Positions 1-31,500 of a stretch of 31,500 bases of DNA are shown here, one piece after another. The position numbers were made by a program, and so were the translations under genes. The DNA is from a virus, in IMG/VR virus record IMGVR_UViG_3300025009_000303, positions 1 to 31,500 of that record; one strand, 5' to 3'. How positions within the stretch are numbered: the stretch's first letter is position 1; each line of letters begins with the position of its first letter. The notes below the pieces were generated by a model that was not told the DNA's origin, made no database searches, and was given only the letters and a program-made list of their open reading frames with translations.

Positions 1-51
1 GTCTATACGCAAATACTGTAGCGATTCGCATAGCCCCCCATACGTTGCGTT

Positions 52-414
52 TTAATACGCTTTTGCGCATCCATAGCCTCCATCCTCTCGTATCGTTTTG
101 CGCGAATGCTCTGCGCGTAGCCTGGGGTATAGCGTGTACTGTAAATGATCCGGCTCTATTGCTGGATTGTATCGCGGTAAATGATCTATGTCGTACAGCG
201 GCCATTTATCTTGTGGTATACCGGATTGAATCAGTACGCGCATCCTGATTTTACGCCATGAAAAACCATAGCCACGCCGTGCCGCACTAACCCGATAATC
301 GTCTGCCCTGCGTTCTGGCCGTAACGCCGCATGGTTGTCGCAATATCCTGATGGATCAAGCGTCAACCCTGAACAGTTAGGAACCTTGCACGGTTTAGCC
401 GGTCTGTTTGGCAT
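52..414 (-). CDS. HNH endonuclease
   Basis: Phage HNH nuclease of about 120 residues. The N-terminal part has CKVPNC and GYCDNH, cysteine/histidine pairs that probably bind zinc. The core has DIDHLPRYNP followed by LRAEHSRKT, matching the H-N-H metal-binding nuclease fold. I chose the ATG at 414 because GAGG lies six bases upstream; an upstream in-frame TTG at 453 is weaker. In HK97-like phages such a gene sits directly before the small terminase and assists cos cleavage by the terminase. Here it is the last gene on the left edge, which would put it just upstream of the small terminase if the ends join. The family call is firm; the packaging role is inferred from family knowledge. Confidence 0.8.
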   Translation of the reverse strand: MPNRPAKPCKVPNCSGLTLDPSGYCDNHAALRPERRADDYRVSAARRGYGFSWRKIRMRVLIQSGIPQDKWPLYDIDHLPRYNPAIEPDHLQYTLYPRLRAEHSRKTIREDGGYGCAKAY

Positions 415-458
415 CCATCCCCTCGTAGTGTAGTCGCCCTTATATTTAAGCAATACGC

Positions 459-644
459 CTATTTTGCTTGCTTGTCAATAGCCTTCCCGCGTGGTCGCCC
501 TGGCTTGCGAGTGCTTGGGTCGCGCTTCATCCCCTTGCGGTTGGTAGTACCTGGCCCATGCGGGAGGGATATCCGGTTCCATAGCGGACACGCGTGATCA
601 CGTATCATTTCATCGGGCGGAAGGCACGGGCTAGGCTCGGTCAT
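459..644 (-). CDS. Small basic protein with AT-hook-like tail
   Basis: Hypothetical protein of 61 residues, not recognised. The C-terminal third is very basic and contains KPGRPRGK, which resembles the GRP core of an AT-hook, so binding to DNA is possible. The ATG at 644 overlaps the stop of the upstream gene (ATGA), which decides this start over longer forms and implies translational coupling. It is the penultimate gene before the HNH nuclease. Function is unknown and the AT-hook reading is only suggestive. Confidence 0.5.
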   Translation of the reverse strand: MTEPSPCLPPDEMIRDHACPLWNRISLPHGPGTTNRKGMKRDPSTRKPGRPRGKAIDKQAK

Positions 645-1207
645 GGCGCGGCCCTGAGTGCGTCCCATGTCTGAACACATAACGGCGCAAGAACTGTTTT
701 CCCATTATCATAAACGTGCCTCGTCTTTCTGTTAACCCAGATATAAAATCTAAGTCCGTTCCCCGCCGCTTCCAGTTCCTTGATGCGGGCCTCGGCGCGG
801 TCGGCTCGATCTTCTGTTTTTACAATTAAATGGACTGATGATTCAATGTGTTCATCTACTTCTTCTATGAGGTCGTGTATAGTAAATGCGCTTGTAATTT
901 CCTTACCACACAAGGCAGCAATATCAGACAAGACATCTTCTGCTTCGTCACGTTCGTCAATGGCTTTGCCAAGTTCTTTGTCTAATTCGTCCCGTTCCTG
1001 CTCGGCCGTGGTGAGGGCGGAGAGGATGAGGCAAATATCTGCGCCGATGTCCCAGTCAGCAGAACCATTTGCACCTTTGATGATGCGTGGAAATGACGTA
1101 TATCCACGTAACGCTGCTTTCGCTTCTTCAAGGTCACTCATGGGTTTTCTTTCCTGTTGAAAATATTCTGCGTGTTCTCCGAAATGTTGTTCTTCTTGAT
1201 TACTCAT
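641..1207 (-). CDS. Hypothetical coiled-coil protein
   Basis: Protein of 188 residues that I do not recognise. The middle (about residues 65-150) is rich in Glu, Asp, Arg and Leu in heptad-like spacing, so a long coiled coil is likely. The C-terminal part (GLRFYIWVNRKTRHVY) looks like a small beta-rich domain. The ATG at 1207 overlaps the upstream stop by ATGA. A second in-frame ATG at codon 23 (MSDLEEAK) could be an alternative start. It belongs to a run of coupled small genes at the left end. No function can be assigned. Confidence 0.55.
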   Translation of the reverse strand: MSNQEEQHFGEHAEYFQQERKPMSDLEEAKAALRGYTSFPRIIKGANGSADWDIGADICLILSALTTAEQERDELDKELGKAIDERDEAEDVLSDIAALCGKEITSAFTIHDLIEEVDEHIESSVHLIVKTEDRADRAEARIKELEAAGNGLRFYIWVNRKTRHVYDNGKTVLAPLCVQTWDALRAAP

Positions 1208-1587
1208 TCCCCGGCCTCCTTCTCGATTGCGGCGAGGGGCGTGTCTATGCCTTTATCTATTGCCATTTCAATAATATCTTGCCATTTTAGGGAAAAATAT
1301 TGTCCTGTTGCTTTGCTCATGATTGTAGGATTCATGCCTGTAGATAAGGTCATTTCGTACTCTTTATCCCCTTTTGCCGAACCAACAAAAGTACGTAGCA
1401 TGAATGTATTCTTAGGGAACAACTCTCCCCTCTGCTTCTGTTTTTCCACCTGTGCGCGGAGGGCGAGGAGTTCGGCAGCAAGCACCTTCGCGCTCTCGTC
1501 TGGTAATCTATCGATTGACCGCTCATTGTCGGAAAACAACGCTTCGACCTGTTCGAGCGCGATATCGACTTGTTCTTTTTGCGTCAT
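1204..1587 (-). CDS. Hypothetical phage protein
   Basis: Protein of 127 residues starting MTQKEQVDIALEQ. The N-terminal 50 residues are helical and charged (EQVEALFSDNERSIDRL). The rest (YEMTLSTGMNP, FSLKWQDIIEMAIDKG) is mixed alpha/beta. I do not recognise the family. The ATG at 1587 overlaps the upstream stop by ATGA, which rules in this start over the longer reading to 1665. Both flanking genes are also coupled by ATGA, so the three are probably made together. Confidence 0.55.
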   Translation of the reverse strand: MTQKEQVDIALEQVEALFSDNERSIDRLPDESAKVLAAELLALRAQVEKQKQRGELFPKNTFMLRTFVGSAKGDKEYEMTLSTGMNPTIMSKATGQYFSLKWQDIIEMAIDKGIDTPLAAIEKEAGE

Positions 1588-2009
1588 TTTGTTGCCTCTG
1601 CGATAAGTGCTTCGATCTGCATGGCAATTTTGGTATCCTTTCCGAAAGCGTTGTCGATGCCGCATTTTGCATCCTTGAGAAGCGGCAACGCCTTCTTAAT
1701 CCATGCGTTACGAGGATCGGGCGTGGGGGTTGCGCTCTCTGCGCCCTGCGTGATAGCGAGGCGAAGGGCTGAAATAACGGACTCCAATCCCATTTCAGCC
1801 CGCAATGATCTAAGCAATACAGCCGCCCTCTCCGCACACTCGGCGCGGACGGCGGCATCGCGGGATGCGATGTAGGCTTCTTTTTCTGCATCTCTCTTCG
1901 AGTAGTCACCTGTCTTTTTACAATATGCCCAATGATGGCTATCGATCATTACTAAATCAACTAATACTCTGTGCGGTGTTTCAACCTTTGCGCTTTCAAT
2001 GCGTTCCAT
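1584..2009 (-). CDS. Hypothetical phage protein
   Basis: Protein of 141 residues, not recognised. It begins MERIESAKVETP and has a long alanine/glutamate/arginine-rich helical centre (about residues 40-90). There is a good ribosome binding site (AAGGAGGACTGA) before the ATG. Its stop overlaps the start of the next gene by ATGA. The role is unknown; the position among early-region small genes suggests an accessory function. Confidence 0.55.
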   Translation of the reverse strand: MERIESAKVETPHRVLVDLVMIDSHHWAYCKKTGDYSKRDAEKEAYIASRDAAVRAECAERAAVLLRSLRAEMGLESVISALRLAITQGAESATPTPDPRNAWIKKALPLLKDAKCGIDNAFGKDTKIAMQIEALIAEATK

Positions 2010-2189
2010 TCAGTCCTCCTTGGAGCGTACTTTTCTGTATACACGGATTCCATTCGCCCTGTGACCGCAGATAAAATAAATCTCGAAATAAGGATATGAA
2101 GGGCGTTTATTACGATAAAACCCTATTGTGGGGAATAAAAAGGCTTGAGAAATAGCATTTACTGCTAACGATAAATATTGAACTTCCAT
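2010..2189 (-). CDS. Small hypothetical protein
   Basis: Protein of 59 residues starting MEVQYLSLAVNAISQ. I prefer the ATG at 2189 because GGAGG lies six bases upstream; the in-frame ATG at 2195 has no spacing from the same ribosome binding site. The N-terminal half is hydrophobic (LSLAVNAISQAFLFPTIGF) and could be a single membrane segment; the C-terminal half is basic. The leader before this gene is repeated before the next gene upstream. No family recognised. Confidence 0.45.
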   Translation of the reverse strand: MEVQYLSLAVNAISQAFLFPTIGFYRNKRPSYPYFEIYFICGHRANGIRVYRKVRSKED

Positions 2190-2199
2190 GCTCATCCTC

Positions 2200-2583
2200 C
2201 TATCTCAGTTCGATTGTAGGAATAATGCTTGCTGGTTTGAAAATAACCTTGTATTGCTTGGTTGAAACGGCAGCTTCTTCAAGAGCTTCAGAAAAATATG
2301 TTACGTTATCCGATAAGCCAAGATAGTGCTTCAAGAATTTCCCATTTTCTGTTTTGACTGTCACAACAAGATCACCATCTTCATCAACTATTATGGCCAG
2401 CATTCCTTCGATGGTCAGGATGTACTCACTGGTAATGCCGTTGTAGAAAACAACTCGCCTAAATATCTGAAAATTCTGTTCTTCTTTTTCCAAGTTCGAC
2501 CGCGCAACCGATGCATCAGACGAACATCCGAAAATGAATGCCATCATCATAAGAACCAACACAAATAAGATTGCTTTTTTCAT
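2200..2583 (-). CDS. Beta-sandwich-type phage lipoprotein
   Basis: Predicted lipoprotein of 127 residues. The N-terminus MKKAILFVLVLMMMAFIFGC is a classic signal peptide with a lipobox at Cys20. The body (FQIFRRVVFYNGITSEYIL, KHYLGLSDNVTYF, VIFKPASIIP) matches a small family widely annotated in phages as beta-sandwich lipoprotein. It would be anchored in the envelope after export. Some phage lipoproteins block superinfection, but nothing here proves that role. The start at 2583 has AAGGAG seven bases upstream; an in-frame ATG at 2619 with its own GGAGG would add twelve residues before the signal peptide. The family call comes from recall of the motif pattern. Confidence 0.7.
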   Translation of the reverse strand: MKKAILFVLVLMMMAFIFGCSSDASVARSNLEKEEQNFQIFRRVVFYNGITSEYILTIEGMLAIIVDEDGDLVVTVKTENGKFLKHYLGLSDNVTYFSEALEEAAVSTKQYKVIFKPASIIPTIELR

Positions 2584-2669
2584 TTCGTTTCTCCTTGTAA
2601 ATGCTTTTGATTTGCTCATCTCATCCTCCTATCTCGCGCCCGTGCTTGGCGGCGATATGTGCATACACC

Positions 2670-3122
2670 TTAGTCTTCCTTGATTGTGTAGCCGTATTCT
2701 CTTAGCAACCCATTTACTCGTGCCCAGAATAGCAAAGCATCATGATTGGACTTTCTACATATATCGTATTCGGCAACAATTCTTTCCATCATCGCCCTCG
2801 GCACCATTCTCGCCTCGTGGATCAGTGCGGCGGCTTTAGAATATCCCTTGCTTACTGCCATTAGGCCACCGCGCCCATTAGGAGATTCCCGATAGACGGT
2901 ATCTTGCAATATGGCTTGCTCAATTTCCTTTGCCAGCGTCTCATCGCTCTCCGGCACTTCGGCCGGGACGAGTAGGGCAAGGGTCATATTAGCCGCTTGG
3001 TTTATGGGATCGGCGTTTGCTTCGGTAAGTTGTAGGTATGCCGTAAGTTGCTCTGTGCAAAGATGGATAAAATCCACAATCTGCGCGCCCTCGGCTTCGG
3101 TCAGGATGTAGACGTTACTCAT
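2670..3122 (-). CDS. Hypothetical phage protein
   Basis: Protein of 150 residues starting MSNVYILTEAEGAQIV, with no family recognised. It is mostly helical, with a stretch YRESPNGRGGLMAVSKGYSK in the middle and a tryptophan-containing C-terminal helix. Its ATG lies inside the last codons of the XRE regulator gene, so the two are probably co-expressed from the promoter at about 3302-3335. The function is unknown. Confidence 0.55.
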   Translation of the reverse strand: MSNVYILTEAEGAQIVDFIHLCTEQLTAYLQLTEANADPINQAANMTLALLVPAEVPESDETLAKEIEQAILQDTVYRESPNGRGGLMAVSKGYSKAAALIHEARMVPRAMMERIVAEYDICRKSNHDALLFWARVNGLLREYGYTIKED

Positions 3123-3288
3123 GCTTTCCCCTCAGCGCCAGTATCTTGGCAGCAACGCCAGGGGCTATGTTCCGCCTGCCTGTCTCTATCGCCTCAACCA
3201 TTGAACCACTGACTCCTATCTTCTCGCCGAACTGCACAGGATTCAGCCCTAACCGCTTGCGGATTTCCCGCACTTCGTTATTGTCCAT
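3115..3288 (-). CDS. XRE-family helix-turn-helix regulator
   Basis: Small DNA-binding protein of 57 residues (MDNNEVREIRKRLGLNPVQF at the start). The pattern fits a Cro/CI-type helix-turn-helix: NPVQFGEKIGVSGSMVEAIETGRR carries the turn and recognition helix, and it ends after a further helix (PGVAAKILAL). At this length it is a bare HTH domain with no oligomerisation or cleavage domain. A strong GGAGG precedes the ATG. The gene stands right behind a promoter with a repeated heptamer, so autoregulation is likely. It could be a Cro-like switch or a repressor of the left operon. Confidence 0.8.
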   Translation of the reverse strand: MDNNEVREIRKRLGLNPVQFGEKIGVSGSMVEAIETGRRNIAPGVAAKILALRGKHE

Positions 3289-3301
3289 CGTTGCCCTCCA
3301 G

Positions 3302-3335
3302 ATATAACCTTACCACTACATACTACCACTGTCAA
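3302..3335 (-). promoter_or_regulatory. Promoter and repeated operator before XRE gene
   Basis: In the gap between the VRR-NUC stop and the XRE start, the minus strand reads TTGACA (3330-3335), 17 bases, then TAAGGT (3307-3312); TTATAT lies slightly further on. The spacer holds two direct copies of AGTGGTA (3324-3330 and 3311-3317), 13 bases apart centre to centre. The -35 is perfect and the -10 is weak. The heptamer copies inside the promoter would suit binding of the adjacent HTH protein. This is inference from the sequence pattern. Confidence 0.45.
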
Positions 3336-3339
3336 GCTA

Positions 3340-3663
3340 TTAAATCCCCTCCGCCCTGAAAACTGCAATTACGTCCTCGATGCACCGCGCTACGATGTGC
3401 AAGCCGCCCGCCTCAACAATGTCCCGCTGGAACTCAACTTGCGCCGGAGATAGCACGCCCCTGCCCGCCTTGCATTCCACCGCAAGGAAGCGGCCACCAG
3501 GCAAGCAGCCGAGAATGTCCGCAACGCCATTGCGCCCCGCGTTCGGCCTGTATGCCCCGCGCTTTGCGTCGTACACGCCCATGGTGTTGGTTCTCCATGC
3601 GACGATCTGCCGAATCGCGAGATAGTCCAGCACGGCGCGGACAACGGAGCCTTCGGGCGTCAT
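3340..3663 (-). CDS. VRR-NUC domain nuclease
   Basis: Protein of 107 residues with the VRR-NUC (PD-(D/E)XK) core: GVADILGCLPGGRFLAVECK gives the catalytic Asp, Glu-x-Lys, followed by GVLSPAQVEFQRDI and AGG. Stand-alone phage members process branched or Holliday-type DNA. The ATG at 3663 overlaps the upstream methyltransferase stop by ATGA, which selects this start over a longer reading to 3741. It lies in a DNA-metabolism block with two methyltransferases and a NinG-like protein, so a role in recombination intermediates is likely. The family is clear; the exact substrate is inferred. Confidence 0.85.
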   Translation of the reverse strand: MTPEGSVVRAVLDYLAIRQIVAWRTNTMGVYDAKRGAYRPNAGRNGVADILGCLPGGRFLAVECKAGRGVLSPAQVEFQRDIVEAGGLHIVARCIEDVIAVFRAEGI

Positions 3664-4451
3664 AGCTCCCCCTGTGTGTATGTCGCTCGCGGCTCGTCGA
3701 ATAGGCGCGGCTGGCGGTAGGCTATCTCGATGCGCTTGCACGCCTTCGTAAAATAATCCTCATTAATTTCAATCGCCGTGATTGGGTAGCCCATGTCGGC
3801 ACAGGCGACAACTGAAGAACCCGAACCCATGTGCGTATCAAGGATCTTGTCGCCTTCTTTTGCATAAAGCCCAAGTAGCCATTTATAAAGCGCGACTGGT
3901 TTCTGTGTAGGATGGAAGCGAGGATCGTTTACCGTTCCCTGTGGGGCGCATTCAAACACCTTTGCATTGCCGGGGATATTAGTCCAAGCATACTCAGCCA
4001 TCGCCATCGAGAAGGTTTCAGGAATATACTTTTTCCACACAATGAAGTTCCGCGAAGGCGGCAAAGAGAAGTAGTTCCCGCCCCAAATAATCTGGAACCG
4101 TGAAACCCTGAAAAGCTCCTCGAAGTATTCGGGAGGCGGCGCGAAGTCCCAATGCCGGATATCGCTAGGGCAACCCCCTTCGGTCTGATACTTCGTTGCC
4201 CATGTTCCACCTGTCCTTGTCGGGGGGGCATAACGCTCGAACCGCCCGCCGTAGGCGTGATTGACTCCCCGATGCTGTACTTGTCGAACAATCCGCCGAA
4301 CCTGCTCCTCTTCCTGTTTTCCCAATCCCCCCCCGTCGCCGTAAGGAGGATCGACAATCGCAAGCTCGAACGCCTTGTCGGGCATTTCGCGCATGATGTC
4401 CGTGCAGTCCGCAAGGATACAAGTCGCGTCGCCGATATGCTCGACCCTCAT
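3660..4451 (-). CDS. DNA methyltransferase (N6-adenine or N4-cytosine)
   Basis: Methyltransferase of 263 residues. Motif IV is DPPYGDGG (Asp34-Pro-Pro-Tyr37), the catalytic loop for amino methylation. The S-adenosylmethionine site is near the C-terminus: HPTQKPVALYKWLL, then ILDTHMGSGSSVVAC and ITAIEINEDYF. The order catalytic motif, then AdoMet motif fits the beta-like arrangement. DPPY most often means adenine N6, but N4-cytosine cannot be excluded. No partner restriction enzyme is seen, so it is probably an orphan that protects phage DNA from host restriction or marks it. It starts by ATGA overlap with the NinG-like gene. Confidence 0.9.
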   Translation of the reverse strand: MRVEHIGDATCILADCTDIMREMPDKAFELAIVDPPYGDGGGLGKQEEEQVRRIVRQVQHRGVNHAYGGRFERYAPPTRTGGTWATKYQTEGGCPSDIRHWDFAPPPEYFEELFRVSRFQIIWGGNYFSLPPSRNFIVWKKYIPETFSMAMAEYAWTNIPGNAKVFECAPQGTVNDPRFHPTQKPVALYKWLLGLYAKEGDKILDTHMGSGSSVVACADMGYPITAIEINEDYFTKACKRIEIAYRQPRLFDEPRATYTQGEL

Positions 4452-4828
4452 GCCATACTCCTATATCGTTCGATTTCCGCGATAAACCACGCACGCGGAT
4501 GCTTCATGGTCAGGTGCTTCAATGCCATAAGTTCCGCGACAGCCGCCGCGCCGATTTCCGCAGTCAACCGCGCCTCGAATTTCACCGCCTCGCCCTCGTT
4601 GCCCTGGCAGACAAGGCACTGGACCCGCAGATTATTCAGGTTCCAGCGCGTACCACGATGCCGACGCAAGATGAAATGGCCGCACGTCGCCTCCTGCGTG
4701 GTAAGCCATAGCCCGCAGGTGTAACACTGGCACCACCCATGCACCGAGTACAGGCGCCGCACGTACCTGCTCACCTCGCTGTCAAGGATGCGCTCTAATT
4801 GTGGGATGCGCATAGCTTCTAATTTCAT
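4448..4828 (-). CDS. NinG/Rap-like recombination protein
   Basis: Protein of 126 residues resembling lambda NinG (Rap), which aids Holliday-junction recombination. The hallmark is a zinc-binding stretch: CQCYTCGLWLTTQEATCGHF, then RRHRGTRWNLNNLRVQCLVC. The N-terminal helix (RIPQLERILDSEVSRYVRR) also fits. I take the ATG at 4828, which overlaps the C5 methyltransferase stop (ATGA) and has GGAG six bases upstream; an in-frame ATG at 4840 adds four residues. It sits among other DNA-processing genes. The family call is confident, the activity is from family knowledge. Confidence 0.8.
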   Translation of the reverse strand: MKLEAMRIPQLERILDSEVSRYVRRLYSVHGWCQCYTCGLWLTTQEATCGHFILRRHRGTRWNLNNLRVQCLVCQGNEGEAVKFEARLTAEIGAAAVAELMALKHLTMKHPRAWFIAEIERYRSMA

Positions 4829-5568
4829 GCAATTCTCCATTCGTCAAACGTCGATTGGCTGAATATCAGTTCTGCAATTTGAGGGACAATCGAATTTCCG
4901 ATTGCTCTGTTTCTAACTGCGTCCAGCCTCTTGGATATCCCATGATTACCTCGCCAAACTCGGGCAGCGGATACCTCATCCCTAAAATTAGACTGCAAAA
5001 ATCTTGATAATTGTTTTCTGGACACTCCACGCCGTTCTTGATTCTTGGGTGCAATCTCCCACCCTTGAAGGCTGTTGCGTTCGGGGTAGGCAACAATCCA
5101 GATTCGCTCCCGTCTATGGGGCGCTCCGACATCGGAGGCGCGTATATCTTGCCATTCCGCATCGTACCCGATTTCGGCAAGCGATCCCAAAACTGCGTCA
5201 AGTCCTCGAAAAGATAACGCTCCGACGTTCTCCATGATTGCGTATCTCGGTCGTAGCTCGCCAATGATGCGAGCATACTCGAACCAGAGGCCGGATCGGC
5301 TACCTGCCATCCCAGCGCCCTTACCAGCGACGGAAATGTCCTGGCATGGAAACCCCCCTGCGATAATCCAGTCGCCTTCTGGCAGCTTTGTTCCGTCAAT
5401 CTTTGTGATATCTCCGAGTCCGATAGCGTCGTGGAACCGTTGCTGATAAACTCGAATAGCATAATCGTCTACCTCGCTGAAATAGTGATTGTCGAAGCGT
5501 AGCCCTGCCCAATACGCGCCCAGGGCGAAGCCTCCTATACCAGAAAACAGGTCGAGAAAGTGAGTCAT
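4825..5568 (-). CDS. C5-cytosine DNA methyltransferase
   Basis: Protein of 247 residues with the ordered C5-methyltransferase motifs: I (DLFSGIGGF, residues 6-14), IV (GGFPCQD, catalytic Cys75), VI (ENV, 113-115), VIII (HRRERIWIVA, 151-160) and X (RAIGNSIVPQIAELI near residue 225). The target recognition region between VIII and IX is only about 50 residues, short even for phage enzymes. It converts cytosine to 5-methylcytosine in a specific site, probably to evade restriction, and has no partner nuclease here. Another long ORF lies inside it in the -1 related frame on the same strand. Confidence 0.93.
   Translation of the reverse strand: MTHFLDLFSGIGGFALGAYWAGLRFDNHYFSEVDDYAIRVYQQRFHDAIGLGDITKIDGTKLPEGDWIIAGGFPCQDISVAGKGAGMAGSRSGLWFEYARIIGELRPRYAIMENVGALSFRGLDAVLGSLAEIGYDAEWQDIRASDVGAPHRRERIWIVAYPERNSLQGWEIAPKNQERRGVSRKQLSRFLQSNFRDEVSAARVWRGNHGISKRLDAVRNRAIGNSIVPQIAELIFSQSTFDEWRIA
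4866..5462 (-). CDS. Overprinted ORF inside C5 methyltransferase gene
   Basis: A 198-codon ATG ORF lies entirely within the methyltransferase gene on the same strand in a different frame. Its translation is not random-looking: RTFPSLVRALGW, SWRTSERYLFEDLTQFWDRL, PKSGTMRNGKIY, SGLLPTPNATAFKGG and EFGEVIMGYPRGWTQLE. I recall these signatures (SWKTSQ, LPRSGMMRNG, LLPTPTA, MGFPIGWT) from proteins found as separate genes in many phages. In this window those segments are the frame-shifted reading of methyltransferase motifs, so the family may have arisen by overprinting. The ribosome binding site is poor, so expression is uncertain; it may be only a conserved shadow. Confidence 0.35.
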   Translation of the reverse strand: MLFEFISNGSTTLSDSEISQRLTEQSCQKATGLSQGGFHARTFPSLVRALGWQVADPASGSSMLASLASYDRDTQSWRTSERYLFEDLTQFWDRLPKSGTMRNGKIYAPPMSERPIDGSESGLLPTPNATAFKGGRLHPRIKNGVECPENNYQDFCSLILGMRYPLPEFGEVIMGYPRGWTQLETEQSEIRLSLKLQN

Positions 5569-5578
5569 TCCTCCCCCT

Positions 5579-5902
5579 TCATGGCGTCGCCTTCTTCAAG
5601 AGCCTTTCAAACGCAGCCGCGAACATCGCCATTTCTTCCGGCGTTGCGTCCGGTCGCGTGTCCTCGATTGCCAGCGTGTCGTACTTTATGCTATCCGTAG
5701 CCTCGCGCCGATTTTCCTCGAAGATCGCGATATCCGGCGCGTGTCCCCATTTGGCCGAGTATCGGCGCTTCAATACTTCCTTGAGCGAGTCAAGGTATTC
5801 TGGCGACTTGCCTTTCAGGTAGTCCCAAATGTCGCGCTTCTGCCCCTCGGGATACTTGCCATAATATCCCTGCACCCATTTCGCAAAGTCTATGGCGGTC
5901 AT
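5579..5902 (-). CDS. Possible G39P-like helicase loader
   Basis: Protein of 107 residues next to the replication protein, joined to it by an ATGA overlap. The region KWVQGYYGKYPEGQKRDIWDYLK, followed by LKEVLKRRYSAKWGHAPDIAIFEE, recalls the short helical proteins related to SPP1 G39P, which load or inhibit the replicative helicase: a tryptophan-led helix, an alternating charged helix and a proline-isoleucine-alanine end. That resemblance is weak and from memory. No Walker motifs are present, so it is not a DnaC-type ATPase. Otherwise it is a hypothetical protein of the replication module. Confidence 0.45.
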   Translation of the reverse strand: MTAIDFAKWVQGYYGKYPEGQKRDIWDYLKGKSPEYLDSLKEVLKRRYSAKWGHAPDIAIFEENRREATDSIKYDTLAIEDTRPDATPEEMAMFAAAFERLLKKATP

Positions 5903-6729
5903 ACAGCCGCCTGTTTTTCATCTTCGGCGGCCATTTTCTCAACCCAATCATCAGGTTGCCCTTTTATGGCTTCGAGTTTTACTCGTTCCCATATTCCACC
6001 GGAAGTCAAAATTGACGGCAAAAAGGGCTGACCGGACCAAAATTTATTAGTACTACGGGTAAGATCATAAAAGGTCTTAACCATAACAATCATTGCGCTT
6101 TCGTCGCCGTTTGCAAGTTTTATAATCCTTTTTATTCCCGCTCCTTCCCTTGCGTAGTCGGCGAAGTCCCCAGATATTCGTTCAAACGCTCCTTTTATTT
6201 TATTGTAAATTGTCAAATCTTTTTCTGAAAGTTCCTTTGATGTCTTTTGGGCAGTGGCCGCTTGCGGCGTATCCTTATCACATTCAGAATCAGTATCTAT
6301 TTCAGAATCAGAATCAATATCAAGATAGTTCGGGGGGTATGTATATCCTTCGATAAGATATCTATACCGTATGGATATCATATATGCAACTAAGTCTTTG
6401 GGAAGCTTCTCAATAATGGCGTCAATCCCCTCTTTAATCTTTGATCTTTGATCTGCTTTTTGATGCTTTGGCCATGAAGGGAGGATGATATACTCACCAT
6501 GTAAATATGCTTTACCAGCCTTTTTGAATTTTCCCAGGATATGCCCCGCCGTGTCTGCATTGAATCCAGTATCGAAACATATACGGCGTATTGTAAGTTT
6601 ATAGACTCCCGCTATATTTGTAAGCGGATTAGTCATAAGGTATAAATAAAGCAGTTTTTCAGATGGGTCAAGCGTTTGTATCCATTCATCATCCCAGAAA
6701 CTTGTTGAAATGTATCGCTGTGTTGCCAT
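5899..6729 (-). CDS. Phage replisome organizer / replication initiator
   Basis: Protein of 276 residues. The N-terminus (RYISTSFWDDEWIQTLDPSE, KLLYLYLMTNPLTNIAGVY, then a winged-helix-like LTIRRICFDTGF) is typical of phage replisome organizers of the O/DnaD-like kind that bind origin DNA. An acidic linker (DIDSDSEIDTDSECDKD, about residues 136-153) separates a helical C-terminal domain (DLTIYNKIKGAFERI; FWSGQPFLPSILTSGGIWERV) that would contact helicase or loader. GGAGG precedes the ATG at 6729. The origin in such phages often lies within or near this gene, but I see no clear iteron set here. Confidence 0.75.
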   Translation of the reverse strand: MATQRYISTSFWDDEWIQTLDPSEKLLYLYLMTNPLTNIAGVYKLTIRRICFDTGFNADTAGHILGKFKKAGKAYLHGEYIILPSWPKHQKADQRSKIKEGIDAIIEKLPKDLVAYMISIRYRYLIEGYTYPPNYLDIDSDSEIDTDSECDKDTPQAATAQKTSKELSEKDLTIYNKIKGAFERISGDFADYAREGAGIKRIIKLANGDESAMIVMVKTFYDLTRSTNKFWSGQPFLPSILTSGGIWERVKLEAIKGQPDDWVEKMAAEDEKQAAV

Positions 6730-6912
6730 ATCCCCTCCGACAAATAAAAAAGCGTCTTGATACGCGGTATTGGACGGCCAAGTCCGGGACGTGTAAGCAT
6801 CCCCCGCATAACAAAACGCCTAATAAACAATTTTAGCCACCCTTACAGATGGTTTGCTAACGGCTGGCCTTTTCCGCTAACAAGGATACTGTACCATGCC
6901 CCCGCGCATCCG

Positions 6913-7080
6913 TCAATCCCAGTTATATATCCCCGTCTGCCCCGTGCCAAGCCGGTGGACAAGGTTGCCGCGCAGCAGTTCGCCGTGTTGGTTGCGCGTG
7001 CGATTGTCGCTGATGAATTGCCCGGCCCTCGCCCAGCGGATGCGCGGCTTGCGCGTGTCGTACTCGATGTGCTTCGTCAT
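6913..7080 (-). CDS. Small basic hypothetical protein
   Basis: Protein of 55 residues, rich in arginine (YDTRKPRIRWARAGQFISDN, NRTRNQHGEL). It starts at 7080 by an ATGA overlap with the upstream gene, which favours this start over 7143. No family is recognised. About 180 bases without a convincing gene separate it from the replication protein downstream; that stretch has repeated GTTAGC words and may hold a promoter I cannot define. Confidence 0.45.
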   Translation of the reverse strand: MTKHIEYDTRKPRIRWARAGQFISDNRTRNQHGELLRGNLVHRLGTGQTGIYNWD

Positions 7081-7865
7081 ACTGGCCAGTCCTTGCGGGG
7101 AACGCCGACAAGCGCGGGATCGAAGGGGCGATAGTGATCCCATATCTGACCCGATGTGCCGTATACGCCTTGAGCGAATGTTATGCAGCTATCCTTTCTT
7201 TTTTTGGAATAGAAGTATACAACCGGTGCCGGGCAGCGTGAGTCATGGTCGTCATTCCACACGAAGATCGGATCGCCGCGAGAGGGAAGGGTGGGATTTG
7301 ATGCCTTTTTGTCTGCAATGAGCGTCCACGCTGCAGGATCCCATGGATAAGGGCTATACCTATGTGCGGTATTGTTGGGGAATGGCGACATATAGGCGCG
7401 CCCATCAGGTGTTAACTCAAGGCACTCACGCGGTGAGTATTTAGTCTTATCGTTGTAAAAGCGCCCGACTATCCAACCATGCGAAGGCTGCTTTGCCTTC
7501 GGTTCCATCAGCGGCATTGAGCCATCGGGCGCGATGAGGGACTTGTTCCACGGGCAGTCGGGGAAGGTGAGGTTGTCGGGCAAGGTTAAAACAGTGCCGA
7601 AATTCAAATTCCAAGTATCAGGAGTGGGGTTGTTTTTTGTTTCAGGTCGAGCAGTCCATCCCCACCATCCATTATTGCCAGTCCATGGGTTTTTGTCCTT
7701 CGCCGCCCATACTCGATGCTCCCGGCAGTAGTCGCGGATGTCCTGCTTCGGATGTGCCGGTTTTGTTTCTTTGTTACTTCGGCGCAGTAACAGTATTTCT
7801 TTTCCGTAATCCTCAATTCGATGCTCAATCTCAAACTCCTTGCCGTCAATCATTACCTTGTCCAT
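7077..7865 (-). CDS. Hypothetical tryptophan-rich protein
   Basis: Protein of 262 residues, not recognised. The first 30 residues (MDKVMIDGKEFEIEHRIEDY) form a small charged domain. The rest is unusually rich in Trp, Pro and Asn (NPWTGNNGWWGWTARPE, YSPYPWDPAAWTLIADKK), suggesting a compact beta-rich, possibly ligand-binding fold. There is no signal peptide. I chose ATG 7865 because GGAGG lies a few bases upstream; the longer reading to 8240 is overlap with two other genes. It overlaps its upstream neighbour by 13 bases. The function is unknown. Confidence 0.6.
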   Translation of the reverse strand: MDKVMIDGKEFEIEHRIEDYGKEILLLRRSNKETKPAHPKQDIRDYCREHRVWAAKDKNPWTGNNGWWGWTARPETKNNPTPDTWNLNFGTVLTLPDNLTFPDCPWNKSLIAPDGSMPLMEPKAKQPSHGWIVGRFYNDKTKYSPRECLELTPDGRAYMSPFPNNTAHRYSPYPWDPAAWTLIADKKASNPTLPSRGDPIFVWNDDHDSRCPAPVVYFYSKKRKDSCITFAQGVYGTSGQIWDHYRPFDPALVGVPRKDWPV

Positions 7866-8137
7866 TCTTCTCCTCCCTTGTCTATGACATTGAGCCGTGC
7901 ATCGGCCCGTAGCGCCCTCACATATGCGTCCGCGTCGTCGGTCGTTCGAAAGGCAAGCACATGACAGGTGTCGCCCGACCATACCTCGAGTCGCCATTCC
8001 ATGTTCGCATCGTCGTGGATGTACAGATCGCCTATCTCGATTGTCCGCACGGCCCGCGATTCGATGATCGTCGCCGCGCCCATGACGATAAGGGCAATGG
8101 CGAACAGCCCCAGGGCTATCGCATCTGCGCGTTTCAT
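7853..8137 (-). CDS. Small single-pass membrane protein
   Basis: Protein of 94 residues with an N-terminal membrane segment (IALGLFAIALIVMGAATII, about residues 7-25) preceded by a basic residue pair, so the bulk (IGDLYIHDDANMEWRLEVW, CHVLAFRTTDDADAYVRALR) is probably outside the cytoplasm. It starts by an ATGA overlap with the upstream gene. The soluble part looks like a small alpha/beta domain. No family is recognised. Confidence 0.5.
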   Translation of the reverse strand: MKRADAIALGLFAIALIVMGAATIIESRAVRTIEIGDLYIHDDANMEWRLEVWSGDTCHVLAFRTTDDADAYVRALRADARLNVIDKGGEEWTR

Positions 8138-8463
8138 CTGCGCCTCGCCTTGTAGTGAAGCGCCATGGCTCCCTCTGGCCGCCGATGCTCGCGGAATAAG
8201 TACGCGAGGTGTGGATACTGCGCCTTGAACTTGTCCGCAAGGAAGCGCCAATAGGAATTGTTCACGCCATGCCCTACCATGCTCCGCACTTCCGGCGCGA
8301 GGTCACGCGGGGAGATATAGCCCCTTTTGATGCGAGTAAGGACAAGTGCGCTAAACGCTTGCGATACTTCGGGATGCTCAGCGTCATACGCCGCAAACTT
8401 CTGATCCAAGGTGTCGCACGCTGGCGTGTCCACTAACTGAAGCTCTGGCTCATACGCTATCAT
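8134..8463 (-). CDS. Hypothetical phage protein
   Basis: Protein of 109 residues starting MIAYEPELQLVDTPACDTLD. GGAGG seven bases before the ATG at 8463 supports this start over the longer reading to 8523. The body is helical (FAAYDAEHPEVSQAFSALVL, RSMVGHGVNNSYWRFLADKF) and ends with a basic tail. I recall similar short proteins in phage early regions with no known role, so no function is assigned. Confidence 0.5.
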   Translation of the reverse strand: MIAYEPELQLVDTPACDTLDQKFAAYDAEHPEVSQAFSALVLTRIKRGYISPRDLAPEVRSMVGHGVNNSYWRFLADKFKAQYPHLAYLFREHRRPEGAMALHYKARRR

Positions 8464-8782
8464 CGTGTGCCTCCTTGCTATTCTCGCAATTCTTGTTCGG
8501 GCAGTAATATACTCCGCATCCATCGTCTACATCGTCGTAGTTCTCTGGCCATTCTTTTTTGTCGTATAGTTCGGTTGATCCTATCAAACTTCCTGTTTTT
8601 GTAATGTCATGCCAGTGTGGAGCTACACCATAGCTTGGATAGTAATAGCCATCGTAGCATTCATGGCATTTGAAAAAAATGCCAATGATTGACATATAAA
8701 TTTTATAAACAGGTGTGTCATAATACTCCGCTGGATTGTGTTCCATGAGCCAGAATTTAACTCTATCCATTCGCCTTCTCAT
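8450..8782 (-). CDS. Small zinc-ribbon-like hypothetical protein
   Basis: Protein of 110 residues with two cysteine clusters: FKCHEC in the middle and GCGVYYCPNKNCENS near the C-terminus, with histidines between (PHWHD). This suggests a small zinc-binding fold. GGAGG six bases upstream supports the ATG at 8782; an in-frame ATG at 8770 is also possible. It overlaps both neighbours by short stretches. No function is recognised. Confidence 0.45.
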   Translation of the reverse strand: MRRRMDRVKFWLMEHNPAEYYDTPVYKIYMSIIGIFFKCHECYDGYYYPSYGVAPHWHDITKTGSLIGSTELYDKKEWPENYDDVDDGCGVYYCPNKNCENSKEAHDDSV

Positions 8783-9011
8783 CATCCGCCTCCTGAATAA
8801 AAAGTATCCTACCGTCTGCTAAATCTATTCTACCGGGCATAGTCTGATGCCCACAGCACGAAGCAACCGTTTCAACACCACCTGCATTCAATGCTGCCAC
8901 TATTTGATGTATGCACCAATCAATGCATTGTACTTTGCCATTTATAGGCATACACACTTGATTAGCAAATGTCTTTTCATTTCCTGCGCCATCGCAATGT
9001 TCACATTTCAT
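8763..9011 (-). CDS. Small Cys-rich phage protein (ASCCGH motif)
   Basis: Protein of 82 residues. It has MKCEHCDGAG at the N-terminus and the stretch CIDWCIHQIVAALNAGGVET, then VASCCGHQTMPGRIDLADGR. That second stretch is a common pattern in short phage proteins of unknown role, probably metal-binding. The ATG at 9011 follows GGAGG and overlaps the end of the upstream gene by 11 bases. I recognise the pattern but know no established function. Confidence 0.55.
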   Translation of the reverse strand: MKCEHCDGAGNEKTFANQVCMPINGKVQCIDWCIHQIVAALNAGGVETVASCCGHQTMPGRIDLADGRILFIQEADDEKANG

Positions 9012-9303
9012 GCTTTCCTCCACGAAAAGTCATATGCCCTTTTTGTACAACCGCAGCAGATAAAAATGCTGCATTGTTATTATAAATAGCAACTAATGCA
9101 GCACCTCTTCGTATTAGATCAAAAGCTGTTCCTACTTTTGATCTTCTCGATGCTGGCGTATTGCGAATCCGCATGGCTATTGTATCTCGTTCGTCTATTA
9201 GTGCCTGTTGCGTTTCCGGTGTTATTTTGTCTTCTTTTAGAATTGCGGGAACAGTTTCATTGTCAGGGTATCCATCAACTTTGCCGTCTTCTGAGCTTTC
9301 CAT
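9001..9303 (-). CDS. Hypothetical phage protein
   Basis: Protein of 100 residues starting MESSEDGKVDGYPDNETVPA, with a GGGGAG ribosome binding site before the ATG at 9303. The N-terminal 30 residues are acidic and probably disordered; the rest is helical and basic (ERDTIAMRIRNTPASRRSK, FDLIRRGAALVAIYNNNA). No family is recognised. Confidence 0.45.
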   Translation of the reverse strand: MESSEDGKVDGYPDNETVPAILKEDKITPETQQALIDERDTIAMRIRNTPASRRSKVGTAFDLIRRGAALVAIYNNNAAFLSAAVVQKGHMTFRGGKHEM

Positions 9304-9313
9304 GTTATCTCCC

Positions 9314-9505
9314 CTAATAGGCGTTGGACATATCCTCAATAATGGCATCCTTTGGCCCGTACCCATCTATGTACATATTTTGCCATTCTTCTTGACTTGC
9401 CCACCTAAACGCTTTTATAAAATGTGGGATTCTTTCAAATCCAAAATAAATAAGCCAAAATGCAAGTTGTAATCGCCACATCAAATTAGCTCCTTTTTCG
9501 CTCAT
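9314..9505 (-). CDS. Small hypothetical protein, possible membrane segment
   Basis: Protein of 63 residues with an aromatic-rich hydrophobic stretch (WRLQLAFWLIYFGFERIPHF, about residues 10-29) that could insert in a membrane, followed by a polar tail. The ATG at 9505 has GGAG seven bases upstream; an internal ATG at codon 9, also preceded by AGGAG, is an equal candidate. No family is recognised. Confidence 0.4.
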   Translation of the reverse strand: MSEKGANLMWRLQLAFWLIYFGFERIPHFIKAFRWASQEEWQNMYIDGYGPKDAIIEDMSNAY

Positions 9506-9554
9506 CCCCTTGCTCCTTCGCGCACTCGGCGCGTGTCGAGAACTTCGAGCGTGA

Positions 9555-9653
9555 TCATGGTTTCCCTACCCGGAATATCCCTGCCGCCAGGAAGCCCGCA
9601 AGGAACGCCGCCGCAAGGAAAAACCAGTACGCCGCCCAGTGAATGCTAAGCAT
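9555..9653 (-). CDS. Tiny predicted membrane peptide
   Basis: A 32-codon ORF that starts at the second of two tandem ATGs, six bases after a perfect GGAGG (9660-9664). The product is nearly all membrane segment (WAAYWFFLAAAFLAGFLAAG) with a short basic tail (FRVGKP). The good ribosome binding site and hydrophobicity argue that it is real. Its stop overlaps a further 18-codon ORF that I do not call. The function is unknown. Confidence 0.4.
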   Translation of the reverse strand: MLSIHWAAYWFFLAAAFLAGFLAAGIFRVGKP

Positions 9654-9713
9654 CATAATCCTCCATGTTTGCAGTATCGTTGCGATTCCGTCTACAGCGT
9701 TGTAGATGCTATA

Positions 9714-10502
9714 TCAATGCTCTATCGGCCTATCGTCGAACATGGAAGCCGCCCCTTCTGGCCTTGCCGGACGCATCGCCGGGAATGTTGTAGCCTGGCC
9801 TTCTGCTTTCTTCAGCGGCGCGGGTTCAGCGGGCGCGGGAGTCGGAGCGGATTCGGGCTTCGGTGGAGGGGAATCGTGGGCGAAGTCCTCCACGTCTTGC
9901 GTGAAAAAGTCGGAGGCTGCGGTTGCGGTGAGTGTTGCATCGACATAAGCCCTTTTCTTCGCCATTTTCAGCACGGTGTTGTACACGTCCGCGATGTCGG
10001 GGTTTTCGGTCTTTTCGGTATTCGTGTACTTCACCCAGAACCATGTGCCGTCAACCTGCTTCATTCCGAAACCCTGTCGGCGATATTCTGCCTTTCGCTC
10101 TTTCGAGTCCTTCGGGATAGGAGCATCCTGAATCTCATAATCGGCCACGTTCCGGTAGCGGTACTTCGTTTCCATCGTGGAGCATGAGCCGACGCCTTCC
10201 CCCACCTTCTCCCCGCTTCCGATCTTCCTGAGAATGCAGGTGATCTCGAATTCCCTGTGACCGCCCGCAAGTTCATGGCGCTCGATCTTGTACTCCGGTT
10301 CCAGTCTGAATATAAAACACACCTTCTCGGCTCCGGGCTTCAAGAGGCTCGGCTTTTTCCCTGTTCCGGGGATAATGCCGTAGTGTTCGTCCACCTTCAT
10401 CACCGACGCCATCAGATCCTGTATCTTCGTGATTTGGTCCTTGACGTTCTGCACCGACATTTCGGCGGGCGCTTCTTTCCTTGCTGCTAGTTCGTTTTCC
10501 AT
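9714..10502 (-). CDS. Putative ssDNA-annealing / recombination protein
   Basis: Protein of 262 residues. The N-terminal part (VMKVDEHYGIIPGTGKKPSL, then LLKPGAEKVCFIFRLEPEY) and NTVLKMAKKRAYVDATLTAT match a common phage family found beside Gp157 and single-strand binding genes. Some members are suspected to be Rad52-like annealing proteins; I treat that as tentative. The last 60 residues are Pro/Ala/Glu-rich and low in complexity (PKPESAPTPAPAEPAP), a likely disordered tail. Its upstream neighbour is the Gp157-family gene. It probably acts in recombination-dependent DNA metabolism. Confidence 0.55.
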   Translation of the reverse strand: MENELAARKEAPAEMSVQNVKDQITKIQDLMASVMKVDEHYGIIPGTGKKPSLLKPGAEKVCFIFRLEPEYKIERHELAGGHREFEITCILRKIGSGEKVGEGVGSCSTMETKYRYRNVADYEIQDAPIPKDSKERKAEYRRQGFGMKQVDGTWFWVKYTNTEKTENPDIADVYNTVLKMAKKRAYVDATLTATAASDFFTQDVEDFAHDSPPPKPESAPTPAPAEPAPLKKAEGQATTFPAMRPARPEGAASMFDDRPIEH

Positions 10503-10508
10503 ATCTCC

Positions 10509-10997
10509 CTACCTTATAGACAGAGACTTGCCCTGCAAAAGCTCTGCGCCAGGTACCGATACTCCGGCTTTGAGATCATCCTTGATCGCGGTCTTGGAAA
10601 GCTGTGGTTCCTGAACTATGAAATACTTCGCAGGAATTACCGCCTGATCTATGATCTTGACGGCGGGCGGGTTGAGCTTAAATTTTGCCTCGAATATCCC
10701 CGCATGGACCGACTCCATGTTCAGCCGGTTCATCGTATCCGATAAATACGTCCGCAACCATAAACCCTTGTTCTCCAGCGCGTTTCTGCGCCCCGCAAGG
10801 TGTTTCTCTTCGGCCTTGATCGCGTCCGCCTGTCCTTCAAGGTTCCTGATAAACCGTATGATGTTTTCAGCCTTGTCCTCGAACGCTTCTCCGATTTCAT
10901 CCAGCGCCGCTTGCCGTGCCGCTACGGTGTCGGGATCGTCGCCCTCAATCTCCATAATCTCCACATACCGCGTCGCAATGTCATACATCGATTCCAT
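10509..10997 (-). CDS. Siphovirus Gp157-family protein
   Basis: Protein of 162 residues. It starts with MYDIATRYVEIMEIEGDDPD, has a coiled-coil middle (IRFIRNLEGQADAIKAEEK, then LAGRRNALENKGLWLRTYLS) and a conserved end (FKLNPPAVKIIDQAVIPAKYF). This matches the Gp157 family, first noted in Streptococcus phages and usually placed next to recombination or annealing genes. The biochemical role is not established. The ATG at 10997 lies just after the upstream stop. The family call is confident. Confidence 0.8.
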   Translation of the reverse strand: MESMYDIATRYVEIMEIEGDDPDTVAARQAALDEIGEAFEDKAENIIRFIRNLEGQADAIKAEEKHLAGRRNALENKGLWLRTYLSDTMNRLNMESVHAGIFEAKFKLNPPAVKIIDQAVIPAKYFIVQEPQLSKTAIKDDLKAGVSVPGAELLQGKSLSIR

Positions 10998-10999
10998 AA

Positions 11000-11191
11000 C
11001 TACCTCCTGTCGTGATCTATAAATTTGTCGCTATACAAATCCTCGATATCGTCGCCGGGTGTCCCGAATGGCTTATCCTCGCCCTCCTCCACGTTGTCCA
11101 GGTAGTCCTCGTCCTGCTCGTAGTCGCCATAGTCGGGCGGGTCGAGATCGTGGTCAGGGAGCATCGGCGCTGTGTTTTCCCATCCGCTCAT
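11000..11191 (-). CDS. Small acidic hypothetical protein
   Basis: Protein of 63 residues, extremely acidic and likely disordered (DHDLDPPDYGDYEQDEDYLD, then NVEEGEDKPFGTPGDDIEDL). The ATG at 11191 overlaps the upstream stop by ATGA, supporting this start over 11263. Strongly acidic phage proteins can mimic DNA, but there is no specific evidence of that here. No family is recognised. Confidence 0.45.
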   Translation of the reverse strand: MSGWENTAPMLPDHDLDPPDYGDYEQDEDYLDNVEEGEDKPFGTPGDDIEDLYSDKFIDHDRR

Positions 11192-11379
11192 ACCATTGCC
11201 TGCTTGCCGCGCCATGTTTTGATGATAGCGGCCTTGGCTTCTTCCATGCCCATGATGACCCACTCGTAGCGCATAGCCATGTCGTGATCGTGGCGCGACT
11301 CCGCAAACCTCAGACTCTTGCGCTCCTCAAGGATCAGCGCGTCAATGGCGTCGGTGTAGTCTTTCGGCATGAGGTTCAT
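11188..11379 (-). CDS. Small hypothetical protein
   Basis: Protein of 63 residues starting MNLMPKDYTDAIDALILEER. The ATG at 11379 overlaps the upstream stop by ATGA; a longer in-frame start at 11394 adds five residues. It is predicted to be two helices with many charged residues (SLRFAESRHDHDMAMRYEWV). No family is recognised. Confidence 0.45.
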   Translation of the reverse strand: MNLMPKDYTDAIDALILEERKSLRFAESRHDHDMAMRYEWVIMGMEEAKAAIIKTWRGKQAMV

Positions 11380-11717
11380 GCTTTTGCCGCCCAAACTTCA
11401 GCGAGCCATTTGGATGATTGGCCGCGATTCTTCTGGAACCCGGTGGGTTCGGGCGATGGGATGTACTTGTGTTTCAGCTTCCACGCGGGATTGTCGCGGC
11501 GCTTGTACATCTTTTTGATGAGCTTGAAACCGGAGCGTCCTTTGCCGAAAGCGCCAGGATTCTCGCCGCCATGACCACGGCTCCACTTTCGCGAGTACTG
11601 GCCTTTTTCATCCTTCTTTATGCCATGCTTACCGAGATGCGCTTCGGATGCCACCGCGCCGTACATCATAGCGATAGCCCTGACTACCGCAAGCCGTGCG
11701 ATAAAACCGCTTTTCAT
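11376..11717 (-). CDS. Basic hypothetical protein
   Basis: Protein of 113 residues, very rich in Lys, Arg and Gly (GKHGIKKDEKGQYSRKWSRG, SGFKLIKKMYKRRDNPAWKL). The first 25 residues are hydrophobic (FIARLAVVRAIAMMYGAVAS). It overlaps the upstream gene by four bases and the downstream gene by ATGA. Nucleic acid binding is plausible from charge alone. No family is recognised. Confidence 0.45.
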   Translation of the reverse strand: MKSGFIARLAVVRAIAMMYGAVASEAHLGKHGIKKDEKGQYSRKWSRGHGGENPGAFGKGRSGFKLIKKMYKRRDNPAWKLKHKYIPSPEPTGFQKNRGQSSKWLAEVWAAKA

Positions 11718-12007
11718 TTCTGTCCCTCCTGGTAGCGTGTCGCCGCGTGGCCTTCGTCCTGCTCGGGATGCGGGTCGCGTATGGCATCGGTAATCTTTTT
11801 CCCGATGTGCTTTTTGCCGTTTTCTTGAGCCGCCTGCACCTTCGCGGGGCTTGTGGACTTGCCGCCTTTTCGCCCCATGGCCTGCGCGGCCTGCTGTAGC
11901 GCGGTGAGCTTCGGCGCTCTATCGTGGTCAGGGTCGCCGAACTTGCGGATACTGCGGGCCAGCGCCTTGACCTTCTGCACCGCCGTTCGTTTCTTTTTTA
12001 GTTGCAT
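11714..12007 (-). CDS. Basic protein, first gene of left operon
   Basis: Protein of 97 residues, rich in Lys, Ala and Gln (KKKRTAVQKVKALARSIRKF; GRKGGKSTSPAKVQAAQENG). It is the first gene behind the promoter at 12030-12059 and has a perfect GGAGG (12012-12016). Position and charge suggest a DNA-binding early protein, but I do not recognise a family. A GRKGGKST-like string might recall a P-loop, yet there is no supporting Walker B or fold, so I do not call it an ATPase. Confidence 0.5.
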   Translation of the reverse strand: MQLKKKRTAVQKVKALARSIRKFGDPDHDRAPKLTALQQAAQAMGRKGGKSTSPAKVQAAQENGKKHIGKKITDAIRDPHPEQDEGHAATRYQEGQK

Positions 12008-12016
12008 GATTCCTCC

Positions 12017-12098
12017 TTGCCTAAAAATAAGTATAAGCCCATGCGCTTGGGTTCGTCAATAGCAATTCGATTCGGTTTTTACGATTTATTTTAGGCAA
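12017..12098 (-). promoter_or_regulatory. Promoter flanked by inverted repeat
   Basis: On the minus strand TTGACG (12054-12059) and TATACT (12030-12035) are separated by 18 bases, a good sigma70-like promoter reading into the gene at 12007. Flanking it, TTGCCTAAAAATAA (12017-12030) and TTATTTTAGGCAA (12086-12098) form a near-perfect inverted repeat. Two such arms bracketing a promoter look like paired operator half-sites for a looping or dimeric regulator. The spacer between the hexamers also contains a small CCCA/TGGG hairpin. Confidence 0.6.
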
Positions 12099-12134
12099 AA
12101 AGAAGCCTGCACATGAGGAGGGCATGGCAGGCTT
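12097..12134 (-). terminator. Intrinsic terminator of late operon
   Basis: Read on the minus strand, AAGCCTGC (12134-12127) pairs with GCAGGCTT (12110-12103). The stem continues with CATG/CATG past a one-base bulge and closes on a seven-base loop. It is followed by CTTTTT (12102-12097). This is a strong rho-independent terminator placed after the lysis genes and just before the next promoter, so it ends the structural/lysis transcript. Confidence 0.8.
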
Positions 12135-12173
12135 GCTACGTTCCGCGCAGCACGGTTCCAATGGAGGGGTCGG

Positions 12174-12356
12174 CTAGACTGTAGGATCGGGGGCGACGAA
12201 GACAATGCCGATCACGCCGCATACGGCGGTAATGAGCGACAGGGCGACGCTCACCCATTCTGGTGTCGAGGTGGTTGCCATAAGGATTCCGCCGACTGCC
12301 GCCGTTACGACGCCGGAAATGATGAATCCTAAGCCTTTTTTCTTTCGTGCTGTCAT
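12174..12356 (-). CDS. Small two-pass membrane protein, possible holin
   Basis: Protein of 60 residues with two hydrophobic segments (GFIISGVVTAAVGGILMA and VALSLITAVCGVIGIVFVA) and a basic N-terminus (MTARKKKG). GGAGG precedes the ATG. Size, topology and position after the spanins and before the terminator fit a class II holin-like protein. Two other small membrane proteins in this cluster could equally be the holin, so the assignment is tentative. Confidence 0.5.
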   Translation of the reverse strand: MTARKKKGLGFIISGVVTAAVGGILMATTSTPEWVSVALSLITAVCGVIGIVFVAPDPTV

Positions 12357-12392
12357 GTGAACCTCCCATGATATTGCAGGGCATACGCCCCG

Positions 12393-12611
12393 CTACTGTG
12401 TGATAGTCTCCACGCTCACGGCCCATGCCTCCCATTGCTGAACGAGGGCCTCATAGTACAGGATAATTTCCGCCATGCTCGCGCTCGGTGCGATAATCTC
12501 CCGTTGCGGTTTCTCAGGGAGTGTTACCGACAGTGGCTTTACCGTCGCGCACCCGAGCATTGTTGCCAGCGATAATATCGGAAATAACAGTATCAGCCTT
12601 GCCCGCTTCAA
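12393..12611 (-). CDS. Outer-membrane spanin (Rz1-like lipoprotein)
   Basis: Protein of 72 residues with a signal peptide (MKRARLILLFPILSLATMLG) and a lipidation cysteine at position 21. A short proline-containing segment follows (KPLSVTLPEKPQREI), typical of o-spanins. It starts inside the i-spanin gene in another frame and runs 121 bases beyond it, the classic overlapping Rz/Rz1 layout. With its partner it would bridge the periplasm and fuse inner and outer membranes at lysis. The lipobox (MLGC) is slightly off consensus. Confidence 0.7.
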   Translation of the reverse strand: MKRARLILLFPILSLATMLGCATVKPLSVTLPEKPQREIIAPSASMAEIILYYEALVQQWEAWAVSVETITQ

Positions 12612-12813
12612 TCTTGGCCTCCTGGTCTTTCTTCCACGCCGCGATAGTGGCAGTATCCACCGCGTTCTGCTTTAGCGCCGCGATGTTTTTCAGCAGTTGC
12701 ACCTTGTCGGCGGTCATGTCGGTCAGCGTCTTTTTTATCGCTCGCCGATCCATAAGCAAGAGGGAGATAACCCCGGCAAGTACGATAATGGCGATGATAA
12801 GGTAGAGCGTCAT
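12514..12813 (-). CDS. Inner-membrane spanin (Rz-like)
   Basis: Protein of 99 residues with an N-terminal membrane anchor (LYLIIAIIVLAGVISLLLM) and a charged helical periplasmic domain (RRAIKKTLTDMTADKVQLLK, then a second helix with AAWKKDQEAKIEAGK). This is the i-spanin pattern. Its 3' third overlaps the o-spanin gene. It starts by ATGA overlap with the upstream membrane protein. The call rests on topology and the overlapping lipoprotein gene rather than on sequence identity. Confidence 0.7.
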   Translation of the reverse strand: MTLYLIIAIIVLAGVISLLLMDRRAIKKTLTDMTADKVQLLKNIAALKQNAVDTATIAAWKKDQEAKIEAGKADTVISDIIAGNNARVRDGKATVGNTP

Positions 12814-13046
12814 ACGCCGTCCTTTGGTTTCGCTATGCCCTCAAGTACCCCGATGCCGAGAAGCGACGCGCCGACGATGACAAGGGTCTTCCCTGCGTCC
12901 AATGCCGTTACAGGGTCAACGACTACCCTGAACATGGCCGCAACGCCTACAGCAAGCAGGAGCAAGCCCCCCGCGCCGATTAGGATAGCGCCGAACGTCC
13001 GCTTTGACGATTGAACGCCCGGAGATTCTTCAAGTAGTCCTGTCAT
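12810..13046 (-). CDS. Small two-pass membrane protein, possible holin
   Basis: Protein of 78 residues with two membrane segments (FGAILIGAGGLLLLAVGVAA and LVIVGASLLGIGVLEGIA) joined by a short loop (RVVVDPVTALDAGK). The neighbours are the candidate lysin and the i-spanin, coupled by ATGA overlaps on both sides. This is a typical holin position, but the protein has no specific family match that I recognise. Confidence 0.5.
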   Translation of the reverse strand: MTGLLEESPGVQSSKRTFGAILIGAGGLLLLAVGVAAMFRVVVDPVTALDAGKTLVIVGASLLGIGVLEGIAKPKDGV

Positions 13047-13456
13047 ACGATCCTCCTAAAAATGCGCTTGTCGATGCACTTTCCTTGCTTCAAGGTTTCC
13101 GAGTTGCCGAGCGAGTCCCACAAGGATCCATCCGGGCGACGCAATGCGAAATGCTCATGATACCCGCTTTTCTGATGTGTGTACGCCCATTTCTCGATGG
13201 ATATTTCAGAGGGCAGGGGGATATAGGTGGCTTTCTCTGGCCGATAGCTCCACTCCCCGCCCGCGCACATCTCCATGAAAAGCTCTTGTTTCCGCACGGT
13301 CATGTCCGCGTCGAGATATTTAAGCAGTTGCCCACGGATTACCATATCAACGGCGGTATGGGGCGGGCAGCCCGGTTGCCCTGCCTCCACGATGCACAGG
13401 GCGAAGCATCCCGACTCACCCATGGCCGCGAAAAGGCGTTGTATACCAGCGGTCAT
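13043..13456 (-). CDS. Candidate cysteine-peptidase-like lysin (DUF261-like)
   Basis: Protein of 137 residues in the lysis cluster. GCFALC near the N-terminus (Cys17), HFALRRPDG (His102) and WDSLGNS (Asp114) give a Cys-His-Asp order seen in papain/NlpC-type peptidases. The layout recalls DUF261 proteins, which I remember mainly from spirochaete phages and plasmids. No other endolysin is visible, so this may be the peptidoglycan-cutting enzyme. That is inference: the family has no proven activity that I know of. It starts by ATGA overlap. Confidence 0.45.
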   Translation of the reverse strand: MTAGIQRLFAAMGESGCFALCIVEAGQPGCPPHTAVDMVIRGQLLKYLDADMTVRKQELFMEMCAGGEWSYRPEKATYIPLPSEISIEKWAYTHQKSGYHEHFALRRPDGSLWDSLGNSETLKQGKCIDKRIFRRIV

Positions 13457-13809
13457 TTTCCTACCTCTCCGCCCGTGGCCTCGGAGTGCAAAAAATCATT
13501 TGTCGCTTCGTTAGCGGCTTCCAGATACTTCCCGCTTAACGTGCTTTTGTCGATAGCCTTGACGATATTGCCGTTTATCTGGCCCTTTTGGACTACATCA
13601 AGAATCGTGTCGACAACATGGAGAATACCGCCCAGGCATTGCCCCTGCTTTTCCAGCACCTGGAATATGGCATACTCGCCCCGGCGTAGTTGTCCCACGT
13701 TTTCCGGCAGCCTGGATCGACGGCGCAGGCTAGACACGGCCCACACGATAAACGCCGCTATTAACGTACTGCCCACGCCGATCATGACTCCTTGTGTTAC
13801 TTCGCTCAT
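13453..13809 (-). CDS. Single-pass membrane protein of lysis cluster
   Basis: Protein of 118 residues with an N-terminal membrane segment (GVMIGVGSTLIAAFIVWAV, residues 7-25) followed by a basic stop-transfer stretch (RRRSRLP). The cytoplasmic part (GEYAIFQVLEKQGQCLGGIL; LHVVDTILDVVQKGQING) resembles a helical phage protein with no known role. It is the first gene after the Avd remnant and starts the lysis block. A holin-related or accessory role is possible. Confidence 0.5.
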   Translation of the reverse strand: MSEVTQGVMIGVGSTLIAAFIVWAVSSLRRRSRLPENVGQLRRGEYAIFQVLEKQGQCLGGILHVVDTILDVVQKGQINGNIVKAIDKSTLSGKYLEAANEATNDFLHSEATGGEVGK

Positions 13810-13891
13810 ACAAGCCCCTTTGTGATAGTTTTGTTTTACTCAGCCCACTCTTGATTCAATGCGCTCATGCTATCTCCGATGGCCTCGCGGC

Positions 13892-14032
13892 CTACTTTAT
13901 CTCATCGCTGTGCGACAGGCTCGCGTTAAATTCGTCCAGCGTATGCCTTTCGCTCTTGGGATAATTTTTAAGAGCAATATAGGCATACGCCGCCATGTCT
14001 TCCCATTTCGTCAGTACCGTTAATCCTTCCAT
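13892..14032 (-). pseudogene. Truncated Avd-like DGR accessory protein
   Basis: A 46-codon ORF right after the tail fibre gene, with GGAG nine bases before the ATG. LTVLTKWEDMAAYAYIALKN followed by YPKSERHTL matches the first helices of DGR accessory (Avd) four-helix-bundle proteins, which typically read WEDM...YGY.AL.QFPKSERHTL. Intact members are about 110-130 residues. Here similarity stops after residue 32 and the ORF ends 14 residues later (DEFNASLSHSDEIK). No other frame restores the rest before the next gene at 13809. In intact DGRs, Avd follows the variable protein and precedes the template repeat and reverse transcriptase. Confidence 0.6.
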
Positions 14033-14056
14033 TTTCAGGGCTCCAAGAATAAAGAA

Positions 14057-15964
14057 TCAAGAAGAAATAAAAGCAGGACGAAACCCGACAACGTCGAGCA
14101 CGCTCGAGCGCGGACTATACAGACCCAAGGCAGCCAGACCCGCATCCGCCCCGGCGTACCAGCAACCCCCACAGATCGGAAGCCTTTCCGTATCTGCGCT
14201 TACCGACAAATTTCCTTTGGGGGTAAAAGGATTGGCAGAAGCGTGAGTAAGCCGCGTCGTAACCCCGGCGAGCATTAGCTTTCGACGCACCTCAAGATCG
14301 AGACTATCATAGGAAGCGTCCATAACCTGTGCTGTATGAACTACCGACGCCGCATAAGCCCCGGCATGTACCGATCCCCATAACTTCGCGTTGCCGTCGA
14401 AGAAAGCTCCCGTTGTCGGCCAGCTCGCTTCTGCCAACTCGAAATAGTTATCGTCCGTCAGGAAAATTTCGCCGTTGTTGAGCTTGAGCTGATCCGTCCA
14501 GCGCCAGACATCCCCCACCATATCGAAAATGCCCCATCGGTCATGGTTGTGTGACCAGAAACGCGGACCTGATCCGTTCCGATGCTTGGCTGTTCCCGAA
14601 GCAAGCCCAGGGGCAAGGCTGTCAAATCGGATTGCCGTTTCGTTGAATTGGTAGCCTGATTCATGTGTTTGACCGTACTGGGTATTCCCACGCGGCTCCA
14701 TGGCCCCTTTCACCGCCAAGAGGGTGATAAGGTTGTTTTCCCAAACGGAGCCAAGATGCCAGCCCGCTCCCTTATTCACACAAAGGGCTTTTGATGCGTC
14801 GAAGTTGAGCGATGCCGTTGGAAACAATCCCGGCCAGCATACAGCCCTCGCTCCCGCCCCGCTATTGTAGGAGGTGGCGCTATACATCGAATAAAGGATT
14901 TCATTCTTCTCGACACCGTTGACAACAAAGGCAGGATGCACGGGGCCGATGGCGGTAACGTTGATTGTGGCATTTGTTCCCGTGCCCCCGGTCGTGGCGA
15001 GGCCATTGGCGACGGCATATCCCGTCCCCTGCGCGGCTCTTCTTATTGTCAGCACGGCACCCGATCCATCTACGGTAAGGACTCTGTAAATCCCGCCCGA
15101 TGCCCCTGATTTTACAACGGTCAAGAGGTCGTTTGCAGTATACCCGGCTCCGCCCGCCCCAAGAGTAGCGGTCTTGATCCCTGTAGTAGAGCCATAATCG
15201 GCATGGAGATAGCCGTTTAGTTTTGGGCCTGAGAGGATATACATCATCGACGGATACCCAAGATCGTCAACCTTCGCGGTAACCGCTCCGCCTGAAGCCG
15301 CTTCGACCATTTCCCGCAAGAGCGCGGAAGGCATCTTGGCAGCGGTATCGTAGTCCCAGAGGGCGGTTTCCGCTTCGGCGGCGGCAAGTTTTGCGAGATG
15401 GGTATACCCTGCCGTCAATGCGGTTTTTTCTGCGGCAGTCACACGCTTATATGTTGTCCCTTCGGTGATGTTGTCCAGCGTTAGCGCGGCCTTTATCTGC
15501 GCCCAGGTAGTTTTCTGTGCGGCGTGAGCGGCGGATATGCTCGGTATGATGTCGGCATCAGCGGGCGTTGCGGTTGCCGCTCCGCCTTCGATCTTGCCGA
15601 TAATCCACGCCCAGATGTTCGCCCATGTGTACCAGAGCAGGGTATGATCGGACTTTACTCCGACCGCCTTGTCTGTATCTGCAGGGGCCGCCGTTTCGGT
15701 ACCCGATTCAATGGCGGCGGCGACGCCTTCTTTGTCGGTCACGTCGGCCAGCGCCTCGATGCCGTCCAGCTTCGTGATCTGCGCGGCGGTCGCCTTGCCG
15801 TCTGCGGCTGCGGTAGCGGCTGGAAGCAGCGCGGCCAGCGCCGTCGGGGAGTCGAGCGCATCAGCGCACGCCTTCACTCCCTCGTCGATGTGGTTTAGGT
15901 TTGCGGCTGAAAGCGGGGGAGCCGTGCCGTTGATAAAATCAAGCTCTGTGTATCCTATCGACAT
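14057..15964 (-). CDS. Tail fibre / receptor-binding protein with DGR-type C-lectin domain
   Basis: Protein of 635 residues. The N-terminal 200 residues are Ala/Thr-rich and repetitive, a typical fibre shaft. A middle section (residues about 250-340) is glycine-rich and beta-like. From about residue 345 it carries a formylglycine-enzyme-like C-type lectin fold (WHLGSVWENNLITLLAVKGA; WGIFDMVGDVWRWTD). It ends with the DGR variable-region signature CGGCWYAGADAGLAALGLYS through GFRPAF. Such proteins sit at the tail tip and bind host receptors. I chose ATG 15964 because GGAG lies five bases upstream; an in-frame GTG at 15970 is the alternative. Confidence 0.8.
   Translation of the reverse strand: MSIGYTELDFINGTAPPLSAANLNHIDEGVKACADALDSPTALAALLPAATAAADGKATAAQITKLDGIEALADVTDKEGVAAAIESGTETAAPADTDKAVGVKSDHTLLWYTWANIWAWIIGKIEGGAATATPADADIIPSISAAHAAQKTTWAQIKAALTLDNITEGTTYKRVTAAEKTALTAGYTHLAKLAAAEAETALWDYDTAAKMPSALLREMVEAASGGAVTAKVDDLGYPSMMYILSGPKLNGYLHADYGSTTGIKTATLGAGGAGYTANDLLTVVKSGASGGIYRVLTVDGSGAVLTIRRAAQGTGYAVANGLATTGGTGTNATINVTAIGPVHPAFVVNGVEKNEILYSMYSATSYNSGAGARAVCWPGLFPTASLNFDASKALCVNKGAGWHLGSVWENNLITLLAVKGAMEPRGNTQYGQTHESGYQFNETAIRFDSLAPGLASGTAKHRNGSGPRFWSHNHDRWGIFDMVGDVWRWTDQLKLNNGEIFLTDDNYFELAEASWPTTGAFFDGNAKLWGSVHAGAYAASVVHTAQVMDASYDSLDLEVRRKLMLAGVTTRLTHASANPFTPKGNLSVSADTERLPICGGCWYAGADAGLAALGLYSPRSSVLDVVGFRPAFISS
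14072..14175 (-). other. DGR-type variable region (VR)
   Basis: The last 38 codons of the fibre gene follow the layout of DGR variable regions. The positions that are Asn (AAY) in typical template repeats are here Cys601, Tyr603, Ala604, Asp607, Gly614, Tyr616, Ser617, Ser621, Leu623, Asp624 and Val625. All eleven codons end in C or T (TGC, TAC, GCC, GAT, GGT, TAT, AGT, AGC, CTC, GAC, GTT), as expected if AAY codons were mutated at adenines. The framework (GG-W, AGLAAL, R-S, GFRPA) is intact. I found no second copy in the window that could be the template repeat. Confidence 0.65.
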
Positions 15965-16010
15965 ATTCACTCCTTCCTTGTGGTTTTACCGCGTACCGCC
16001 AAAATTACTA

Positions 16011-19000
16011 TTACCATGTCATGCTCGCCGCGAATGTCGGGCTTGTGTCGCCATCGGTGATTGTGAACGATGAAACCACCCCATCGGAGAGCCTGTAGCC
16101 GTTGAACCCGATTTCAGTCGCACTTACCCGGCTCGCTCTGCTTACGACAAACCCATTGCAGAAGCCATGCACACAGAGAATGTCCCCGGTGGCTGGTATA
16201 TGTGTTTTCATCATTTCAAAGAGTGCTTCCTCGGTGGTGCTTGCGGTATGGATCGCTCCGCTCGGGGCGCGTCCTGCGGTGAGCAACATTCGGCCTTCGG
16301 GATATATTTGAAAAAGTAGGGTCGTTAAGTAATAAAGTTTGAAGAGAAGGTCTGATCCATAATTTTCCGGGTTGAAGGTGAAATCATCGAACATTGATAT
16401 TTCGCCAGGGTCGGTAAGCAGGTCGATATGGTCAGTGGTGGGATATGAATAGTAAAGGTTCGCGTACACTATCAGCGCCGTGGTATCGGTAAAGGTAATG
16501 CGTATCGATGAGGTTCCTGTAATATATACCGATAGCGGGGTTTTGCTGTTGAAAGTATGCCCCGCGACTAATTGTTCAATGAGTGTCCGCACTTTTCCGG
16601 CAAAGAGGGTTATAAACGCAAGGCCATTCCAATGCGTATGTGCGGCAATAAAGTCATCCAGGGCAGCGATGTTGATATTCCCTGTTTCCGTGATATAGGC
16701 AGTGCTGCTGATCGCCAGAGAGGTGGAATCGGTATCGTTATAGACTCCTATGGTGTTGAGATCAGGGCATATCCTGAAATTAGAGCAATAAACGCTGCCT
16801 TTTGCCAAGCTAACAATCTGTAACTCAACAACGTCGTCAACGTGTAAAAATGCAAGGTATATACATGTGAGGTAGGCCGTTGAGTCGCCAGAACCATAGC
16901 CCCCCGTGCTTACTCCATTTATCAATATTCTGGAAGCGACATATGATCCAGCGGCAGGCTTTATACTGTAAAATATTCTTATAGGGCCTTCGACAGTACT
17001 CACGAGAGTTTTCATCGTAAGCCATGCGGCGGAATCGGTGTCCTCTATCGCATCGTCGCGCTGGTAATACGGCGCATAGGTCGTTCCTCCCTTGAAAATC
17101 TTGGTGACGTTCTTCCCTCCAAACGTACTTGTCGCGTCAACGGCGTGTTCCCCGTCGGCCAAACCCGCGCAGTGCGTAATGAGTGTGCTTCCGGGCCAGT
17201 GAGTAAACGCAGGTGCGGCTATTTCGTCACCCGTCTGCGGTTCGGTGGTTTTAAGCACGGGAGTATCGAGAACGCCCCTGACTGTGCCATTTTGCATATC
17301 AACATCACCGGAAAACTCTGCCGTGCCGCCTCTAAGAAAATCAATTAGGGCGGTTCCTATATGTGCGGTGTCGATAGATTCCGTCACGCCATAGTCGGCC
17401 TCAATTCCATATAGCGCGGCGGTTCCTGCGGCGTTCAGTAATTTGCAAATATCCACGATGTCGCGGATTGCCTTGAACATATCGGCGGGGTCTGTCGTCC
17501 ATACCCACGCGGAGCCAGAGTATTTGAACACGCCGCGATAGTCTGGCGGGTCGGCAAGCGTCGGCGGGTCAACCGTATTCGGCGTTTCAGAATAGCGCAG
17601 ATATACGTCGCCTTCTTTGGCCGCACTTACCGGAGAAGTGTCTTTCCATGCACCCAAATACTGGGGCGAATACGAAGGCACGGCGGCAATCACTTCTGCG
17701 GCAGTCTGTCCCGCATCGTCGCGCTCCCATGTGTCGGGGAGTGCGGTACAGGCATATCGCGTCCCACCGTATACTCCGTACTGCCCGACAAAATCAGCGG
17801 TATCGGGCGATGCACCCAAAGGATCGGCGGCAAGGGGTATCGTCGCGGGGTACTTCCTCGCAATCTTCGGGAGCGACAGCGCCGGAGCGCCATAGGTTGC
17901 CGATGCCGTATAGTCGCCCACGCCCTCGCACACAATGGCGAAGGTTTTCGGGTCGCCGCCGTCGATAACTTCAATCACACGCAAGGTCGATGATGCACCA
18001 AGCAACGCCGCATCGGACAGCGTCACGATCTGGCCGGGACGCATGACATCGCCCCACGGATAGAGCGTGGTATCGGGGTATAGGTCGAGCGCAGGGTAGA
18101 GCGTTTCGTCGGACATTGCCGATAATGTGATTTTGGAAAATCGATACTTGAATGTCGCGTTTTTGTGCCAGGCGGCGCGGCCATTGGCTATCCGTGCGGC
18201 GTCAGTTTTCGTGTAAATGATTTCGCTTGTCAGATCTTCGCGCTCGTCGGAACTTGCGACAATCTCAGCCTCGGCCTTGCATTTATCGAGCTTGACCGTC
18301 GCATCCCCGACGATCTGGAATTTGGTTATCACGCCGCCGGTGGCCGACGAGAACTTTACCAGCATCCCCAGGCCGTCGATAGTTTCCACGGCTTTTGTTA
18401 CATCCCCGGTGTGCGCCCACACGATAGCGGGAGAATCCACGGCAACGATATCGTAGTCCTGGAGCTTGAACACGCACCGGATAGAGGTAGTGGCGTCCGC
18501 GCCGTCAGGGTAGTACGCGCCGGCGGCGACGGGTATCGAGCAAGGCAGGGCGGCAGTCGCCCCCGTGGTGTCCTCGAATACGACCGCGTCGGCTATGGTG
18601 TCATGCGTCCAATACGTCACATCCACGGCCTCGGCCTTGTACTCGTCGCGCTCGACATCATAGCCTTCCGCAATATTCCCGCCTGTTCCGGTCAACAGCG
18701 TTTCAGTCGCGGTGTATGACGCGGGGTAGAGGTTGAACAGCTCTATCACGCCTGACTCAGTAGGGCGAAGCGTGTAGACCACATCGCGGAGTACGTCTTC
18801 AATAGCTTTGCGGCAGTCTATCGCTTTATCGGTTCCATCGAGGGCAAACTTGTCCACCGTCACGTCGATTTCGGTAAAGTTAAGTTCCGCGTCGGCGTAG
18901 CCCGCAAGGTAAAAAAGCTGATGCAGGATTGACGCGGTTTTCGTCGATGGATCTGAAATCTTATAGTTCGACCACACAAACGAGGTGCGGATTTTCCGCG

Positions 19001-19322
19001 AGTCCATGCGGTACAGCACGTCCACACACTGGCAGCGCAGTGCGTCAACGCGGAGTTGCCCCACTGATACCTTGACCGTGCGGCGGACCGTCCCCTTGAA
19101 GTATGCCGCGCCGTCCTTCAAAATCGTCACTTCTGGATCGGTGGACGCGGTGAGGAAATCGTTGATTATGTCTGTGCTTCGGTTGATGAGGAATTCGCAC
19201 GTTCCGATTACGGGTTTCAGCCCATTATGGAGCGAGCGCGTGCGTTTGATCGGGTAGCGCCCGACGAGGTAGGCCGATATATCGACATTCCCCGCGCCGA
19301 AATCGACGAGTACGGTGTACAT
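16011..19322 (-). CDS. Large tail-tip / baseplate hub protein
   Basis: Protein of 1103 residues directly after the tape measure (TGATG overlap). The first 500 residues (starting MYTVLVDFGAGNVDISAYLV; with ALRCQCVDVLYRMDSRKIR and MRPGQIVTLSDAALLGASS) look like a distal tail or hub protein built of beta domains. A centre segment (PQYLGAWKDTSPVSAAKEGD; YRGVFKYSGSAWVWT) resembles a carbohydrate-binding or fibre-attachment module. The C-terminal 350 residues are beta-rich with little recognisable homology. Position and size fit the central tail-tip protein that connects to the fibre. Domain limits are approximate. Confidence 0.65.
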   Translation of the reverse strand: MYTVLVDFGAGNVDISAYLVGRYPIKRTRSLHNGLKPVIGTCEFLINRSTDIINDFLTASTDPEVTILKDGAAYFKGTVRRTVKVSVGQLRVDALRCQCVDVLYRMDSRKIRTSFVWSNYKISDPSTKTASILHQLFYLAGYADAELNFTEIDVTVDKFALDGTDKAIDCRKAIEDVLRDVVYTLRPTESGVIELFNLYPASYTATETLLTGTGGNIAEGYDVERDEYKAEAVDVTYWTHDTIADAVVFEDTTGATAALPCSIPVAAGAYYPDGADATTSIRCVFKLQDYDIVAVDSPAIVWAHTGDVTKAVETIDGLGMLVKFSSATGGVITKFQIVGDATVKLDKCKAEAEIVASSDEREDLTSEIIYTKTDAARIANGRAAWHKNATFKYRFSKITLSAMSDETLYPALDLYPDTTLYPWGDVMRPGQIVTLSDAALLGASSTLRVIEVIDGGDPKTFAIVCEGVGDYTASATYGAPALSLPKIARKYPATIPLAADPLGASPDTADFVGQYGVYGGTRYACTALPDTWERDDAGQTAAEVIAAVPSYSPQYLGAWKDTSPVSAAKEGDVYLRYSETPNTVDPPTLADPPDYRGVFKYSGSAWVWTTDPADMFKAIRDIVDICKLLNAAGTAALYGIEADYGVTESIDTAHIGTALIDFLRGGTAEFSGDVDMQNGTVRGVLDTPVLKTTEPQTGDEIAAPAFTHWPGSTLITHCAGLADGEHAVDATSTFGGKNVTKIFKGGTTYAPYYQRDDAIEDTDSAAWLTMKTLVSTVEGPIRIFYSIKPAAGSYVASRILINGVSTGGYGSGDSTAYLTCIYLAFLHVDDVVELQIVSLAKGSVYCSNFRICPDLNTIGVYNDTDSTSLAISSTAYITETGNINIAALDDFIAAHTHWNGLAFITLFAGKVRTLIEQLVAGHTFNSKTPLSVYITGTSSIRITFTDTTALIVYANLYYSYPTTDHIDLLTDPGEISMFDDFTFNPENYGSDLLFKLYYLTTLLFQIYPEGRMLLTAGRAPSGAIHTASTTEEALFEMMKTHIPATGDILCVHGFCNGFVVSRASRVSATEIGFNGYRLSDGVVSSFTITDGDTSPTFAASMTW

Positions 19323-21853
19323 CAGGCCATCCCCAACACGCCAGCCGAGCGCAATTCACGCCCGATGATGAGCGCGAAATCCGCGATACCGCCATCCCCG
19401 ACAAGCGCGGAGGTGTTCACCTGGACATTGACCGTTATATCTCGCGGCTTCTGGTATGTCGCGCTCGCGCCGGTTGTTCCGCCAGAGTATGTCGTCGTGC
19501 CTGCCGTCATCACGGTTCCCATGGTGATCGCCTGTAAATATCCTGCGGTAAGTTCGCGCTCTTTGATAAGCGCGGCGTCTTTACCGCCCCATAGGTTATT
19601 CATCCAATTATATGCTTTGAGTATTCCGTTGACGAATGTTGCCGCCGCGTTGTAAAGGAAATTAAATACGGTTATCAGGCCATTTCCAACGTGGCGAATG
19701 ACGTTATTGTAAAGCCATACAAAAGCATTTCCGAGCGCCAGGGTTACGGGGCCGAGTGCTGAAATAACCGGCGCGAGAATCTGACCGAGCGTAGTCCCAA
19801 CAACTCGAAGAATACCGACTATTGGCTGCAGTACTGTATTGATAAGCGGCCCGAGTACGTCGAACATGGCTTGCAGAATGGTGGTAACGGGGTTGAGAAT
19901 CGCCTGTATAGAAGCGAGCGGCGTTATCATGTTAAGGAACTTATCAGCAATCGGGGATATTGCCTGTCCCAGCCTTGTGAGCCAGTCAAATTGCTGGCCG
20001 GTTTCACCATGAAGATACTGCATATCTGCGCCAGTACCGCCACCCGCAAACGATGCGGCACTACCGCGAAGGTCTGATGCAAAGCCGCTTCCTGTAATGC
20101 CGCCCTCTTCTGGTCTGGTTCCAGCATCAATACCCATTGCCCAATTCTCAAGTATTCTCCACAACGGAAAGCCACTGGATACGGTTCCAGAATATCCTCC
20201 GCCTTCATCCGGCCTTGCGCCCGCATCAATGCCTTTTGCCCAGCCCTTGCGAATTCTGTCGGCGGCTGTTTCACCAAGCCCGTCCCATCCGTAAGACTCA
20301 AGATCATCGCGGAATTCAGCGAGTGGTTTAGAGAGTGCGTCGGCTGTCCATCCATACGATTCCATATCGTCGCGGGTTTCTTTCGCAACGTTTCCGAAAT
20401 AATCGAATGTTTGCTTTATCGCATTATTTACGCCAAGGAAAGAATAATCTTTCGCATAGCCGCCGCCTTCGTCCGGCCTTCCGCCGCCGGGAACAACAAA
20501 CGCGCCATATGCCGTGGTAGCTCCGGTGCTTCCGCCACCAGGTGCTGGCGTACCCGATGAATCAATAAGATCAAGCGTCGGCTGAATAACGGCCTTGAAC
20601 CTTGCGGCAATTTCCGAAAATGTAGGATAGAAAAAGTCGCCCATTTCAGCGGCCATGAATTTGTTTCTATCAAGGACGCCCTGAAAATAATTGAGCGAAT
20701 TTGACGCTACTGTTGCAAGCCCCGCGACTTGCGTTTCAAACAGTTTCGCCATGAAATCGCCGGGGGATGCTATTTCTTTTCCCTTGCCGCTAAACGCTTT
20801 TCCGATGGTGTCAGCGATATAAAGCCCGAGCTGTGTGATCGGGTTAAACATGAGGCCGACAATGTCAAGGAACATATCAGGGATAGCACCAAGCGCCGCG
20901 TTAAACGTATTCAATACGTAGTTTCCAAGCGTGGTGAAAATAGCACCAAGCCCATCCCATGAAAATGTCAGCCTAATGATTTCCGATACCGCGCTGAAAG
21001 CGACTTTTGAGAGTTCTGGAATATTTTGAAATACCGCTGACAGGACATTAAATGCAGTCTTGATTCCGGGGATCATTTTTTCTTGCATGAACTTCGTCAC
21101 GCTTTCCACGGCAGGCGCGAGGGCGGGCCATACTTCTGCACCGATTGCGGCGACTACATCATCATAGGCGTTTTTGAAGTTCTTGAGGCTCACGTCAGCA
21201 ATGCCGGACATCTTCGAGGCGAATCCGTCATACTGCGCGGCAACAACGTCGATGCCTTTTCCCGCTTTTAGTTGCTCATCGGTAAGGTCTTTCAGGGCAG
21301 GGATAAGCATACCGAGCCGCCCCTCGGTGCCTGAAAAAGTTTTATTTAATTCCTCAACAGAAGTCCGCATACCCTTGCCGGTTGCGGCGCTATAGTCGGC
21401 GGCGGCGGAAATGAGCTTTCGTATCTGCGTTTCATTGCGCCCAGACGCGGCTAAAAAAGCCTCCATTGATAGGATAGCTTCATCATCTTCACCCGTGAGA
21501 TTCGCCATTTCCTCGGCGTACTCGCGCAATCCATCGGCCTGTTCGTTTGTTATTCTGCCAGACAGCGACATAGCCGCGCTAAACTGCGCGATGCTTTTCT
21601 CTTGTTTTGCAAAGGCTTCAATCGTTCCCCATGCCGCTTGCGCTATGGCCTTGACCGCGTTGACTACATCGCCCGCCGTAATGACAAAGCCGCCGAACAT
21701 TCCATTGAGCTTGCCGGTTTCAGAGGACAGCCCCGCCGCCGCGCCCTGCGTGTTTTTAGCTTCCGCCGATACACCGGCTAACCCATTTTTCGCGGCAAGC
21801 GCGGCCTGTGAGACTGTTTCGCGTCCGTTTATCTCTACCGTCACATTGCTCAT
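19322..21853 (-). CDS. Tape measure protein
   Basis: Protein of 843 residues between the tail chaperones and the tail tip. It is largely helical with an Ala-rich N-terminus (QAALAAKNGLAGVSAEAKNT) and a long hydrophobic stretch near residues 640-730 (TVLQPIVGILRVVGTTLGQI, then APVISALGPVTLALGNAFVW). It sets tail length and is ejected with DNA. Residues about 455-590 contain three degenerate copies of a GIDAGxRPDEGG-like unit and two of DD(M/L)ESYGW, unusual in a tape measure. Start by ATGA overlap with the frameshifted chaperone. Confidence 0.85.
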   Translation of the reverse strand: MSNVTVEINGRETVSQAALAAKNGLAGVSAEAKNTQGAAAGLSSETGKLNGMFGGFVITAGDVVNAVKAIAQAAWGTIEAFAKQEKSIAQFSAAMSLSGRITNEQADGLREYAEEMANLTGEDDEAILSMEAFLAASGRNETQIRKLISAAADYSAATGKGMRTSVEELNKTFSGTEGRLGMLIPALKDLTDEQLKAGKGIDVVAAQYDGFASKMSGIADVSLKNFKNAYDDVVAAIGAEVWPALAPAVESVTKFMQEKMIPGIKTAFNVLSAVFQNIPELSKVAFSAVSEIIRLTFSWDGLGAIFTTLGNYVLNTFNAALGAIPDMFLDIVGLMFNPITQLGLYIADTIGKAFSGKGKEIASPGDFMAKLFETQVAGLATVASNSLNYFQGVLDRNKFMAAEMGDFFYPTFSEIAARFKAVIQPTLDLIDSSGTPAPGGGSTGATTAYGAFVVPGGGRPDEGGGYAKDYSFLGVNNAIKQTFDYFGNVAKETRDDMESYGWTADALSKPLAEFRDDLESYGWDGLGETAADRIRKGWAKGIDAGARPDEGGGYSGTVSSGFPLWRILENWAMGIDAGTRPEEGGITGSGFASDLRGSAASFAGGGTGADMQYLHGETGQQFDWLTRLGQAISPIADKFLNMITPLASIQAILNPVTTILQAMFDVLGPLINTVLQPIVGILRVVGTTLGQILAPVISALGPVTLALGNAFVWLYNNVIRHVGNGLITVFNFLYNAAATFVNGILKAYNWMNNLWGGKDAALIKERELTAGYLQAITMGTVMTAGTTTYSGGTTGASATYQKPRDITVNVQVNTSALVGDGGIADFALIIGRELRSAGVLGMA

Positions 21854-22622
21854 TTGCCCGCCTTCATGTCTTGGTTACGCCGTTCAACCCAACGATTCTT
21901 CGCGATGCCGTAAATCGCCATATCCCGCGCCGGTTGATCGAACAGCCCGCCCGCGCACGGGTAGTGCGCCCATGCCCCGTCGCCGTCGATCATCTGCGCC
22001 ATGTCATGCACCCATGGCCCCCACGCCATCACAAGCCGCGTGGGGTCTAGTTCGTCGATGCCGCCTGATCCGTCGAAACTGGCTCCGTCATAGACCCAGT
22101 CGGTAACGTCTCGGATTTGCGCGACATCCTGAGCGACAAAGGGAGGTTTTGCTCCCCGATGAGTTTCAGGATTTCGTCAGCGGTGTCGGTGTACTGCATG
22201 ACATCTTCGGCCCATTCCCGCGACGGCTTTTCATCGTCGGTCATGTTCGTTGCTTCGATACCATACAGGAGTCGCAAGGTGTTTTCCTCAACGCGGCCAA
22301 CCATGCCCGCCGTTGCGTGTGCCGTGACCTGCTGCATGATCTTCTGCTTCGCGTCGTCAGACACGCCCGCCACGCGCTCAGTATCGCTCATGGGTTCGGC
22401 AAAGCCCGCCATAAATTCAGCGGTGAGCGCCTGTGACTCGGCCACGGCCCGCGTCTGCGCGGCGAGTATTTCGGCCTCGCCCTGTTTCGTGAATCGGCGC
22501 GGCGTGACCCAGTATCCCGGCAAGGATTCAAGCTCGGTTTTCTTTCCGATTGCCACGCGATCAGCCGCGATCTTCCAGTCAATCGCGGCTTTCTTTGTTT
22601 CTTTCGCTTTCTTTTCGCTCAT
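21850..22622 (-). CDS. Tail assembly chaperone, -1 frameshift product (GT-like)
   Basis: A -1 shift at 22137-22143 joins the first 162 codons of the short chaperone to a 95-codon extension, giving about 257 residues. The extension (VAQDVAQIRDVTDWVYDGAS, FDGSGGIDELDPTRLVMAWG, then PWVHDMAQMIDGDGAWAHY) is open from a TGA at about 22177, has a protein-like composition and ends at 21850, overlapping the tape measure start by ATGA. The T part of such fusions recruits the tail tube protein. The extension has no good start of its own at the joint. Confidence 0.8.
22047..22622 (-). CDS. Tail assembly chaperone (G-like, short form)
   Basis: Protein of 191 residues starting MSEKKAKETKKAAIDWKIAA, between the major tail protein and the tape measure. 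It is helical with an acidic C-terminal part (YTDTADEILKLIGEQNLP). Position and the slippery site identify it as the short product of a G/GT-type pair that binds tape measure and tail tube protein during assembly. The last 29 codons after the slippery site are used only when no frameshift occurs. The start at 22622 follows the upstream stop by eight bases; longer readings run into the major tail gene. Confidence 0.8.
   Translation of the reverse strand: MSEKKAKETKKAAIDWKIAADRVAIGKKTELESLPGYWVTPRRFTKQGEAEILAAQTRAVAESQALTAEFMAGFAEPMSDTERVAGVSDDAKQKIMQQVTAHATAGMVGRVEENTLRLLYGIEATNMTDDEKPSREWAEDVMQYTDTADEILKLIGEQNLPLSLRMSRKSETLPTGSMTEPVSTDQAASTN
22137..22143 (-). other. Programmed -1 frameshift slippery site CCCTTTG
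   Basis: In the zero frame the codons are CTC CCT TTG, so the heptamer C CCT TTG fits X XXY YYZ exactly. After a -1 slip the frame reads GTC GCT CAG and stays open for 95 codons. The site lies upstream of the short-form stop, in the place where siphophage tail chaperones shift. A downstream stimulating structure was not evaluated. Confidence 0.8.
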
Positions 22623-22630
22623 GCCATGCC

Positions 22631-23935
22631 TCAGTATGCCGCGCTGTCGGCGGTCAACACGGACACATACACGGGGTCTTCGTAGTCGGTGGCCGACCCA
22701 GGATTGAACGCCTTGAACTTGATGCCGATATCCAGCGCGTCGCCGTTGGCTTCCACCTTGGGCTGCTCGGAGATTTCGGCATACGGCATTTCGATGAGCA
22801 TGAGCCCGGCGACCGACAGGAGGAAGGAATTTTCCACCTCGAAGTAATACGCCTGCACCGCAAGTTTCGTTCCCGCTTCGCACTTCGGGCGCTCGGCGAC
22901 GGAGGTAGAATCCAGCCGCAAGGTCATGGATCCATCGGCGACGAACTTTCCGCGCTGCTGATAGACGCGGTCAATCTCGTCCTGGCCGTAGCCGTCGGCA
23001 TTGTGGCCGTTGTCGAAACTGAACGCGTGCTTGCGGACGTAGCTGTATTTCGTTCCAGCGATGGAGGTGAACCCGCCGCCGAACTTGTACGGCTTCGCGG
23101 TAGGCGCGGTGAGTACCGACGCTTCCTGTCCGATGGTTTCTCCCATGCCGAGAACTTCCACCTCGCCCTCGAGGTCGGCCTTGAGCGCGGCGGACAGTGA
23201 CAGCTTGTTGAACACAATGCCATCATAAAGCCGGTTGTCACCCACGCCGTCGACTTGGACGGAATAGGGGTTCCTTTCGGTTCCAAGGGTCAGGTCGGGA
23301 TTGAATCTGTGCAGATATGCGCCGGTGGAAACGCCGGTGAGGAACAGGAATGCGTACTTGCCCTTGGCCTGGTACGTGTCCTGGACAACGGACACCACAG
23401 CAGTCCCGACAGCGCCCGTCACGAGGGTACACTCATAGTCGGCGTATGCCTCGATGACGGACACCACTTCGCCAACCTTATCCGTCGCGGCGGCGGTAAG
23501 GTCGATGACGCCATCGGTTCCGAATGCGGCATCGGCAGACTCAGCGCCGAGCGCACCGATCGCGGAGGTGATTGTTTTACCACCGAGCGATGTAGTGATT
23601 TTGCATGACTCCGATGAGCCGGTGTACTTGATGCGGATGACGCCCACGATTTCGGCGGGAGTGCCTTCCGTTTCGAACATCCCTTTAAGGATGTGGCCCC
23701 ATCCAGTGCAAGGCCGCGGCGAAAGCGGGATGCTTCCCTTCACGTCGCCCGCAACCGCGTACTCGCCCACATCCATGCCAAGGCCAGCGATGAGTGGATC
23801 TGTTTTCTTGGTGATATCCCTGTCAAGGGAACCGATGTCACGGATCGGGATGATTGCGGTTCGCGCGACGGCCGTACCAGGCGCTACCGAGCTTTCTTTT
23901 CCGATCGTGTACTTTACTTGCTGTTTGAGCGCCAT
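22631..23935 (-). CDS. Major tail (tube) protein
   Basis: Protein of 434 residues. The N-terminus (MALKQQVKYTIGKESSVAPG, then TAVARTAIIPIRDIGSLDRD) and the beta-rich body (GDVKGSIPLSPRPCTGWGHI; VQVDGVGDNRLYDGIVFNKL) fit a tail tube subunit. This form, with an inserted domain, is found in several siphophages. It lies between the tail terminator and the chaperones, the usual place. Near residues 150-200 the sequence is Ala/Gly/Thr-rich and may be an inserted Ig-like module. Confidence 0.8.
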   Translation of the reverse strand: MALKQQVKYTIGKESSVAPGTAVARTAIIPIRDIGSLDRDITKKTDPLIAGLGMDVGEYAVAGDVKGSIPLSPRPCTGWGHILKGMFETEGTPAEIVGVIRIKYTGSSESCKITTSLGGKTITSAIGALGAESADAAFGTDGVIDLTAAATDKVGEVVSVIEAYADYECTLVTGAVGTAVVSVVQDTYQAKGKYAFLFLTGVSTGAYLHRFNPDLTLGTERNPYSVQVDGVGDNRLYDGIVFNKLSLSAALKADLEGEVEVLGMGETIGQEASVLTAPTAKPYKFGGGFTSIAGTKYSYVRKHAFSFDNGHNADGYGQDEIDRVYQQRGKFVADGSMTLRLDSTSVAERPKCEAGTKLAVQAYYFEVENSFLLSVAGLMLIEMPYAEISEQPKVEANGDALDIGIKFKAFNPGSATDYEDPVYVSVLTADSAAY

Positions 23936-23946
23936 TTACGCCCTCC

Positions 23947-24462
23947 TTATTCACACAATATTTCGAACTTCGCTGTCATATCCGCAGTTACAAACCCGAC
24001 GTGATTAGCGGGTAATTCGTCCTTTTCGATGTGCGTAACCTTGGCCTCTTCTAAGAGGCCCCCAAGCGTTACATTGTGACCGACCGATTGCACCAGCGCG
24101 TCCATGTATCTCGTTAGCGCCGCAAGTAGTTTTTTTTCCCTTGTCTCTTGCAGGGCAATAATTACCCGCAGGCGCAAGGTTATAAACTCTGAGTTCTGCC
24201 CTGCCCACTCAACGTCCACGCCATCTAGTTCAACCATGAGATACGGGAAAGGCCCTTCACTCGGTATCGATGAGCCTACCGCAGCACGTCGCAAGGCGGG
24301 AGGATTGTAATCCTCATCCGGCACAAGGAAGATCGACGGGAAAACCATATCGCCCGGCCACGAGGTTTGCTCAGTGTTTGCCGCTGTTAGGTACGTAGGG
24401 ATGTATTGTGCAAGCCATACGGCCACGCCGTAGACGTTTGGTTCGATATTTGAGTAGGCCAT
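23947..24462 (-). CDS. Putative tail terminator protein
   Basis: Protein of 171 residues between the gp10-like protein and the major tail protein, where the tail terminator is expected. It has VYGVAVWLAQYIPTYL near the N-terminus, a segment with FPYLMVELDGVDVEWAG, and LRVIIALQETREKKLLAALT, RYMDALVQSV, which fit the alpha/beta fold of gpU-like terminators. It caps the tail tube and connects it to the head. The assignment rests mainly on gene order and length. Confidence 0.6.
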   Translation of the reverse strand: MAYSNIEPNVYGVAVWLAQYIPTYLTAANTEQTSWPGDMVFPSIFLVPDEDYNPPALRRAAVGSSIPSEGPFPYLMVELDGVDVEWAGQNSEFITLRLRVIIALQETREKKLLAALTRYMDALVQSVGHNVTLGGLLEEAKVTHIEKDELPANHVGFVTADMTAKFEILCE

Positions 24463-25004
24463 TAGTCCAGCCCTCCCGGTATGTACTTGCCTTCCTTCTC
24501 CAGCTTCTTGAGTTCCTTGGCAATCACTTCTTCCGTTGTCTTTTCAAATGCCGCCGTCCAGTTGAAGTTCTTGGCAGAATCGGTCATAAACGGCCTCGGT
24601 CGGCCCTTGACTTCCTTAGTAAACACAAGCGAGCCATCGACCGCCATAAACCGCAACGCCTTTGCGTTTTTCGGCTTTATCGTGTAGCCCGCCGGGTTCT
24701 CGAAAATGTTGGCGAGTTTGATCGATTGTGCGCTATAAAGCCCGGTTGACTTATCCTTTGTCGCTTTTGAGCCGACAAGATAGACAAACTTCGCGCCACG
24801 CTTGCGGCCTACTACAAGCGATTTTTTAAGATTGCCTGTACGTTGCTTTAGATACTGCCCTGATAGGTAATTCGTCTGTAAGTCTTTCCGGTAGCGGTAG
24901 GCCACAATCCGCAGCACCTTGTCCACGAGTTTGGGAGCATGGTCTGAGAATCTCGCCATATCGGACTCAAGGTCGCCCGATGCCACTACTTGGACAGCGA
25001 TCAT
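24462..25004 (-). CDS. HK97 gp10-like head-tail joining protein
   Basis: Protein of 180 residues. VDKVLRIVAYRYRKDLQTNY, YLKQRTGNLKKSLVVGRKRG and VKGRPRPFMTDS with a final charged helix match the gp10 / tail-completion type family (RTGxLxxS and RPFL motifs). It probably joins head and tail. It overlaps the connector gene by ATGA and the terminator gene by TAATG. Confidence 0.75.
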   Translation of the reverse strand: MIAVQVVASGDLESDMARFSDHAPKLVDKVLRIVAYRYRKDLQTNYLSGQYLKQRTGNLKKSLVVGRKRGAKFVYLVGSKATKDKSTGLYSAQSIKLANIFENPAGYTIKPKNAKALRFMAVDGSLVFTKEVKGRPRPFMTDSAKNFNWTAAFEKTTEEVIAKELKKLEKEGKYIPGGLD

Positions 25005-25603
25005 TCACGACTCCTAAAATCTTCCAGCATCATCTTTATATTCATGGGCATTTCAGTCTCCCATGAGGTGTTCATACCATCGGCGTTAGTCTGTGACCTC
25101 ATGCCGATAAAGCCCATAGTACCCACGCGGACGACCATCCAGCGGACAAGTTCAAACGCCGCGTTTTGCAGGATTTGCCACTTCGATGAGGTCGATGCGT
25201 ACCCGGCGTTACATTCAAGTTTTACGCACGCCGGAAGCTCGGGGAAGATCGCGGAATGCAGTAAGATAATCCCTGGGTTGATATAGAACGTGTAATCTGT
25301 CGATACAATTTCGGACGATGCCGCGAAGGCACGCTCCGAATCGACATAGAGATGTGCAATCGTGTTGACAGGGAAGCGGGGAACTACAAGGGTATTCGAT
25401 CCGCTTCCATCGATGATAAGCGCAGTTGCCCCGGCGTACTCAACGGCCTTCAGCGCGTCGCGTTTGCAGTACGCTTCGATACGGCTTGATGCCTGGTTGA
25501 TAAGTGTCTGGTACTTGTCCTGATCGATATCATCAGTGATCGAAAAAAGCACCTTGTATTCTGCCCACGTTACGAGGGCATTTGACGCCGGGGATACTGC
25601 CAT
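25001..25603 (-). CDS. HK97 gp6-like head-tail connector
   Basis: Protein of 200 residues with the N-terminal pattern VTWAEYKVLFSITDDIDQDK followed by YQTLINQASSRIEAYCKRD, typical of gp6-like (gp15/connector) adaptors. The usual helical end (LQNAAFELVRWMVVRVGTMG) is present. It forms the ring below the portal. A central beta-rich part (SGSNTLVVPRFPVNTIAHLY) makes it longer than the bare helical HK97 gp6, like the longer form found in other siphophages. Confidence 0.75.
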   Translation of the reverse strand: MAVSPASNALVTWAEYKVLFSITDDIDQDKYQTLINQASSRIEAYCKRDALKAVEYAGATALIIDGSGSNTLVVPRFPVNTIAHLYVDSERAFAASSEIVSTDYTFYINPGIILLHSAIFPELPACVKLECNAGYASTSSKWQILQNAAFELVRWMVVRVGTMGFIGMRSQTNADGMNTSWETEMPMNIKMMLEDFRSRE

Positions 25604-25606
25604 GAT

Positions 25607-26329
25607 TTACCTCAGCTGGATGCAGCGCATCCAGGAAACTGAACCGATACGGGCCGCGGCGGAACCTGCGCGGAAGTTGATCGATGGAGTCACATCGCCA
25701 TCGGGCAAGCCTGCGGCAATCTGTGAGATGAGCACGCTGTCGTAATAGAACGAGAGGTTCGTGCCATCCCAGTACAGCTCATAGATGTGCTCGACGTCCT
25801 TGGTCACAGCGGCGGAAGCGATGCCCGTAAAGGTCTGCGCCCCGTCCTTGTACACCTTCATTTCGACCGTGGTCGCGCCGTCCGTTTTCAGGAAGAACAC
25901 GCCCTCAACATTGGTCGCAGTCACGCCGTGCGCGGTGGATGTTTTGAGCAGGTCGGTCTTGGTTTCAGCAAGACCTACAAGCAAGTCAAGCTCTGTCGCT
26001 TCCGGCACGATAATCGCCGCCCCGAAATACAGGGGTTTTGCCGAATCGAACTTGAACTGTTCGCCCTTCACTTGCACGTTAACCCCGTCATATTCTGCGG
26101 CATCGGTGGTAAGTACGAGTGTATTACCGGCAGTTGCGCTCTGCGTCACGGTAGAGGTATTGACCGCTGTCACGGTCAGGTCAGTCGGTACGGCGGTGGT
26201 GTCATCGGTATGCACAGGGCCGCCCAACAGCCATTTGCGGACGTTGTTCCCGAACGCGTCGAATAGTCTGTGAGAATACGCCGAATCGTTATAGACCAGC
26301 GCATCGTTTATGGTATCGGACTTAATCAT
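25607..26329 (-). CDS. Putative capsid decoration protein, lectin-like fold
   Basis: Protein of 240 residues right after the capsid gene cluster. The alternating beta pattern (LYFGAAIIVPEATELDLLVG, VFFLKTDGATTVEMKVYKDG, then HIYELYWDGTNLSFYYDSVL) resembles a concanavalin/laminin-G jelly roll, and such proteins occur after capsid genes in several phages. It may decorate the head or bind surface sugars. No signal peptide is present. The fold call is from pattern only and needs structure prediction. Confidence 0.5.
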   Translation of the reverse strand: MIKSDTINDALVYNDSAYSHRLFDAFGNNVRKWLLGGPVHTDDTTAVPTDLTVTAVNTSTVTQSATAGNTLVLTTDAAEYDGVNVQVKGEQFKFDSAKPLYFGAAIIVPEATELDLLVGLAETKTDLLKTSTAHGVTATNVEGVFFLKTDGATTVEMKVYKDGAQTFTGIASAAVTKDVEHIYELYWDGTNLSFYYDSVLISQIAAGLPDGDVTPSINFRAGSAAARIGSVSWMRCIQLR

Positions 26330-26505
26330 CCCTTTCTCCTTGCCTTTTTAGGCTTTGGCTCTGCGGTGACTGGTTGCGCGGGCTCTACCTTCTCGGCAAG
26401 CCCGCCTGCAACCAACTCAGCGGCCAACGTATCTGGCAGATCGCGGAGGCCAGGCCCCCATGATCCGTCAAGGCCGCTAACCGCCGATTTCAGCTTTACG
26501 ATCAC
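26326..26505 (-). CDS. Small head-region protein
   Basis: Protein of 59 residues (MIVKLKSAVSGLDGSWGPGL at the start). I chose the GTG at 26505, which overlaps the capsid stop (GTGA); the ATG at 26544 would overlap the capsid gene more and extends into its coding frame. The C-terminus is basic and proline-rich (QPVTAEPKPKKARRKG). Short proteins of this kind, with a central DLPDTLAAELVAGGLAE, are often seen between capsid and connector genes. The role is unknown. Confidence 0.55.
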   Translation of the reverse strand: MIVKLKSAVSGLDGSWGPGLRDLPDTLAAELVAGGLAEKVEPAQPVTAEPKPKKARRKG

Positions 26506-27620
26506 GCGTGCATCGCCAAGAGTTCGAGCGCCGAAGTGTCCCACAGCTTGCCGTCAATGCGCTCGGCAAAGTCCCAGTTGGTCGCATGGGTGTCTGCGTT
26601 CTCCGTGACCTTGAGAGCCAGATTCGGGCGGCGCTCTCCGATTGCGTACCCGCCGAAGTTCACGCAGGCGATTACCTTCGCGCTGTTGGTGATTTCCGGG
26701 CAGTTCGAGTCACGGATAACCGGCTTCCCGAACAGGGTAGCGAAGGGCGAATTGTGCATCCGATCCTCGAAGTAGTAGATTGGGGGAGTGCCGGAGTCGT
26801 TGAGAGCGCGGAGCACGGCGGCGGTCGTCGAGTGCATGACGTACACAGGGCCGCGATATGTTGCGGGGTTGTTCGGGTCGTAAGCGCCCACAGCGCCCCA
26901 CTCCTGGCCAAGCAGCTCGTCGAAGGCCACAAGTTCGGCATAGGTGATCGCGGAGGCGGAAGCAGCGGTCTTGGTTGCCGTCTCGACGAAGATGCCCTTT
27001 GGCTGGCTGGAACCCGTGCCGGTGAGGAAAAGATCGTTTTCGGCCTTGGCAATGGCAACGGCTGCGAGCTTCTGGAAGATCGCAAAACGTTCAAGCACGG
27101 TGTCCTCGGTGGCTTCCTCGGTGATCGAGTAGCGCCCGCCGACCTTGACCAGCGCCATCGTAACGGCTGAGGGTTCGCCCTTGTCGGCGTAGGAACCGGC
27201 CTCGGCGATGATCGCGGCTGCGTTCTTTATTACGTCAGCCGTGAAGGTGAGCGAGCCGGAGGGAGCGCCGAACACCTGAGCACCCCATCGCCTGGCGATG
27301 GAATAGAAGTTCAGGTTTGCCAAGAAGTCGGGCATGGCAACCGTCGGGATGCCGAATCCGTCCGTGGTCTTTATGATCGCGGCGGAGTCCTTGGGGTTGA
27401 ACCTGCCCATGAGCAACGGGACAAGCAGATCGGAAACCTTGTCGCTGCGTACCTGGTTTTCAAGCGCCCGCCCAGCGGGAACCATCTTAAGAACCACAGG
27501 CGCAACCTTGTCGGTTATCAATTTCAGGAAATTCTCGTCCTGGGCGAGGTCGAGGCCGGGTGCTCCGGCCTGGGGAGCCGCAACCTGTGCGGACTGGGTC
27601 TGGATGGTATTTTCGTCCAT
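26502..27620 (-). CDS. Possible free major capsid protein from internal start
   Basis: Inside the fusion, ATG at 27620 (Met221, MDENTIQTQ) is preceded by AAGGAG with six bases spacing (27627-27632), a near-ideal ribosome binding site. Translation from there gives a 372-residue capsid protein without protease. Capsids need hundreds of capsid subunits and few proteases, so in-frame nested expression, as in lambda C/Nu3, would set the ratio. This is seen in the sequence but not proven. Confidence 0.55.
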   Translation of the reverse strand: MDENTIQTQSAQVAAPQAGAPGLDLAQDENFLKLITDKVAPVVLKMVPAGRALENQVRSDKVSDLLVPLLMGRFNPKDSAAIIKTTDGFGIPTVAMPDFLANLNFYSIARRWGAQVFGAPSGSLTFTADVIKNAAAIIAEAGSYADKGEPSAVTMALVKVGGRYSITEEATEDTVLERFAIFQKLAAVAIAKAENDLFLTGTGSSQPKGIFVETATKTAASASAITYAELVAFDELLGQEWGAVGAYDPNNPATYRGPVYVMHSTTAAVLRALNDSGTPPIYYFEDRMHNSPFATLFGKPVIRDSNCPEITNSAKVIACVNFGGYAIGERRPNLALKVTENADTHATNWDFAERIDGKLWDTSALELLAMHA

Positions 27621-28280
27621 GACCGTCTCCTTTGTTTCAGGCGCGGTTTCCGCGTCCTGATGCGATGCCAAGAGCGCCAACGGCGCTTTTCTAAAACCAT
27701 ATTTCTCTATGTTGAGACAGGCGGCGGCTTGCGCAGTCTCCTCAACGCGGGAAGCAAAGCCATACTCCACAGCGTCTGCTGCGGATATCCACGTCTCATC
27801 GGCCATCATTTTGATAATCTCGTCACGGGTAAGGGCAGATCGCTCGGTGTACAGATTGATTATGTCCTCTTTCATCTGATCCATGGTCGATGCCATTTTC
27901 CGCAAGTCCTCGGAGGTGCCGATTGCGAATGTCCAGGGATCGTGAATCATTAGATAGGTGCCCCGATCCATGATAAGCTCTTTTCCCGCAAGGGCGACAA
28001 CCGAACCCATCGACGCGGCAAGGCCGACAACCTCAACGGTCAGCCGATCTTTAACCCTCGAGAGGATATTATAGATTGCCCAGCCATCGGTCACGACGCC
28101 GCCCGGTGAGTTTATATTCAGGTGGATAGACTTTCGTCCCTTGATCTTGTCAAACTCGGCCTTGAAGTCCTCGACGCTCTGGCCCCATCCGCCTATTTCG
28201 TCGAATAGGCTTATCTCGGCTTCATCATCGGCAAGGTCTACAAAGCGGAACCAGGGGCGCTTTTCTTTTTCGTCTTTCAC
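26502..28280 (-). CDS. ClpP-like prohead protease fused to HK97-type major capsid protein
   Basis: A 592-residue fusion. Residues 1-200 are a ClpP/S14-type protease: NSPGG (58-61), nucleophile Ser90 in GLAASMGS, His113 in MIHDPW and probable Asp161 in MADETWIS. Residues 221-592 are the HK97-fold capsid protein (LLMGRFNPKDSAAIIKTTDG; GSLTFTADVI; EDTVLERFAIFQKLAAVAIA; TGTGSSQPKGIF). The short middle replaces a long delta-domain scaffold. The protease would cut itself and the precursor during maturation. It starts with GTG overlapping the portal stop (GTGA). An internal start is listed separately. Confidence 0.85.
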   Translation of the reverse strand: MKDEKEKRPWFRFVDLADDEAEISLFDEIGGWGQSVEDFKAEFDKIKGRKSIHLNINSPGGVVTDGWAIYNILSRVKDRLTVEVVGLAASMGSVVALAGKELIMDRGTYLMIHDPWTFAIGTSEDLRKMASTMDQMKEDIINLYTERSALTRDEIIKMMADETWISAADAVEYGFASRVEETAQAAACLNIEKYGFRKAPLALLASHQDAETAPETKETVMDENTIQTQSAQVAAPQAGAPGLDLAQDENFLKLITDKVAPVVLKMVPAGRALENQVRSDKVSDLLVPLLMGRFNPKDSAAIIKTTDGFGIPTVAMPDFLANLNFYSIARRWGAQVFGAPSGSLTFTADVIKNAAAIIAEAGSYADKGEPSAVTMALVKVGGRYSITEEATEDTVLERFAIFQKLAAVAIAKAENDLFLTGTGSSQPKGIFVETATKTAASASAITYAELVAFDELLGQEWGAVGAYDPNNPATYRGPVYVMHSTTAAVLRALNDSGTPPIYYFEDRMHNSPFATLFGKPVIRDSNCPEITNSAKVIACVNFGGYAIGERRPNLALKVTENADTHATNWDFAERIDGKLWDTSALELLAMHA

Positions 28281-29476
28281 TTTATGGCCTCCGTGTTAAG
28301 TTGTCTCAGGCGTACATCCCCGCCATCGTAGGGATTCGCGTCCTCTTTTGCGCGTACTTCGTTCGGTGAGTAAATGCCGTTTTGGATTGCCAGTTGGTAC
28401 GCCTGGTATCGTTCTATGGTTTTGCCCCTCAAGAGCGCGTCCATGTTGTACTTCCAGTAGTAAAACTTCCGGTCAGCCGAGTTCAGTAATTGATGCGCCG
28501 TGTTCTTTTCCCAGCGGACAAAGTGCGGCATCATCGTATACTCTAAAAACTCCCGCGCCTGTTCCTCGATGTTGGAGAACGTCGCCCTCTCAAGCGACTG
28601 GACAAGGTGGGGAGGCATACGGAATATACGGCATATCTCTATTACCTGCTCACGCCGTGCCTCGACAAGTTGAGAATTTTCCGCGTCATCTCCTACCTTC
28701 TGGAGCTTCATGTCCTCCTCGAGCAGGGCGAACTTGTGCCGCTTTTTGGAGCCTCTGAAATTATTTTTGAAGCTATCCTCAAGGCGCTTCGCGGCCTCAA
28801 CCGATAGATGCTTAGGATGGATGAGCACGGTTGCCGGGGTTGCACCGTTGGCATAATAGGCCGACGCGTATTCCTGTTGCCCGATAGCAAGGCCAAGCGC
28901 ATCACGCGCACGGCTTACAAGCGAGTCCCCTCGATACCCGTCGCCATTGACTATAGGGCCGGGCAGATGGAATATCTTATCTCGCCCAAACTCCTTGCCG
29001 TCAATCACGTATCTAATCTGCCCGAAAGAGTCCAAGAACACATTTGATACGCGGTCAGGATGTATGCGGTGCATTGCGTAGAGCGTCTTTGCAAGGGAGC
29101 TTTCCTTTTCCGCGAACCCGTCGCCATGTAAGAGGCTGTCAGCGGTCAGGGCTTGCCTGAATAGATCGGCGGTCTGGTAGTCGTTAGGAGCATCGGCAAG
29201 GAGGCGCATCTCGTCCCGCTCGTAGGCAGGGCGATACGTGCCGTTAAACTCATGGAACATTTTGAAGGGAAGCATCCCGCACGTCTCGGAGATTGCCCGG
29301 ACACAGGCCAGCACAGCTGGAATCTTTAGGCACTCGTCAACAGTAACCGTATTTCCCGATGTGGACAGCCCCCAAATATTCGAATACGTCGCTTGATTCG
29401 GCGGTAACTCTCGGCTCGCGAATACCTGCCGGAGCTTGGAGAATATGCCCACGCGTTTTATTTCGTGCTCTTTCAT
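28277..29476 (-). CDS. HK97-family portal protein
   Basis: Protein of 399 residues. ALGLAIGQQEYASAYYANGA followed by TPATVLIHPKHLSVEAAKRL, and the later CRIFRMPPHLVQSLERATFS with NIEEQAREFLEYTMMPHFV, are diagnostic of HK97-type portals. The dodecameric ring sits at the capsid vertex and passes DNA. It overlaps the large terminase by ATGA and the protease-capsid gene by GTGA, the standard order. Confidence 0.92.
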   Translation of the reverse strand: MKEHEIKRVGIFSKLRQVFASRELPPNQATYSNIWGLSTSGNTVTVDECLKIPAVLACVRAISETCGMLPFKMFHEFNGTYRPAYERDEMRLLADAPNDYQTADLFRQALTADSLLHGDGFAEKESSLAKTLYAMHRIHPDRVSNVFLDSFGQIRYVIDGKEFGRDKIFHLPGPIVNGDGYRGDSLVSRARDALGLAIGQQEYASAYYANGATPATVLIHPKHLSVEAAKRLEDSFKNNFRGSKKRHKFALLEEDMKLQKVGDDAENSQLVEARREQVIEICRIFRMPPHLVQSLERATFSNIEEQAREFLEYTMMPHFVRWEKNTAHQLLNSADRKFYYWKYNMDALLRGKTIERYQAYQLAIQNGIYSPNEVRAKEDANPYDGGDVRLRQLNTEAIK

Positions 29477-31002
29477 AGGGCGATAATCCCCCTTGTCTCG
29501 TAGACGCTCTCGCCGTCGCCCTCGTGCCTGATTGCTCGGTCAAGCGCCATGATGAGTGCCACGATACCGTCGATCTTTTCGGTTGACTTCTCTTTGTCAG
29601 GCTTCAGGTTCCCGGCGGGGTCTTTGCGTACTACCATGTTATCGGCCATCCAGCGCAGTACAGGATTCCCGCCATGCCGTATCTTGTGGCCTAACACGAG
29701 GTTCAACAATTCCTTGGTTGGCCCTGACATCGACTGGAAGCCCTGCCCAAAGGGTACCATTGTCGCTCCGTCATCCTCAAGGTCACGCACAAGCTGGGAA
29801 GCGTTCCAGCGGTCATAGGCAATCTCAAGGATCTGATATCTCTCGCCCAAGTCCCGTACCTTTTCGCGGATCGCGTTATAGTCAATAGTGTTTCCTGGCG
29901 TTGTCTCGATGTACCCTGCGTCTACCCATTGAGCATACATCTCGTGATCGTGCTTCGTGCGGAGCGTATCCTCGGGAATCCAGAAATGCGGCATGACATC
30001 GAATGTCCCTTCGTCGTTGATGTGCACCATTACAAAGGCTGCAATATCCGTAGTCGATGCAAGGTCAAGCCCCGCGTACATCTCGCCGTCTGAGTCTAAA
30101 TCCTCAAGAGGTAGGCAAGCGTCCCAATGCGACATTGGCAGGAATCGGCTCTCTTGCTTTACCCATTGGTTAAGTCTGAGTTGCCGGAAAGTGTTTTCAA
30201 GCGCCGGGGTTTCCTGCGCCATCTTGCAGGCTTCGCGTACTGAGTTTATGGATATTGTATGGTCAAGGGAGGGATTGCATTTATACCAGACTCCCTCATC
30301 TGTCCAGTCATCGTCATCCTTCGCATAGTACAGCACGGGGAGAAATGAAGGATCGTCAACAATCCCCTCTGCAACCTTGCGCGCATACTCGTGCTGTTCA
30401 AAGCATATCGAATGCCGGTCATATCCCGCCGTTGTAATGGCAAAGAATATAGGCTGTAGCCGTGCGTCGCCTGATCCGGCGGTCAGTACGTCCCATAGCT
30501 CCCGGTTCGGCTGGGCGTGGAGTTCGTCGAAGATTACCGCCTGAGTATTGAAGCCGTGTTTAGTATGTGCCTCAGCGGAAAGTACGCGGTATACGCCGCC
30601 GTTGTTGTGGATTATGCGTTTTGTCGAATCTATGATTTTACAGCGTCGAGCGAGAGCAGGGGAGTTACGTACCATTTCGGCAGCAACGTTGAACACGATA
30701 GCGGCCTGATCGCGGTCAGAAGCAGCACTGTATATCTCAGCGCCCGGCTCATTGTCGGCAAACAGTAGGCGCAAAGCAATGCCAGCGCCTAGCTCAGATT
30801 TTCCATTCTTCTTCGGAATTTCAACGTACACGCGCTTGTACTGTCTGGTTCCATCGGCCTTGACGGTGCCGAATAGCTTGCCGATAACTTCTTTTTGCCA
30901 GGGTAGCAGTTCGAACGGAGTTCCAGCCCAGCGGCCTTTCGTGTGAGTAAGATAGCGCGGAAACCAATCGATTGCGCGCTGGGCCAGGTCTGGGTTAAAC
31001 AT
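29473..31002 (-). CDS. terL: Terminase large subunit
   Basis: Packaging ATPase-nuclease of 509 residues. The ATPase part has PFELLPWQKEVIGKLFG, a Walker A-like EIPKKNGKSELGAG and Walker B VIFDELHAQP. The nuclease part begins at MYAGLDLASTTDIAAFVMVH, with further acidic residues in ILEIAYDRWNASQL. The GNLKPDKEKSTEKIDGIVAL end is typical of the HK97/YmfN type (Terminase_1). It cuts concatemeric DNA and drives it through the portal. Its ATG overlaps the small terminase stop (TGATG). Confidence 0.95.
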   Translation of the reverse strand: MFNPDLAQRAIDWFPRYLTHTKGRWAGTPFELLPWQKEVIGKLFGTVKADGTRQYKRVYVEIPKKNGKSELGAGIALRLLFADNEPGAEIYSAASDRDQAAIVFNVAAEMVRNSPALARRCKIIDSTKRIIHNNGGVYRVLSAEAHTKHGFNTQAVIFDELHAQPNRELWDVLTAGSGDARLQPIFFAITTAGYDRHSICFEQHEYARKVAEGIVDDPSFLPVLYYAKDDDDWTDEGVWYKCNPSLDHTISINSVREACKMAQETPALENTFRQLRLNQWVKQESRFLPMSHWDACLPLEDLDSDGEMYAGLDLASTTDIAAFVMVHINDEGTFDVMPHFWIPEDTLRTKHDHEMYAQWVDAGYIETTPGNTIDYNAIREKVRDLGERYQILEIAYDRWNASQLVRDLEDDGATMVPFGQGFQSMSGPTKELLNLVLGHKIRHGGNPVLRWMADNMVVRKDPAGNLKPDKEKSTEKIDGIVALIMALDRAIRHEGDGESVYETRGIIAL

Positions 31003-31454
31003 CAGTCTAAATCCTCATCCCCGCCGTCATCTTTCGGTGTCAGGTCAATCCGGCTTCGAGCGCTCGGAGTGAATCCGAACTGTATCGCAAAGTCTTTAAC
31101 CTGCTTCATTGCCGTGTTCGCCATTGCCACTTCCGGCCTCGGCATAACGTAGCCGGTAGCCGTTTCGAATACGTGCCCCTTCTCTTGGATAACCGCCTCT
31201 GCCTGTTGCAGATCGGAATACGCTTTGCAGTAACACGCAAATGCTGCAAGATCGCCAGCGGTCAGCATCGCAAGATTGCCAAGCTCCGGGCCAATCCTCG
31301 CCCACTCTTTTCTGGCAAGCTCATCGAGCCATGAAGGGCAGGCCGGTACTTTCGGGCTAAACTTAGGCGGGCGCTTCCTGTTCTTCTCATGCCCTTTATT
31401 GCCCTCAAGCCGCTTGACCTCGTCAGGCTTCGGTGCTGGCCCTCGTACTCCCAT
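31002..31454 (-). CDS. terS: Terminase small subunit (P27 family)
   Basis: Protein of 150 residues. It starts MGVRGPAPKPDEVKRLEGNK, has PACPSWLDELARKEWARIGP and LTAGDLAAFACYCKAYSDL, and ends with FGFTPSARSRIDLTP, the P27/phage-terminase small subunit pattern. It recognises the cos or pac site and recruits the large subunit. A GGTGGGGG ribosome binding site lies upstream in the last bases of the window. The gene before it is outside the right edge, unless the ends join to the HNH gene. Confidence 0.9.
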   Translation of the reverse strand: MGVRGPAPKPDEVKRLEGNKGHEKNRKRPPKFSPKVPACPSWLDELARKEWARIGPELGNLAMLTAGDLAAFACYCKAYSDLQQAEAVIQEKGHVFETATGYVMPRPEVAMANTAMKQVKDFAIQFGFTPSARSRIDLTPKDDGGDEDLD

Positions 31455-31500
31455 GCTAAAAAACCCCCACCCTGGAAACTATAGGACGCTTATCTGAGGG

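Follow-up and report, generated by a model that had tools for sequence, protein, structure and literature searches.

The tail fibre gene analysed here lies in a window that comprises a whole IMG/VR record (IMGVR_UViG_3300025009_000303, 31,500 b, classed as linear) and very probably encodes a formerly diversified receptor-binding protein, frozen after deletion of the remainder of Avd, the template repeat (TR) and the reverse transcriptase (RT) of its DGR. The deletion, together with the marks it left and the adenine-biased changes in the variable region (VR), was read by comparison with phage relatives; the frozen state, the deletion size and the order of events are what we infer from the locus. 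The fibre and its VR are as follows.

14057..15970, minus strand: tail fibre / receptor-binding protein, 637 aa (phrog_2889, E 4e-74)
14078..14182, minus strand: DGR-type VR, LPICGGCWYAGADAGLAALGLYSPRSSVLDVVGFR, with differences biased to template adenines

The C-terminus of the fibre (about residues 331–637, the last 307 residues) is an FGE-type C-lectin domain. A 27-sequence fibre profile matched TaqVP (PDB 5vf4), the DGR variable protein of Thermus aquaticus (PMC6328139), over nearly the whole length (E 1.6e-121), and the same entry was the top PDB match of the predicted fibre model (mean pLDDT 82; TM 0.83 by query length), which would give the fibre the TaqVP-like FGE-type C-lectin fold of a DGR target. 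Fibre relatives were also sought in bacterial genomes and none was confirmed there. FGE-type fibres of the same family, with no RT in the record, are present in the cultured Vibrio/Pseudoalteromonas phages 1.137.O, pYD38-B and KB12-38.

That the fibre ends in a DGR-type VR had been proposed in the initial annotation and is borne out by the adenine bias, with the position amended from 14072–14175 to the VR codons running from 14182 to 14078. The template used for this comparison was that of a relative, G002 (IMGVR_UViG_3300005259_000008), not the window's own: at codon positions 1 and 2, the window VR differs from the G002 TR at 18/25 A sites and at 5/53 others (Fisher p = 4e-8), and over all 117 nt at 18/25 A sites and 21/92 others (p 9e-6). 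All 11 AAY codons of the G002 TR are replaced in the window (by TGC, TAC, GCC, GAT, GGT, TAT, AGT, AGC, CTC, GAC and GTT), and the third position stays C or T in every one of them. Measured against a relative's template, the changes thus cluster at adenines in the AAY to NNY manner of a DGR target, and the window VR carries what reads as the mark of past adenine mutagenesis. No unusually stable fold was found after the VR of the window, G002 or G001 (a further fibre relative) when a BPP-1-like hairpin was looked for.

Neither RT nor TR was in sight in the initial annotation, and searches within the record found neither. The 31.5 kb was negative for RT with the Pfam profile, which was positive in relatives and controls, and with the G002 RT as query. 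A TR inside the window or in G001 was considered and rejected, none being found in either; the best second match to the window VR in the record carries 29 non-A mismatches in 112 nt. By the same scoring, the near-RT copy had 0–2 non-A mismatches in 108 nt in 12/17 DGR relatives, in which VR and near-RT copy differ at 10–15 A sites. With Avd incomplete as well, the record holds no RT, no matching TR and no complete Avd, all of them parts of a functional DGR.

What remains of the cassette is found in a short ORF just past the fibre.

13892..14032, minus strand: ORF of 46 codons, starting 24 nt after the fibre stop
13937..14032, minus strand: avd codons 1–32, remnant (start to YPKSERHTL), by match to Pfam, PHROG and the G002 Avd
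13892..13936, minus strand: last 14 codons and stop of a tail-fibre-assembly-like gene, DEFNASLSHSDEIK, by match to the C-termini of relatives
13453..13809, minus strand: next gene, with a 66% identical homologue in the relative G006
13043..13456, minus strand: DUF261-family gene, next on the same strand, by sequence match

The ORF had been described at the outset as matching only the first 32 residues of Avd, and on this Pfam, PHROG and G002 agree: residues 7–34 match positions 4–31 of 107 of Pfam bAvd (E 8.5e-5, under the curated cut-off), residues 2–32 match PHROG 3206 ('Avd protein of DGR', E 1.9e-6), and residues 1–32 are 88% identical to the same residues of the intact 114-residue Avd of G002, with 13/18 nucleotide differences between stump and G002 avd being synonymous. 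Past residue 32 the similarity to the G002 Avd breaks off abruptly. A frameshifted continuation was rejected, since a search of the record with stop codons read through found no further Avd sequence. The fragment would accordingly be classed as homologous to Avd (PF22296 / PHROG 3206), with homology short of the whole length that full membership asks for. On a rival view, the 46-aa product is either a mini-Avd that works or a small protein of unrelated origin, and the fibre ends in a conserved FGE fold that only resembles a VR and never belonged to a DGR. The RT-less records of the three cultured phages with FGE-type fibres are in its favour, but it is almost certainly wrong given the 88% identity to a real Avd and its abrupt end after 32 residues, the adenine bias of the VR differences and the match of the ORF tail to another gene; the homologues of the ORF show Avd and not the unrelated full-length gene that had been named at the outset as an outcome that would overturn the deletion reading.

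The intact arrangement is seen in G002, the fibre of which is 64% identical to the window fibre in the best segment. Its order is variable fibre, Avd, TR, RT (355 aa) and a tail-fibre-assembly gene (89 aa; PHROG 8746, E 5e-11), and L004, more distantly related, repeats this order from variable protein through Avd and TR to RT; it is also the order given for known DGRs in the initial annotation. Loci fetched by the G002 RT usually have the variable protein before Avd and Avd before RT, in a sample that is biased for gene order by recruitment through the RT. G002 and the window are alike in having homologous fibres, the 88% identical Avd start and VR-to-TR mismatches that are mainly at adenines and third codon positions; G002 keeps the full Avd, TR, RT and assembly gene; all that is left in the window is the VR, the Avd stump and the final assembly-like codons. 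The VR of G002 is largely a run of N (L013 2099-2118), which might reflect an assembly broken by variation or by the repeat; the window VR assembled cleanly.

The end-points of the deletion were located by comparing the ORF tail with relatives. On both strands of the entire 37.8 kb of G001, the stretch most like its first 27 nt (23/27, with 18 for the runner-up) is the C-terminus of an 88-aa gene directly following the fibre; in 16.4 kb of G007 the closest stretch (19/27, with 17 for the runner-up) is again a C-terminus, that of the homologous gene. The assembly-like gene of the G001 type is in turn homologous to the G002 assembly gene (32% identity over 69 aa). At the protein level the match of the ORF tail to G001 is short (8/17 aa identical), which counts against the deletion reading. 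The possibility that the ORF is Avd plus random codons was ruled out because its last 14 codons match the assembly-like C-terminus, and this match places the far end of the deletion inside a second gene. The frames at the junction read RHTL-AAS in G002 avd, RHTL-DEFNASL in the window and QTIADFNASL or QTIAEFNASL in the assembly-like genes, and aligning these reading frames puts the junction at 13936/13937, give or take one or two codons. The deletion suspected in the initial annotation is supported by an intact locus in G002 and a window sequence in which avd codon 32 is directly succeeded by the final assembly-like codons; the presence of an intact homologous locus and of identifiable deletion end-points marks the locus as a DGR remnant. 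Judged by the G002 map, the deletion would have removed about 1.8 kb.

The following course of events is proposed. The ancestor of the window would have carried a DGR of standard layout: variable fibre, avd, TR, RT, then tail-fibre-assembly gene. A deletion of roughly 1.8 kb would have brought avd codon 32 up against the assembly-like gene at about its codon 73. TR and RT would have been lost entirely, Avd and the assembly gene for the greater part, and what was left is the in-frame fusion of 46 codons, which probably has no function. The fibre would retain the last mutated VR that it received and would since have changed only by ordinary mutation and recombination. In the reconstituted BPP-1 system, inactivation of bRT, Avd or TR cuts homing to about 1e-9 (PMC12875486); since mutagenic homing requires RT, Avd and TR, the fibre is most likely frozen. 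The junction could also have been made by the assembler, as a chimera in which the avd of a DGR phage was joined to the end of another strain's assembly-like gene; the record is a metagenomic contig, and variable regions can break assemblies, as the N run in the G002 VR illustrates. Such an origin is most unlikely, however, because at the junction the relatives of the two supposed parents have no more than scattered bases in common, far below an assembler k-mer, the fusion is in frame and the next gene begins 82 nt beyond its stop. The start of that gene at 13809 is the one given initially, to which the sequence had been said to pass directly from the Avd fragment; the gene occupies a place comparable to the one taken by membrane genes behind the assembly-like gene of G001 and G007.

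No more than four close members of the fibre family came to light, namely the window, G001, G002 and G007. Of their records, only that of G002 contains an RT; the lack of RT in 3/4 is a statement about records that are fragments or of unproven completeness. In G007 (IMGVR_UViG_3300028629_000001, L018 4680-5972), a ParB-like gene is inserted in avd and the RT is absent. Its copy at the TR position differs from its own VR at 17/25 sites that are A in the G002 TR and at 3/80 others (p 6e-11), and looks by this pattern to have been adenine-mutagenised itself, as if the template had been overwritten. G001 (IMGVR_UViG_3300034416_000014) is without avd, TR and RT in its 37.8 kb record; its VR (L002 9292-9408) equals the G002 TR at 76/80 non-A sites although the fibre is otherwise diverged (third-position identity about 25% in the codons immediately ahead of the VR), a hint of a shared or recently lost template. 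As the window, G001 and G007 differ in their lesions, the cis DGR seems to have been lost or to have decayed in more than one way in this fibre lineage.

The G001 VR also bears on whether the window fibre is still diversified in trans by the RT and TR of a host, a prophage or a co-infecting phage, with the cis machinery being dispensable. Its likeness to the G002 TR in a diverged fibre would mean that template sequence can be shared across diverged phages, the VR reading frame of the window is intact, targets in Pseudogulbenkiania lie more than 370 kb from the RT and have a mutated RT beside them (PMC3521204), and the BPP-1 DGR and its target function on separate plasmids (PMC12875486). Diversification in trans is nevertheless improbable. 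Neither the 2.9 million viral contigs of IMG/VR nor 84,980 prokaryote genomes yielded a TR fitting the window VR, in a scan with a partly fixed pattern that allowed adenine at putative diversified codons and may miss variants, and in collections that may not cover the host; the same kind of pattern for the G001 VR recovered only G001 itself, so that the scan works. Third-position identity to the G002 TR is moreover no nearer for the window VR (0.60) than for the G007 VR (0.57), and little nearer than for the VR of a distant DGR (0.51). A literature search, which was not exhaustive, found no published case of the DGR of one phage writing the fibre of another. A wider form of the idea, in which phages of this lineage repeatedly drop their own DGR and use VRs written by the DGR of a co-resident phage or prophage, with the G001 VR as a trace and the window as a second instance, is an unlikely one; if true, hypervariable fibres would be the shared goods of a phage community.

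Compared with known systems, the frozen fibre of the window has the same FGE-type C-lectin fold and C-terminal VR as TaqVP of the Thermus aquaticus prophage DGR (5vf4), which has been described with avd and TR (PMC6328139), whereas the window is without complete avd and without TR. Inactivated DGRs are listed in DiGReF for Ruminococcus gnavus, Acaryochloris marina and Bacteroides sp. 9_1_42FAA (PMC3521204); like the window, they have broken machinery with adenine substitutions persisting in the VR, but their RT is truncated or interrupted and the TR is kept, whereas the window has lost both RT and TR completely, and it is the fusion of avd and assembly gene that reveals the event. The remote targets of Pseudogulbenkiania sp. 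NH8B are also VR-bearing genes beside dead DGR machinery (PMC3521204), but their genome carries intact RT and TR at another site, whereas none was found in the window record. Because DGRs with a broken RT and remote targets are already known, the window is a clear new example and not a new system. It would be a clear example of a phage ceasing to hypermutate its receptor-binding protein, in which the junction is pinned down to one or two codons, a relative still shows the likely ancestral state and two more relatives are RT-less in other ways, and it now allows comparison of when a DGR is worth keeping and what becomes of the fibre afterwards. It also cautions against equating a DGR-type VR in a phage with an active DGR. 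Among other DGR loci, L068 and L085 have a tandem pair of Avd–RT sets in one locus.

On the minus strand, the record runs from the small terminase (31002-31454) through large terminase, portal, capsid genes and tail genes to the fibre, and left of the fibre come the post-fibre genes and then the early genes (excision factor, methyltransferases, Gam, replication) to the left end. No DNA-level relatives of the window were found among cultured phages. At 31.5 kb, as against 36–44 kb in relatives, the linear record is probably incomplete, which counts against the deletion reading and would suit a cassette that has moved to, or another DGR located in, an unsequenced part of the phage genome. This is very unlikely, however, as the avd stump is at the canonical site, most of the DGR relatives examined have their cassette behind the variable fibre, and the presence of small terminase through early genes means that little of the genome is likely to be missing. 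In the capsid region, head maturation protease and major capsid protein are apparently fused in one ORF of 592 aa (26502-28280, minus strand), and the early region contains a Mu Gam-like end-protection gene (10509-10997, minus strand; phrog_253, E 1e-41).
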